From Rouxiella badensis (GTDB taxonomy: Bacteria > Pseudomonadota > Gammaproteobacteria > Enterobacterales > Enterobacteriaceae), in the NCBI RefSeq assembly GCF_002093665.1, contig NZ_MRWE01000034.1, positions 1-61,089 of the forward strand: a stretch of 61,089 nucleotides of DNA. The letters run 5' to 3'. Position numbers and translations under genes: made by a program. The notes beneath the pieces are model-generated. The model did no database searches. It was not told the origin of the DNA and was given only the letters and a program-made list of their open reading frames with translations. Positions 1-61,089 of this stretch are shown piece after piece; position 1 is the stretch's first letter, and each line of letters begins with the position of its first letter.

Positions 1-107
1 GGCTTAACCCATAATCACGCGGGTGGTTTATAAATTTTCAAAAAAATTATTAAAAAATCGATTTAAATCTAACTCTTTTTGATTACTTAACAATGCTATA
101 GTCATTT

Positions 108-175
108 TTGTGCTAAAAGCACATGTGTGTAAATATTACTGATTTGTTTGCCCATCTCTTGATGGGCCTTTTTCT
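108..175 (+). ncRNA. candidate small RNA with its own promoter and terminator
   Basis: No protein gene is visible in the first 570 bases, but positions 94-102 form an extended -10 element (TGCTATAGT). A strong hairpin with a T-rich tail follows about 55 bases later (150-175). Transcription from this promoter would give an RNA of about 65 nt. No clear -35 is seen, as expected for an extended -10 promoter. It could equally be the tail of a longer transcript entering from outside the window. I recognise no known sRNA family. The remaining bases 176-573 contain only short, unconvincing reading frames. Confidence 0.3.
150..175 (+). terminator. rho-independent terminator
   Basis: The arms GCCCATC and GATGGGC enclose the tetraloop TCTT and are followed directly by CTTTTTCT. 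The T-run is on the plus strand, so it ends rightward transcription. Confidence 0.75.
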
Positions 176-573
176 ACATCAACGGCAATCACAAAACTCT
201 TCCCTGCACGCTTTGTTGATGATGTCTAAGGCTTGAAGTCACCCACTTTCAAGCTGGGCACGGGTATGAGCAGCCATTGAGGCATTGCCAAATAGCGTTA
301 ACAAGATATAGAAGAATAACCAAAGCTAGCAGTACACATCTGGAGTGGTGGAGAGGGAAAACTCGAACTGATGAGCGCACTATCGTATTTGTAGCGCGGC
401 TGCCCATCAAATGGGCCATACTTCAGCCCAGAGGATTTATGACCTTTACGGCAAATGGATGAGCGAAAACAACTCAGACCAATGTCGGTTATGAATTCTG
501 GTTTCAATCATTCTGTCCCAGATATGCCTCAAGCCCCAAAAATTTGAGTCACAAAAGCTTATACTTCAGAAAC

Positions 574-1023
574 CTACCTGGCCCACTGCGGCTTATTCAA
601 GATATGATCCTGCCAGTCAACAACGTCGTCTTCGCGTACCGCAATATTACGCACCGAGATGCGGGCGGCGTGCATGGCTGACTTGGACTCTTTATGCAAC
701 AGAGGATGCCATGGCAGCAGATCCTTGCCCTCACCAATCAGGCGATAGGCGCAGGTCGGCGGCAGCCAGTCGAACTTGGTCAGGTTCTCACGGGTCAGCT
801 TGATGCAATCTTCTTCGAGCGCAAAACGATTCTCGTAATTGCGACACTGACAAGACTTGATGTTCAACTGGTTGCAGGCAACGTTGGTGAAGTAAATCTC
901 GTCCGTGTCTTCATCGATTAGCTTATGTAAACAGCATTGCCCACAACCGTCGCACAGTGCTTCCCATTCATTATCGGTCATTTCAGACAGCGTTTTTTGC
1001 TGCCAAAAAGCGGGTTGAGACAT
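574..1023 (-). CDS. ycgN: YcgN family cysteine-cluster protein
   Basis: This 149-residue protein belongs to the UPF0260/YcgN family, whose function is not established. Its conserved cysteines are clustered: CDGCGQCC near residues 25-32, then further cysteines around residues 50, 58 and 60 and in PTCAYRL. This pattern suggests binding of a metal or Fe-S centre; that is inference. There is no signal peptide or membrane segment, so it should be cytosolic. It starts MSQPAFWQQ and has the usual family length. It lies in the conserved ycgN-ycgM-transglycosylase-ycgL-minC neighbourhood, transcribed away from min. Confidence 0.93.
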
Positions 1024-1145
1024 AGTGACATCCGGTTTTAATAAAAATGAGGCTGACTATATAGACGCTTTAGCCTCGAGATGCAAGCAAAGCGACCCAT
1101 AATAGCAGCCGCGTTGTGGTTGCGCCCTGTCATTCAACCCGCCTG

Positions 1146-1802
1146 TCAGATGACGCGGGTCGTAATTGCTTTGCCGTTGAGAAAGATTTCAAGAGCGTCA
1201 CCGGCAGCTATTGGCCCTACGCCATGCGGCGTGCCGGTAATGATGATGTCGCCGGCGCGCAGTGTGAAGAATCGGCTCATGTAGGCAATCAGCGGCAATA
1301 TTGGGGTGAGCATGTCGCACGTGTTGCCCTCTTGCCGCACCTCACCGTTGACCACTAATTTTAGTTCAGCCTGCTGTGCATCACCAAACTCGCTGGCAGA
1401 AATAAATCCCGACACTGGGCAGGAACCATCGAAGCCTTTAGCCTTATCCCAGGGCTGCCCGTGCTTGATAAATTCGCTCTGCAGTTCGCGCAGAGTCAAA
1501 TCGAGCGCAACGCCATAACCTGCAATCGCCTCACTCACCCGCTGCTCGTTCGCCTGCTTTAAAGGTGAACCGATTAATACGGCAAGCTCTACCTCGTGGT
1601 GAACCACGCCGAAATCCTTGGGGATGGCGACGGGTTGCAAAATATCGCACAGCGCGGTTTCCGGTTTGATAAACACCAAGGGCTCTGTCGATGCTGCGCT
1701 GCTCATCTCTTTGATATGTTTTGCATAGTTATTACCTACGCAAACCACCTTACTCACGGGATAATCCAGAAACGCGCCATGCCAATCACGATGCTGATAC
1801 AT
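1146..1802 (-). CDS. ycgM: fumarylacetoacetate hydrolase family protein YcgM
   Basis: This 218-residue protein is a single-domain FAH-superfamily enzyme like E. coli YcgM. Members hydrolyse or decarboxylate short keto-acids such as acylpyruvates with a divalent metal. The N-terminal motif VCVGNNYAKHI and the acidic metal-binding residues of VHHEVELAVLIG are visible, and the C-terminal GDIIITGTPHGVG segment is typical. It ends near the family's usual length, with no signal peptide. It is transcribed in the same direction as the upstream transglycosylase gene, 48 bases away, and may be cotranscribed with it. The exact substrate cannot be read from sequence. Confidence 0.93.
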   Translation of the reverse strand: MYQHRDWHGAFLDYPVSKVVCVGNNYAKHIKEMSSAASTEPLVFIKPETALCDILQPVAIPKDFGVVHHEVELAVLIGSPLKQANEQRVSEAIAGYGVALDLTLRELQSEFIKHGQPWDKAKGFDGSCPVSGFISASEFGDAQQAELKLVVNGEVRQEGNTCDMLTPILPLIAYMSRFFTLRAGDIIITGTPHGVGPIAAGDALEIFLNGKAITTRVI

Positions 1803-1850
1803 TGGGCTCTCTCCCTTGCCAGCCGGTTGTTGCTGGCTAAAAATAGGTCG

Positions 1851-2933
1851 CTATTGCACGGAGGCTCCGGCGATATCATCTGCCATCATGCCAACGCTGA
1901 TAGCGAAATAGTAAGAGCGATTCCAGTGCATGATGGTCCTAAAGTTATCGTAAACCATAAATGCGCGCCCCTGATCGGAGTCTGGCGTAATAATCCAGGC
2001 ACGCGTCACAGAAGCAGGTAAAGGTTTACCGTCCAGCGACAGCACGCCCTTTTGCTGCCATTCTGCGGCGCTGTGCGCCTGATCGTTTTTCAAACCAACC
2101 TGCGTGGTGTCAAAACCGGCGGGTAATTTGACCTCCATTCCCCACCCCTGATTTGCCTTCCATCCTTCAGATGACAGATAGTTCGCCGCAGAGGCAAAGA
2201 CGTCGGAGGTATTGTTCCAGATATCAATCTTGCCGTCACCGTCACCGTCAGCGCCATACCTCAGGTAAGAGCTAGGCATAAACTGCGTCTGCCCCATCGC
2301 GCCGGCCCATGAACCTTTCATCATCTCACTGGTTGCCTTACCTTGTTCAACAATAGTCAGTGCTGCGATTAATTCATTGGTGAAAAATGCTTCCCGGCGA
2401 CCTTCAAAGGCCAGCGTCGCCAGCGCCGAGAATGCGTCATCTTTGCCCTGTATCTTTCCGTAATTACTTTCCATGCCCCACAGCGCGACAACATACTGTG
2501 GCTGTACAGCATAGCGGTCACTGACTTTTTGCAGTTCGGCCGCGTGTTGTTGAGCCAGAGCCTGGCCCTGCTGGATTTTAGAGGTAACAAGTACGCGGCG
2601 CAGATAGTCGTCGAGGGTTATCTTGTTTTCAGGCTGATTTTGATCGAGGCTGATAGCTCTGTCGACGAAATGCACGTTGGCAAATGCGCTATCGAGGGTT
2701 TTCTGGCTTATACCCTGCTGTCTGGCCTTTTGTTTAAGCTGTTCAACGTAGGCAGGAAACTCTGCAGGATTGCGTCCCTCGGCGGCTAAGGTCGTTTGGG
2801 CAGGTTTGGCGGCAGCAGGCGCCACAGTGGCAGCAGGAACGCTTGCAGGGGCAGACTGGGTCTTATCGTTCGCGCAGCTGCTTAATGCCACAGCGCCCAT
2901 CGCCAGGGTGATAACCGATAGTTTTAAGCTCAT
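1851..2933 (-). CDS. lytic murein transglycosylase, MltB/GH103 type, lipoprotein
   Basis: This 360-residue protein cleaves peptidoglycan glycan strands with formation of 1,6-anhydromuropeptides. The N-terminus has a lipoprotein signal with lipobox LSSC (Cys near residue 20), followed by an Ala/Pro/Thr-rich linker to about residue 55, so it should be anchored in the outer membrane. The catalytic glutamate lies in GMESNYGKI. The segment GSWAGAMGQTQFMPSSYL, followed by DGDGDGKIDIW, is the GH103 substrate and peptidoglycan-binding region. E. coli MltB is similar in length. Serratia and Yersinia carry a gene of this kind next to ycgL; E. coli does not at this position. Confidence 0.92.
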   Translation of the reverse strand: MSLKLSVITLAMGAVALSSCANDKTQSAPASVPAATVAPAAAKPAQTTLAAEGRNPAEFPAYVEQLKQKARQQGISQKTLDSAFANVHFVDRAISLDQNQPENKITLDDYLRRVLVTSKIQQGQALAQQHAAELQKVSDRYAVQPQYVVALWGMESNYGKIQGKDDAFSALATLAFEGRREAFFTNELIAALTIVEQGKATSEMMKGSWAGAMGQTQFMPSSYLRYGADGDGDGKIDIWNNTSDVFASAANYLSSEGWKANQGWGMEVKLPAGFDTTQVGLKNDQAHSAAEWQQKGVLSLDGKPLPASVTRAWIITPDSDQGRAFMVYDNFRTIMHWNRSYYFAISVGMMADDIAGASVQ

Positions 2934-3097
2934 CGCGTGCTTCCTTTTCGTGGCAACCTTTATGGCAATGCTTCATTGCAAATGCATTGTGCTTCTCATA
3001 AGGGCTAACGTGCAGGAGCGCGAGGATGAATGCAAGACTCCCGCCTCTCATTTTCATAAAAGACGGGATATGTCAGATTTTCCCTAGAATAATCTGA

Positions 3098-3370
3098 TTA
3101 TTTATTGTCTGAGCCGAGGTGGATATTTAATAGACTCTCGGTCGGAGGTGGCACCTGCAGGTAATAGCCGCGCTCGGTCAGCTCTTGTTTAACTTTTTCA
3201 ATATCTGCGGTCGCAAGCTTCTCGCGCGTGCCCAGGTTAACCATCATAGAAAACACCGGCTTGCCGAAACTTTTCATCAGTTCTTCAGGAACCTGAGTGA
3301 AATCGTCTTTTTTTTCGACATACAGGTAGGTTTGATCACGTTTATTACTTCTATAAATTGCACAAAGCAT
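3098..3370 (-). CDS. ycgL: YcgL domain-containing protein
   Basis: This 90-residue cytosolic protein matches the YcgL family (DUF709), always found near minC in gamma-proteobacteria. The start [20 protein letters not shown], the central FGKPVFSM and the C-terminal GYYLQVPPP are family hallmarks. The function is not established; a link to cell division is suggested only by its conserved place. It is divergent from minC with 136 bases between them. Confidence 0.93.
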
Positions 3371-3506
3371 TTTTTTAACTCTATTTTATTGGAACGGTGG
3401 CTTGCCTAGATATAGCTGTAACTATACCATGCATAACGTACATCGGAATATCGCCCCCCGTGTGGTATTCCGGGGATTTAAAGATGCTGAGACTGAGTCA
3501 GGATAG

Positions 3507-4202
3507 ATGTCACAATCGCCAATAGAACTAAAAGGCAGCAGTTTTACCTTATCGGTTGTTCATTTACACAGTGCACAACCCGAGGTTATTCATCAGGCAT
3601 TACAAGAAAAGTTGGAGCAAGCTCCTGCATTTCTGAAAAATGCCCCTGTTGTTATCAATGTTGCAGCACTCACCGGTGATGCAGACTGGAAAAAAATTCA
3701 ACAGGCTGTCGTTTCTGCAGGCTTTCGCGTTGTAGGCATCAGTGGGTGCAAAGATGAACAGCAAAAGCGTGCGCTTTCGCTTACCGGTTTACCGCTGCTA
3801 AGCGAAGGACGCGTCAAGCGTGCCCTTGCAGAGCCGCCGGCCCCGGTTCCGGTGATACCGGATAATGCCCCTGCCAAAACGCGGATTGTCAGTACGCCAG
3901 TCCGTTCAGGTCAACAAATTTATGCCCGTAACAGCGATCTTATTGTAACCAGCAGCGTGAGTGCCGGTGCCGAGCTTATTGCCGACGGCAACATTCATAT
4001 TTATGGCATGATGCGCGGTCGTGCATTGGCCGGCGCTGCGGGTGATACGAATTGTCAGATATTTTGCACGCATCTTGGCGCTGAGCTAGTCTCTATCGCA
4101 GGCCAGTATTGGCTGAGCGATCAAATCCCGTCCAACTATTTTGGACAGGCTGCGAGACTTCGCCTCCAGGATAACGTGTTAACCGTACAACCTTTATATT
4201 AA
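3507..4202 (+). CDS. minC: septum site-determining protein MinC
   Basis: MinC (231 residues) inhibits FtsZ ring assembly away from mid-cell. The N-terminal FtsZ-antagonising domain covers about residues 1-105, followed by a Pro/Ala-rich linker ([11 protein letters not shown]). The C-terminal beta-helix domain begins around [17 protein letters not shown]. The RSGQQIYA and [10 protein letters not shown] segments are conserved and form the MinD-binding and dimer surface. AGGATAG lies just upstream of the ATG. It is the first gene of minCDE, with 61 bases to minD. Nothing unusual is seen. Confidence 0.98.
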
Positions 4203-4263
4203 GTTTCTGCGCCTCTTTTACCCTCTGGGGCAGACACTACGACCTTTGACAAGGAATCTTTAC

Positions 4264-5076
4264 ATGGCACGCATAATTGTTGTTACATCGGGTAAAGGGG
4301 GCGTTGGCAAGACTACTTCAAGCGCAGCCATTGCTACCGGCCTTGCCCAAAAAGGCAAAAAGACCGTCGTCATTGATTTCGACATCGGTTTGCGTAATCT
4401 CGACCTGATCATGGGTTGCGAACGTCGCGTTGTGTATGATTTTGTCAATGTTATTCAGGGTGATGCCACGCTGAATCAGGCACTTATCAAAGATAAGCGC
4501 ACCGAAAACCTCTACATTTTACCGGCATCACAAACGCGTGACAAAGACGCGTTGACCCGTGATGGCGTTGAAAAAATCCTGAAAGACCTGGCCGATATGG
4601 ACTTTGATTTCATCGTCTGTGACTCTCCGGCAGGGATCGAAACCGGCGCGCTGATGGCACTGTATTTTGCCGACGAAGCCGTCATCACTACCAACCCTGA
4701 AGTCTCTTCTGTTCGTGACTCCGACCGCATTTTGGGCATTTTGTCTTCAAAATCCCGCCGTGCGGAACAGGGTCAGGATCCTATCAAAGAACACCTGCTT
4801 CTTACCCGCTACAACCCTGGCCGCGTTAGCCGTGGCGACATGCTGAGCATGGAAGACGTGCTGGAAATCCTGCGCATTCCACTGGTTGGCGTGATCCCTG
4901 AAGATCAATCGGTGCTGCGTGCGTCCAATCAGGGCGAACCGGTTATTCTGGACCAGGAGTCTGACGCAGGTAAGGCATACGATGACACGGTCAGTCGTTT
5001 GCTGGGTGAGGAACGTGCGTTCCGTTTTATTGAGGAAGAGAAGAAGAGTTTCCTGAAACGCCTGTTTGGGGGATAA
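4264..5076 (+). CDS. minD: septum site-determining ATPase MinD
   Basis: MinD (270 residues) is a ParA-like membrane-associated ATPase that recruits MinC and oscillates with MinE. The deviant Walker A motif GKGGVGKTT is at residues 10-18, and a DFDIGLRNLD segment follows. The C-terminal amphipathic membrane-targeting helix is FLKRLFGG. I chose the ATG at 4264 (MARIIVV), the family start, with AAGGA upstream; an in-frame start at 4246 would add six unconserved residues. minE follows after 3 bases. Confidence 0.98.
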   Translation: MARIIVVTSGKGGVGKTTSSAAIATGLAQKGKKTVVIDFDIGLRNLDLIMGCERRVVYDFVNVIQGDATLNQALIKDKRTENLYILPASQTRDKDALTRDGVEKILKDLADMDFDFIVCDSPAGIETGALMALYFADEAVITTNPEVSSVRDSDRILGILSSKSRRAEQGQDPIKEHLLLTRYNPGRVSRGDMLSMEDVLEILRIPLVGVIPEDQSVLRASNQGEPVILDQESDAGKAYDDTVSRLLGEERAFRFIEEEKKSFLKRLFGG

Positions 5077-5079
5077 GCC

Positions 5080-5355
5080 ATGGCATTGTTAGATTTCTTT
5101 TTGTCCCGCAAAAAATCGACAGCCAACATAGCCAAGGAACGGCTACAGATCATCGTAGCTGAACGGCGTCGAGGGGACAGTGAACCCGCCTATTTGCCTG
5201 ACCTGAAGCGTGATATTTTAGCGGTCATCTGTAAGTACATTCAGATTGACCCTGAAATGCTCCACGTGCAGTTCGAGCAGAAAGGCGACGATATATCGGT
5301 GCTTGAGCTGAACGTGACACTTCCTGAGTCAGAGTCGGAAGAAGCACCAAAATGA
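5080..5355 (+). CDS. minE: cell division topological specificity factor MinE
   Basis: MinE (91 residues) stimulates MinD ATPase and drives the pole-to-pole oscillation. The N-terminal membrane-targeting and anti-MinCD region ([26 protein letters not shown]) and the C-terminal topological specificity domain are both present. Length is close to E. coli MinE (88). It is the last gene of minCDE and is followed at once by a terminator. Confidence 0.98.
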
Positions 5356-5373
5356 TCGGCTTTGAGTAACCCT

Positions 5374-5406
5374 CCCCTGTTCCTGGAACAGGGGATAATT
5401 TTTTCC
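5374..5406 (+). terminator. rho-independent terminator of minCDE
   Basis: CCCCTGTT and AACAGGGG pair around the loop CCTGG and are followed by ATAATTTTTT. It lies 19 bases after the minE stop. Confidence 0.85.
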
Positions 5407-5657
5407 GCCCGTTGACGTTCTGACGGTAGATATTCACGACTTTTACTTTTTGAAATGACCAGAATGCTTGAATAATTGTATTCAGGTATGTGACCTGAAA
5501 AATAACAGGCAGTGGTTTTGGGGTAGGGTCATTGAATAGTTCGAAATCCTGTTCGGAATTAGGAGCGGTTTCCCTTTCTAACCGCCAAATAAAACGTCCA
5601 ACAAACCCTCGGTTGCTGAACGTTGCTTAAAATGGATTTATCAGAAAGCGCTAGCGA
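5407..5657. other. non-coding spacer at the left edge of the accessory block
   Basis: No gene is visible. An inverted repeat, GCGGTT ... AACCGC at 5565-5585, lies downstream of the leftward putative immunity gene but lacks a T-run. This is the junction between the min core and the variable block. No recognisable attachment site or direct repeat was found by eye. Confidence 0.4.
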
Positions 5658-5915
5658 TTATACGATTCCGTATTTTTTCTCAGTAACAAATTTAGGTTCT
5701 TTCCAGTTCGGGCCTTTTACGATTTTCCCATTTTGATCAGCTAGTACACCTTTTCTAAATAACTCATCGTATTTAGATGAAAGCTCTCCACAGGTAACTA
5801 CACCATATCGGTTGTATGTAAATAACTTATCTAACTTTGGATAGTCAGACGTTGGTCCTAAAAATGTTAATATATCCTCTACACTTTCATTTTTGATTAT
5901 ATCTTTTAAAGACAT
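5658..5915 (-). CDS. putative immunity protein of a polymorphic toxin remnant
   Basis: This gene encodes 85 residues, small and charged, with no signal peptide or membrane segment. I do not recognise the family. I chose the ATG at 5915 (MSLKDIIKNES) because a perfect GGAGGA sits 7 bases upstream; a further in-frame ATG at 5936 lies inside the preceding fragment. The gene is markedly AT-rich compared with its neighbours. It begins just after a reading-frame fragment that looks like the C-terminus of a toxin. This toxin-then-immunity order is typical of CDI, Rhs and similar effector modules. The immunity role is inferred from context and size only. Confidence 0.55.
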   Translation of the reverse strand: MSLKDIIKNESVEDILTFLGPTSDYPKLDKLFTYNRYGVVTCGELSSKYDELFRKGVLADQNGKIVKGPNWKEPKFVTEKKYGIV

Positions 5916-5919
5916 TGAA

Positions 5920-6096
5920 TTATCCTCCCAAGGCATCTTTTAGTTCCTGTTCACAATCGGCTTGTAGGGTCTCATCAGTATAAAGGCTCAGTTCTCTTTC
6001 GTTTATTTTATAATCCTCTAGAGTTGCAGCATGGGTATTATTCCATTGTTCTTTTCGTCTAGAAATGCTTTGAGAAACTTCTCCATCTTTGATCCG
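5920..6096 (-). pseudogene. C-terminal fragment of a lost toxin or effector gene
   Basis: An open frame of 58 codons without a start codon runs from a TAG at 6097-6099 to a TAA at 5920-5922, ending ...CEQELKDALGG. Its composition is that of a real protein tail: it is charged, with SRRKEQWNN and LEDYKINERELSLYTDE stretches. It is AT-rich like the next gene, whose ribosome-binding site lies within its last codons. I read it as the end of a polymorphic toxin whose body was lost. No nuclease or deaminase motif can be assigned to so short a piece. Confidence 0.45.
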
Positions 6097-6128
6097 CTAT
6101 ATAGCTATCGCTGTTTCCAAGACTGCAT

Positions 6129-6161
6129 AAGACCCCCCCTGTTTTTATCCAGGGGAGTCTT
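6129..6161. terminator. terminator-like hairpin after the porin gene
   Basis: AAGAC-(C)CCCCTG pairs with CAGGGG-AGTCTT around a T/A-rich loop. It lies about 45 bases beyond the leftward porin gene and before the toxin fragment. It has no long T-run, so efficiency is uncertain. Confidence 0.5.
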
Positions 6162-6206
6162 TATCTGATTGGCAGCAAGGCTAGCGGAGAAAAAGACCGC
6201 CCTGTC

Positions 6207-7562
6207 TTAAAACAGATATTTGAATCTCAGCCGTGCGCCATAACGAGGTTGATGATTGCCCTGCTCTTCAGAGGAGGCATTTAGCCAGGACGTGTAGGCA
6301 CCCAGATAAATATTGAAGTTAGGCATTGCCATAATATCAGGAAGCTGCCAGGAAGTATGCAGAGTGTGAATATCATAATTACCCGGCGCCAGAATCGAAC
6401 ATTCATTATCACAGCTTTCATTAACTCCAGAAATATTAAACTCGGAAATCTTGTTGTGAGCATAAATATATCCCAGCTCGACGCGATGCCAGAGCGCATT
6501 AACGCCCGCACTGAAGTCCTTCTCCTCTTTCGCATTCATCATGGCGGTGTTGAGGTTAACGACCATCCCATTCTCGAGATCGTTTTTCAGCGTATTCCAC
6601 GTCATGGTTAAGCCATAGCCCGTGCGCCTGGACTGATCGTTCCATTTCCCGTTGCCGTCGTTATAACCATAGGCATTCTTGACCAGATTGCTTTCCATCG
6701 CCGCCGCAACGGAGTAAATACCGGATTGCCACGCCACAACCGGACGTGTGTACACCACATTTTTTTGATTTTCCAATTCCGTGCCGTGGTAGCGGCTGTC
6801 GACATACAGAGAACTGCCATCCTCGACCAGGTTATTGAGCTCAAAATACCAGTTGCCAAGGGTTTTGCTGACCAACAGGTTGCCACCGCTGTTGCTGCGG
6901 CCGCGTGCCTCTTTCATCATGTAAATATAGCCGTAGCCGTCGCTGTAGAGATTGTTTGCGGTATTACCGGAATACTCGACAAAAGTGTCCTGATTCAGCG
7001 GGAACATATCGTAGGCCTCAAAACGCCCGACTTTCATCTGCCAATCGTTTTGTTGGCCAAAGAAGAATACCGCATCGTCAAGATTCATCTTGCCATTCAT
7101 ATCCGCCAGCGGCTGAACGTTGAATCCGGCGTAACGGCCAGCGGTCGACCTTTGCATCCCTTCCAGACCTAACAATATACGTCCATTAATATCCCAACGC
7201 TCCTTATTACCCGGTGCCCAGTTTTTATTAGCGCTAGTTTTTAACGAAGTTAAACTGCCCGTACGGCTTGCGCCATCGAGATTAAATTCAACGTCACCAT
7301 AGAACTTTAGTTCTGCATTAGGATTTGATTTCACTAAAGGGGGACTTTCTCTTTTAACCACGGCGACGATATTCTCTTTTATTTCACCCGCCCCTTGCTT
7401 TAGCTTTATAATTTCCGCCTCAGCTTTATCCGCGCGTTTTTCTGCGGACTGTAACCGCTGTTCGAGTAACGCAAACCGCTGCTCTAATGTGAGAGAGGAT
7501 TGTGCAAGAAGATCACCAGAGAAAATACTGAAACACAGCACCAGTCCGACTTTTTTATTCAT
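6207..7562 (-). CDS. ScrY/LamB-type sugar porin
   Basis: This 451-residue outer-membrane protein is a maltoporin-family sugar porin. A signal peptide (MNKKVGLVLCFSIFSGDLLA) is followed by a coiled-coil segment (about residues 25-65, LEQRFALLEQRLQSAEKRADKAEAE). ScrY-type sucrose porins have such a segment and LamB does not. The barrel follows and ends in ...RLRFKYLF with the terminal aromatic residue needed for membrane assembly. It is somewhat shorter than ScrY (about 505). It lies 86 bases after cscA in the same direction, so it probably lets sucrose or related oligosaccharides across the outer membrane. RafY is an alternative name. Confidence 0.85.
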   Translation of the reverse strand: MNKKVGLVLCFSIFSGDLLAQSSLTLEQRFALLEQRLQSAEKRADKAEAEIIKLKQGAGEIKENIVAVVKRESPPLVKSNPNAELKFYGDVEFNLDGASRTGSLTSLKTSANKNWAPGNKERWDINGRILLGLEGMQRSTAGRYAGFNVQPLADMNGKMNLDDAVFFFGQQNDWQMKVGRFEAYDMFPLNQDTFVEYSGNTANNLYSDGYGYIYMMKEARGRSNSGGNLLVSKTLGNWYFELNNLVEDGSSLYVDSRYHGTELENQKNVVYTRPVVAWQSGIYSVAAAMESNLVKNAYGYNDGNGKWNDQSRRTGYGLTMTWNTLKNDLENGMVVNLNTAMMNAKEEKDFSAGVNALWHRVELGYIYAHNKISEFNISGVNESCDNECSILAPGNYDIHTLHTSWQLPDIMAMPNFNIYLGAYTSWLNASSEEQGNHQPRYGARLRFKYLF

Positions 7563-7648
7563 CGAATTAATCCTTGCCGAAGGGTTATATTTTATTATTA
7601 ATGTGAGAAACCCGCCCGTTTATTACGGGCAAGGTCATTATTTACAAA

Positions 7649-9082
7649 TTATTTTAAATACCAGGCACCACTTTCATTGAGCACGGCTTTACCTGACCAG
7701 GCAAAGATATGCAGCTTTCGTTGGTCGGGATAAATACGACTGCTCAGGCAGGCTTCCCCATCATTAACAAAAACCTCAACGGAGGACTTGTCGAAAAAGA
7801 CCCGAAGTGACAATGCTGCCGTCTGCGGTAATGGCACGCTGCGTTGGCCACAGAGTCCAAACTGCGGATAATGACGTTCCAGAATCAGGCGTTGGGCCTG
7901 GTTATCAACATACAGCCGCATCCCCTCCTCCAGAGCAATACCGTACTGCTCTGCATCACTCCCCACCCTGTCCCACTCGAGAATCACCTCCGTCGTTTCG
8001 CAGTGGTCCATCACGCACAGCGCCTGATTATCCAGAGTCTGCGCCGACCAGCTTGAGAAATCCTGACGCATTGCTTCGACCTCTTTTACGGGTCGCATTT
8101 GCAGACGATTTTCCGCCGTCAGGGTAAGTTCACGAGGTAAAGAGAGCATTCCCGCCCATCCGTCACGCTGTTCCGGCATCGGTGATTCCCACATGGCCAA
8201 CCATCCAATCACAATGCGTCGACCATCGGGTGCCAGGAAACTTTGTGGCGCATAAAAATCGTGCCCGTGGTCTAGCTCCTGAAACGCGACTTCTTGCACA
8301 AAGTTTTCTCCCGGTTGCCAGTGCCCCACGATAGACCCGCTCTGGAATAAGTTCCGATTCGAATATCCCTCGGCTTGCATACCTTGCGGGGAAAACATCA
8401 ACACCTGTTTGCCCCGCAGCGTGAAGAAATCCGGGCATTCCCACATGAATCCCATGCCTTGCGGGGCGACAGCAAGCACCCCTTCATCATGCCAGTGGCG
8501 AAGATCCTCTGAGCGATAGAGCCTTACCATGCCGGTATCTTCGGTGCGTGCGCCGACAACCATGTACCAGCTCTCGCCCTCTTTCCAGACTTTAGGATCG
8601 CGGAAATGGTGCAGTCCGGCCGGCGTATCGAGCACCTGTCCCTGTCGATTAAAATGAATGCCGTCCTCGCTGGTTGCCAGGCATTGCACCTGATAAAGGT
8701 TATCGTCGCTCGCAGGACAGCCGTGAAACTTATGCCCGGTATAGACGAGGGCTAGCTCGTTACCGTTGACAACCGCAGAGCCTGAGAAGCACCCGTCTTT
8801 ATCTTCCGGTCCTTCTGGCGCGAGCGCGACGGGCAGATGTTCCCAGTGCAGTAAATCGCGGCTTCGTGCGTGGCCCCAATGCATAGGCCCCCACTGCGTG
8901 GAATAAGGATGATGCTGGTAAAATGCGTGATACCAGCCCTCAAACCAGACCAGGCCATTAGGATCATTCATCCAGCCTGCTCTTGCCGCCAGATGATATT
9001 CGGGGTACCAGCGCCTGTTCAGCTGTTCACCTTTAACCCTGAGTGCTTGTTCGGCTTTGTCTATTAATAACGTCATATTCAT
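7649..9082 (-). CDS. cscA: sucrose hydrolase (invertase), GH32, CscA-like
   Basis: This 477-residue cytosolic enzyme hydrolyses sucrose to glucose and fructose; length and sequence closely match E. coli CscA. GH32 landmarks are present: WMNDPNG with the nucleophile Asp near residue 40, FRDP near 160-163 and MWECPDFF with the acid/base Glu near 215. A C-terminal beta-sandwich module completes it. There is no signal peptide, consistent with import by CscB. It starts 15 bases after cscB, so the two are cotranscribed. RafD of raffinose systems is very similar, but no alpha-galactosidase is nearby, which favours sucrose. The start may be at 9082 or six bases later. Confidence 0.92.
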   Translation of the reverse strand: MNMTLLIDKAEQALRVKGEQLNRRWYPEYHLAARAGWMNDPNGLVWFEGWYHAFYQHHPYSTQWGPMHWGHARSRDLLHWEHLPVALAPEGPEDKDGCFSGSAVVNGNELALVYTGHKFHGCPASDDNLYQVQCLATSEDGIHFNRQGQVLDTPAGLHHFRDPKVWKEGESWYMVVGARTEDTGMVRLYRSEDLRHWHDEGVLAVAPQGMGFMWECPDFFTLRGKQVLMFSPQGMQAEGYSNRNLFQSGSIVGHWQPGENFVQEVAFQELDHGHDFYAPQSFLAPDGRRIVIGWLAMWESPMPEQRDGWAGMLSLPRELTLTAENRLQMRPVKEVEAMRQDFSSWSAQTLDNQALCVMDHCETTEVILEWDRVGSDAEQYGIALEEGMRLYVDNQAQRLILERHYPQFGLCGQRSVPLPQTAALSLRVFFDKSSVEVFVNDGEACLSSRIYPDQRKLHIFAWSGKAVLNESGAWYLK

Positions 9083-9097
9083 TCACTCTTATTTCAT

Positions 9098-10339
9098 TCA
9101 AACGGCAGAAGGTTGTGACAATAAATCTTCTGGAGAGGGCTTATTGCTGCGTAAAAGAAAGATTGAGATAAAGGTGGTGCTAAATACCATCAGCCCCATG
9201 ATGAGATAGGATTGGGCAAATCCATATTTTTCATAGCTATAGCCGGCCAGCGGAGAGAGGACCGTCGCAATCACCGAGCTGGTGCAGGCAAAGCCAACAA
9301 GATAGAGGGTTGAGGAGAGACGTTTATCGAAGTTGAGACTGTTATATTTAAAGATGGAAACCAGCAGAACGGGGAGTTCTACGGCATGCAGCAGTTTGGT
9401 GATGGAAATGAGCAGCGGCCCTTCCACCAGCCCTGAGGCAATCATGCGCAGAGCCATCGTCATGCCAGCAAAGATCAATCCGTTTTTGGCCCCCACGCGA
9501 TTCACCAGCCATGGGGCGCAGAACATCCCGGCCGCCTCCAGGAAGACCTGGAACGAATTGAGATAGCCGAACATCGCATTCCCCTGATGCAGGGTGGCAA
9601 ACTGAGAGGCAAAATAAACCGGAAACTGCTGGTCGTAGACGCCGTAGATGCAGGTTCCAACCACAAAAAACACCAGTTTCCAAAAGCGCGATAAGGTCAA
9701 TAATCTCAGCGCGTCTTCAAGCGTGACTTTCGCCATCCCCAGTTCGAGTTTCTCAAGGCTCGCTGGCGTATTCACTTTTAAACGTGCCAGCAGACCAAAG
9801 AACACCAGCCCGGAGCATGACGCCACCAGAAAGTTGAGTTTTGGATTGATATTGAACAGAATGCCGGCAAAGAAGGTCGCCACTGCCCAGCCCAGCGACC
9901 CCCACATGCGAGCCCTGCCAAATTCAAAGGTGCTTTGACGCGCCACCCGCTCGGTGTAAGACTCGAGGACTCCAATCCCCCCGTTAAAGGTCATTCCGAC
10001 AAACACGCCACCGAAAATACTGCCCAGCAAAATATTGATACTGAGCAGATAACCGAACAGCAGATAGGCTGGCCCGGAAAGGAACAGCAGCGCGGTGATG
10101 TACCACAGCAGGTTCTTGCGTAAACCGAGCCGGTCCTGAATAAAGCCATAAAAAACCTGGGCACAGAGCGCCGAGACTGACATTACGGAAAAAATAATCC
10201 CGGTATCCATGGCTTTCAATCCCACCTCCTGATGTAACCAAATGGAAAGCAAAGAGCCGGAGGATGACCAGCTCACAAAAAAGAAGAACAACAGCGCACT
10301 TAAAAGCGAGTAACTGCGAGAATGATGTTTTTTCATCAT
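9098..10339 (-). CDS. cscB: sucrose:proton symporter, LacY/CscB family
   Basis: This 413-residue MFS permease has twelve hydrophobic segments and belongs to the oligosaccharide:H+ symporter family (LacY, CscB, RafB, MelY). Conserved features include the loop GFIQDRLGLRKNL, the FEFGRARMWGSLGWA segment of helices 4-5 and FNFDKRLSSTLYLVGF in the C-terminal half. The cytosolic invertase next to it points to sucrose; raffinose-type sugars cannot be excluded. It is the first gene of the operon and its promoter region contains two CscR-type operators. It starts at MMKKHH; the second Met is an equally good start. Confidence 0.88.
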   Translation of the reverse strand: MMKKHHSRSYSLLSALLFFFFVSWSSSGSLLSIWLHQEVGLKAMDTGIIFSVMSVSALCAQVFYGFIQDRLGLRKNLLWYITALLFLSGPAYLLFGYLLSINILLGSIFGGVFVGMTFNGGIGVLESYTERVARQSTFEFGRARMWGSLGWAVATFFAGILFNINPKLNFLVASCSGLVFFGLLARLKVNTPASLEKLELGMAKVTLEDALRLLTLSRFWKLVFFVVGTCIYGVYDQQFPVYFASQFATLHQGNAMFGYLNSFQVFLEAAGMFCAPWLVNRVGAKNGLIFAGMTMALRMIASGLVEGPLLISITKLLHAVELPVLLVSIFKYNSLNFDKRLSSTLYLVGFACTSSVIATVLSPLAGYSYEKYGFAQSYLIMGLMVFSTTFISIFLLRSNKPSPEDLLSQPSAV

Positions 10340-10369
10340 AACGATCTCTATGAGGGATAATGATGAAAT

Positions 10370-10381
10370 GGTAACGTTAAC
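10370..10381. promoter_or_regulatory. CscR operator, cscB-proximal
   Basis: GGTAACGTTAAC is a near-perfect palindrome with the central CG typical of LacI-family operators. It lies 31 bases before cscB and would block its transcription when bound. Confidence 0.7.
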
Positions 10382-10414
10382 AAATCATCACCCTCACCTT
10401 CTTTTGCGGCGATA

Positions 10415-10430
10415 CATGATGTTAATCACA
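10415..10430. promoter_or_regulatory. candidate CRP site
   Basis: CATGA-N6-TCACA matches the CRP consensus TGTGA-N6-TCACA in 8 of 10 informative positions. It lies between the two CscR operators, which fits catabolite control of sucrose use. Confidence 0.4.
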
Positions 10431-10433
10431 CAA

Positions 10434-10445
10434 GTTAACGTTAAC
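10434..10445. promoter_or_regulatory. CscR operator, distal
   Basis: GTTAACGTTAAC is a perfect 12-bp palindrome, 64 bases from the first operator. Two spaced operators suggest looping or dual repression of cscB and cscR. Confidence 0.75.
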
Positions 10446-10614
10446 ATAGTGCAATTGGGAGCATGATCAAATTTTAACGTCATGTTTAAAGACTCCTCAG
10501 GGAGATGACGGTGAACAAAAATATCGCCGCATCCTTTTACATCATAAAGTGAGTTGTATAGCCTGATGCAGACAGGGGCATTGGCCAGACACTTTCCAAT
10601 CAAGACAGGTACTC

Positions 10615-11610
10615 ATGGCGTCGTTAAAAGATGTGGCAAAGCGGGCAAACGTATCGTTAATGACGGTATCGCGGGCCTTAAACAGTCCAGAAAGGCTCAG
10701 ACCTGACACGCTTGCCTGCGTACAGGCCGCAATTAACGAATTAAATTACGTCCCCGATTTGTCGGCCAAAAAAATCCGTGGTGCACGCGCCACGCCCAAA
10801 ACGATCGGTGTGCTGGCGCTGGACACGGTGACAACCCCCTTCTCGGTTGAGATAGCCTTATCCATTGAAGAAACAGCCCGCGCCCACGGATGGAACAGCT
10901 TTGTGGTCAACATGTTCTCCGACGACAGTCCGGAAAAGATTGTCGATCTGCTGCTCTCCCACCGCCCGGGCGGGATAATTTACACCACCATGGGCCTGCG
11001 ACAGGTCCCGGTTCCCGCCAAGCTCCTGACGCTGCCCTGTGTGCTGGCAAACTGTGAAAGTCTGCACCAGCCGGTGGCCAGCTATATTCCTGACGATGAG
11101 CAGGGTCAGTATGAAGGTGTCAAAGCGTTGCTGAAGGCGGGTTATCGTCGCCCCCTGTGCCTGCACCTGCCCTTTGCCCGTCTGGCAACCGTTCGTCGCC
11201 AAAAGGGGCTGACTCGCGCCGGTCTCGAGGCGGGTCTAAGTCCCGAGACGTGGATACATTGCTATATGCAGGACGGTGACGCTCACTACCAGGACATTCC
11301 GGCGATGATCGAGGCCCAGATGCCGCAGGGCAAACCGACCTTTGACTGCGTAATCTGTGGCAACGACCGTATCGCCTTCCTGGTTTATCAGACCTTGCTT
11401 TCACACGGCATCCGCATCCCCACCGATGTCGGCGTGCTGGGCTATGATAATATGGTCGGCATTGGCGACCTTTTTCTGCCGCCGCTGTCGACCGTACAGC
11501 TCCCCCATTACGAGATTGGTCGCCTGAGTGCGCTGCACATTATCAACGGAGATAGCCATCGCGAGACGGTCCGCGTGGCGAGCCCCTGGCTGCATCGCGC
11601 ATCGATTTAA
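10615..11610 (+). CDS. cscR: LacI-family sucrose operon repressor CscR
   Basis: CscR (331 residues, identical in length to E. coli CscR as I recall it) is a LacI/GalR repressor. The N-terminal helix-turn-helix is MASLKDVAKRANVSLMTVSRALN, with the hinge helix around YVPDLSAKKIRG. A periplasmic-binding-like sugar domain makes up the rest, with family segments TTPFSVEIAL, YTTMGLR, CGNDRIAF and FLPPLSTVQLPH. It is divergent from cscB, and the shared 275-base spacer holds two palindromic operators. Its stop codon is only 7 bases from the stop of the convergent palZ gene. Confidence 0.92.
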   Translation: MASLKDVAKRANVSLMTVSRALNSPERLRPDTLACVQAAINELNYVPDLSAKKIRGARATPKTIGVLALDTVTTPFSVEIALSIEETARAHGWNSFVVNMFSDDSPEKIVDLLLSHRPGGIIYTTMGLRQVPVPAKLLTLPCVLANCESLHQPVASYIPDDEQGQYEGVKALLKAGYRRPLCLHLPFARLATVRRQKGLTRAGLEAGLSPETWIHCYMQDGDAHYQDIPAMIEAQMPQGKPTFDCVICGNDRIAFLVYQTLLSHGIRIPTDVGVLGYDNMVGIGDLFLPPLSTVQLPHYEIGRLSALHIINGDSHRETVRVASPWLHRASI

Positions 11611-11617
11611 GGCTTAT

Positions 11618-13297
11618 TTAGCGGAGTTCGGCCGCTTCATGCCGCTGGTAAATCCTTGCCTCATAAGGCCGCAGTTTTTGGCTTTCTCCCTGATTCGAAT
11701 AATTCCCCAGCAGCGGCTGCCAGCCTTCCAGCGCTAACTGATTCGCGTCAACATCCTGAGTCAAGGCACTGATATTGCACAGCACCAGCACCCGTTGGTG
11801 GTCCAGACTGCGGGTATAGGCGTAGAGATAAGGATGATCGGCCAGCAGAATTTCATAGCGGCCATAAACCAGCACCGGCTTCTGGCGACGCAGGCGTATC
11901 AGCGCACGGTAGAAATTGAGTACTGAATCGGCATCTTCCCGCTCACGCGCAACGTTAATTTCACGATAATTGGCGTTCACCGGGAACCAGGGCCGGGCGG
12001 TGCTAAACCCCGCGTTAACGCTCTCATCCCACTGCATCGGCGTGCGCGAGTTGTCGCGCGCATTGCGGCTCAGGAACGACAGAACCACCTTCTCATCGAT
12101 CCCCTGCCTGAGCATTTCAGTGGCACGCCTTCTGGCCGCAACGTCGTTAAAATCATCCAGACTGGCAAAATGCGTATTGGTCATGCCCAGTTCCTGCCCC
12201 TGATAAATAAAGGGCGTCCCCTGCATCAGGAAATACATCGCGGCAATTGCCGTCGCACTTTCCCGCCGATAACGCGACACCTCGCCCCAGCCGGAAACTA
12301 CCCGCGGCAGGTCATGATTCTCAACGTACAGCGCATTCCAGCCTTTGTTTTCGAGCAGCGTCTGCCAGCGGGTAAAGATGTTTTTCAGACCGCGAACGTC
12401 CAGCTCCGGCTCGCGCAAGCCTCCCTGACTGTCCTGCCAAAGCTTGACGTGCTCGAACTGGAAGATCATGTTCAGCCTGCCACGCGCCTCGCCCACCCAG
12501 TCTTCTCCCTGCTCGGCCGAGGCGCCGTTCATTTCCCCTACCGTCACGATGTCATACCGTTTGAACACCTGCTCACTCATGTCGTCGACGTAATCAAGCA
12601 GCCCGTCGTAGTTGAGGTGGCGTTCGAATGAGGGCACGAAATGCAGCCCCAGCGGGTTGGGCATGTCGCTCATGGCCGGTTCTTTTTTCATGTGGCATAT
12701 CGCGTCGATGCGAAAACCATCAATGCCTTTGTCCAACCACCAGCGCATCATCGCGTATACGGCCGAACGGACCTCCGGGTTCTCCCAGTTAAGGTCCGGC
12801 TGGCGTTCGGAGAACAGGTGGAGAAAGTACTGTCCGGTCTCCGGACTGTGCTTCCAGGCCGAGCCGTTGAAAATGCTCTCCCAGTTATTCGGCTCTGCGC
12901 CATTTTTGCCGTCACGCCAGATGTACCAGTCACGCTTCGGGTTATCACGCGAAGCGCGTGACTCGATAAACCACGGATGTTCGTCCGACGTATGGTTGAC
13001 CACCAGGTCGATGATCAACCGCATGCCGCGGGCGTGAACCTGCGCAAGCAGGCGGTCAAAATCCGCCATCGTGCCGAACTCGGTCATGATGTCCTGGTAA
13101 TCGCTGATGTCGTAGCCGTTGTCATCGTTAGGCGATTTGTACATTGGGCAAATCCAGATAAGGTCGATGCCCAGATCCTGTAGATAATCGAGCTTCTCGG
13201 TGATGCCGTTCAAATCGCCGATGCCATCACCGTTGCTGTCTTTAAAGCTGCGTGGATATAGTTGGTAGGCCACGGCCTCTTTCCACCAGTTCGCCAT
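11618..13297 (-). CDS. palZ: GH13 alpha-glucosidase PalZ
   Basis: This cytosolic enzyme has 559 residues and is the last gene of the palatinose operon. GH13 catalytic residues are the nucleophile Asp198 in GFRIDAI, the acid Glu255 in VTVGEMN and Asp329 in ENHDLPR; the calcium-type loop [10 protein letters not shown] is near the N-terminus. The residue after the nucleophile is Ala, not the Val typical of alpha-1,6-specific oligo-1,6-glucosidases. It may therefore favour another linkage, such as the alpha-1,1 bond of trehalulose or an alpha-1,4 bond; this is inference. Its ATG overlaps the palQ stop (TAATG). The isomerase motif RLDRD is absent. Confidence 0.88.
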   Translation of the reverse strand: MANWWKEAVAYQLYPRSFKDSNGDGIGDLNGITEKLDYLQDLGIDLIWICPMYKSPNDDNGYDISDYQDIMTEFGTMADFDRLLAQVHARGMRLIIDLVVNHTSDEHPWFIESRASRDNPKRDWYIWRDGKNGAEPNNWESIFNGSAWKHSPETGQYFLHLFSERQPDLNWENPEVRSAVYAMMRWWLDKGIDGFRIDAICHMKKEPAMSDMPNPLGLHFVPSFERHLNYDGLLDYVDDMSEQVFKRYDIVTVGEMNGASAEQGEDWVGEARGRLNMIFQFEHVKLWQDSQGGLREPELDVRGLKNIFTRWQTLLENKGWNALYVENHDLPRVVSGWGEVSRYRRESATAIAAMYFLMQGTPFIYQGQELGMTNTHFASLDDFNDVAARRRATEMLRQGIDEKVVLSFLSRNARDNSRTPMQWDESVNAGFSTARPWFPVNANYREINVAREREDADSVLNFYRALIRLRRQKPVLVYGRYEILLADHPYLYAYTRSLDHQRVLVLCNISALTQDVDANQLALEGWQPLLGNYSNQGESQKLRPYEARIYQRHEAAELR

Positions 13298-14952
13298 TAC
13301 GACCTCTCCAGTAATAAAGCAAAAGATTCAAAAGGTTGCAGCTCCAGGCTGGCTGGCAGCCGCACGCGCGGTGAAGAGTTGGTGATCAGGCAGGTCCCCT
13401 GTTTTCCCTGCATCGCCTCAGGCACGTCGAGCGTGACGGGCTCGGGGGTAAAATTGTTGATGACCACCAGCGTCTGACCGTTGAACCTACGCAGCCAGCC
13501 AAAGACCTGAGGATGGTCGGCGAAGATCTGCTGGAAATCACCGTGCACCAGCAACGGCAGTTTTTTTCGCAGCGCCACCAGCTTCTGGTAGTGGAAAAAA
13601 ATAGAGTCGGGACAGGCCAGCGCCGCCGCCACATTCACCTGCTGATAATTAGGATTAGCCGCAATCCAGGGTGTGCCTTGGGTAAAACCGGCATGCGGAC
13701 TGTTGTCCCACTGCATCGGCGTTCGCGCATTGTCGCGCCCATTGGCGTAGATGCCTTCCATCATCTGCGCATCGCTGACGCCGGCCTCCGTCCGCTCGCG
13801 GTAAAGATTCAGGCTTTCAATATCGCGATAGTCATCAATGCTGGCAAAGCGCACGTTTGTCATGCCAATCTCTTCGCCCTGATAGATATAAGGCGTGCCT
13901 TTCAGGCAGTGAAGCGCGGTCGCGAGCATTTTTGCCGAAGCGACGCGATAGCGGCCATCATCACCAAAGCGAGAAACCGCCCGCGGCAGGTCGTGATTGC
14001 TCCAAAACAGCGAGTTCCAGCCCTGATGGGCCAATGCCCGCTGCCATTTGTCGATAACCTCTTTGAAGCGCAGCAGATTGAAGGGTTTATTGCACCACTT
14101 GCCGTCATGCTCGTCCCAGAACAGTTTGATGTGCTCAAACTGAAACACCATCGACAGCTCTTCGCGTTGTTCGGCGCTGTAGAGCAGCGCATCTTCCGGC
14201 GTTGCGCTCCACGTTTCACCGACCGTCACACAGTCGCGATGCCCAAAGGTGGCGCGGTTCATCTGGTGGATGAACTGATGCAGATTCTTGCCGTTGACCA
14301 TCACCTGTCTGTCAACGTCTTTACCAATCAGGTCGATAACGTCCATCCGAAAGCCACTGATCCCCTTGTCGAGCCAGCGATTCATCATCGCGTGCACTTC
14401 TTCTCGTACCTGCGGGTTATCCCAGTTGAGATCCGGTTGCCGTTTGGAAAATTGATGGAAATAGTATTCACCGCTGGCAATGTCGAACGTCCAGCCACTG
14501 CCGCCAAAGTAGGAGCGGAAATCGTTGGGCGGTCCGCCGTCTGCTGCGGGTTTGCGCCAGATATAAAAATCCCGATAAGGGCTGTTCGTTGACTTTAGTG
14601 CCTCGAGAAACCACGGATGTTCGTCGGAGGTGTGATTGACCACCAGATCCATCAGAATACCCATATCGCGCACTTTCGCCTCGGCGATCAGGCGTTCCAT
14701 CTCCTGCAGGGTGCCAAACACCTCGGCGATGTCCTCGTAGCTCGAGATGTCATAGCCGTTGTCGTCCATCGGCGAGCGATAAACCGGTGAGAGCCACAGG
14801 AGATTGACGCCCAGCTGCTGCAAATAATCGAGCTTGCCAATAATGCCAGCCAGGTCACCAATACCGTCACCGTTGCTGTCCATAAAGCTGCGCGGATAAA
14901 CCTGATAGACCACCGCCTCTTTCCAGGCTTCCGCCGTCTTTCTATCCGTCAT
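13297..14952 (-). CDS. palQ: palatinase, GH13 alpha-1,6-glucosidase PalQ
   Basis: PalQ (551 residues from the ATG at 14952) hydrolyses isomaltulose (palatinose) in the cytosol; E. rhapontici PalQ was shown to have palatinase activity. The catalytic residues are Asp204 in GFRMDVI, Glu246 in VTVGETW and Asp321 in SNHDLPR. Val205 after the nucleophile is the hallmark of alpha-1,6 specificity. There is no signal peptide and no RLDRD isomerase motif, so it is not a sucrose isomerase. I chose the start that overlaps the palK stop by ATGA; an upstream in-frame extension to 15039 lies inside palK. Confidence 0.9.
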
Positions 14953-16085
14953 AGCGTGAGGGCCTCCGGGACCGATGAGTGACTTTTTACCTTGATACGC
15001 TGAAACGCCTGCCCCTGGCTGTCGAACAGATAACAGCACTCAACCGGCAGCCGCACCCCCACCGTCGCGCCCACGCGAATAGCAGAGCGTTCAGGATGGC
15101 GCACCACCCAGGGTTCGCTCGCGTTGCCGTTGTCCAAATACAGCAAGGTTTCATTGCCCATTTGTTCAACAAACTTCACTTCCCCCTGATATTCGCACTG
15201 CGCGGCGTCACCGCTGCGAATATGCTCAGGGCGAATGCCGATGTTAACGCTTCGACCCTGTGCCGACGCCGGGGTCGCGACAGGCAGCACCAGCGTCTTG
15301 CCGTTGTCCAGTTCGACCACGCTTTGCCGTTCACCGGACTGGCGCAGCGTTGCCGGAATCAGGTTCATTTTTGGCGAACCGATAAACTGAGCCACGAACT
15401 CGTTAGCCGGGTGGTCATAGAGTTCAAGAGGCGTCCCGACCTGTTCAATTTTCCCTTTGTTAAGCACCACAATGCGGTCAGCCAGCGTCATCGCCTCCAC
15501 CTGATCGTGGGTAACATAAATAATGGTCACGCCCAGCCGCTTATGCAGCGCCGCGACCTCCATGCGCATCTGCACGCGCAGCGACGCATCCAGATTCGAC
15601 AACGGCTCATCAAACAAAAATAAACGAGGCTCGCGGACGATAGCTCGCCCAATCGCCACGCGCTGGCGCTGGCCGCCGGACAGGTCTTTCGGCCGCCTTT
15701 CCAGCAGCTTCTCCAGCTGCAAAATCCGTGCACATTCCCGCACGCGCTGGTCAATCTCTGATTTGGAATGGCCCGCCAGCTCGAGGGCAAAGGCCATATT
15801 CTGGTAAACGCTCATATGCGGATAAAGTGCATAGGACTGGAACACCATGCCGATACCGCGTTCGGCCGGGCTGTCATCGTTGACGTAATGGCCATCGATA
15901 TACATGCCGCCACCGCTTATCTCCTCAAGCCCCGCAATCATGCGCAACAGCGTAGACTTGCCGCAGCCGGAAGGCCCGACCACCACCATAAACTCCCCGC
16001 TGTTGATATGCAGGTCGAGCTGGTGGATAACCTCCGCGTTGGCACCGTAGCGTTTCTGAATTTTGTCTAACGTCAATTGCGCCAT
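14949..16085 (-). CDS. palK: sugar ABC transporter ATPase PalK (MalK/MsmK type)
   Basis: PalK (378 residues) powers the PalEFG importer. Walker [10 protein letters not shown], the signature [15 protein letters not shown], Walker [13 protein letters not shown] and the switch histidine in IYVTHDQ are intact. A C-terminal OB-fold regulatory domain of the MalK type begins near residue 240, with the IGIRPEHI segment. I chose the ATG at 16085 (MAQLTLDKI) with GGAG at the right distance. It is downstream of palH with 65 bases between them, and it overlaps palQ by 4 bases. Confidence 0.92.
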
Positions 16086-16150
16086 ATTGTTCTCCAAATC
16101 CATGATAATGAAATGCCGGCCGTCCGCCGGCATGAGTGCAGCAATGCGGC

Positions 16151-17512
16151 TTATTTCAGGTAATCGAGCCAAGGACTCTGGCGCGAGATCATGACGTCCA
16201 CCAGCTCAGGAATCGCCCTGCATTTGTCGTTCACCGAATCCACCAGCAGCGCCTGTATCACTAAATCGCGCGAGCCCTGAAGCACGGCCTCGGCAGTCAG
16301 GTCATGGATGGCTATCTGGTTACTGAGCAAGCCGCCGATGCCGCTCGGGATGTCAACCTTAATGCCGTGAATCCCCTTGCGGTCGACGGTAGCCGGAACC
16401 TCAACGGCAATGAATTCAGGCAGCTGTTTAATAAAGCCTTTATTAGGAATGTTGACCGCAGACTCTTCATAGCCGGAATCGGTGAGGATCCCTTCCATGA
16501 TAGGCACCACTCTTTCCTTCAGTTTTAGCTCAATCTTCGGCTGTACCTGCCCCAGATAGTTGCGGTAGAAGGTGTAGAAATCGAGGATCCCGCGATGGTC
16601 GCTGACCTCGTTAGCCCAGCGAATGTATTCGCCGAAATGGCTGTCGCCAGTGATTGGCAGATGGTGGAACTTCTCAAGGATCTCTTTAAAGAGAGTTCGG
16701 TCTGCCCATGGATAGGCGCTGTCGCGGCCTCCGAGCGCGTCACGCTCTGTGCTGCCCTCGGTCTCCACCAGACGCCCATTTTTACGGGTGTAAGCCAGAA
16801 TGTCGCTATAGCCAGGCAGAGTGGAGAAATAGTCTGGCGCCTTGGCGCGCACGTCAGGATAGGCATCGTAGCCGCTGTCTTTATAACGAGCCTCCAGCAG
16901 TACGCTAAAGTGGTTGAGACCGGCCGCACGCAGGGAGAGATTGTCGAATGAGGTGCCCAGCATCTCCGGCAGGTAGCGCTCAAGTGAAGCAATTTCGTGG
17001 CACATTCCCACAAAGTTTAGCTCCGGGAAGCGGCGATGTACGGTGGTGCAGATACGGCTCATCGGGTTGGAATAGTTGAATACCCAGGCGTTGGGGCAGA
17101 CTTCGGCCACGTCAGCGCAGATGTCAAGGATAGGCGGAATGATGCGCAAGGAGTGGAACAAGCCGCCGGGGCCGCCGTTCTCGCCGTAAACCTGCTGAAT
17201 GCCGTACTGCTGCGGGATTTGCCAGTCCAGATCCCACAGGGCAAAGCGGTCGCCTACCTCAATGGAAATAATAACGAACTCAGCGCCGCGCAGCGCCGTC
17301 AGGCGATCGGTGGTCGCCGTCAGGGTAAACGGCAGGTCCTCTGCCGCCAGAAAATCACGGGCGGTCTTTTCGGTCGCCGCCAACGCGGTTGGATTGATGT
17401 CGAGCAGCACAATCTCACTGCCATACAGCGTTGTGCTCTGGAATATCTCGCCCAGCGTGCCGTAGCCGAACTGTGCGCTGCCCGCGCCTATCAAAACGAT
17501 TTTGGTAGCCAT
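16151..17512 (-). CDS. palH: GH4 family NAD-dependent glycosidase PalH
   Basis: This 453-residue enzyme belongs to glycoside hydrolase family 4, which cleaves by an NAD and metal-dependent redox mechanism. The N-terminal dinucleotide motif is [10 protein letters not shown], and YSNPMSR, the metal-site motif CHE (MCHEIAS) and GLNHF follow. CHE differs from the CDMP motif I associate with 6-phospho-alpha-glucosidases. A non-phosphorylated alpha-glucoside substrate fits better, in line with ABC import. Start at 17512 (MATKIVLIG). It corresponds in place to palH of the E. rhapontici palEFGHKQZ operon. Its exact substrate is not known to me. Confidence 0.85.
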
Positions 17513-17549
17513 AGTTGATTCTGCTCTCCTGCAAGTTGTAATTCGGGCA

Positions 17550-18398
17550 TCAGCCCTTGACTGCGCCATGGGTTAATCCACTGACGATTCGTCGCTGGAA
17601 AATAAGCACCAGCGCCACGATGGGTAAGGTGACTATCACCGAGGACGCCATGATGGTGCCCCACGGAAGTTCATACTGAGAGGAGCCATGAAGCATGCCT
17701 ATCGCCACAGGAACCGTGCGTTTGCCGCTGGAGATAACGAACGTCAGGGCAAACATGAATTCGTTCCAGGCGCCGATAAACGCCAGAAGTCCGGTGGTGA
17801 CCAGTGACGGCCCCATGATCGGCGCAAAGATGCGACTGATAATGGTCCACGTGCTGGCACCGTCAACGATGGCGGCCTCTTCCAGCTCGGTGGGAATCGC
17901 CTTCATAAAGGTGGTCAGCACCCAGATGGTGAACGGCAGTGAAAAGGTGGTGTAAGACAGCACCAGTGCCCCGAGTGAGTCGTAAAGCCCCATGAAACGC
18001 ACCAGCTCGAACATGCCGGAAAGCACCGCAATCTGAGGGAACATCGACACACAAAGGATGGTGAACAGCAGATACTTACGGCCACGGAAGCCAATGCGTG
18101 CCAGCGCAAATGCTGCTGTAATCGACACCAGCAGGCACAGCCCTACCGTCAGGGTCGCCACTATCGCCGAATTGAGAAGGCTGCGAGCGATGCCACTGTC
18201 CATCAATGCGGTGACATAATTGCCCCAATTCATCTCGTTGGGTAACCAGCCCACCCTGAACAGGTTTTGCCCCGAACGCAGTGAAGTCAGGATGGCGTAA
18301 TAGAACGGGAAAAGGCAGATAATGCAGGCTAGGGCTGCGCTGGTGAAAATCAGCACGCGCTGGGCCATTTTTTGTCGTTGCAGTTTCAGGCTCATCAT
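17550..18398 (-). CDS. palG: sugar ABC transporter permease PalG
   Basis: This 282-residue inner-membrane permease has about six hydrophobic segments and is of the MalG type. The EAA loop, which contacts the ATPase, is present as ELEEAAIVDGASTWTIISRI...P. Its start overlaps the palF stop as ATGA, so translation of the two permeases is coupled. It would pair with PalF as the channel for isomaltulose. Confidence 0.9.
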   Translation of the reverse strand: MMSLKLQRQKMAQRVLIFTSAALACIICLFPFYYAILTSLRSGQNLFRVGWLPNEMNWGNYVTALMDSGIARSLLNSAIVATLTVGLCLLVSITAAFALARIGFRGRKYLLFTILCVSMFPQIAVLSGMFELVRFMGLYDSLGALVLSYTTFSLPFTIWVLTTFMKAIPTELEEAAIVDGASTWTIISRIFAPIMGPSLVTTGLLAFIGAWNEFMFALTFVISSGKRTVPVAIGMLHGSSQYELPWGTIMASSVIVTLPIVALVLIFQRRIVSGLTHGAVKG

Positions 18399-19378
18399 TT
18401 CGCCTCCCCGCTGTTACGGCGGCCAATCATCAAGAAGCAGGCAGCGATGCCGGCGACCATCATAAATACCAGCACCGAGGCGGCGGAGCCGGATCCCATC
18501 TCCTGATAGCTCACCAACAGGTCACGTGCGTAGCCGGACACCGAAAGGGTCGATTCACTGTTGGAGGTCAGGATATAGATAAGGTCAAACACCCGGAGCG
18601 CATCCATCACGCGGAAAATCAGCGCCACAATCATCGCCGGCATAATCAGCGGCAGCGTGATGCGACGAAAACGCTGCCAGGCATTAGCGCCATCAATCCG
18701 CGCGGCTTCGTATAAATCGCGGGGAATAAGCTGCAGTCCGGCCAGCAGCATCAGCGCCATAAAGGGCGTGGTTTTCCATACGTCAACGATAACCACGGCC
18801 CACATTGACAGCTTCGGTTCTGCGACCCAGGCCAGCGGCGTGCTAATAACGCCCATCTTGAGCAACAGGTCATTCACGACGCCGTACTGGTCGTGAAACA
18901 TCCAGCTCCACATTCTGGCCGAGACGATGGTCGGGATTGCCCAGGGCACCAGAATGGCGGTTCGCACCAGTCCCTGACCGCGGAATTTTTGATTCATCAG
19001 CAGCGCCAGCAGCATACCGAACACCAGCTCAAACGAGACCGACAGCAGGCTAAAGCGCAAGGTGTTGCCGACGGCAAGCCACCAGAGCGGATCGGCCAGT
19101 ACCCCGTAATGGTGGCCTCCCTGATTCAGGTCAAAATAGTTGGCAAAGCCCACAAAATGGTAGTCATCGGGTGCGTCCAGCATGGCGTCGGTAAAACTGT
19201 AAAACAGCGTGCGCAACAGCGGCCAGCCTGCGGTGGCTACCAGCAGAAGGAGGGCCGGTGCCACCAACAGCCAGGCAATTCGGCTACGACGCAGCCGGTA
19301 GCTTAGCTTTGTGCGTTTCGCTACGCGGCTTCCGGCCTGACTGCCGGGCAGGGATAACGAGGTGATTTCTTGCTTCAT
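18395..19378 (-). CDS. palF: sugar ABC transporter permease PalF
   Basis: This 327-residue inner-membrane permease is of the MalF type, but short, without MalF's large periplasmic loop. Hydrophobic segments begin near residue 33 (IAWLLVAPALLLLVATAG), and the EAA loop reads DLYEAARIDGANAWQRFRRITLP. It lies 44 bases after palE and overlaps palG by 4 bases. Confidence 0.9.
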   Translation of the reverse strand: MKQEITSLSLPGSQAGSRVAKRTKLSYRLRRSRIAWLLVAPALLLLVATAGWPLLRTLFYSFTDAMLDAPDDYHFVGFANYFDLNQGGHHYGVLADPLWWLAVGNTLRFSLLSVSFELVFGMLLALLMNQKFRGQGLVRTAILVPWAIPTIVSARMWSWMFHDQYGVVNDLLLKMGVISTPLAWVAEPKLSMWAVVIVDVWKTTPFMALMLLAGLQLIPRDLYEAARIDGANAWQRFRRITLPLIMPAMIVALIFRVMDALRVFDLIYILTSNSESTLSVSGYARDLLVSYQEMGSGSAASVLVFMMVAGIAACFLMIGRRNSGEAK

Positions 19379-19422
19379 GCATCAGACTCCAAACCGTGAA
19401 TTCCGTTAAGGGGGGACTGCAT

Positions 19423-20688
19423 TCAACGCCATCCTTTGGCTTTAATGATTTCCAGCCGCTGCTGTAGCGCCACGACGGCGGACGCCCCGTCACTGTTGCC
19501 GCTCAAGACGTTGTAGGTGGTGTTGTAGATTGCGTTGGATACCTGAGCGTACTGACGGCGGGTTTGCGTGGCCGGACGCGGCACGGCGTGCATGAAAATC
19601 CCCTTAAAATCGGCAAGGAATGGGGCCTGCGCCAATACCTGAGGATCCTCGTAAAGTGCAGTGCGCGAAGGTGCCCACCCCATCAATGCCAGCGCCTTTT
19701 TCTGCGACTGAACGCTGCTGACAATTTTTAACAGTGCGATAGCCGCCTGGGGATTCTTGGTATAGGCGCTGATGGCCCAGTGCCAGCCACCCATCGCACT
19801 GACAGAAACCCCGTCATCGCTTTTCGGTAGCGGCATCACAGCCACCTTGCCTCGGATAGGACTGGTCGGGTCTTCAGCCAGGGTGTAGGCATAAAGCCAG
19901 TTGCGCATAAACAGCGCATCGCCGTTCTGGAATACCGGTCGGGACTCTTCCTCCATGTAGCCCAAAGCCCCGGGCGGCGAGATTTTGCCTATCCAGCCTG
20001 CGGCCATGTCGAGGGCCTGTGCGGCGCGCGCATTATTGATGGTGATATTGCCTTGGGAGTCAATAAACGACCCGCCGTTCTGCGAGGCCACCCACTCCAG
20101 CGCATTGCAGGTCAAGCCTTCGTAGGCTTTGCCCTGAAAGACCAGCCCCCAGAAATTTTTATGTCCCGCATCGTGTTCGCCCTGCTGAATGCGGGTCGCG
20201 ATACGCGTCAGGTCGCTCCAGGTGACAGGCGGCTGTTCGTGATATTTCTCCAGCAGATCTTTGCGGTAGTAGAGCGCACCGGTATCCATATAAGCCGGAA
20301 TCGCCTTGACACGACCATTGACGACATCATTTTGCAGGGCCGCAGGGAAAACCTCTGTGCGCAGACTGCTCACGCTGTCGGTCAAATCCAGCAGATGCTT
20401 GTTCAACACGCCAATCCAGACGGTATCGGCCAGAAACAGATCGATAGCCCCCGAATCTTTGGCGGCAAATAGCTGTTGAAATAAGGATAGTTTTTCATTT
20501 GAAGCTGGCGGGAGATCGATAAATGCCAGGGTATTACCGGTCTGGGCCTCAAACTGCTGCTTAATCTCGTTGCAGAACTGACGACCTTCCTTGCTAGGTG
20601 GACATTCCATTCGCAGCGTATCAGCGTGCGTCAAACCCGACGTCAGGGCCAGCGCGGCAGCAATCAGTCCCGGGATCACTCTTCTCAT
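19423..20688 (-). CDS. palE: periplasmic sugar-binding protein PalE
   Basis: This 421-residue extracellular solute-binding protein (family 1) has a Sec signal peptide (MRRVIPGLIAAALALTSGLTHA) cut after THA. It should capture isomaltulose or trehalulose in the periplasm and hand it to PalFG. Typical segments are the N-terminal FEAQTGN, the DLFLADTVWIG core and the MGGWHWAISAYTKNPQAA region. It is the first gene of the pal operon and is divergent from palR, with a LysR-type operator between them. The binding specificity is inferred from operon content. Confidence 0.88.
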   Translation of the reverse strand: MRRVIPGLIAAALALTSGLTHADTLRMECPPSKEGRQFCNEIKQQFEAQTGNTLAFIDLPPASNEKLSLFQQLFAAKDSGAIDLFLADTVWIGVLNKHLLDLTDSVSSLRTEVFPAALQNDVVNGRVKAIPAYMDTGALYYRKDLLEKYHEQPPVTWSDLTRIATRIQQGEHDAGHKNFWGLVFQGKAYEGLTCNALEWVASQNGGSFIDSQGNITINNARAAQALDMAAGWIGKISPPGALGYMEEESRPVFQNGDALFMRNWLYAYTLAEDPTSPIRGKVAVMPLPKSDDGVSVSAMGGWHWAISAYTKNPQAAIALLKIVSSVQSQKKALALMGWAPSRTALYEDPQVLAQAPFLADFKGIFMHAVPRPATQTRRQYAQVSNAIYNTTYNVLSGNSDGASAVVALQQRLEIIKAKGWR

Positions 20689-20776
20689 GGCTTCTTCTCA
20701 GGTGATGGCGGGAATACCGTCATGCGAGAAAAATAGCGAAGCGGAGACATTGGCGGAAATTGATTTTCGCCTCTAC

Positions 20777-20797
20777 GATATAGAAATACTCTATATC
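20777..20797. promoter_or_regulatory. PalR binding site (LysR-type inverted repeat)
   Basis: GATATAG-N7-CTATATC is a perfect 7-bp inverted repeat in the 122-base palE/palR spacer, 14 bases before palR. It contains the T-N11-A arrangement typical of LysR-family sites. Binding here would let PalR control its own gene and the palEFGHKQZ operon. Confidence 0.65.
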
Positions 20798-20810
20798 ATC
20801 AAGGGAATGT

Positions 20811-21746
20811 GTGATCGTGGATAAAATTCTTCGGCAGTTTATCGAAGTGGCTATGTTCAAAAATGTGAGTCATGCTGCAAACAAATTATGTCTTAGCCAA
20901 CCCACGCTGACGCATAACATGAAGAAATTGGAGGAAAATCTTGGCGTTCCTTTGCTAGAGCGCACCTCGACCGGCGTCAAAACCACCGAGTATGGCGATC
21001 TGCTGCTTGAGCAGGCGCAAATGATGCAGAGGATTTACGACAACACCCTGGCCAAGTTGGCCATTATCAAGGCGCGCCAGGTGCAGAGTCTGCGCATGGG
21101 TACCGGCCACGCCTGGTGGCACATGTTTATGCGCGACAGCTTCAACAGCTACCGGGCGCTGCATCCCACCGTGAATATTCATATCGATCAGGGTAACCAC
21201 CTCAGGCTGATGGACCTGCTGCTCGGCGGCGACATTGACTTGTTTATCGGCCATGAAATTCAGGGGCTTAATGCCAAGGCGGGGATCAGCTTCCTGCCGC
21301 TGTTTGGGGTCTCCGACAGCCTGTTTGTGCGCCGTGGGCATCCGCTGTGCAGCCGGGTGATCGAAAATTTTGATCTACAGGACTATCCTTGCGTAGAACT
21401 AACCCCGGATGAGGGGCGTTTTCAGCATATGGTTGAAGATATGCAGCCAAAGAGGCTGGCGCGTAACCGGATGCATCTGCAAGAAAGGGTTATCTGGTCG
21501 ACCAACTCGATGATGGCCGCCGTGGACATGATCAACGAGTCTGATGCGGTGATGCTAAGTTATCCAAGCTGTATGGCAAGCTACTTTGCCCGATACAACA
21601 TCGTGGCGCTGCAAACCACGCAGCAAAGCCCGCGCTACAACGTAGGCATCTATTTAATGCGCGAAAAAGCGGATGCCGCGCATGTGGTACAGATACAGGA
21701 GCTGATGTACCGACATATTGAGCAGATCCGCCATTTGTTGGTTTAA
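20811..21746 (+). CDS. palR: LysR-family regulator PalR
   Basis: PalR (311 residues) is a LysR-type regulator. The N-terminal winged helix-turn-helix includes FKNVSHAANKLCLSQPTLTHNMKKLEENLGVPLLERTSTGVKTTEYG, and an inducer-binding domain follows from about residue 90. The start is a GTG: either 20811 with AAGGGA 5 bases upstream, or a second GTG at 20817. In E. rhapontici palR is divergent from palEFGHKQZ, as here. It likely activates the operon with isomaltulose as inducer; that is from the related system. Confidence 0.88.
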   Translation: MIVDKILRQFIEVAMFKNVSHAANKLCLSQPTLTHNMKKLEENLGVPLLERTSTGVKTTEYGDLLLEQAQMMQRIYDNTLAKLAIIKARQVQSLRMGTGHAWWHMFMRDSFNSYRALHPTVNIHIDQGNHLRLMDLLLGGDIDLFIGHEIQGLNAKAGISFLPLFGVSDSLFVRRGHPLCSRVIENFDLQDYPCVELTPDEGRFQHMVEDMQPKRLARNRMHLQERVIWSTNSMMAAVDMINESDAVMLSYPSCMASYFARYNIVALQTTQQSPRYNVGIYLMREKADAAHVVQIQELMYRHIEQIRHLLV

Positions 21747-21767
21747 TGCATAGACTTTATCTATGCA
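21747..21767. repeat. perfect inverted repeat after palR
   Basis: TGCATAGA and TCTATGCA are separated by 5 bases, starting at the base after the palR stop codon. No T-run follows, so it is either a weak terminator or an operator for the xylanase gene 68 bases further on. Confidence 0.4.
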
Positions 21768-21834
21768 CTCTCTCATCGCAGTCTTTGGGCTATCAGCACC
21801 ATAAGCGCCTTCGATTCTGCTCATGGAGTTAACG

Positions 21835-22968
21835 ATGGGTTTAGGTCCCGCCTCTACACAAAATTCAACCGCAAGTCGTCGCGGTTTTATTCTCGGCTCC
21901 CTGAGTTTGCTGCTCTGCGCGCCCTTTATGGGTAGCCGACTGTCCTTTGCCGCCGCCCCCTTTTCACCCTTGCGCCAACTGGCGAAAGATAAAGGCATTG
22001 CCTTTGGTTTCGCGGTAGACCCGAAAAAGCTCGACGCCGATGCGACTTACCGTGACGTCGTCGCCCGTCAGGCGGACATTCTGGTCCCGGAAAACGCCCT
22101 GAAATGGCAGACCGTTCACCCGGAACCCGAGCGCTACGATTTCAGTCAGGCCGATACCCTCGCCGCCTTTGCCCAGGTCCATCAGCAACGCCTGCGCGGC
22201 CACACTTTCTGCTGGCATCGCGCACTGCCCGACTGGGTCTACAAAACCGTGACGCCGACTAACGCCGAGAGCGTGCTGAACGCACACATCACCACCGTTG
22301 CCGCCCATTATCGCGGCCGAATGGCCTCGTGGGACGTCGTCAACGAGGCCATTCAGTTGGAAGATGGCCAACCCGGCGGGCTGCGCAATGCCTTTTGGTA
22401 TCAGATGCTTGGCCCGCGCTATCTCGACGTTGCCTTTCATGCCGCCCATAAGGCTGACCCCGGTGCCGTATTGTGCTACAACGACTACGGGCTGGAAAAA
22501 GACACTCACTATGGAGAAAGCAGACGTGCCGCGGTTCTGACTCTGTTACAGGGCCTGATAAAACGCGGCGTGCCGATTCATGGGCTTGGCATCCAGTCGC
22601 ACTTACGCCTCGGCGACACCTTTGGGCCGGAGCTTGCGCGGTTCATCCTCGCGGTACGTGCACTGGGGTTGGCGGTTTATGTCACCGAGCTGGACGTCGA
22701 TGACAGCCAGTTTAACGGTTCGATGCAAGCCCGTGACGATGCGGTCGCGGCGACCTATAAACGCTATCTCGAGGCGGTTCTCGCCACACGCGCCGTCTCC
22801 ACCGTCATTACCTGGGGCGTTTGGGACAGCCCCCATATTGCCGGTGCCGTTCAGGACCATGGACGACCGGCCCAACGGCCGCTGGTGTTTGGTCCTCAGG
22901 GCGAAATCAAGCCCGCGAGTTGGGTCGTCGAGCATGTTTTTGAAGGCGCACAGCCGCCGCGTCTTTAG
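21835..22968 (+). CDS. GH10 endo-1,4-beta-xylanase with Tat signal
   Basis: This 377-residue secreted enzyme should hydrolyse the beta-1,4 backbone of xylan. The acid/base Glu171 is in WDVVNEA and the nucleophile Glu285 in YVTELDV, the two GH10 signatures; HTFCWH is also conserved. The N-terminus has a twin-arginine motif SRRGFIL before a hydrophobic stretch and a SFAAAP cleavage region, so export should be by Tat. I chose the ATG at 21835 with GGAG upstream; an in-frame ATG at 21823 lacks one. It occupies the place beside palR where E. rhapontici has palI. Its stop codon overlaps that of the convergent methyltransferase. Confidence 0.92.
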   Translation: MGLGPASTQNSTASRRGFILGSLSLLLCAPFMGSRLSFAAAPFSPLRQLAKDKGIAFGFAVDPKKLDADATYRDVVARQADILVPENALKWQTVHPEPERYDFSQADTLAAFAQVHQQRLRGHTFCWHRALPDWVYKTVTPTNAESVLNAHITTVAAHYRGRMASWDVVNEAIQLEDGQPGGLRNAFWYQMLGPRYLDVAFHAAHKADPGAVLCYNDYGLEKDTHYGESRRAAVLTLLQGLIKRGVPIHGLGIQSHLRLGDTFGPELARFILAVRALGLAVYVTELDVDDSQFNGSMQARDDAVAATYKRYLEAVLATRAVSTVITWGVWDSPHIAGAVQDHGRPAQRPLVFGPQGEIKPASWVVEHVFEGAQPPRL

Positions 22969-23621
22969 CCGAGACGTATCGACACCTCAACGTCATCGCC
23001 GAACGGAACCGACAGATAACCGTTCGCCGCCGAACGCACATAGGCCAGATATTCGGCGTTGTAGCTAGCATCGTCAGCGACGATGATGGCCCCCACCCTC
23101 AGGCGACTCTCGAGCAAATCCAGGATGTCATCGTAAAGCGCCTTCGCGCCGTCGAGCACCAGCAGATCTATCTTCTCCGGCAGAGAGACCGCCAGAGTTT
23201 TCAGCGCGTCACCTTCACGGACTTCAACCAGGTCCGCCACGCCGCCCTCGACAAAGTGTGCACGAGCGCGCTGTACCTTGGACGGCTCAAACTCACTGGT
23301 AATCAGTTTTCCGCCGCCGTTATCACGCAGCGCCGCGGCCATGTGCAGAGTCGACAGACCGAATGAAGTGCCGAATTCTACGATGTTTTGCGCATTCGAA
23401 GTACGCGCCAGCATGTACAGCAGCGCACCGGTGTCACGCGAAACGGGCAACCACAGGTCTTTTAAACGTCCATACAGACTGAGGTACTCGGTCTTACTGT
23501 GCATCAGTCGGTCACGCTCTTTGGCAGAGACTGAGGTCAGCACTGTGCTGGTCACGCTGTCCGCTTCAGCAAACAGGCGGTCGAGCAAGGGAGCTAGGGG
23601 GGACGTTGTTAAGGTAGTCAT
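22965..23621 (-). CDS. class I SAM-dependent O-methyltransferase
   Basis: This 218-residue enzyme resembles the caffeoyl-CoA/catechol O-methyltransferase family. The SAM-binding motif IVEFGTSFGLSTLHMA is near residue 75, and the acidic LLVLDGAK motif and IIVADDA follow. I chose the ATG at 23621 (MTTLTTSPL) with AAGAGG upstream. It is divergent from a TetR regulator, and the spacer carries a perfect palindrome, so it is probably that regulator's target. The substrate is unknown; a phenolic compound is a guess from the family. Confidence 0.88.
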   Translation of the reverse strand: MTTLTTSPLAPLLDRLFAEADSVTSTVLTSVSAKERDRLMHSKTEYLSLYGRLKDLWLPVSRDTGALLYMLARTSNAQNIVEFGTSFGLSTLHMAAALRDNGGGKLITSEFEPSKVQRARAHFVEGGVADLVEVREGDALKTLAVSLPEKIDLLVLDGAKALYDDILDLLESRLRVGAIIVADDASYNAEYLAYVRSAANGYLSVPFGDDVEVSIRLG

Positions 23622-23663
23622 GGTTATCCTCTTGGGGTTGAGCACCTGTGAGTCACAGGCTAA

Positions 23664-23675
23664 AATGTGATGAAT
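23664..23675. promoter_or_regulatory. operator half-site for the TetR regulator
   Basis: AATGTGATGAAT repeats one arm of the main palindrome exactly, 25 bases nearer the methyltransferase gene. The second arm is only partly conserved. Confidence 0.45.
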
Positions 23676-23688
23676 CATTCATATTTAT

Positions 23689-23710
23689 AATGTGATGAAT
23701 TCATCACATT
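23689..23710. promoter_or_regulatory. TetR-family operator (perfect palindrome)
   Basis: The arm AATGTGATGAA is followed directly by its exact reverse complement, giving a 22-bp perfect palindrome. It lies in the 125-base spacer between the methyltransferase and tetR genes, 37 bases before the regulator. Confidence 0.75.
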
Positions 23711-23746
23711 TTCTAATCGCATTCAGTCCAGGGTTCAGATATCACC

Positions 23747-24379
23747 ATGACGCATCGCCCCATCCCGCGTGTTTCCTCGCGAAAACAGCCACAGCAGGCG
23801 CGCTCTACTGAGCTGGTCGCCGCCATTCTTGAAGCCGCTGTTCGCGTTTTAGCGAAGGAAGGCGCAACCCGTTTTACCACCGCACGCGTGGCAGAAACGG
23901 CGGGCGTCAGCATTGGTTCGCTCTATCAGTATTTCCCCAATAAGTCAGCAATACTGTTTCGATTACAGAGCGACGAATGGCGGCAAACCACCGAGATGCT
24001 CTGCCATATCCTGCAAAATCACGCGAAAACGCCCACCGAACGACTGCGTAAGCTGGTGCATGTTTTCATTCGTTCAGAGTGTGAGGAAGCCGAGATACGG
24101 GCGGCGCTCAGCGATACGGCACCGCTTTACCGCGATGCGCCCGAGGCGCGGGAGGCAAAAGCCACGGGAGAGAGGATTTTTAATGAGTTCATGCAAGAAG
24201 CGCTGCCGACGGTGCCCGCCGAGAGTCGGCAGCGGGTCAGCGACCTGATTGCCACCACGCTGAGTCGCGTTGGCAAGTCATTTTCCTCTACCCCACGCAG
24301 CGATAACGAAATCGAACTCTATGCCGAGGCTATGGCTGATATGTTTTGCGCCTATTTGAAACATGCGCAACATCGTTGA
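23747..24379 (+). CDS. TetR/AcrR-family regulator
   Basis: This 210-residue repressor has the N-terminal TetR helix-turn-helix (residues about 20-65). Recognition segments are TTARVAETAGVSIGSLYQYFPNKSAIL, with the FxxK-type end of the domain. The C-terminal ligand domain is not assignable to a compound. Neighbours are a divergent O-methyltransferase and, 63 bases downstream, a FUSC-type membrane protein in the same direction. The three probably form one detoxification or export unit controlled by this protein. Confidence 0.9.
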   Translation: MTHRPIPRVSSRKQPQQARSTELVAAILEAAVRVLAKEGATRFTTARVAETAGVSIGSLYQYFPNKSAILFRLQSDEWRQTTEMLCHILQNHAKTPTERLRKLVHVFIRSECEEAEIRAALSDTAPLYRDAPEAREAKATGERIFNEFMQEALPTVPAESRQRVSDLIATTLSRVGKSFSSTPRSDNEIELYAEAMADMFCAYLKHAQHR

Positions 24380-24442
24380 GACGCGGCAAATATGTTACCT
24401 TGAGCAATCATTTTCAATTTTGCGGCACGGAGTAACCCTCTT

Positions 24443-25486
24443 TTGATTAGCATTCCCCCAGGCCATCGGCATAACTTGCTGTTAGCGTTATGTTGTTTGC
24501 CTGCCATTATCATTATTATTGCCGTCGGTTTTTATTTGAACAAACAGGCTCCTGCGATGCTTATTGCCAGCGGCGCGCTTTCATTGGCGTTTGGGGCCAA
24601 TAAGACCTGGCGAGATTCCTCTTTCGTCGTGTTATTTACCACCGCGCTGGGGCTAATGGCTGCGTCGTTTCTGGGCAGCCTGGCAGGTAATTTCCCGCTG
24701 CTTTATTTAGCGGGCGCGCTGCTGGCAACCGGGCTATATATTGTTATTTTGGATATTAACGCCAATCTGGGCTGGATATTTTTGCAATCTGCAATCGCCT
24801 TTATGGTCTCAGGGTTTTTCCCGGGGAAACTCGAGGCGGCAACTACCCGCGCCACGCTATTAGGCTGCGGCTGTATTCTACAGATATTCAGTCTGGGACT
24901 GTTCTTTAGCGGGCTGCGTTTTAATTTCCGTGAAGTGACCTCCCTGAGAAAAATTAAATTCTACGAAGGCGTAAAGCAGCTAAATCAGCAATATATTCAT
25001 CTCCGGTGGTCAATATTTTTCGGGGTGATCGCCATGTGCTTAACCATTACCCTTGACCATCATTTCAATATTCAGCACAGCTATTGGGCCGAAATGACGC
25101 TGTTAATCTGCCTGCGCAGCGATTATCACGAATCTCTGCTGCGCGTGCCGGCACGCATCATTGGCACACTGGTGGGCGTATTGGCGGCGGGTACGTTAAG
25201 CACCTATCTGCACGACGATTTGCTGATAATCCTGGCGTTCTTTCTGTCGGCAGGTATCGCTATTTTTATGTCGTATTCTCTCACCTCGAAAACCTACGCC
25301 TTTTTTGCGTTCTTTATTACCATGATGATCATCTTCATGCTGTCAGGCATTGGTCTGGTACAGGGGAATATCGGCGTACAGCGGTTGGAAGCGACGACGC
25401 TGGGAGGGATTTTTGCCTTACTGACGGTGTTTATGACCCGGCTGGTGACCTATATTCACATCAAAAAGCCTGAGCCTTCGGTCTGA
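24443..25486 (+). CDS. FUSC-type (aromatic acid exporter-like) inner-membrane protein
   Basis: This 347-residue membrane protein has about ten hydrophobic segments arranged in two halves, around residues 10-175 and 195-335, with a charged loop between. This is the layout of FUSC/YccS-type proteins, some of which export aromatic acids. The start is a TTG (24443) with GGAG 11 bases upstream; the first downstream ATG is internal. It follows a TetR gene and is likely in the same transcript. Substrate unknown. Confidence 0.75.
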   Translation: MISIPPGHRHNLLLALCCLPAIIIIIAVGFYLNKQAPAMLIASGALSLAFGANKTWRDSSFVVLFTTALGLMAASFLGSLAGNFPLLYLAGALLATGLYIVILDINANLGWIFLQSAIAFMVSGFFPGKLEAATTRATLLGCGCILQIFSLGLFFSGLRFNFREVTSLRKIKFYEGVKQLNQQYIHLRWSIFFGVIAMCLTITLDHHFNIQHSYWAEMTLLICLRSDYHESLLRVPARIIGTLVGVLAAGTLSTYLHDDLLIILAFFLSAGIAIFMSYSLTSKTYAFFAFFITMMIIFMLSGIGLVQGNIGVQRLEATTLGGIFALLTVFMTRLVTYIHIKKPEPSV

Positions 25487-25518
25487 TAACGCGCTTTATC
25501 AACCGGTTAGCATCAGTC

Positions 25519-25554
25519 AAAAAGGATACGCGCAATCTCTGGCGTATCCTTTTT
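25519..25554. terminator. bidirectional terminator between the FUSC gene and rnd
   Basis: AAAAAGGATACGC and GCGTATCCTTTTT are perfect 13-bp arms around a 10-base loop. A-run and T-run flank it, so it can end the rightward FUSC and leftward rnd transcripts. It marks the right end of the accessory block. Confidence 0.9.
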
Positions 25555-25576
25555 AATGTCGTTAAATGCTTAGCGC

Positions 25577-26698
25577 TTAACTCTGTTCCAGCAGCGTGAC
25601 TAGCCTCTCGCGAAGCAATGTCCCGCGCCATCCGCTCACCAACTCCGGTTCATGTTCCTTGGTCTTCAGCTGCCAATGCCAGTTCAGCAACTGGTTTATC
25701 TGGCGACGTGACGCCAGCAGCTCTACGCTGAGCCCCGTTTCTTCACTTACCGTCTGAATCAGTGCCTTGATGTCCTTGAAGACTTTCTTGTAGCCAGGCT
25801 GGTCTATCAGGTTAGCGATCGGTGCGGGCAGTGCCGACTCGTCCAGCGTTTCGGCTTCAGCGACGAGCGCCAGCAGCGTGCGGCCGTGATAGCGAATCTC
25901 AGGACCGCTCAGGCCGAGCGCTTCAAGCTCACCCAGAGAATGCGGCTGATAGCGCGCAACCTGCCACAGGTTCTCTTCACGCACCACAAAGTTGACCGCC
26001 AAATCACGCTGACGCGCCTGATTCAGACGCCACTCGGCCAGTTTCTGCAAACACGCCAACTGACGTGGACGCAGCTGCCAGGCGTTGCCGATTTCGAGGT
26101 AAGCCCGTTCCGGCTGTAGCACTTCCTGACGGCGGCGGCAGAGCGAGACACACTCGTCCAGTGCCGCGTCTATCCAGCCCGCATTAATGGTTTCCTGCTC
26201 GAGCTGACGTGCCAGCGGCAGCAGATAGAACACGTCGGCAGCGGCGTAATCACACTGCTTCTGGGTCAAAGGTCTGGCCATCCAGTCGGTACGCGACTCG
26301 CTCTTGTCGAGTTCCACGCCCGTTGTCTCGGCAACCAGACGCGCAAAACCGCAGGAGAGCGGACGCCCGCTAAAGGCCGCGAGGATCTGGCTGTCAATGA
26401 AAGGCACCGGCAGCACGCCAAAGGCATTCAGGAAGACCTCGAGATCTTCGCTGCCCGCGTGCAGAAACTTGACCACATTGGGATGGATCAATAAGTCGAT
26501 AAATGGCTGCCAGGCAGTAATAGGTAAGGGATCAATCAGCGTTAAGGTTTCACCATCAAAGAGCTGGATCAGGCCCAACTGCGGATAGTAAGTACGGGTT
26601 CTGACAAATTCGGTATCCAACGCAATCTGGCTAAACTGTTGCGCCTGCTGACAAACCTTTGCCAGATCTTCATTGCTAACGATCAACTGATAATTCAA
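25577..26698 (-). CDS. rnd: ribonuclease D
   Basis: RNase D (373 residues) is a 3'-5' exoribonuclease that trims tRNA precursors. The DEDDy catalytic residues are visible in IALDTEFVR (Exo I), FLHAGSEDLEVF (Exo II) and CDYAAADVFYLLPL (Exo III with the Tyr). Two HRDC domains follow from about residue 205. Length equals that of E. coli Rnd (375). It lies downstream of fadD with 173 bases and a terminator between them. Confidence 0.96.
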   Translation of the reverse strand: MNYQLIVSNEDLAKVCQQAQQFSQIALDTEFVRTRTYYPQLGLIQLFDGETLTLIDPLPITAWQPFIDLLIHPNVVKFLHAGSEDLEVFLNAFGVLPVPFIDSQILAAFSGRPLSCGFARLVAETTGVELDKSESRTDWMARPLTQKQCDYAAADVFYLLPLARQLEQETINAGWIDAALDECVSLCRRRQEVLQPERAYLEIGNAWQLRPRQLACLQKLAEWRLNQARQRDLAVNFVVREENLWQVARYQPHSLGELEALGLSGPEIRYHGRTLLALVAEAETLDESALPAPIANLIDQPGYKKVFKDIKALIQTVSEETGLSVELLASRRQINQLLNWHWQLKTKEHEPELVSGWRGTLLRERLVTLLEQS

Positions 26699-26803
26699 AG
26701 CTTTTTCTCTTTTCGCTGTTAAAAACCGGATCGGCCTGCATCCTGCCGCCGGGCATTAGAAAACAAAGACTACTGCTTCGCGTTACGCGCATTATAACGT
26801 GAA

Positions 26804-26826
26804 AACGCCGGACTTAATCCGGCGTT
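26804..26826 (-). terminator. fadD terminator
   Basis: AACGCCGGA and TCCGGCGTT pair around a 5-base loop. Read leftward, the hairpin is followed by a short T-run, 46 bases after fadD. Confidence 0.75.
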
Positions 26827-26871
26827 GAATGAAGGAGGCCTTCAGTTGATGAAAAATACAGCATCATTGGT

Positions 26872-28569
26872 TCAGGCTGCGTTCTGCCGGTCGGGCGCGT
26901 TGGCCTTTACGGCCTCGTCACGCAGCTCCCTGCGCAAGATTTTACCGACGTTCGATTTCGGTAGCTCATCACGGAACTCGACAATCTTAGGCACTTTATA
27001 GCCGGTAAGATTGCGACGGCAGTGATCGAGTATTTCTTCTGCCGTTAAAGAAGCATCGCGCTTAACCACGCAGATTTTGACCTTCTCGCCGGTAGACTGA
27101 CTCGGTACGCCTATGGCTGCGACCTCAAGCACTTTCGCATGCTGCGAGACGACTTCTTCAATTTCATTAGGATAAACGTTAAAACCTGACACCAGGATCA
27201 TATCTTTCTTACGATCGACGATGTGCAAGAATCCCTGCTCGTCCACTGTAGCGATATCTCCGGTCGAGAGCCAGCCGTCTTTTAACACTTCATCGGTTGC
27301 ATCAGGACGTTGCCAGTAGCCCAGCATGACCTGCGGACCTTTCACCAGCAGCTCTCCGGCCTCGCCCTCGGCTACATCGTGTCCGTTTTCATCGACTAAA
27401 CGAATGTCGGTCGATGGCACCGGTAAACCGATGCTGCCGCTGTAATGTTTGAGGTCGTAAGGGTTGCCGGTCACCAGCGGTGAACATTCGGTCAGGCCAT
27501 AGCCCTCGAGGAGATGCAGCCCGGTGAGCGCCTCCCAACGTTCCGCAACGGATTTTTGTACCGCCGCGCCGCCGCCTACGGAAAGACGCAGGTTGGAGAA
27601 ATCGAGTTTTTTGAAGTCTTCATTGTTGAGCATCGCGTTGAACAAGGTATTTACGCCGCTCAACGCCGTGAACGGATAACGTGAAAGTTCTTTCACCAGG
27701 CCAGGAATGTCGCGCGGATTGGTAATAAGCAGACTGCTGCCACCCAGCTCGATAAAGAACATGCAGTTAATGGTCAGCGCAAAAATATGATAAAGCGGCA
27801 GCGCGGTGACCACCAGCTCCTGCCCCAGACGCAGCAAAGGCCCATAGGACGCTTTGGCCTGCTCGAGGTTGGCCTGCATATTGCGGTGGGTGAGCATTGC
27901 GCCCTTGGCGACGCCGGTGGTCCCCCCGGTATATTGCAGGAAGGCAATGTCATCGTTAACGACGTTGGGTTTCACATACTTCATGTGCCGTCCCTGATGC
28001 ATTACCGTGCGAAACGATACCGCGTTCGGCAAATGATATTTCGGTACCAGGCGCTTGATGTATTTCACCACGAAGTTGACCAGAGTGCCCTTCGCAGCGG
28101 AAAGCTCATCGCCCATGCGAGTCAAGATAACGTGCTTAACCTGCGTATTGTGTACGACCTTTTCCAGGGTATGGGCGAAGTTTGAGACGATGACAATGGC
28201 CGAGGCACCGCTGTCGGTAAGCTGGTGTTCAAGCTCTCGTGGGGTATAGAGGGGATTAACGTTGACGACCACCATACCGGCGCGCAGCACGCCAAATAGC
28301 GCGATGGGATACTGCAACAGGTTAGGCATCATCAGCGCCACGCGATCCCCTTTCTTCAGCCCAAGCTCGTTCTGCAAATAAGCAGCGAATGCGCGGCTGC
28401 GTTCTTCAAGCTTGCGGAACGACATCACCTCACCCATGTTGATAAACGCCGGATTGTCTGCGTAACGCAGTGCCGCGTTCTCAAACATCTCAACCAACGA
28501 GCTGTAGCGGTTCGGATCGATGTTTTCTGGAACATCCGCCGGGTAACGTTTTAGCCAGACCTTTTCCAA
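26872..28569 (-). CDS. fadD: long-chain fatty acid-CoA ligase FadD
   Basis: FadD (565 residues; E. coli 561) activates imported long-chain fatty acids to acyl-CoA at the inner membrane using ATP. The AMP-binding P-loop [18 protein letters not shown], the [12 protein letters not shown] motif and [27 protein letters not shown] are intact. The C-terminal catalytic lysine is in [13 protein letters not shown]. No convincing FadR site was recognised by eye in the 520-base upstream spacer. Neighbours rnd and slp are the same as in E. coli. Confidence 0.97.
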
Positions 28570-29092
28570 GGTTACACTCCTGATATCATTATCTCACGCG
28601 CTCTCAATAACGCACTTTTACCACACCCTTAACAATATTTTAACTCATCTTACCAGCTAAGCTTTAAACAATGTTTAGGTTGAGAGGCAGGTCACTAATT
28701 TCACTCACTAACCTCTACGGCACAATAAAAACGCCATCGAACCAAAATCTATAAAGTCTGATAAATCATTTATTTATTGAAGTATAGCGGCTAAATTCTT
28801 TTGATGCCATGACAGACGCCCTGGCAAAAATTCATTATCAGGCATGCCAACATAATAACCTTGAGAAACAAAATTTCATTGCCACTGGATATAAACCCTT
28901 ACGAATAACGTATTAACGGCCTTAACTCACTCGGCGCACTCATAATTAATCCGTGAAAATGAAACAAATAAAAGGCGGCCAAATGCCGCCAAAGAGAAAC
29001 AGCTCTATATTTAATTATATTATTAGGTATGTTTATATCATACCAATCAATAAAGACGGTTAGCATTTACTAGAAAGCGTAACAAAAATAAA
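28570..29092. other. AT-rich spacer upstream of fadD
   Basis: No gene is visible in 520 bases. It contains the fadD promoter region and the terminator of the BssS-like gene (28974-28990). TTTAACAATATTTTAA-like AT-rich stretches precede fadD. Confidence 0.4.
28974..28990 (-). terminator. terminator of the BssS-like gene
   Basis: GGCGGC and GCCGCC pair around a 5-base loop. Read leftward the hairpin runs into TTTTATTTG. Confidence 0.65.
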
Positions 29093-29362
29093 TTAGTGAT
29101 TTACCATACCAAACGGCGTATAGGTTCCGCTTTCAATATAGGTTAACCAGGTCTGGAGATTCTCAATCATTATTTTGGCCGTAGAGATATCAAGCGTCAC
29201 GATGATATCTTTCGCCGAGGGCAGTTTTTCCCCTTCATCAAGACGATATTCGAAGTGCAGTCCCAGGAAAAAGTCCGTTGCGTTTTGAGTATCTTCCGGC
29301 GAAACACTTACCGTACTCCATGAGACAGGCAGCATCATATGTTTGAATGTATTTTTATTCAT
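29093..29362 (-). CDS. small BssS-like protein
   Basis: This 89-residue cytosolic protein starts at 29362 (MNKNTFKHMM) with AGGA upstream; a longer in-frame extension upstream lacks support. The pattern VSWSTVSVSPEDTQNATDFFLGLHFEY...TLDISTAKIMI...IESG resembles E. coli BssS, a small biofilm-related regulator (VGWDIST...LMLRLHYQ...LTTDVARQFI...IESG). The similarity is remote and judged by eye. It sits alone between fadD and slp, where E. coli has no gene, with its own terminator. Confidence 0.5.
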   Translation of the reverse strand: MNKNTFKHMMLPVSWSTVSVSPEDTQNATDFFLGLHFEYRLDEGEKLPSAKDIIVTLDISTAKIMIENLQTWLTYIESGTYTPFGMVNH

Positions 29363-29510
29363 TTTCACGTTCCTGTGAGAGAGGATGAGGGCCTGTATTA
29401 TTCCAGACATTAGCAGGCGCAGGTTTATTATTGCAGAAAACAGGAAATAAACGCGAAACGAAAGTGAGAAGTTAATTAAAGCTTGATGAAGGTCAATATT
29501 AACGAGTGCA

Positions 29511-29540
29511 TAACCTACGGAGCCAGGCTGCCGTAGGTTA
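29511..29540. repeat. hairpin downstream of slp
   Basis: TAACCTACGG and CCGTAGGTTA are perfect arms, and AGCC/GGCT pair inside the loop. No T-run follows on either strand. It may protect the 3' end of the slp transcript. Confidence 0.5.
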
Positions 29541-29549
29541 ATGCTTCGC

Positions 29550-29768
29550 CTACTTTCTCGCAGGCGGAGGGGGGAGCATAGGCACCGCATGTGACGGATG
29601 ATTCTGCACGGGTGGTGAGGCGTGCGGCGGTGGCGCCCCACGTGGAGGCGGCGCGCCGTGCGGCGGCGGGTTATTCCGTAACGACGGTCTCGACTCTGGC
29701 CGGGCCCGGGTCAAATCCCCATGCCGGGCCGAAGCCTCGCCCCCAACGTGGATCATAGGGGCCTCCAT
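29550..29768 (-). other. proline-rich reading frame overlapping the 3' end of slp
   Basis: This frame is +1 relative to slp. It overlaps the last 98 bases of that gene and continues 121 bases past its stop, encoding a tail with the repeating pattern PPPHGAPPPRGAPPPHASPP and ending ...PPPPARK. The repeating unit looks selected for protein sequence rather than random. Either it is a former or programmed C-terminal extension of Slp reached by a +1 shift, or it is a chance effect of GC-rich repeats. No start codon with a ribosome-binding site supports an independent gene. Confidence 0.3.
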
Positions 29769-30273
29769 ATCCCCAACCCCATGGTCCCATAGGCTGTGGC
29801 GGCATCACCACTTCCTGCACCTCGCGCCAGCGTTTGAAACTGTTCACGCTGACAGTAACAAAACGATAAGGCGTTTGGCCGATGCTGCCGTTTTCAGCGC
29901 CGGTGATCGGCCCCACCACGGTTATTAGCTGATTTTTGAAATCAACCGGGTCGAGGAAGCCGTTGTAATAGGCCGCAAGGCGTCCAATAGAAGGTTCACC
30001 CAGAATTGGCGAAGCGCTTGAGTCTAACGGCATCGCAGCTATCTCGAGACGCGTGCGGCTGCCTTCATTGGTCACCGAGACGACACGTCCACCAAATCGC
30101 GCTTCCTGACCGACATAAATCTGCGGTGCGCCCTGAACCGCCACCAGGTTCATCTGCGGTGTTGCCGTCGTGCCGCGGATAGCGGTCGGCACCGTGACGC
30201 ATCCTGACAGCAACAGCACGCTTAACCCCACCGCCAAGGCCACACTTTTCTTACTTGTGAATATCTTACGCAT
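29671..30273 (-). CDS. Slp/YeaY-family outer-membrane lipoprotein
   Basis: This 200-residue lipoprotein is closest to E. coli YeaY. The lipobox LLSGC lies near residue 25 after a hydrophobic signal. [22 protein letters not shown] and [21 protein letters not shown] are family-typical. The C-terminus is Gly/Trp/Pro-rich and ends [11 protein letters not shown], matching the YeaY end. I chose the start MRKIFTSKK at 30273 with AGGGG upstream. Function is unknown; Slp proteins are envelope proteins of stationary or stress conditions. A proline-rich frame overlaps its end. Confidence 0.9.
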
Positions 30274-30334
30274 GGTAAACACCCCTGGGTACATTATCTA
30301 TTTCGACAACTTTTTCTTTCACAAGTTGCCGTTT

Positions 30335-31051
30335 TTATCGGCCAGGCAGCTTCTTCCAGGTTACCTCATTACGTAAGTAAGTCGGTTCCGCTTCTGCGGC
30401 ATTGACTCTCACCCCACGCTCCCACGCGGCAATGGCAAGAGGTAACATATCTTCGGCCTGTGGCAGCAGCATATTACCGTCCACAAGTTCAACGGCTGTT
30501 GAACTTAGCAGTTGAGGATAGGTTTGCCAGCCGGTACCCACCGTGAACCAACGGCCCTGAATCGCGGCTTCGCGCTCTGCCAGCTGTTCAGGCTTCAGCA
30601 CGGCCTCGCTGGCCTCCCCTTCCCACACGCCCTCGGATTGACGGGTGAACTGCCCCCAGTAAACCTCACCCATGCGGGCGTCAATCGCCGCGAGAACGCG
30701 TTCTGCCCCCGTCTGACGGTAGGCACCCTGTGCCATAGTCTGTAGCGTAGAAATAGGCAGCAGCGGCAGATCGGCACCAAAGGCCAGACCCTGAGCGATA
30801 CCAATACCGATACGCACGCCGGTGAAGCTGCCAGGACCACGACCAAAGGCCAGCGCATCGAGCTGATTGAGCGTGAGGCCGGCCTCTGACAGAATTTGCT
30901 GAACCATAGGAAGAATACGTTGGGTATGCTCGCGGGCGCAGAGTTCAAAATAAGCCAGCTTCTCGCCGTTTGCGGCCGACGTTGCCGTGTTATATAGCGC
31001 AACGGAACAGGCTTCGGTTGCCGTATCAATTGCTAAAATTCGCGTGGACAT
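30335..31051 (-). CDS. tsaB: tRNA threonylcarbamoyladenosine biosynthesis protein TsaB
   Basis: TsaB (YeaZ, 238 residues) partners with TsaD and TsaE to put the t6A modification at position 37 of ANN-decoding tRNAs. The start [19 protein letters not shown], the [13 protein letters not shown] motif and [13 protein letters not shown] are conserved. It is an ASKHA-fold scaffold without catalysis. It lies between yoaA and slp as in E. coli. Confidence 0.96.
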
Positions 31052-31182
31052 GCCAAACCTCAGGCGGGGAATAAAAAATAGAAACAGTTTGCGGATAATA
31101 ACATAGTTGGCGTTGCTATCGAAAAGAGTCGTTACGCTGAATAGCGGCCTGCTTCGCCAATACGGCGATGCAGGCTGAAATG

Positions 31183-33084
31183 TTAACTTTTCTGCAAGAA
31201 CGCCATCGCTTCACTGATGGAACGCGTACGCGGCGTTGGCGGCAGACTGTTGAGAAACACTTCGCCGTAAGGTCGCATGACCAGTCGGTTGTCGCAAATG
31301 ACCATTACGCCTCGATCATCGGTATCGCGGATAAGCCGCCCCACTCCCTGCTTGAGCGTGATGACCGCATCAGGCAGTTGCACCTCGTTGAAGGGATCAC
31401 CGCCGCGCAGGCGGCAGTCTTCAATCCGCGCTTTGAGCAGCGGATCGTCTGGTGAGGTAAACGGCAGCTTGTCGATGATAACCAATGACAGCGTTTCACC
31501 GCGTACGTCTACTCCTTCCCAGAAGCTGCTGGTCGCCACCAAGAGCGCATTGCCCGCCTCGACAAACTGCGCCAGCAGCTGACCTTTGCTGGTCTCACCC
31601 TGGACCAGCACCGGCAGCGTCATGCTGGCACGAAATTCTTCAGCCAGCTCGCGCATCATCTGGTGTGAGGTACAGAGGAAGAAGCAGCGCCCCTGGTTAG
31701 CCTCGATAAGCGGGCGCAGCATCCGAGCCAGCTGGCGCGAACCGCCGCGCTCGTTGGGTGAAGGCAGATAGCGTGGCACGCAGAGCAGCGCCTGATTGGC
31801 GTAGTCGAACGGACTCGCCAGCAGCAGCGTTTGCGCGCCGTCCAGCCCTAGCCGCTGGGTAAAGTGCTCGAGCTTTTCGTTAACCGACAGCGTGGCCGAG
31901 GTAAAGACCCATGCCCCAGGTTTATCGTCCATCAATTCACGAAACTTATCGGTCACCGACAGCGGCGTCAGTGCCAACACGAAATGACGTGAGTTACACT
32001 CATACCAATAGCTGTAGCCTGGAACGCTCACCTCTTTTAAGCGCTTCAGGCGGTTGCGGTACAGCGTGGCGCGCTCGAAGGCGGCATCAAGCAGCGCCGA
32101 ACGCCCCAGTGAAAGCTTCATAACGTCGTAGCAAAGCTCGAGAGCGTCGTCGAGCAGCAGCAGCGCGCGCTGGATGTTGGTGTCGGCCAATACGTCGCGC
32201 AAATTGCCGCGAAAACCGGGTTCGCCAAGCGCCAGACGAAAATCCTGCGCACTCTGGCTCAGGCGGTCAGCGCTTTTTTGCAGCTGCGCTGAATCACGCA
32301 CCTCGGTGCGATAGGCGATGGTGATATCTTTCGACAGATCGAGCAATTGGCGGCTCGAAAGCTGCTGCCCAAAATATTGGCTAGCAATGTCGGGGATTTG
32401 GTGCGCTTCGTCGAAAATCATGACATCGGCGGTCGGAATAAGCTCGCCGAAGCCGCTCTCCTTGACCACCATATCGGCCATGAAGAGGTGATGGTTGACT
32501 ACCACCACGTCTGCGTCCATCGCCTTACGGCGCGCCTTGACCACAAAGCACTCTTTGTACATCGGACAATCACTGCCGAGACAGTTGTCATTGGTGCTGG
32601 TTACCAGCGGCCAAACGTAGCTGTCTTCAGCGACGACGTTGCAGGTGCTAATATCACCCTCTTCGGTTTTGGCCGACCAGCTGCGCAGATGCGCGAGGTC
32701 ACTGAGCGACTGGCTGGCCAGTTCACCGCCCGCCATCGATTGTTGATCGAGGCGTTCGAGGCACAGGTAGTTGGAGCGCCCTTTCAGCAGCGCCAGCTTG
32801 CCTTTGAATTTTAGCGCGTTGGCTACCTTGGGCAGGTCACGGGAATAGAGCTGGTCCTGTAACGCCTTGGAGCCGGTTGAGATAATGACTTTTTTGCCAG
32901 AGCGTAACGCCGGGGCCAGATAAGCATAGGTTTTACCGGTTCCGGTTCCGGCTTCTACCACCAATCCCTGCTTATTTTTAATTGCCAGAGCCACCGCATT
33001 CGCCATCAGACGCTGGGGTTCACGGGGTTTGAAGCCCTCAATTTTTTGCGCCAGTGCGCCGTCTGTTGCGAAATCGTCTATCAC
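31183..33084 (-). CDS. yoaA: ATP-dependent helicase YoaA (DinG/XPD type)
   Basis: YoaA (633 residues) is an XPD-like 5'-3' DNA helicase; in E. coli it works with HolC in replication repair. Walker A is [11 protein letters not shown] and the DEAH box is [11 protein letters not shown]. Four cysteines in the region CLERLD...[12 protein letters not shown] can hold an Fe-S cluster. The C-terminal motif VI region is [12 protein letters not shown]. It is divergent from yoaB. Confidence 0.95.
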
Positions 33085-33227
33085 GCTAAACCCACATTAA
33101 TTGAATCAGCGCTGATTATGCCAATCCTTGCCGCCGCGTACCACCACCATCTGTCGGTCCATTGTCGGCTCACGATGTGTTACCCTGTTGCCTATCATTA
33201 AAACAGCGACTTTCAGGAGCACTCTTT

Positions 33228-33572
33228 ATGTCAATTCAACGCATTAGACCCGAGCCACGGATGTCGGATATCGTTGTCCACAATGGCACCGTTTATTACA
33301 CCAGCGTTCCGGAAAACCTCGACGCCAACGCCAAAGATCAGACCGCCGAAACGTTGGCGATTATCGATGCGGCGCTTTTGGAAGTCGGTTCAGACAAAAG
33401 CAAAATTCTGGATGCGACCATCTTCCTGGTTGACGGCGATGACTTTGCCGCAATGAACGAAGCCTGGGACGCCTGGGTTTCACCGGGCAATGCGCCGGTT
33501 CGCTGCACTGTGCAAGCTAAACTGATGAACCCGAAGTACAAGGTTGAAATCAAGGTTATCGCCGCGCTTTAA
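33228..33572 (+). CDS. yoaB: RidA/YjgF-family protein YoaB
   Basis: This 114-residue member of the Rid family probably deaminates reactive enamine/imine intermediates. The conserved arginine is in PVRCTVQAKL, and the C-terminal VEIKVIAA is typical. The start at 33228 (MSIQRIRPEPR) has AGGAG upstream; an in-frame start further up is not conserved. It is divergent from yoaA, as in E. coli. Confidence 0.93.
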   Translation: MSIQRIRPEPRMSDIVVHNGTVYYTSVPENLDANAKDQTAETLAIIDAALLEVGSDKSKILDATIFLVDGDDFAAMNEAWDAWVSPGNAPVRCTVQAKLMNPKYKVEIKVIAAL

Positions 33573-33594
33573 GTCTCGGCTGGATAGGCCATAA

Positions 33595-33628
33595 AAAAAG
33601 CCTCCTGACGCAAATCAGGAGGCTTTTT
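33595..33628. terminator. bidirectional terminator between yoaB and eda
   Basis: GCCTCCTGA and TCAGGAGGC pair around a 6-base loop, flanked by an A-run and a T-run. It serves the convergent yoaB and zwf-pgl-eda transcripts. Confidence 0.92.
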
Positions 33629-33648
33629 CTTTACCTTTACATCAACAA

Positions 33649-34290
33649 TCAGGCTTTCGCGCCCGCCACCGCTTCACGCGCCAGCTCGGTGATACGGGCA
33701 TAATCACCTTGCTCTAGCGCATCCGCAGGTACCAACCAGGAACCGCCGATACAAAGCACGCTTTTCAGCGCCAGATAGTCACGGTAGTTGCCCGGAGTGA
33801 TACCGCCAGTTGGGCAGAAACGCACCTGTGGGAAAGGCCCCGCGATGGCTTGTAGCGCCTTGACACCGCCGTTAGCCTCCGCAGGGAAGAACTTGAATTC
33901 GCGCAGACCGGCATCCAGTCCCAGCATCAGCTCCGACACGGTACTAATCCCTGGGATAAGCGGTATTGGACCCTCATTGGCCGCCTTTAGCAGCGGCTCG
34001 GTCAGGCCCGGGCTGATAGCAAACTGCGCGCCCGCCGCGGTCACTTCCGCCAGCTGTTGCGCATTAAGCACGGTTCCTGCACCGATAATGGCGTCCGGCA
34101 CCTCATGAGCGATTGCCTTGATGGCATCAATCGCACAGGCAGTGCGCAGCGTCACCTCAAGCACGCGAACACCGCCCGCCACCAGCGCTTTGGCCAAGGG
34201 AACGGCATGTTCCAGTTTGTTAATCACAATGACCGGAACGACCGGACCCGAGGTCAGGATCTGTTCTGCGCTTGTTTTCCAGTTCTTCAT
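33649..34290 (-). CDS. eda: KDPG/KHG aldolase Eda
   Basis: Eda (213 residues) splits 2-keto-3-deoxy-6-phosphogluconate into pyruvate and glyceraldehyde-3-phosphate. The catalytic lysine is in [13 protein letters not shown], the catalytic Glu in VLEVTLRT, and the phosphate site in FCPTGGI. The start at 34290 ([10 protein letters not shown]) has GGAG upstream. It lies 20 bases after pgl. In E. coli edd precedes eda; here edd is not in the cluster. Confidence 0.96.
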
Positions 34291-34310
34291 CTTTGTCTCC
34301 ATTTATCCCG

Positions 34311-35006
34311 CTAAGCGGTCCAGTAAACCTCTACCGGAGTCTGTTGTTGATGCAATACTGCCCTGACGGGCATGTTGTTTTGATCGGTGCCTTTCTCCGC
34401 ACGCTCGTAAACTTCGCGTTTGGATTCACCGGCCAACAGTAAATAGATTCGCCGACTGTTGAGCAGTACCGGCAACGTCAGCGTCATGCGCTCAAGTGGC
34501 GCGGTCAGCGGCGTAATCGCTACGCAGCGCCGCGTCGTCTTGAGGTCAAGCGCCCTGGCAAGATTGACACTGCCGGGAAACAGAGACGCGATATGTCCGT
34601 CGTCCCCCATGCCCAGCAGCGTGATGTCCGCAGGCAGTTGCAGTGCCGCCAGCGCCGACTCAGCCGTCGATTCACCCTCGGCGGCAGTCCCGGCACCGTT
34701 CTTGAGGGCAATAAAGGTGGCTTTCGCCACCTCACCCTGCAACAAACTGTTTCGCACCATTTTCTCGTTGCTGGAGCCGTTGTCGTTGGTAACCCAACGT
34801 TCATCGGCCAAGGTAATGGTCACGCGACTCCAGTCGAGCTCCTGGCGAGACAGCTGCCTGAAAAGTTCGAGCGGCGTTCTGCCCCCCGAAACAATCAGCG
34901 TTGCCTGTCCTCGGTCCGCAATGGCGCGGCGCAATGCGTCAGCCATTTTACCGGCCAGATTTTGGTTGAGCGCCGCTGCACCGGAAAATTCGACGAAATT
35001 GGCCAT
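34311..35006 (-). CDS. pgl: 6-phosphogluconolactonase (DevB type)
   Basis: Pgl (231 residues) hydrolyses 6-phosphogluconolactone made by Zwf. The DevB-type motifs VSGGRTPLELF, LADERWV and LLGMGDDGHIASLFPG are present. It differs from the unrelated beta-propeller lactonase of E. coli. It lies 40 bases after zwf and 20 before eda in one operon. Confidence 0.95.
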   Translation of the reverse strand: MANFVEFSGAAALNQNLAGKMADALRRAIADRGQATLIVSGGRTPLELFRQLSRQELDWSRVTITLADERWVTNDNGSSNEKMVRNSLLQGEVAKATFIALKNGAGTAAEGESTAESALAALQLPADITLLGMGDDGHIASLFPGSVNLARALDLKTTRRCVAITPLTAPLERMTLTLPVLLNSRRIYLLLAGESKREVYERAEKGTDQNNMPVRAVLHQQQTPVEVYWTA

Positions 35007-35046
35007 CTGTTGCCCCTTACCTGACGTGCCGTGAAACTACGGTGGA

Positions 35047-36522
35047 TTAGCCGAACTCATTCCATGAACGGCCATCACGGGTAATCATCGCCACCGAGGC
35101 AACAGGTCCCCAGGTACCCGCCTGATAAGGCTTAGGTGCTTCGTTTTCTGCGGCCCAGGCGTTGATGATGCCATCAACCCATTTCCAGGCTTCTTCCACT
35201 TCGTCACGACGAACGAACAGTGCCTGAATACCGCGCATGGTTTCCAGCAGCAGACGCTCGTAGGCATCGGCAATGTGTTCTTCGTGGAAGGTCTCAGAGA
35301 AGCTGAGATCAAGCTTAGTCGTTTGCAGACGGTGCTTGTGCTCAAGACCAGGAACTTTGTTCAGAACTTCGATTTCGATCCCTTCATCCGGCTGTAGACG
35401 AATGGTCAGCTTGTTCTGCGGCAGTTGCTGGTAGGAATCACTGAACAGGTTCAGGGCTGGAGTCTTGAAGTAAACGACAACTTCGGAACATTTGGTTGGC
35501 AGACGCTTACCGGTACGCAGGTAGAAAGGCACACCCGCCCACTGCCAGTTGTCGATGTCCACGCGAATGGCCACGAAGCTCTCGGTGCTGCTGCTCTTGT
35601 TCGCGCCTTCTTCTTCAAGGTAACCAGGAACTTTTTTGCCCTGCACGAATCCCGCCGTGTACTGACCACGAACGGTGGTTTCGCGCACGTTGGTCTGGTC
35701 AATACGACGCAGAGAACGCAGCACTTTCACTTTTTCGTCACGGATACGGTCGGTGCTCAGATCCGCCGGTGGAGACATCGCGATCATGGTCAGAATCTGC
35801 AACAGGTGGTTCTGAATCATGTCACGCATCTGACCGGCTTTGTCGAAGTAACCCCAACGTCCTTCGATGCCCACTTCCTCGGCCACGGTAATCTGCACGT
35901 GATCGATAGTGCGGTTGTCCCAGTTGGAGGCAAACAGGTTGTTGGCAAAGCGCAGCGCCAGCAGGTTCAATACGGTTTCTTTACCCAGGTAATGGTCGAT
36001 ACGATAAACCTGGCTTTCATTGAAGTACTGCGCCACACCATCGTTGATTTCCTGAGAAGACGCCAGGTCGGTACCGAGCGGCTTTTCCATGACAACGCGG
36101 GCTGGCTCTTTATTCAGACCCGCTTCGCCCAGACCTTTACAGATAGCTGAGAAGGTGCTCGGCGGCATGGCGAAATAGTTGATAGTGGTACGTTTTGACG
36201 TATCCAGCATCTTGCCCAGGCGGGTGAAGTGCTTGATGTCGTTAACGTCCAGATTACAGAATTCCAGACGGGCGCTGAGTTTTTCCCACAGTTCAGGATC
36301 CAGCTTTTCTTTCATAAAGGTGGTTAGCGCTTCTTTTACCACTTCGGTATAAGCCGCTTTGTCCCACTCGGCGCGACCTACGCCGATGATCTTGGTGTCG
36401 TCGTGAATGTGTCCAGCTTTTTCCAGCTGATACAGGGAAGGCAACAGCTTACGGCGTGCAAGATCGCCTTTAGCACCGAAAATAACCAGGTCACACGCCT
36501 GGGCTGGTTGGTTTACCGCCAT
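35047..36522 (-). CDS. zwf: glucose-6-phosphate 1-dehydrogenase
   Basis: Zwf (491 residues) oxidises glucose-6-phosphate with NADP, the entry to the pentose-phosphate and Entner-Doudoroff routes. The nucleotide-binding start VIFGAKGDLARRKL and the active-site motif RIDHYLGKE are intact. The start at 36522 (MAVNQPAQ) has AAGGAG upstream. It is the first gene of zwf-pgl-eda and is divergent from hexR; two HexR boxes lie in between. Confidence 0.97.
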   Translation of the reverse strand: MAVNQPAQACDLVIFGAKGDLARRKLLPSLYQLEKAGHIHDDTKIIGVGRAEWDKAAYTEVVKEALTTFMKEKLDPELWEKLSARLEFCNLDVNDIKHFTRLGKMLDTSKRTTINYFAMPPSTFSAICKGLGEAGLNKEPARVVMEKPLGTDLASSQEINDGVAQYFNESQVYRIDHYLGKETVLNLLALRFANNLFASNWDNRTIDHVQITVAEEVGIEGRWGYFDKAGQMRDMIQNHLLQILTMIAMSPPADLSTDRIRDEKVKVLRSLRRIDQTNVRETTVRGQYTAGFVQGKKVPGYLEEEGANKSSSTESFVAIRVDIDNWQWAGVPFYLRTGKRLPTKCSEVVVYFKTPALNLFSDSYQQLPQNKLTIRLQPDEGIEIEVLNKVPGLEHKHRLQTTKLDLSFSETFHEEHIADAYERLLLETMRGIQALFVRRDEVEEAWKWVDGIINAWAAENEAPKPYQAGTWGPVASVAMITRDGRSWNEFG

Positions 36523-36605
36523 GTTCTTCTCCTTAGAGCAGGATTTACCCTTTTTGCCTGGAAATGCAGCGCCGAAGCGTTTGCATCTCAAACGTTTAGG
36601 TAGAT

Positions 36606-36620
36606 TGTAATTTTATTTCA
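36606..36620. promoter_or_regulatory. HexR box at zwf
   Basis: TGTAATTTTATTTCA matches the HexR consensus TGTARTWWWAYTACA (as I recall it) in 14 of 15 positions. It lies 84 bases before the zwf start and would repress the operon until KDPG accumulates. Confidence 0.65.
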
Positions 36621-36758
36621 GCAGGTTTTGCGTTTCCGCCACAATGTACTCTGATTAGGCAGAGTCAGTAAACCAAGATCTAAGGCATTAATAAATGAAT
36701 AAAAAACCACATAATTTGTCATGATTGTTAAATCGGCTAAGCTTTACGCTAACCCTGA

Positions 36759-36773
36759 TGTAATTTTATGACA
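36759..36773. promoter_or_regulatory. HexR box in the hexR-zwf spacer
   Basis: TGTAATTTTATGACA matches the HexR consensus in 14 of 15 positions, 153 bases from the first box. It may serve zwf at a distance or hexR itself, 176 bases away. Confidence 0.6.
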
Positions 36774-36948
36774 AATTTGAGCATTAATTACCATATTGAA
36801 ACTTAGATCTGGCTCATGTTCTGGAAAAAAAGCTTGGATTTCACCAGATTGTCCCTGCCACCTCATTCAGCGCCGTAGTATATTTTCATCAAACTGACAT
36901 GATTTCTCCTTTTCGTTGAAATCGATGAAACCTATTGAGTAGCCGCCC

Positions 36949-37818
36949 ATGAATACGCTGGAAAAAATCCTCAGCTTTTTGGACATCCTCAGCAAATCTG
37001 AAAGAAAAGTTGCTGAAGTTATCCTTGCCTCACCACAAACTGCCATACATTCCAGCATCGCGACATTAGCCAAAATGGCGGACGTCAGTGAACCTACCGT
37101 CAATCGCTTCTGCCGCCGCCTTGAAACCAAGGGTTTTCCTGACTTCAAATTACAGCTTGCCCAAAGTCTGGCTAATGGAACGCCATACGTAAACCGCAAC
37201 GTCGAAGAAACTGACAGCGTTGAGGCTTATAGCGCGAAAATCTTTGAATCGACGATGGCCAGTCTCGAGCAGGTGAAAAATACGCTTGATATTTCGGCAG
37301 TTAACCGCGCTGTCGATCTCCTGACCCAGGCGAAGAAGATCTCGTTCTTCGGACTTGGTGCGTCAGCAGCCGTTGCACACGACGCTATGAACAAGTTTTT
37401 CCGCTTTAACATCCCTGTTATCTATTTCGATGATATCGTAATGCAACGCATGAGCTGTATGAATTCGGGCGAAGGTGACGTCGTGGTGTTGATTTCTCAC
37501 ACCGGCCGCACGAAAAACTTAGTCGAGCTGGCGCATCTTGCCCGCGAAAATGACGCAACGGTCATTGCTATCACCTCCAAAGACACACCGCTGGCTCATG
37601 AAGCGACCCTTTCCCTGCTGCTCGACGTTCCTGAAGACACCGACGTTTATATGCCGATGGTCTCGCGTTTGGCGCAGCTCACGCTGATAGACGTGCTGGC
37701 GACAGGATTTACTTTGCGTCGCGGGGCTAAATTCAGAGATAACCTGAAGCGAGTCAAAGAATCATTACGCGATTCGCGTTTTGATAAAGGGGTTTCTGCC
37801 CCCCCACGATTTGAATAA
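36949..37818 (+). CDS. hexR: HexR, RpiR-family regulator of central carbon metabolism
   Basis: HexR (289 residues) represses zwf, eda and related genes and is released by KDPG. The N-terminal RpiR helix-turn-helix (about 1-77) includes SIATLAKMADVSEPTVNRFCRRLETKGFPDFK. The SIS sugar-phosphate domain (about 120-255) includes FFGLGASAAVAHDA and ISHTGRTKNLVE. It is divergent from zwf and upstream of pykA, the E. coli order. Confidence 0.96.
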   Translation: MNTLEKILSFLDILSKSERKVAEVILASPQTAIHSSIATLAKMADVSEPTVNRFCRRLETKGFPDFKLQLAQSLANGTPYVNRNVEETDSVEAYSAKIFESTMASLEQVKNTLDISAVNRAVDLLTQAKKISFFGLGASAAVAHDAMNKFFRFNIPVIYFDDIVMQRMSCMNSGEGDVVVLISHTGRTKNLVELAHLARENDATVIAITSKDTPLAHEATLSLLLDVPEDTDVYMPMVSRLAQLTLIDVLATGFTLRRGAKFRDNLKRVKESLRDSRFDKGVSAPPRFE

Positions 37819-37881
37819 ATCCGTAAATTGACGGATGTTTTTATGCCGCCACGTTTGTTACAATGTTGTTAAATACTAGGG

Positions 37882-37930
37882 GTCTGGCCGTCAGGAGTGG
37901 GCTTTCAATCCTCTCCGACAAGAGCCAGAC
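37882..37930. other. extended inverted repeat between hexR and pykA
   Basis: GTCTGGC (37882-37888) pairs with GCCAGAC (37924-37930), and CGTCAGGAG partly pairs with CTCTCCGAC inside. No T-run follows. It may be the hexR 3' end or a structured pykA leader. Confidence 0.35.
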
Positions 37931-38013
37931 AAAATTGCCCGGATAACATTTATTGGGATAACAACAAGTGTCGAGCAGGCTACGCGCCTTCTCTCTCATG
38001 GGTGCAACAATTT

Positions 38014-38028
38014 TGTATTAAAATTACA
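38014..38028. promoter_or_regulatory. HexR box at pykA
   Basis: TGTATTAAAATTACA matches the HexR consensus in 14 of 15 positions. It lies 83 bases before the pykA start. pykA is a known HexR-type target in several gamma-proteobacteria. Confidence 0.65.
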
Positions 38029-38111
38029 ATCAACCTCCCTTATGTTGTTATCCCGTAACACGTTATTCAGGTTTAGCAGCGCAAATGCTTCACAAGTCAA
38101 CGGAGTAATGC

Positions 38112-39554
38112 ATGTCCAGACGGCTCAGAAGAACCAAAATTGTCACCACCCTCGGCCCGGCAACGGACCGCGATAATAATCTTGAAAAAATTATTGCCGC
38201 CGGTGCAAACGTCGTCCGCCTTAACTTCTCTCACGGCACCCCGGAAGATCACCAGCTTCGCGCCGATAAAGTTCGCGAAATTGCGGCTAAACTCGGTCGT
38301 CACGTGGCTATCCTCGGCGATCTCCAGGGCCCAAAAATTCGCGTTTCCACCTTTAGGGAAGGCAAGGTTTTCCTGAATATCGGCGATAAGTTCCTGCTCG
38401 ATGCCAACATGAGTAAGGGCGAAGGCGACAAGGAGCGCGTTGGGATTGACTACAAAGGCCTGCCTGCCGACGTGGTCCCCGGCGATATCCTGCTACTCGA
38501 CGACGGACGTGTGCAGCTCAAGGTTCTCGAAGTTCAGGACGCGAAAGTGTTCACCGAAGTTACCGTTGGCGGTCCGCTGTCGAACAATAAAGGCATCAAC
38601 AAACTGGGCGGTGGACTTTCGGCTGAAGCGCTGACCGAAAAAGACAAAGCCGATATTCTGACTGCGGCAAAAATTGGCGTCGACTTCCTTGCCGTCTCTT
38701 TCCCACGCACCGGTGAAGACCTGAACTATGCACGCCGACTGGCGCGCGATGCAGGCTGCCATGCGAAAATCGTCTCGAAGGTTGAGCGTGCAGAAGCGGT
38801 TGCCAGCGATGCGGCAATGGATGACATTATTCTCGCCTCTGACGTGGTCATGGTGGCGCGTGGAGATTTAGGCGTCGAGATTGGCGATCCTGAGCTGGTG
38901 GGCATTCAGAAGAAGCTTATCCGCCGCGCTCGTACGTTGAACCGCGCCGTGATAACCGCGACCCAGATGATGGAGTCGATGATTACCAACCCGATGCCGA
39001 CCCGAGCGGAAGTTATGGACGTCGCTAACGCCGTGCTCGACGGTACCGACGCGGTGATGTTGTCAGCAGAAACGGCGGCGGGTCAATACCCGGCAGAAAC
39101 CGTGGCGGCGATGGCACGCGTTTGTCTTGGCGCTGAAAAAATCCCTAGCATTAACGTTTCGAAGCACCGTCTTGACGTCGAGTTCGACAACATTGAAGAA
39201 ACCATTGCTATGTCCTCAATGTATGCGGCCAACCACCTCAAGGGCGTCAGCGCGATCATCTCACTCACGGAGTCAGGCAGAACGCCGCTCATCATGTCGC
39301 GTATCAGCTCTGGCCTGCCTATCTTCGCGATGTCTCGCCACGAACATACCCTGAATCTCACGGCGCTTTATCGCGGCGTGACGCCGGTATTCTTTGACAG
39401 CAACAACGACGGCGTCGCCGCGGCTGTCGACGCGGTTAATCTGCTGCGTGACAAAGGCTACCTGCTGTCCGGTGACATCGTCATCGTGACCCAGGGTGAC
39501 GTGATGAGCACCACCGGCACGACCAACACCACGCGCGTTCTGACGGTTGAATAA
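38112..39554 (+). CDS. pykA: pyruvate kinase II
   Basis: PykA (480 residues, the E. coli PykA length) converts phosphoenolpyruvate and ADP to pyruvate and ATP. The N-terminal [14 protein letters not shown], the [10 protein letters not shown] segment, the catalytic K/E region ([23 protein letters not shown]) and TATQMMESM are intact. It is followed by a bidirectional terminator. Confidence 0.97.
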
Positions 39555-39603
39555 GCCGTTGACTGAATCGTGACACCCCGCGGTGGCACTTAGAGTAGAA
39601 CGT

Positions 39604-39630
39604 AAAAAACCGGCCTTGGCCGGTTTTTTT
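39604..39630. terminator. bidirectional terminator between pykA and lpxM
   Basis: AAAAACCGGCC and GGCCGGTTTTT pair around a 2-base gap (effective loop CTTG). It separates convergent pykA and lpxM. Confidence 0.9.
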
Positions 39631-39642
39631 GTGCCTTACCCC

Positions 39643-40617
39643 TTAGCGTGGGTAAAGTTCGTCACGGGTGTACGGCTCCTGCTCGCCCGGCTTGCGGGTT
39701 TTAAGCAGTTTAAGGATCCAGGTGTACTGCTCGGGATTAGGCCCAACCAATACCTCGACCTCTTCGTTCATACGACGCGCGATGGTAGCATCATCAGCCG
39801 TTGCCAAGTCGTACATCGGCGGGCGGATATGGATATCAAGACGATGTTTTTTGCCATCATACACCGGGAAAAGCGGCACGATTTCAGCGCGGCACACTTT
39901 CATCAGCCTACCGACCGCCGGAAGCGTAGCCTTATAGGTTGCAAAGAAATCGACAAACTCGCTGTGTTCCGCGCCGTGGTCCTGATCCGGCAGATAATAG
40001 CCCCAGTATCCCTGACGAACCGAGCTGATAAACGGTTTTATCCCGTCATTGCGCGCATGCATACGGCCGCCAAAACGACGTCGTACGGTATTCCACAGAT
40101 AGTCACTCAGCAGGTTCTTCTGGTTATGGAACATCGCCGCCATCGGCTGACCGGTCGCCGCCATCAGCATGGCAGGAATATCCACCGCCCAACCGTGAGG
40201 CACCAGAAAGATGATGTTCTTCCCTTCTGCTTTCAGGCCATCAACTATCTCCTGATTGTGCCAGTGAACGCGTCCAAGCAGCTTTTTCGCATCGCCACGG
40301 CAGGCCAGTTCGGCCATCATCACCATCGACTGCGGCGCAGCGGCAAACATGTCGTCAATTATCTCTTCACGGCGTGCTTCGGGCAATTCAGGCAGGCAGT
40401 AAAGCAGGTTGATGCGCGCACGGCGACGGGCCCCTTTCGCGAACTTTCCTGCCAGACGACCGAGTCCGCCCAAAATCGGGTCACGAATCGGTGCCGGAAC
40501 GTAAGCCATTGCCGCCATTGCGCCAACGCCCAACCAAATGCCCCAGTAACGCGGATGATAAAAGGCTTTTTGGAACTGCGGGATAAACTCAACGTTCGAT
40601 TTTTTTTCTGATTGCAT
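39643..40617 (-). CDS. lpxM: lipid A myristoyltransferase LpxM
   Basis: LpxM (MsbB, 324 residues) adds the last secondary acyl chain to lipid A at the inner membrane. The catalytic HX4D motif is VPHGWAVDIP. An N-terminal hydrophobic anchor spans about residues 25-45, and YLPDQDHG is conserved. It is downstream of mepM in the same direction, 160 bases apart. Confidence 0.95.
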   Translation of the reverse strand: MQSEKKSNVEFIPQFQKAFYHPRYWGIWLGVGAMAAMAYVPAPIRDPILGGLGRLAGKFAKGARRRARINLLYCLPELPEARREEIIDDMFAAAPQSMVMMAELACRGDAKKLLGRVHWHNQEIVDGLKAEGKNIIFLVPHGWAVDIPAMLMAATGQPMAAMFHNQKNLLSDYLWNTVRRRFGGRMHARNDGIKPFISSVRQGYWGYYLPDQDHGAEHSEFVDFFATYKATLPAVGRLMKVCRAEIVPLFPVYDGKKHRLDIHIRPPMYDLATADDATIARRMNEEVEVLVGPNPEQYTWILKLLKTRKPGEQEPYTRDELYPR

Positions 40618-40777
40618 GCGTTAACTCATAAACTTTTATACTAATTATAAAATTCAATCGTCCAATGATAGGTGCAGTGAATTATTTTGCAATGAATAGT
40701 GTCGCCCGCAACGGCAGACGACGCTATTCAACCAGAAGAAAACGAAGAGATTTTATTCGTTGCGTCTATGGGACACC

Positions 40778-42112
40778 TCAGAGTTTCAGCTGCGGCATCA
40801 CTTCACGCACCGTAGACAGATAGTCTTTCAGGTCCTTGCCGCTGAGGCCTTCGGAGCGCGGCAGCTTGGCGGTCAGCGGATTGACGGCGACGTTGTTGAT
40901 CCACACTTCAAAGTGCAAATGCGGCCCGGTTGAACGCCCGGTATTCCCTGACAGTCCAATACGTTGACCACGCTTCACTTTTTGTCCCGGCTTAACCAGC
41001 ACCCGGCTGAGATGCATATAGCGGGTCATATACTGACGCCCCTGACGAAGCGCAACGTAGTTACCCGCCGCGCCGCCGTTCTTGGCGACGATCACCTCAC
41101 CGTCACCGACGGCCAGTACCGGCGTACCGATAGGCACCGCAAAATCGACGCCGCGGTGTGGCGCAATACGGCCGGTGACCGGATTAAGGCGACGTGGGTT
41201 GAAGTTGGAGGAAACGCGGTACTGTCTGAGGGTTGGGAAACGCAGAAAACCACGCGCCAGCCCGCTGCCCGAACGGTCATAGAACTTTCCGTCTTCGGCG
41301 CGAATGGCATAGTAATCTTTACCGCCGCTGCGCATATGGACGCCGGCGAGTTCGCTCTGCTGGCTCTTGCCGTCGAGCATTTCGCGCGACATCAACACCG
41401 AGAACTGATCGCCTTTACGCAATTTTTTGAAGTCCATCTGCCACTGTAGGGCTTTGACCACCGCGCCGATTTCGGCATTGGAGAGACCAGCTTCCTTAGC
41501 GCTGCCGACGAAACTGCCGCCGACGGTGCCTTTGAGCACCTGGTCTTGCCATTCGCCTTTCAACATTTCGGTTGAGGCCTTGAAGCCGTTGCCGCTGCGG
41601 TCAAAAGTCACCGTCTCACGGCGCGACTTTTCCCAGGTCAGACGCTGTAAATCACCGTCGTCGTTAACCGTCCAGGACAGCTGCTGGCCTATCTTCAGAT
41701 TACGCAGGTCACTGTTTGAGGTTGCCAGCGCGGAGATATCAGACATGTCGATACCGTACTGATTCAGAATGCTGCTGAGCGTATCGCCGGTAGAGACCAC
41801 ATACTCGTGAACGCCCTTTTCGTTCTCGGTTTTATCATCGAGTTCATCTTTAGGGATATCCGCGGCGGGTGGCGAGTCACTGTCGTCGAGAGGTTCGCTC
41901 GCCTCAGGCAACAGGGAACGCACCTGTTGCGCGTCGAGAAGGATTTGTTTGGCAATAGGCTTTTGGTGATAACCGTCGTCATCATTATGATATACAAAGG
42001 GTTTTGATATCGCCATGGCCAGAGTTAGCGCGGTCAGTGACCCCAGCATGATACGGTGGGGTCGTGGAAGACTGTTGAGCGCCAGAGCGATCGATCGGGG
42101 TAGTAGCTGCAC
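40778..42112 (-). CDS. mepM: murein DD-endopeptidase MepM
   Basis: MepM (YebA, 444 residues; E. coli 440) cuts D-Ala-mDap cross-links to allow cell-wall growth. An N-terminal membrane anchor (about 20-38) is followed by an OapA/LysM-like segment with VVSTGDTLSSILNQYGID. The C-terminal M23 peptidase domain has the zinc ligands in HRGVDFAVP and HLHFEVW. It lies 19 bases after znuA, and the two are probably cotranscribed. Confidence 0.96.
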   Translation of the reverse strand: MQLLPRSIALALNSLPRPHRIMLGSLTALTLAMAISKPFVYHNDDDGYHQKPIAKQILLDAQQVRSLLPEASEPLDDSDSPPAADIPKDELDDKTENEKGVHEYVVSTGDTLSSILNQYGIDMSDISALATSNSDLRNLKIGQQLSWTVNDDGDLQRLTWEKSRRETVTFDRSGNGFKASTEMLKGEWQDQVLKGTVGGSFVGSAKEAGLSNAEIGAVVKALQWQMDFKKLRKGDQFSVLMSREMLDGKSQQSELAGVHMRSGGKDYYAIRAEDGKFYDRSGSGLARGFLRFPTLRQYRVSSNFNPRRLNPVTGRIAPHRGVDFAVPIGTPVLAVGDGEVIVAKNGGAAGNYVALRQGRQYMTRYMHLSRVLVKPGQKVKRGQRIGLSGNTGRSTGPHLHFEVWINNVAVNPLTAKLPRSEGLSGKDLKDYLSTVREVMPQLKL

Positions 42113-42131
42113 TTAAATGGATCCTTATAGC

Positions 42132-43064
42132 TTACTTCAGGCAGCTCACGTACTGAGAAGTCAGATGTGACAGGAAGTTCACATAGCTGTCCTTGGTCAG
42201 TGCGATACCGCCTCCCAGCGGATCCAATGTGCTCGTACGCACTGTTGTTCCCTGGGCAACGGCATTAATTATGGCCGGCCTGAACTGTGGTTCAGCAAAA
42301 ACGCAGACCGCTTTCTGCTCAACCAGCTGTGTTCGAATTTGATGTAATCGCTGTACTCCAGGCGGGATTTCAGGATTCACAGAGAGGCGCCCCATCGGCG
42401 ACAACCCGTAGTGTTTTTCAAAATAACTGAATGTATCCTGAAAAACAAAATATCCCTTTCCCTGAACAGGTTGCAGCATCTTACCAAGCTTTATGTCAGT
42501 TTTTGTCAATCCGGCTTCAAACTGGCGCAAGTTGGCATCTAATTGGTCCTTCTTTTGCGGCATTAGTTCCAATAATTTTGCGTGAATTGCGATAGCGGTC
42601 AGTTTCGCAATATCCGGGGAAAGCCACACCGACATGTCGTAGACGGCAGTTTGCTGATCGTCGGCGATTTTATTATGCGCACGAATGTCATGTTCACGCT
42701 GTTCTTGGTTATCCGCCGCCATAAGTAGGGGTTTCACTTCCGGGATTGCCGAGAGGTCGACGACGCGATTAGGCGGTAATTGCGCCACCGATTTGCTCAT
42801 AAAGCTTTCCATGTCCGGCCCTACCCACACCAGCAGATCGGCGCTACGCATGCGTTGCAGGTCGGAGGGATGCAAAGAATAGCCGTGGGGAGACTGACCG
42901 TCCGGCAGCAGGACATCCGTTGGCGTAACGCCATCGGCAATAGCGGCGGCGATAAAACCGAGCGGGCGCAAAGACGCCAATACTGCCGCCTGAGCGGTGG
43001 TGACCACGCTTGCGGTCAATAATGATGCGGCCATCACGGCGCGGATCAAGAAGGATTTTTTCAT
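42132..43064 (-). CDS. ZnuA-like periplasmic protein lacking zinc ligands
   Basis: This 310-residue protein has a signal peptide and aligns over its whole length with the zinc-binding protein ZnuA (start ASLRPLGFIAAAIADGV, end SQYVSCLK, cysteine pair retained). Compared with E. coli ZnuA recalled from memory, His60 is kept and the C-terminal Asp (DPLG, Asp281) is kept. The second His ligand (MHLW) is Ser145 (MSVWLSP) and the third (VFHD) is Gln209 (VFQDTF). The acidic residue before His60 is Pro, and the His-rich loop is replaced by a segment with only two His. High-affinity zinc binding is therefore doubtful. The znuCB genes that normally diverge from it are missing. The start at 43064 (MKKSFL) is more typical than the ATG at 43073. 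Confidence 0.85.
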   Translation of the reverse strand: MKKSFLIRAVMAASLLTASVVTTAQAAVLASLRPLGFIAAAIADGVTPTDVLLPDGQSPHGYSLHPSDLQRMRSADLLVWVGPDMESFMSKSVAQLPPNRVVDLSAIPEVKPLLMAADNQEQREHDIRAHNKIADDQQTAVYDMSVWLSPDIAKLTAIAIHAKLLELMPQKKDQLDANLRQFEAGLTKTDIKLGKMLQPVQGKGYFVFQDTFSYFEKHYGLSPMGRLSVNPEIPPGVQRLHQIRTQLVEQKAVCVFAEPQFRPAIINAVAQGTTVRTSTLDPLGGGIALTKDSYVNFLSHLTSQYVSCLK

Positions 43065-43073
43065 TTTGATCAT

Positions 43074-43498
43074 TTTTTCTGTTTCACAATAGGCTTATCG
43101 TTTTTATCGTTCTTAAGCCTGTTTTCAGACTAAGCATTTAGGTATTGCAGCAGTCTAGAATACTGCGCCCGCAGCCTGCCTGTCGGCAAATAGCTGAGAG
43201 CAAAAGAGAACTTTTGACTGGAGTTATCATTATTTTGTCAGAGGGGCGGCATTATACCATTGGAATTGAGTTTTAATTTCAAATTTGATCTTTTTAGGGG
43301 AGTACAGCGGGGACGGGAGGAACAAAATGGAAAAAAGGCGCAGAGAGGCAAGAGGTACTGACTTCCCCCTCTTGCCCAGGTTCGCTGCGGTGGCCTATCG
43401 AAGCCGATAAGCCATAAAAGCGACTCGGCGTAGATTGACGTTGGCCTTAAAGACAATCTCCACAAACAGCGCCGCGGGCCACCAGCCAAAAAAACCTT
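43074..43498. other. spacer where znuCB is expected but absent
   Basis: In E. coli znuC and znuB lie between znuA and ruvB on the opposite strand. Here only 425 bases remain. No ATPase or permease fragment could be found in any frame by eye, and no Zur box (paired GTTATA/TATAAC halves) is visible before znuA. Nothing else is recognised apart from short open frames. Confidence 0.5.
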
Positions 43499-44503
43499 TT
43501 ACTCAGGCCGGGTCATCCCAAAATGCCGGTAAGCATGATGGGTCGCCATACGCCCACGCGGTGTGCGTTGAATGAATCCCTGCTGAATGAGGAAGGGTTC
43601 AATGACGTCTTCAATGGTTTCGCGCTCTTCGCCAATCGCCGCCGCGAGGTTGTCCAGTCCAACCGGGCCGCCGGTAAATTTGTCGATAATTGCCAGCAAC
43701 AGCTTACGGTCCATGTAATCAAAGCCCTCGGCGTCGACGTCAAGCATGTCCAGTGCGCCGTTGGCAACGTCACCGTTGATGGTGCCGTCGCCTTTGACCT
43801 CGGCGAAGTCACGCACACGGCGCAGCAGTCGGTTGGCGATACGCGGCGTACCGCGTGAACGGCGAGCGATTTGATGCGCGCCCTCCTCCGACAGCTCAAG
43901 CCCCAGACAAGACGCGCTGCGCCCCACAATGTGCTGCAAATCGGCAACCTGGTAAAACTCCAGGCGTTGCACGATACCAAAACGGTCGCGCAGTGGAGAG
44001 GTCAATGACCCCGCCCGCGTCGTCGCACCGATCAGCGTGAACGGCGGCAGATCGAGTTTGATAGAGCGCGCAGCCGGGCCTTCACCAATCATGATATCCA
44101 GCTGATAGTCTTCCATTGCCGGATACAGCACCTCTTCAACTACCGGTGAAAGACGGTGAATTTCATCGATAAACAGCACGTCGTGAGGTTCGAGGTTGGT
44201 CAGCATCGCCGCGAGGTCACCCGCCTTTTCCAACACCGGACCCGACGTGGTACGCAGGTTCACGCCCATCTCGTTAGCAACAATGTTGGCCAGCGTAGTT
44301 TTACCCAGTCCGGGAGGACCGAAAATCAGCAGGTGATCCAGCGCGTCGCCGCGCTGTTTGGCCGCCTGAATGAAGATCTCCATCTGCGAACGAACGTGCG
44401 GCTGCCCAACGTATTCGGACAACAGTTTAGGACGAATCGCTCTGTCGATAACTTCTTCTTCGCTGATAACACCAGCAGAAATAAGACGGTCAGCTTCTAT
44501 CAT
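43499..44503 (-). CDS. ruvB: Holliday junction helicase motor RuvB
   Basis: RuvB (334 residues) is the AAA+ motor for branch migration. Walker A is [11 protein letters not shown], Walker [11 protein letters not shown], sensor 1 LIGATTRAG, and the C-terminal winged-helix domain has RTPRGRMAT. It follows ruvA by 8 bases. Confidence 0.98.
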
Positions 44504-44511
44504 CTGTTACC

Positions 44512-45126
44512 TCACAGAGCCGCGCGAAGCGCTTCTCTAATCAATGTCTCGCACTCTGCGCCGGGTTTGGCCACTTTACTGATCATTCGGCTCGCCTCTG
44601 GCGGCTTATAGCCGAGAGAAATGAGTGCGGCAACCGCTTCGCCTTCGGCGTCAGACTCTTTCGCCTTCGACGCAGCAGCAGGCAGGTTAATATCGACCGG
44701 ATTGTTAAACAGGTCGCCGTTGAGCCCTTTAAAGCGGTCCTTCATTTCAACCACCAGACGTTCGGCGGTCTTCTTGCCCACGCCAGGCAGCTTGATAAGC
44801 GAGGTGATTTCTTCTTTCTCTACCGCACTCACAAACTGCTGCGCAGACATGCCAGAGAGAATAGCCAGCGCCAGCTTCGGCCCTACGCCGTTGACCTTAA
44901 TAAGCTCGCGGAACAGCGCACGTTCCTGTTTATCATTGAAGCCGTAAAGCAGCTGCGCATCTTCACGCACGATAAACTGGGTGAAGACCACCGCTTCTTG
45001 CCCCAGCTCCGGCAGTTCGTAAAAACAGGTCATCGGCATGTGCACTTCATAACCCACGCCGTTGGTTTCCAACAGCACTAACGGGGGCTGTTTTTCCAGA
45101 ATAATGCCTCTGAGACGACCTATCAC
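44512..45126 (-). CDS. ruvA: Holliday junction-binding protein RuvA
   Basis: RuvA (204 residues) binds four-way junctions as a tetramer and loads RuvB. The N-terminal OB domain ([12 protein letters not shown]), two helix-hairpin-helix motifs ([14 protein letters not shown] and [16 protein letters not shown]) and the C-terminal RuvB-binding domain are all present. Confidence 0.98.
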
Positions 45127-45230
45127 TTTTACCTTCCTTTGCCGATGAATCCGCCAGCAAGGCCAGCGGAATGACGAAAATTTTTATGGTTTATATCATA
45201 GAAAAGAGCTGGATAGATATCCAGCCTTAA

Positions 45231-45752
45231 TTAACGCATTCTCCCCCGCGCCAACTGGAGCCTGTCGCTGCTTAAGCGAATCGCATTTTGGCTGACGTGA
45301 CAATGAGTTATGGCAATAGCCAGCGCATCGGCGGCGTCCGACTGAGGATTGGCAGGCAGCTTGAGCAAGGAACGCACCATGTGCTGCACCTGACTCTTTT
45401 CCGCCGCACCGGTACCGACGACGGTCTGCTTGACCTGTCGCGCCGCATATTCAAATACCGGCAAATCCTGATTAACCGCCGCCACTATCGCCGCGCCGCG
45501 CGCCTGACCCAGCTTGAGCGCCGAGTCGGCATTCTTGGCCATAAACACCGATTCAATGGCAAAAAAGTCCGGCTGAAACTGGGTGATAATTTCGGTAACG
45601 CCCGCATAAATCAGCTTCAAACGCCCCGGCATGTCATCGACCACCGTGCGAATGCAGCCGCTGCCCAAATAGCTGAGCAGCCTGCCCTGCTGGCGGATAA
45701 TGCCATAGCCTGTGACGCGTGAACCGGGGTCAATCCCCAGAATGATAGCCAT
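45231..45752 (-). CDS. ruvC: Holliday junction resolvase RuvC
   Basis: RuvC (173 residues) cuts Holliday junctions symmetrically. The catalytic acidic residues are in ILGIDPGSR (Asp7), FAIESVF (Glu66) and the C-terminal [10 protein letters not shown] pair. It lies 104 bases upstream of ruvA; yebB, found between them in E. coli, is absent. Confidence 0.98.
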
Positions 45753-45932
45753 CGCTTATTAATACCTTATCTTATGATAACGCTGAGCCTGTCCGGGCAG
45801 AGGACCGGTTGGCGTATGAAATGTTCTGTTGGCAAGTTTGTCTTGAATTGAAGGAAAAAACAAACCGGACTGAGGATGTCCGTAAAGCCGGGCGAAAACG
45901 CGAGCCTGTCGCGCCTTCGCCCGTGAGGAAGA

Positions 45933-46676
45933 TTACAGGGTTTCTGCGATCTCGTCGGAGATTTCACCGTTGTGGTAAACCTCCTGCACATCATCACAGT
46001 CTTCCAGCATGTCAATCAGACGCAGCAGCTTAGGCGCGGTCTCGGCGTCCATATCGGCCTTGGTAGAAGGGATCATGGTGACTTCAGCCTGATCGGCCAC
46101 GAAGCCAGCGGCCTGCAACGCGTCTTTTACATCGCCCAGGCTTTCCCATGCGGTGTAAACGTCAATTGCGCCGTCGTCATAGGTCTGGATGTCATCAGCA
46201 CCCGCTTCGAGCGCGGCTTCCATGATAACGTCTTCGTCCTGGCCTGGAGCAAAGGTGATTACGCCGGTTTTGGTGAACAGGTAAGCGACGGAGCCGTCGG
46301 TCCCCAGGTTACCCCCGGTTTTGCTGAAAGCATGACGCACTTCAGCAACGGTACGGTTACGGTTATCACTCAGACATTCAACCATCACGGCGGTGCCGCC
46401 CGGGCCGTAGCCTTCATAGATGATGGTTTCCATGTTGGTGTCGTCATCGCCGCCCACGCCGCGCGCGATGGCGCGGTTCAGGGTATCGCGCGTCATGTTG
46501 TTTGACAGCGCCTTGTCGATGGCCGCACGCAGACGTGGATTGGCACCCGGATCGCCGCCGCCCAGTTTCGCAGCGGTAACCAGCTCGCGAATGATTTTGG
46601 TGAAAATTTTACCGCGTTTAGAGTCTTGTGCTGCTTTGCGGTGTTTGGTGTTGGCCCACTTACTGTGACCTGCCAT
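45933..46676 (-). CDS. yebC: YebC/PmpR family protein
   Basis: This 247-residue protein starts [18 protein letters not shown] and is the universal YebC/TACO1 family. Family members help translation of proline-rich stretches or act as regulators, depending on species. [17 protein letters not shown] and the acidic C-terminal region are typical. It lies upstream of ruvC and downstream of nudB, as in E. coli. Confidence 0.96.
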
Positions 46677-46763
46677 AAAAGATCTCCATTAGCCTTATAC
46701 AGGCTGAACTCATTTTAGATAATCAACGGCCTTGCTCCGAGACTCAATGACTCTGAGACCGGC

Positions 46764-47201
46764 CTAATAAATAACAAATTCTTCAATCGCCTGCTGATTG
46801 CTCGGTGACTTGGTCAAAGCGGCCGCAGCCGCTTTGTCCAGCCAACGATAGGCGTGGTGTTCGGTCAGAACAATGCTTCGCTCTTCCGGCAATGCCAGAC
46901 AGAACCAGTGCTCTTTGTTCCAGCTCACGCCAGGGGCATAGCGATAGCGCAGGTGCGCAAACAGTTCAAACTCGACACAGCGGCCGCAGTCCTGTAACAG
47001 CAGATTTTCGGCAGCGATATCGATGCCAACCTCCTCCAGAACCTCACGCTGCGCAGTTTGCGCGGGTGACTCGCCGTCTTCCAGGCTGCCGGTAACCGAC
47101 TGCCAGAACTCCGTATCGTCACGCCGCTGGAGCATCAGCACCCGGCCGTTGTTTCTGGCATAGATGACCACCAGTATCGACTCAGGACGCTTGTAGCTCA
47201 T
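46764..47201 (-). CDS. nudB: dihydroneopterin triphosphate diphosphatase NudB
   Basis: NudB (145 residues) removes pyrophosphate from dihydroneopterin triphosphate in folate synthesis. The Nudix box reads GSLEDGESPAQTAQREVLEEVG, with the REVLEE core intact. Its ATG overlaps the aspS stop by one base (TGATG), so translation is probably coupled. Confidence 0.95.
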   Translation of the reverse strand: MSYKRPESILVVIYARNNGRVLMLQRRDDTEFWQSVTGSLEDGESPAQTAQREVLEEVGIDIAAENLLLQDCGRCVEFELFAHLRYRYAPGVSWNKEHWFCLALPEERSIVLTEHHAYRWLDKAAAAALTKSPSNQQAIEEFVIY

Positions 47202-48994
47202 CAGTTATTCTCTGAATCTGTGTCTGGGGTCGCTTTTTTAGCGATAACGCTAATCCCTAGCTCAACCAGAGACGCCGGATTGGCGAAGTTAGGTGCTTCG
47301 GTCATCAGACAGGCTGCCGCCGTGGTTTTCGGGAACGCGATAACGTCACGGATGTTATCGGTGCCGGTCAGCAGCATGACCAGACGGTCAAGACCAAACG
47401 CCAGACCCGCATGCGGAGGCGTGCCGTATTTCAGCGCATCAAGCAGGAAGCCAAACTTCTCGCGCTGCTCGTGTTCGGTAATACCCAGAATGCTGAATAC
47501 CGCCTGCTGCATCTCACCACGGTGGATACGTACGGAACCGCCACCCACTTCATAGCCGTTGATAACCATGTCGTAGGCGTTGGCGATAGCGGAGGTTGGG
47601 TTCGCGATCAGCTGTTCCGCCGTCATTTCTTTCGGTGCGGTGAACGGGTGATGCATGGCCGAAAGTCCGCCTTCGTCGGTGTCTTCGAACATTGGGAAGT
47701 CAACCACCCACAGCGGCGCCCAGGCGCTTTCGTTGGTGATTTTCAGGTCGCGACCCAGTTTCAGACGCAGTGCACCAATGGCATCGGTGACAATCTTGGC
47801 ACTGGCGGCGCCGAAGAAAATCATATCGCCATCCTGTGCACCGGTACGCTCTATCAGCGCACTCAGCAGTTCTTCGTTCAGGAACTTGGCAACCGGGCTC
47901 TGGATACCTTCGAGGCCTTTAGCCACTTCGTTGACTTTAATGTAAGCCAGACCCTTGGCGCCGTAAATTTCGATAAACTTGGCGTATTCGTCGATCTGCT
48001 TACGGCTCAGCTGGGCAGCACCCGGCACGCGCAGCGCGGCAACGCGACCTTTCGGGTCGTTAGCCGGATCGGAGAACACTTTAAACTCGACGGACTTGAA
48101 CAGGTCAGCAACGTCGACCAGCTCCATCGGGTTACGCAAATCAGGCTTGTCGGAGCCGAAACGACGCATAGCATCGGCGTAGGTCATGATCGGGAAATCA
48201 CCCAGATCGACGCCTTTAACCTCCAGCCACAGCTCGCGCGCCAGCTTCTCCATGACTTCGCGAACCTGCTCTGCGGTCATGAAAGAGGTTTCAACGTCAA
48301 TCTGAGTGAATTCAGGCTGACGGTCGGCACGCAGGTCTTCGTCACGGAAACATTTAACGATTTGGTAATAACGGTCAAAGCCAGACATCATCAACAGCTG
48401 CTTGAACAGCTGTGGGGACTGTGGCAATGCGTAGAACTTACCTTTATGTACGCGGCTTGGCACCAGATAGTCGCGCGCGCCTTCCGGCGTGGCCTTGGTC
48501 AGCATCGGCGTTTCGATGTCGAGGAAGTCATGGGTGTCCATGAAACGGCGTACAAAGCTGGTGATGCGTGCGCGAGTTTTCAGGCGGTTGGCCATCTCAG
48601 GGCGACGCAGGTCCAGATAGCGGTATTTCAGACGCGCTTCTTCGGTGTTGTTGTGGTTGGAATCCAGCGGCAGCGGTTCTGAACGGTTGATGATGTTCAG
48701 CGCGCTGGCAAAGACTTCAACTTCACCCGTTGCCATGTCTTTATTAAACTGGCTTTCAGGACGCGCACGAACGGTACCGGTTAACTGCACGCAAAACTCA
48801 TTACGCAGTTCTGACGCCAATTCGTACGCTGCGCTCTGATCCGGATCGAAAAATACCTGCACGATGCCTTCACGGTCGCGCAAATCGATGAAGATCAAAC
48901 CACCCAGGTCGCGGCGGCGGTTAATCCAACCGCACAAAGTCACTTCCTGACCAACGTTGGACGAATTCAGCTTGCCACAATATTCAGTACGCAT
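47201..48994 (-). CDS. aspS: aspartyl-tRNA synthetase
   Basis: AspRS (597 residues) is a class IIb synthetase. The N-terminal OB-fold anticodon domain (about 1-105), class II motif 2 ([18 protein letters not shown]), the GAD insertion domain and motif 3 ([13 protein letters not shown]) are in order. It is the first gene of the aspS-nudB pair and is divergent from yecD. Confidence 0.98.
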
Positions 48995-49286
48995 AACGGT
49001 ATCCCTTTGATCTCACTGCCTGTGAGCATCGGATTAATATGGGTCGAAAAAAGGCGGTCATTATAAAGGAATTTCGTTCGCAGGATAAGTGCGAACACGC
49101 AGTTGATGCACCTGAAATTCGCTTTGGCGCGCCCTCACATATAATTTAACAAAATTATCAACAAACCCTACCCTAACCTGGATTAGACTCTTACGGACTA
49201 TTAGTGCCCTAAGTAATTGCCGTCGCACGGAGGCTGCGCAACGACCGTGGGTTATTTAAACTTATAAAATCGCGAGCCTACCTATT

Positions 49287-49862
49287 ATGTCTCTAACACT
49301 TGATCCTAAAACAACTGCTCTGGTGCTGATCGACTTGCAGAAAGGTATTCTGCCTTTTGCCGGGGGGCCACATACCGCTCAGCAAGTCCTGGATAAAGCA
49401 ACTGAACTGAAAACCCGCTTCAACAAACTTGGCGCGCCGGTATTTATGGTTCGCGTAGGCTGGTCTGCAACCTTCGACGAAGCGCTGAAACAACCTACCG
49501 ACATCTCTGCCGGTGGGGGTAGCCTGCCTGAAGACTGGTGGGAATTCCCAGAGCAACTTAACGTTACCGATAAAGACCTGCTGGTAGTAAAACGCCAATG
49601 GGGCGCGTTCTACGGTACCGACCTCGAGCTGCAACTGCGCCGTCGTGGTATTAAAACCGTCGTTCTTTGCGGCATCTCTACCAACATCGGCGTGGAGTCC
49701 ACCGCGCGTAATGCGTGGGAGCTGGGCTTCGAACTGGTGTTCGCTGAAGACGCATGCAGCGCACACAATGCTGACCACCACGGTTCAAGCATCAACTTCA
49801 TTTTCCCTCGCATCGGTCGCGTTCGCTCCACTGACGAGGTACTTGCTGCCATCGCCGAGTAA
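49287..49862 (+). CDS. yecD: isochorismatase-family cysteine hydrolase YecD
   Basis: This 191-residue protein belongs to the isochorismatase-like family. The putative triad is Asp in [10 protein letters not shown], Lys in [10 protein letters not shown] and Cys in [18 protein letters not shown]. The natural substrate is not known. It is divergent from aspS and followed by a terminator before yecE. Confidence 0.94.
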
Positions 49863-49884
49863 GGTTACCCTGCCGATATCAGCC

Positions 49885-49911
49885 AACGCCGCCTATGGGC
49901 GGCGTTTTTCA
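49885..49911 (+). terminator. yecD terminator
   Basis: AACGCCGCC and GGCGGCGTT pair around a TATG loop and continue into a T-run (TTTTTC). Confidence 0.9.
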
Positions 49912-49943
49912 TTTTAGAAACGGAACAACAATAGGGAAACGGC

Positions 49944-50762
49944 ATGTATATTGGACTTCCCCAATGGCACCACAGTGCATGGAACAGCATCGGCCTGCAC
50001 GATTTGGCCGATTACGCCCGTTACTTCAACTGCGTGGAAGGCAATACGACATTTTACGCATTGCCCAATGCCGAGGTTGTTATGCGCTGGCGCGACATGA
50101 CCCATGATGATTTCCGTTTCTGTTTCAAATTTCCCCAAACCATTAGCCACAAGGCCGCGCTGCAAAACTGTCAGCGGGAAATCGATGCCTTCTATCAGTG
50201 CATCGCGCCGCTGGGGAACCGCATCGGCCAACTGTGGTTACAGTTACCCTCCACTTTCTCACCTCAGCATCTCGACCGCCTGTGGCAGTTTCTTGATGCC
50301 TTGCCTACCAGCTTTGATTACGGCGTAGAAGTCAGGCACTCACAGTTTTTTGAGAAAGGTGAGGAAGAGCGCGCATTGAATCGCGGTCTTCATGAACGTG
50401 GCATCAACCGGACCTTGCTCGACAGCCGTCCGGTGCATCACGCCACCAGCACCACCCACGCGGTGCTTGAGGCGAAAAGAAAGAAACCGATGCTGCCGGT
50501 GCACGCCGTGGTCACTGCCACGCATCCGATAGTGCGCTTCGTCGGAGGGGACGACATTAACGTCAATCAAAAATGGTTCTCGCAGTGGATAAAAAAGCTG
50601 GTCGACTGGCAGCAACAGGGGCATTCCCCTTACCTGTTTATTCACTCTCCCGACTGCAGCGATGCTCCGCAGCAGGCACAGGTCCTTTGGCGAACGCTGA
50701 GAGGCCATCTTCCGGCGCTGCCGCCTGAGCCAGATTGGCCCGAGCAAAACTCGCTGTTTTAA
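49944..50762 (+). CDS. yecE: DUF72 family protein YecE
   Basis: This 272-residue protein has the TIM-barrel-like DUF72 fold. Hallmarks are the start MYIGLPQW, YFNCVEGNTTFYALP and the FCFKFPQTISH segment. The function is unestablished. It lies between yecD and cmoA as in E. coli; yecN, which follows it there, is missing. Confidence 0.93.
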   Translation: MYIGLPQWHHSAWNSIGLHDLADYARYFNCVEGNTTFYALPNAEVVMRWRDMTHDDFRFCFKFPQTISHKAALQNCQREIDAFYQCIAPLGNRIGQLWLQLPSTFSPQHLDRLWQFLDALPTSFDYGVEVRHSQFFEKGEEERALNRGLHERGINRTLLDSRPVHHATSTTHAVLEAKRKKPMLPVHAVVTATHPIVRFVGGDDINVNQKWFSQWIKKLVDWQQQGHSPYLFIHSPDCSDAPQQAQVLWRTLRGHLPALPPEPDWPEQNSLF

Positions 50763-50892
50763 CAACCGGGACCCGGCACGCGGTGCTTAGGCTGATATTT
50801 TTCGAGTATCCAGCGGGCGGAATCTGCTAAACTCCGCCCCCATAGCAGCAAACCGACGATTTTTGCTCCCCTTTTTACTTTTTTTGGTCTGA

Positions 50893-52625
<1,733 letters not shown>

Positions 52626-52632
52626 TCTTTAC

Positions 52633-52665
52633 CCCGCCCCCCTAACGTCTCCGGGGGCGGGTTTA
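52633..52665 (+). terminator. cmoAB terminator
   Basis: CCCGCCCCC and GGGGGCGGG pair around an 11-base loop and are followed by TTTA. Confidence 0.75.
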
Positions 52666-53094
52666 TCACCAAACTCTTCCTCTCGTTCTGCACGATGATA
52701 AAACCTCTCGGTTAGATTTAAAACATTGCACATCAATGTGTTAACCGCGTAAATTGTGCACACTTAAATTTTACAGTTGCCCTTTCTGTCATTAATATTT
52801 TTGAGTCATTCAAACAAAATCAAAAATTAACGCTAAAATAGCCTCTTGGAATTCAAATAATTCGAACAATTTCACTGAGTGTTATTTCTTTAGAAATCAG
52901 AAAATAACCCATATCTTTTTTAATTTAACAGCATTTGTGTAGCAATAATCTGATTTTAAGGACGCTGACAAAGAATGATTAAAAATCAGTTAGAATATAA
53001 GTAATAGTCAAGGAGTGAGAAAATCACCCACAGTAACAATAGCATTTATTGTTAATTCGAAGATGAAACCTGCCATTCATTATATTGAGGATGA
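52666..53094. other. AT-rich spacer before the first pqaA gene
   Basis: No gene is visible in 430 bases. The composition drops sharply in GC after cmoB, which suggests the start of acquired DNA. No clear PhoP box (paired GTTTA repeats 11 bases apart) was found. Confidence 0.4.
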
Positions 53095-54528
53095 ATGATG
53101 AAAAAGATTCACTATTTGATTTCTTCCTTACTTTTTTTAACCAGTGAAATTTTTGCAGCTACAAATACTCCTGATAATGCGTGTAAAGATATGAAGGCTA
53201 ATGATCCTTCAGCGGTTATTTCCTGCTATCGCCAAACGCTGGCATCGCAGCCGCTTAAATATTGGTTTTTGAGCAATCAGGTATATGGCGATGTCGAAGT
53301 TAACCGCTATCAGATGATTTCTCAGTCCTGGTCTCCTGAAAATCTGGTTTCGCCTTCACAGTGGCTTGAAAATGTGGCGATTGGTATTCCCAAACACCCT
53401 AAATCAACCCGTGCGCTTATCGCCGTCGATATGGACGAGGGAACCCTGTTAAAGGTGGTGCAGGAGACAAACACTATCGTCATTTCGCTCAAGACGATCC
53501 CGAACAATAATCTGGTGTATCAGAACGACAACAAAGTGCGCGTCGAGGATGACAGCATTGCACGCACCTGGAAATTATTCACCGAAGACCCGGCACAGCG
53601 CCAACTTCTGCCATTGCATGTCCCGATGGCGGCCACAATATCCCAAACAATAAGGCTAGCAAAAAAGGAATTGGTGCACTGGAATATTGATCAGTTCATC
53701 GTGACCGGTGCGTCGAAACGCGGCTGGGCAACCTGGCTAAGCGCCGTTTCAGATCCCAGCGTGGTGGCAATCGTTCCCTTTGTCATTGACGTACTGGACA
53801 CCGATTCGGTGATGAAGAATATCTATCGCTCGTACGGTGGAAACTGGCCTGTGGCTTTTACACCCTATTATAACCAAGGCATCGATAAGCTGGTTAATTC
53901 CTCGAACTTTATCAAATTGATGAAAATAGAGGATCCATTGCAATATATGGATACCCCCTCCGAATCACGCCTGGCTATTCCAAAGTATATCGTTAACGCC
54001 AGCGGTGATGATTTCTTTGTTCCTGATAATACAAGATATTATTACGACAAGCTGCCGGGAACCAAATCATTACGTATTGCGCCAAATACCGGCCACATCG
54101 GCATTCAGGATGATTTCGAAAAATCACTGGTGCCGTTTATCAATCGAATTCAAAACAACAAAGCATTGCCAACGCTAGCCATTGCTCCCTACCGTCAAAA
54201 TAAAAGTAACAGCCTGAATATCACATTTTCCGAAAAACCGCTGAAGGTAATACGTTGGACCGCCACTAATCCTGCGGCACGTGATTTCCGCTTTGCATGC
54301 GGCATCAAATATATTGCTAGCGACATTACCATGAACGGTGGAAATAATGTCTCCGTGCCGCTGAGCTATCCAGGCCCGGGTTGGCAGGCCACCTTTGTGG
54401 AGGCGACGTTTAGCGACGGCTATATCGCCACCTCGCAGGTTTATATTACGCCTGACGATAAATACCCTACCACCCCACCGCCAGCCAACGGCGATGCATG
54501 CACTACTCTGGCAGGACGTGGTTTATAA
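53095..54528 (+). CDS. PqaA-family (PhoPQ-activated pathogenicity-related) protein, copy 1
   Basis: This 477-residue exported protein has a signal peptide (MMKKIHYLISSLLFLTSEIFAA) and a PhoPQ-activated pathogenicity-related domain of alpha/beta-hydrolase type. A serine-hydrolase-like set is visible: Ser207 in VTGASKRGWATW, Asp305/306 in NASGDDFF and His334 in NTGHIGI. The C-terminal Ig-like part carries RWTATNPAARDFRFACG and EATFSDGYIATSQVYITPD. Compared with copy 2 (59084-60580) it lacks about 24 residues after the SNQVY motif. Substrate unknown. The Salmonella relative is controlled by PhoP and linked to antimicrobial peptide resistance. Confidence 0.87.
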   Translation: MMKKIHYLISSLLFLTSEIFAATNTPDNACKDMKANDPSAVISCYRQTLASQPLKYWFLSNQVYGDVEVNRYQMISQSWSPENLVSPSQWLENVAIGIPKHPKSTRALIAVDMDEGTLLKVVQETNTIVISLKTIPNNNLVYQNDNKVRVEDDSIARTWKLFTEDPAQRQLLPLHVPMAATISQTIRLAKKELVHWNIDQFIVTGASKRGWATWLSAVSDPSVVAIVPFVIDVLDTDSVMKNIYRSYGGNWPVAFTPYYNQGIDKLVNSSNFIKLMKIEDPLQYMDTPSESRLAIPKYIVNASGDDFFVPDNTRYYYDKLPGTKSLRIAPNTGHIGIQDDFEKSLVPFINRIQNNKALPTLAIAPYRQNKSNSLNITFSEKPLKVIRWTATNPAARDFRFACGIKYIASDITMNGGNNVSVPLSYPGPGWQATFVEATFSDGYIATSQVYITPDDKYPTTPPPANGDACTTLAGRGL

Positions 54529-54621
54529 GATGTGTCTGATAACACGCGTATTTTGTGGCAGAGGATAACAATTCTGGTTTTCTCTGCTAACCTTATCTAA
54601 CCAATCAAAAGGAGATAGCGT

Positions 54622-54870
54622 ATGTTTAATCAAGCACAAGACAAAGTAAAAGAAGTTGCGGGCGCTGCACAGGAAGCTTACGGCGATCTCACTGATTCAC
54701 CCGAGCATCAGGCCAAAGGCGCAGCACGTAAATATGCCTCTCAAGCTAGCTATGTGGCTAAAGATGCAGTATCGACTGCCGTCGATCAGGTTAAAGAAAA
54801 TCCTTTCGCAGGCGTTGCAGTTGCAGGCGCGGTAGGTATTCTCATCGGTTATCTGCTCGGCCGAAAATAA
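54622..54870 (+). CDS. CsbD-like stress protein with C-terminal membrane segment
   Basis: This 82-residue protein has an N-terminal part like CsbD (FNQAQDKVKEVAGAAQEAYGDLTDSPEHQAKG). Its C-terminus is like ElaB/YqjD: ENPFAGVAVAGAVGILIGYLLGRK, a single membrane helix ending in basic residues. It is probably anchored in the inner membrane and made in stationary phase or stress, as for the relatives. It has AAGGAGA upstream and stands alone. Confidence 0.8.
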   Translation: MFNQAQDKVKEVAGAAQEAYGDLTDSPEHQAKGAARKYASQASYVAKDAVSTAVDQVKENPFAGVAVAGAVGILIGYLLGRK

Positions 54871-54952
54871 AAAAACGTCATGAGTTATGCTAGCCACCCT
54901 AATTAGTGTGTGGCAGAGGTTCGGAAGGCTGTGTGAAATTTCTTCAGCGGGC

Positions 54953-54980
54953 TTGACCTAGTGCTTATTAGGTATAGAAT
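54953..54980 (+). promoter_or_regulatory. sigma-70 promoter of candidate sRNA
   Basis: TTGACC and TAGAAT are separated by 16 bases. Transcription would start near 54986, in a gap without a protein gene. Confidence 0.5.
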
Positions 54981-54985
54981 TTTGT

Positions 54986-55074
54986 CCGCATAATATTTAC
55001 ACACAGCACGTTCTACCCATAACTATATAGAAGTCGTTTTTATTGAGCCATCAGCGCAAGCTGATGGCTCTTTT
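54986..55074 (+). ncRNA. candidate small RNA downstream of the CsbD-like gene
   Basis: A good promoter (54953-54980) and a strong terminator (55045-55074) enclose about 90 bases with no sizeable reading frame. The body has an AU-rich single-stranded stretch (ATAGAAGTCGTTTTTATT) just before the terminator stem, as in many Hfq-binding RNAs. I recognise no known family. Confidence 0.4.
55045..55074 (+). terminator. rho-independent terminator
   Basis: GAGCCATCAGC and GCTGATGGCTC are perfect 11-bp arms around a GCAA tetraloop, followed by TTTT. Confidence 0.9.
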
Positions 55075-55199
55075 ACTCATTATGTAAAACTTTTTTCCCG
55101 CCCTTATAACCCCTCCAAAAACCTGACAACCTTAAACTATTGCGAAATGTGCAGTCAGTTGAGTACGCTGATAATCACAGGGATAGAGAGAGGTGTGAT

Positions 55200-55286
55200 A
55201 TGACACATGAAATAGCAGCGTTACACGTAGCGGCCTCAAGCATTACAAATAATCTTAAGTCGGCTGACGGCATCTTCGCGCCCTGA
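55200..55286 (+). CDS. candidate 28-residue small protein
   Basis: A short frame, MTHEIAALHVAASSITNN..., ends ...DGIFAP. It has AGAGAGG 7 bases before its ATG and a terminator hairpin 30 bases after its stop. It could be a small protein or a leader peptide. I recognise no family, and the length gives no statistical support. Confidence 0.3.
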   Translation: MTHEIAALHVAASSITNNLKSADGIFAP

Positions 55287-55315
55287 TTGCCAAGCCTGAG
55301 AGGCTAAGCGCAATC

Positions 55316-55337
55316 AATGCCGCCTCAGGGCGGCATT
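55316..55337 (+). terminator. terminator-like hairpin after the small ORF
   Basis: AATGCCGCC and GGCGGCATT pair perfectly around TCAG. The tail GTCATTT is only moderately T-rich. Confidence 0.6.
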
Positions 55338-55636
55338 GTCATTTAAGACGCCCACCCTCCGTTTTCTCGTTTTATTCTCTGATTCAAAATCATAAGAAAA
55401 AGACATCCGCCCTCCTCTCCCTCGCCCCATAAACATCAGAAAATCTCATCTTTATAGTGCATTGCTATCTTTTGGTGCGCACAGTCTCAGAAACCGCTTG
55501 TTCATTCTAATTAATGATTTAACTATAAAATTTCATATTTTTTATTTAATAAAAAATATGAGTTCGATTTAAATCCGCGTCGAATAAGGATTTAAGTCAA
55601 ACATACATAAGATTATGGAATGTTTTATTTTTGGGG
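55338..55636. other. AT-rich upstream region of the puuP-like gene
   Basis: No gene is visible. A TGGTGCG element at 55473-55479 with a weak mirror half 10 bases to its left might be an enhancer-binding site for a sigma-54 activator such as NtrC; this is tentative. Confidence 0.3.
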
Positions 55637-55652
55637 TGGCATGCGTTTTGCT
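55637..55652 (+). promoter_or_regulatory. sigma-54 promoter of the puuP-puuB-like pair
   Basis: TGGCATGCGTTTTGCT matches the -24/-12 consensus TGGCACG-N4-TTGCW with one mismatch and the required 10 bases between GG and GC. It lies 42 bases before the puuP-like start, which places the transcript start near 55663. Confidence 0.65.
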
Positions 55653-55694
55653 TATATAAAATCTCCCATACAATGATGAGGCAGTATTACCACT

Positions 55695-57020
55695 ATGAAT
55701 GATTCTAGACTTCGTTCCGGGCTTTCCCTGTGGCAGGTTGTGATAATCGGCATCGCCTATATGACCCCAATGACCGTGTTTGACACCTTCGGCATCGTCT
55801 CCGGCGTGACTGAAGGACGCGTGCCGATGGCCTATTTGCTGGCGCTGGTGGCGGTTCTGCTCACCGCACTAAGCTATGGTCGCCTGGTCAAGCTTTATCC
55901 TGAGGCCGGTTCGGCCTATACCTACGCCCGAGGCACCTGCGGCAGCCAATTTGGGTTCCTGGTGGGCTGGTCCTCTCTGCTCGACTATATTCTGCTGCCG
56001 ATGATCAACTCCCTGCTCTCGGGGATTTATCTGAGGTCGCTGTTTCCGCACATTCCCCCCGCCCTGTTTATCATGGCTTTTACCCTTCTGGTGGCCTTCA
56101 TTAACTGCCGCAACATCAAACTGCTGGCGAATCTGAACGTTATTTTTGTCGGATTGCCGGTGATATTGATGGGCATCTTTATTTATCTGGTGATTCAGGG
56201 GGTGAGCCATCATGCAGGCAGCGGCCACGTCTGGACGTTAGCCCCACTGCTCAACGGCAACGCCAGTGTTCTTCCGCTGATAGGCGGCGCGGCGATGCTC
56301 TGTTTCTCGTTCCTGGGCTTTGATGCCGTGACCACCCTGTCTGGCGACACGCGTAATCCTGGCAAGGTTATCCCCCGCGCTATCTTCATTACCGCACTGA
56401 GCGGTGGACTGATTTTCTTCGTCGCCGCCTGGTTTATTCAGCTTTACTACCCCAACAATGCGCAGTTCAAGAATCCGGACGAAGCCATGCCGGAAATCGT
56501 ACTTTACGTCGGCGGAAAATTCTTCCAGTCGGTATTTCTGGTGGCAATTCTGGTGAATACCTTTGCCTCTGCGTTGGCCTCCCACGCAAGCGCCGCGCGA
56601 CTGCTCAACATCATGGGGCGAGACAACATCTTCCCGCAGAAATTCTTTGGCTATAACCATCCGCAAACCCACAGCCCTCTTTACTGCATTCTATTCGTCA
56701 GTGGAATCTCGATGACCGCAGTTTTCTTCAATCTCGATACCGCTGTGTCATTGATTAGCTTCGGTGCGCTGGTGGCCTTTAGCTCAGTGAATATCTCGGT
56801 ATTAATGCATTTTGCCGTACTGAAAAAGCAGATCAACTCGCTGCGTGAGGGAATCAATAACGTCGTCATGCCACTGTTGGGGCTACTCACCGTCGCCGTA
56901 ATGTGGTTCAACCTGGATAAAGACGCGCTGGAGCTGGGCCTGACGTGGGCAGCGCTGGGTGCAGCTTATCTGGTCTATTGCAAACTGACTAACAAGGTGG
57001 TGGTGCTTTCCGAAGTGTAA
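55695..57020 (+). CDS. APC-family permease, PuuP-like (putrescine/amine importer)
   Basis: This 441-residue inner-membrane protein has about twelve hydrophobic segments and follows E. coli PuuP closely. Matching segments are SLWQVVIIGIAYMTPMTVFDTFGIVSG at the start, YPEAGSAYTYA, FLVGWSSLLDYI and FSFLGFDAVTTLS. PuuP imports putrescine; the exact amine here is inferred. It is followed after 74 bases by a PuuB-like oxidase. A sigma-54 promoter precedes it, which suggests nitrogen control. Confidence 0.85.
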   Translation: MNDSRLRSGLSLWQVVIIGIAYMTPMTVFDTFGIVSGVTEGRVPMAYLLALVAVLLTALSYGRLVKLYPEAGSAYTYARGTCGSQFGFLVGWSSLLDYILLPMINSLLSGIYLRSLFPHIPPALFIMAFTLLVAFINCRNIKLLANLNVIFVGLPVILMGIFIYLVIQGVSHHAGSGHVWTLAPLLNGNASVLPLIGGAAMLCFSFLGFDAVTTLSGDTRNPGKVIPRAIFITALSGGLIFFVAAWFIQLYYPNNAQFKNPDEAMPEIVLYVGGKFFQSVFLVAILVNTFASALASHASAARLLNIMGRDNIFPQKFFGYNHPQTHSPLYCILFVSGISMTAVFFNLDTAVSLISFGALVAFSSVNISVLMHFAVLKKQINSLREGINNVVMPLLGLLTVAVMWFNLDKDALELGLTWAALGAAYLVYCKLTNKVVVLSEV

Positions 57021-57094
57021 CCGGTAGTCATTCCCTGAAGGTGTCCTCAGCGTGTCTTCCTGAAGGACTGTGATTAACTTATTGAGAAAATGCC

Positions 57095-58531
57095 ATGTCC
57101 CTAAAAACGGCTATTAAGAAGCCTGCGTTAACCCATGACGCAATCTGTATCCAGGCCCAGAACGAGATAACTCACGGTGACTGGAACTGGGTCAACGACA
57201 AAAAACAGACCGAAAATCTGGACCCTGGAAATCCCGCTAATTACTACGAGTCGACACTTTCCCCCTGGGAAAACTTCCCACCGCTTATCGAGGACAAAGA
57301 GTGTGAACTGGTAGTGATTGGAGGAGGTCTGCTGGGCGCATCTGCCGCTCTTCACCTTTCAGAATCGGGCGTTGATACCGTACTGCTTGAAAAAGACAGG
57401 ATTGGCTCTGCCGCCTCGGGGCGCAATGGCGGACAGCTCACGCCCGGGCTGGCGCGTTGGGAGGCAGAATCAATGTTGGAAAATCTCAGCTTTGAGGAAG
57501 CACGCCGCCTGTGGACCTTTACCTCGTCGGAGTCGATGTCGCTGATTGACGAGATAACGGCACGCTATGGCCTTGAGGTCGATCGCGGACGCGGCCATCT
57601 AACGGCGGCTGTTCATCCCGGGCACCTCAACTCGCTGGTCAGAGAAGCCGATGCAAGGAAGTTTCTCGGTGACGAAAACGTGACCATCCTCGGAGCTTAC
57701 GAAATCAAGAGTCATATTCAGTCCGATATCTACCACGGTGGCGCGCTGGACATGCTTGGAGGACAGGTTCATTCACTGGCCCTGACGCGAGGCCTTATTT
57801 ATGGTTTTGTCACCAACGGGGGTACCGTGCACGAGCAGAGCGAGGTGATTCGCCTCGAGGAAACGGACAAGGGCGTGAGAGTACACACCCCACAGGGATC
57901 GATTCTTGCCCGCCGAGGCGTGATCCTCGCCGTGCACAGTGCCACTTACACTCTGCTGGCGCAGGACAACTCAACGACAATCCCTTTCTATACTTACGTC
58001 GGCACCACCTGCCCGGTCGAAGGCGGTACGCGTTCTCTGCTGCCTACCGGCAAAGCGGTCTACGATACACAGTTCCAGATAGACTATTATCGCCCGGTGA
58101 GGAACGAACGCCTGCTGTTTGGCGGTCAGGGAACCGGGATGCGCTGGCATGACGATAAAACCGTAGATTACCTTACCTCTCGCCTGCGCGCCGTATTTCC
58201 TGACCGGGATGACCTTGAGCTCGAATTTGCCTGGAGCGGTACCACCGATTTAACGCTAAATGGCGCAACCGACTGCCGAAAACTGGGAAAACGTGCGCCC
58301 ATTTATGCCGTACACGGCTGGAGTGGACACGGCATTGCGCAGACGGTGAGGATAGGCAAGGCTATCCGTGATGACGTTTTGCGACTCAATAATGACTTCA
58401 ACATGTTGACCACCATCAAACATCGCTCGTTGATGATAGGCCGTCAACTTGCCCCGGTGGCTATCCCGATAGCCAAAACCTTGATGGGCATTGGGACTCG
58501 CCTGTCGCCCGGAAAAATGGTCTCATTCTAG
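57095..58531 (+). CDS. FAD-dependent amine oxidoreductase, PuuB-like
   Basis: This 478-residue DAO/GlyOX-family oxidase has the dinucleotide motif VVIGGGLLGASAALHL near residue 73. IGSAASGRNGGQLTPG, which contacts FAD, and YAVHGWSGHGI near the C-terminus complete the pattern. PuuB oxidises gamma-glutamylputrescine. This protein has a longer N-terminus than E. coli PuuB (426), and no gamma-glutamylputrescine synthetase is beside it. It may therefore oxidise another amine or amino acid taken up by the preceding permease. Cytosolic, probably cotranscribed. Confidence 0.82.
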   Translation: MSLKTAIKKPALTHDAICIQAQNEITHGDWNWVNDKKQTENLDPGNPANYYESTLSPWENFPPLIEDKECELVVIGGGLLGASAALHLSESGVDTVLLEKDRIGSAASGRNGGQLTPGLARWEAESMLENLSFEEARRLWTFTSSESMSLIDEITARYGLEVDRGRGHLTAAVHPGHLNSLVREADARKFLGDENVTILGAYEIKSHIQSDIYHGGALDMLGGQVHSLALTRGLIYGFVTNGGTVHEQSEVIRLEETDKGVRVHTPQGSILARRGVILAVHSATYTLLAQDNSTTIPFYTYVGTTCPVEGGTRSLLPTGKAVYDTQFQIDYYRPVRNERLLFGGQGTGMRWHDDKTVDYLTSRLRAVFPDRDDLELEFAWSGTTDLTLNGATDCRKLGKRAPIYAVHGWSGHGIAQTVRIGKAIRDDVLRLNNDFNMLTTIKHRSLMIGRQLAPVAIPIAKTLMGIGTRLSPGKMVSF

Positions 58532-58537
58532 GCCTGC

Positions 58538-58569
58538 TCGGGCTGCCCGTGCAGGGCAGCCCGATTTTT
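58538..58569 (+). terminator. terminator of the puuP-puuB-like operon
   Basis: TCGGGCTGCCC and GGGCAGCCCGA are perfect 11-bp arms around a 5-base loop, followed by TTTTT. Confidence 0.92.
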
Positions 58570-59023
58570 ATCGGCGGGTGGGATTAATAAAGGCCAGCGC
58601 TTTGTTGCTGGCCAACTTGAAGTCGTCATCTTCTTTGTGCAGTAAAAAGATGATCATCACCACGCCCGCATTCACCGCGTTGATGTTTGACAGCGTCTCT
58701 CCGCCCAGCGAATGGCGAATCGGATTTAACGTGTTGCGTTCCCACGCTTTGAACGCCTTACCATAGCCCGCATTGCTCACGGCTCTGAAAATGTTGTGTT
58801 TCTGCGTATTGGTCAACACGTTCTGTGACGCAGCGATTTCGATGGCGTGTTTAATCAACTCTTTGGCCATCTTGTTTTTCGAGATCCGTAATGATTTCTC
58901 ATAGGACTCATACCAGCTTGCAAAATTGCGCTTGAGCGACTGGCGAGACTTGATAGTGTTAAACAGCCCAACTACCGCGACCAATGCGAGCATCACCAAT
59001 AAGCCTGTCATGAAATACGTCAT
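58568..59023 (-). CDS. membrane-anchored protein of unknown function
   Basis: This 151-residue protein is not recognised. One N-terminal hydrophobic segment (residues about 5-22, FMTGLLVMLALVAVVGLF) should anchor it with the rest in the cytosol. That part is basic in its first half (KSRQSLKRNFASWYESYEKSLR), and a second hydrophobic stretch (NAGVVMIIFLL) lies near residue 120. It sits between the PuuB-like gene and the second pqaA gene, in the direction of the latter, 60 bases downstream of it. The start MTYFMTG is the only good one. Confidence 0.6.
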   Translation of the reverse strand: MTYFMTGLLVMLALVAVVGLFNTIKSRQSLKRNFASWYESYEKSLRISKNKMAKELIKHAIEIAASQNVLTNTQKHNIFRAVSNAGYGKAFKAWERNTLNPIRHSLGGETLSNINAVNAGVVMIIFLLHKEDDDFKLASNKALAFINPTRR

Positions 59024-59083
59024 AAAACGTTCCTGTATACGATGTGTCTGATAAAAGTGAAAAATGATGAGTTAATTGAAAAC

Positions 59084-60580
59084 TCAGGAATTTCGTCCCG
59101 GCAGTGTCTGACAGGTTTTTCCTGCCGAGAGGGGAGCCGTAACGGGATATTTCGCATCGGGAGTGATATAAACCTGTGAGGTTGCCACGTAGCCATCGGC
59201 AAAGGTGGCCTCAATAAACCTCGCCTGCCAGCCAGCACCGGCATAGTCCAGCGAGAGATTCACCGTATTTTGCGGGCTGGGCGTAAGGCGTGTAGACGCG
59301 TAACGAATGCCGCAGGCGTAGCGGAAATCTCGGGAATCAGGATTTGTGGCGGTCCATTGCAGCACCTTCACCGGCTTCTCGGAGAAACTCACCTGTCGAT
59401 CGACGTCGCTATTGGCCGAATTTGTGACGGTCACGGTTGGCAGCGGACGGGAGTCCTGCAAACGGTTGATAAACGCGACCAGCGACTGCTGCATGACGTT
59501 CACAATCCCGAGATGATCGCTGTTGGGCACGATACGCAGAGATTTTTCACCGGGCAGTGGATCAAAGTAGTAGCGCGTATCATCCGGCGGAAAGAAGTCG
59601 TCGCCGCTGGCGTTGATGATGTATTTAGGAATCGCCAGTCGAGACCTCGCGTCAGTCGCCAGATACTGCAACGGATCCTCAATCTTCATCAACTGCTCAA
59701 AGGCGGGCGTGCCGAGCTTGAGATCGATCTGATTGTCGTAATAGGGTTTAAAGGCAATGGGCCAGTTCCCGCCGTAGACCCGGTACATGTGCTTCACAAT
59801 GTCTTGCGTATTCAGTGCGTCCGCCACGAAAGGCACAATGGCTTCCACCGACGGGTCTGAAATACCGGCAAGCCAGGTTGCCCAGCCGCGCTTGGACGCG
59901 CCGGTGACAATAAATTTGTCAATATGCCAGGGTCTCAGCTCTTTTTTAGCCAGCCTGATGGTTTGTGAAATAGCTTCGGCCATCGGCACATGCAGTGGCA
60001 GCAGTGCCCGGTTTTGCGGACTTTGCATCGTTAATTGCCAGCTGCGCGCAATACTGTCGTCCTCAACGCGTGAAATTCCATCGTGCTGATACTCCAGTCC
60101 GATAGCCGGAATATTATCCAGAGAAACAACAATCGTATTCGTTGATTGTGCAATTTCGGCCATCATCTTTTCGCTAAGATCGACGGCAATAAGCGCTCTG
60201 GTGCCCCTAGCGTTTTTGGGAATATAAATATTGACGTCATGATGCCATTGGCCAGGAGTGACCAAACCGTCAGGTGACCAGTGTTGTGACAGCATTTGAT
60301 ATCTATTGATCTGAACGGGCGGTTTGCTGGGATCAATAGCATATCGGGCGGGCACGATATCGTTTAATAAATACCGATATTCGCGCGGATACGCCTGGTT
60401 GCTGACAAAGCGGTAGTCAAGCCTTTGCTTCGCGAGCGTTTCGCGATAGCAGGCAATCATATTGGTATTACTCACCTTGCTGTCGATACTATTACAAGCA
60501 TTGTCCAATAGCCGCGTTTGGGAAAAAACACACGCCGGCAGTAACAGCAAAGAAAAGAACGCCAACTTAAATATGTTCAT
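59084..60580 (-). CDS. PqaA-family protein, copy 2
   Basis: This 498-residue paralogue of the protein at 53095-54528 has a Sec signal (MNIFKLAFFSLLLLPACVFS). The same serine-hydrolase-like set is present: Ser229 in VTGASKRGWATW, NASGDDFF and NSDHLGIV. It has the full N-terminal segment (about residues 65-88, PREYRYLLNDIVPARYAIDP) that copy 1 lacks. Both copies end with TSQVYITPD and a short tail. The small unknown membrane gene follows it. Function as for copy 1: an exported hydrolase-like protein of unknown substrate. Confidence 0.87.
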   Translation of the reverse strand: MNIFKLAFFSLLLLPACVFSQTRLLDNACNSIDSKVSNTNMIACYRETLAKQRLDYRFVSNQAYPREYRYLLNDIVPARYAIDPSKPPVQINRYQMLSQHWSPDGLVTPGQWHHDVNIYIPKNARGTRALIAVDLSEKMMAEIAQSTNTIVVSLDNIPAIGLEYQHDGISRVEDDSIARSWQLTMQSPQNRALLPLHVPMAEAISQTIRLAKKELRPWHIDKFIVTGASKRGWATWLAGISDPSVEAIVPFVADALNTQDIVKHMYRVYGGNWPIAFKPYYDNQIDLKLGTPAFEQLMKIEDPLQYLATDARSRLAIPKYIINASGDDFFPPDDTRYYFDPLPGEKSLRIVPNSDHLGIVNVMQQSLVAFINRLQDSRPLPTVTVTNSANSDVDRQVSFSEKPVKVLQWTATNPDSRDFRYACGIRYASTRLTPSPQNTVNLSLDYAGAGWQARFIEATFADGYVATSQVYITPDAKYPVTAPLSAGKTCQTLPGRNS

Positions 60581-61089
60581 ATATTACCCTGGAAAAAATT
60601 CATACAGAATTTAAATGCACACTAGAATGTTTCTAATATTTATTTATTAACCTATTGCTAGCATCATTCCTGAGAATCCTCTCGATAGCAGGGTCTGAAA
60701 TGACACTTTTTTATTGATTCATTGCATGCATTACGATCATCAAGGTTATAGTCACCTGCGTAAATTATTTGAGTGAATAATTTATCTAAGCAGAGTTTAT
60801 TTTTATCGATTCGCGGTAGAATCATCGTACAAAAATACCTCAAAAATTGGGCCTATTTTTGAGGTCATTAAGGTGTTAATTTTGCCCATAATTTAAATTC
60901 AAATTCTCTAAGAAAATTCCCACTCAGCACTGAAGATCGGCGAATAATTATTTACTCGCGCACCTTTGCCGTTATCTAAATATGTTCTTTACAACCCTTA
61001 GACAGCCTGGGTTTAAAATGAAAAAAACCCTGCCGTCCGTCTTGAGGCGCATAAAGTTATACAATTTTCCGTGACCTGTACAATATTTT
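60581..61089. other. AT-rich spacer upstream of pqaA copy 2
   Basis: No gene is visible to the window end. It should hold the pqaA promoter, but no clear PhoP box was found. A 6-bp GGGTTT/AAACCC inverted repeat lies at about 61009-61029. Confidence 0.4.
60838..60864. repeat. perfect inverted repeat
   Basis: CCTCAAAAAT and ATTTTTGAGG flank the 7-base loop TGGGCCT. No long T-run follows the stem. It could be an operator or a terminator for a gene beyond the window. Confidence 0.5.

Follow-up and report, generated by a model that had tools for sequence, protein, structure and literature searches.

An orphan ZnuA of Rouxiella badensis with two zinc histidines replaced and neither znuCB nor a Zur box found

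The ZnuA protein of Rouxiella badensis is an orphan: no ZnuB or ZnuC is found for it, its gene has no Zur box, and two of its three zinc-binding histidines are replaced in the window, the 61,089-nucleotide stretch of DNA that was analysed, which lies on contig C32 of genome G000 (4.78 Mb, 72 contigs). The reading tentatively preferred here from the sequence comparisons, at somewhat less than even confidence, is that this transport-dead ZnuA has been retained for a metal-independent role, probably one tied to the znuA-mepM unit. The features on which the argument rests are collected in Table 1.

Table 1. Features of the ruvB-znuA-mepM stretch, in window coordinates
Feature	Coordinates	Strand	Remarks
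ruvB	43499..44503	-	Upstream neighbour of znuA
znuA-ruvB spacer	43074..43498	-	Site of znuCB and the Zur box in relatives
TGGTATAAT, possible extended -10 promoter element	43251..43259	-	Weak candidate, read by eye
Orphan znuA, 313 aa	42132..43073	-	Intact frame; N-terminal signal-like segment, Cys257/Cys311
His63 codon (E. coli His60), sole zinc histidine retained	42885..42887	-	Alignment; coordinates from ORF start
Ser148 codon (E. coli His143 position)	42630..42632	-	Alignment
Gln212 codon (E. coli His207 position)	42438..42440	-	Alignment
Synonymously constrained block 1, aa 157-212	42438..42605	-	Observed/expected synonymous differences 0.60-0.79, 188 pairs; includes GGAACTA
Synonymously constrained block 2, aa 237-276	42246..42365	-	Observed/expected 0.48-0.71; alignment
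mepM	40778..42112	-	Downstream neighbour, 19 nt past znuA

Loss of znuCB and the Zur box

The first-pass annotation described a znuA-like gene that keeps its frame, its cysteine pair and one zinc histidine, and all three are borne out. The protein scores 433.4 bits against the NCBIfam ZnuA equivalog NF007091, for which the cut-off is 268, and the gene stands in the conserved ruvB - znuA - mepM order. In E. coli, znuCB lie divergent from znuA within the same ruvB-mepM stretch, and they adjoin znuA in 12 of 13 named loci, the exception being M24T3. mepM comes next after znuA in the 13 loci examined, although in L026 mepM is cut off after 38 aa.

The absence of znuCB between znuA and ruvB, read at first from this stretch, extends to the genome. 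No znuCB were found elsewhere or on another contig across the G000 assembly, which is given as 100% complete; its three ABC-3 permease genes belong to two other loci. The loss is common to two congeners: at E<=1e-50, G001, G002 and G005 have a ZnuC and G000, G003 and G004 have none. A survey of 295 family genomes gave ZnuA matches in 221 and ZnuB matches (E<=1e-40) in 233. When the two lists are compared by eye, G000 and G004 are the sole genomes of the 221 in which ZnuA is strong and ZnuB missing. Three genomes of 0.6-0.8 Mb (G063, G094 and G133) show weak ZnuA matches only and no ZnuB. Two other orphan suspects, G156 and G166, were rejected, as their znuCB are in place with znuB matching in pieces. 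These pieces are seen in loci L046 (G156) and L047 (G166), and in L047 mepM and ruvB are broken up as well; sequencing errors may be responsible.

Within the spacer, similarity to the corresponding znuCA spacer in G001 is limited to about 58 nt adjoining znuA, and no znuCB remnants were found there apart from these. The spacer also contains TGGTATAAT, which was not among the hits of the promoter scan, and an Rfam scan of 41500-44600 returned a single chance-level match only. The earlier failure to see a Zur box stands on both searches made for it. In the ruvB-znuA interval the matrix scores at most 9.0 bits, against a 95th percentile of 9.7 for shuffles, and a pattern search allowing up to 3 mismatches gave 0 sites in the window, so that Zur control of znuA is indicated by neither. 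The znuCB-bearing loci have a Zur box of 26.3-28.6 bits in 10 of 10 scored, a range that is partly circular since these same boxes supplied most of the matrix; the orphans have one in 0 of 3.

The trees fit either one loss of znuCB or two. G000 groups with G002/G005 in the flanking-gene tree (64) and with G003/G004 in the znuA tree (93), while the 19-gene trees place it either way at 48 and 55, with an antisense frame over lpxM (39583-40611) wrongly standing in for lpxM in that set and in its difference counts.

Apart from znuA, the Zur regulon of G000 looks alive, because Zur-like sites stand at a range of other loci. The genome search proposed earlier located two metal ABC loci of this kind. 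An AztABC-like locus on C48 (L007, 7219-10540) has an exact Zur-box-like site upstream, and its proteins fall below the NCBIfam cut-offs for AztA (203.7/220 bits), AztB (251.1/280) and AztC (265/350). A further metal ABC locus on C57 (L008, 9318-12774) has a site with 1-2 mismatches. Exact or similar sites also precede a GTPase-like gene on C69 (an exact site), zinT on C11 (L096:1852-2499; 1 mismatch) and small ribosomal-protein-like ORFs adjoining the C48 operon, the GTPase-like gene and these ORFs being named by eye. Only exact and near-exact sites were used, as the hits of the first genome-wide pattern at two mismatches were no more than those of a reversed control; that pattern would also overlook the znu box itself, which has 3 mismatches. 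A separate exact Zur-box-like site was observed at L095:2034-2048 (G000 C48:20833-20847), between cysS-like and ppiB-like genes named by eye.

These loci suggest how the orphan could have arisen. The two metal ABC loci with Zur-box-like sites would have covered zinc uptake and made znuCB dispensable, and deletion of znuCB together with the Zur box would have ended the transport role of ZnuA. The zinc pocket may then have drifted.

An altered pocket in a constrained protein

Alignment places the changes in the pocket. The zinc ligands of E. coli ZnuA, which we take to be H60, H143 and H207, correspond to H63, S148 and Q212 in the window; the two replacements are those first reported as Ser145 and Gln209, numbered from the second ATG. 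All three histidines are present at 63, 148 and 212 in 63 of 63 reference rows (the family plus named relatives, with two row pairs being duplicates), which excludes a shift of the histidines to neighbouring positions. In the sisters G003 and G004 all three are gone, replaced by Gly, Arg and Arg; the congeners G001, G002 and G005 keep the histidines, znuCB and the Zur box.

Two other features had been read as signs of loss. The proline beside the first histidine proves ordinary, with Pro in 38 of the 63 reference rows and Glu in 25. The His-rich loop, described as gone, is reduced rather than absent (2 His against a median of 8 in 68 rows), and a short loop with 3 and 4 His also occurs in two congeners that have znuCB. 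More telling are the 127 sites conserved at >=95%: the window is altered at 16 of them and G003 at 16, against a median of 1 in the reference rows (maximum 12, in L030, Candidatus Fukatsuia symbiotica; next 6). The altered sites of the window cluster near the ligands, 8/31 within 8 residues vs 6/93 beyond (p=0.007), with p=0.07 for G003 tested alone. Leu replaces Phe at aa 230 in both orphan lineages via different codons, which hints at a parallel change. A structure model of ZnuA was poor (pLDDT 54) and was left out of the analysis.

The pocket bears directly on whether the protein still binds a substrate, either another metal or ligand or as partner of the C48 or C57 permease, an improbable reading. 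The window protein retains Asp284 and His63, conservation extends to the fold, the genome has three metal-type permeases, and ZinT, a proposed partner of ZnuA in E. coli, is found in G000 alone among the six congeners. Yet C48 and C57 each have a binding protein of their own, znuA lacks a Zur box, and the pockets of the two orphan lineages are unlike. The new ligand raised in the first-pass annotation is not favoured, at least as one shared by both lineages: their pockets are filled differently (His/Ser/Gln vs Gly/Arg/Arg), and this argues against it.

Selection was followed with a purpose-written codon model in which znuA is split by position and dN/dS is expressed as omega. The near-ligand class comprises codons within 8 residues of aa 63, 148, 212 and 284 (68 codons); the other classes are the 5' part away from ligands (90 codons) and the slow blocks (110 codons). 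By the model fit, constraint has loosened around the metal ligands, while in the remaining 5' part no relaxation is detectable. Near the ligands, omega rises from 0.043 to 0.248 in orphans (p=2.5e-5; still below 1), making this neighbourhood about six times freer, while it goes from 0.143 to 0.113 in the 5' part (p=0.49), where omega=1 is rejected at 4e-15, and from 0.308 to 0.224 in the slow blocks (p=0.52). These estimates come from orphan branches that include pre-loss time, with the loss undated and dS on long branches near saturation. The dN/dS comparison proposed earlier thus divides by region, being raised near the ligands and unchanged in the 5' part. A loop partition (aa 213-243 and 277-292), picked after the data were seen, goes from 0.045 to 0.425.

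Protein identities follow the same pattern. Near the ligands they are 0.90-0.94 in three non-orphan pairs vs 0.66-0.75 in pairs with an orphan, and away from them the ranges overlap (0.55-0.65 vs 0.61-0.74). The window branch alone gives 0.28 vs 0.063 near ligands (p=0.0013) and 0.142 vs 0.204 elsewhere (p=0.26); the G003/G004 stem alone is less clear, with 0.166 near ligands (p=0.07) and 0.297 vs 0.185 elsewhere (p=0.11). Near-ligand values on control branches are 0.038 for G001 (p=0.43) and 0.041 for the outgroup stem (p=0.34), and, as a point against the preferred reading, the non-orphan G002/5 stem has a point estimate of 0.288 (p=0.52).

Early decay, with znuA on its way out and the loss too recent for the frame to have broken, is a reading of low probability and is disfavoured by these comparisons, in keeping with the earlier view that the gene is not simply decaying. 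Whole-gene omega is modestly up in orphans (0.232 vs 0.151 in the rest of the tree, 2 delta lnL 5.0; mepM has 0.073 vs 0.060), the G003/G004 lineage shows its mild rise away from ligands, and each lineage lost its ligands differently. Against this, omega=1 is rejected for the whole gene in orphans (2 delta lnL 80), and the frame is open and the signal segment kept in all three orphans, G000, G003 and G004, in two lineages; frameshifts in the sister genomes had been named in advance as a mark of decay. Had neutrality applied to the entire gene for the time required to alter the pocket, omega in the 5' part should be about 0.32, which is rejected (p=3e-4); if the near-ligand estimate is taken at its low end, the test against decay becomes marginal (5' omega 0.2, p=0.055). 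G003 and G004 differ at 4 nonsynonymous and 8 synonymous codons of znuA, a pattern below neutral (p=0.003-0.012 by kappa) and without significant difference from the ratio of 27:118 in the flawed set of 19 genes (p=0.26). The gene therefore shows neither the broken frame nor the neutral amino-acid change of a pseudogene, with the date of the loss left aside.

Slow synonymous sites and the link to mepM

The earlier statement of good conservation elsewhere in the protein holds for the 5' part away from the ligands, which is constrained as in a transport-competent ZnuA; in the 3' half the conservation is partly a nucleotide-level effect. Synonymous differences are rarer in the 3' than in the 5' half of znuA in 2012 of 2080 pairs (65 sequences), and they are depleted in two blocks separated by a loop, aa 213-236, of normal synonymous divergence. 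The slow sites are equally strong in species with znuCB in the sampled family, and comparable slowness was not seen in ruvA, ruvB, lpxM or most of mepM. Because synonymous sites are slow there in non-orphans too, 3'-half conservation says little about the protein, leaving the 5' part and the loops as the informative regions. An overlapping reading frame was rejected as the cause, no frame in the 3' half being consistently long. Conserved strings in the slow region include TTGGAACTTATGCCGCAAAA and CAGTTGGTTGAGCA. At one place the 65 sequences read GGAACTT in 43, GGAACTA in 12 (the Rouxiella form) and GGAAGTT in 2, of which GGAACTT resembles a sigma-E -35 element. The 3' half of znuA may thus carry a cis-element for the co-transcribed mepM, a hypothesis that gives the slow sites a bearing on whether mepM has a promoter within znuA.

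Taken further, this becomes the main rival to a retained protein function: the 3' half would be a DNA or RNA element for mepM, the frame would be kept so that mepM is expressed, and the protein itself would be jobless, with misfolding of an exported protein selected against. This is possible but on balance rather doubtful. The slow blocks fit it, as do passages in the literature: PMC7705223, in part, reports co-transcription of znuA and mepM in E. coli and Erwinia; PMC6381278 allows for a promoter of mepM within znuA that is independent of Zur; and PMC2731931 places yebA(mepM)-lpxM among the sigma-E responders (1.9; 1.4), its main text making no mention of znuA. The sigma-E SELEX site listed at yebA in an excerpt of PMC5493296, however, apparently lies inside yebA and not znuA, and the match to GGAACTT is GGAACTA in Rouxiella. 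Nor does such an element alone predict that amino-acid constraint should stay the same in the 5' part, a region of free synonymous sites.

Retention of the protein for a metal-independent role would account for that constraint if a folded periplasmic protein still does something without bound zinc. The likeliest setting would be the envelope, through the transcription unit that znuA shares with mepM, and the protein might for instance play an accessory part close to the MepM endopeptidase; this tie to MepM is a guess drawn from gene order and from the co-transcription reported for other species. A broader version, which seems unlikely, is that ZnuA proteins have a second, hidden metal-independent envelope function, perhaps with MepM, and that this became the sole function in the Rouxiella orphans. 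If the preferred reading is true, nature has here separated a solute-binding protein from transport, its pocket and partner gone and the rest under selection, and a non-transport role of ZnuA becomes open to a simple deletion test.

Comparison with known systems

No report of an orphan or ligand-less ZnuA was found in the open-licence PMC literature, and the finding, if true, shows how the standard Enterobacterales zinc importer can be replaced. A parallel is offered by ZniCBA of Klebsiella, a second zinc importer that, according to part of PMC10797113, can sit beside ZnuCBA. Klebsiella with ZniCBA retains ZnuCBA, unlike the Rouxiella orphans. The C48 locus is like AztABC and has its exact Zur-box-like site, but its proteins score below the Azt cut-offs.

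The window protein occupies the same ruvB-mepM position as the ZnuA of other Enterobacterales, a cluster A-I / cluster 9 solute-binding protein (PDB 2ogw, 2osv). It is about 56% identical to E. coli ZnuA, in the same length class, and shares the cysteine pair and Asp284. It departs from Enterobacterales ZnuA in being an orphan without znuCB, the Zur box and two of three histidines, or three of three in G003/G004. Like other orphan solute-binding proteins, it is encoded by a binding-protein gene without an adjoining transporter. Unlike them, the Rouxiella ZnuA is missing residues of its ligand site as well, and its direct ortholog in sister species belongs to a working transporter.
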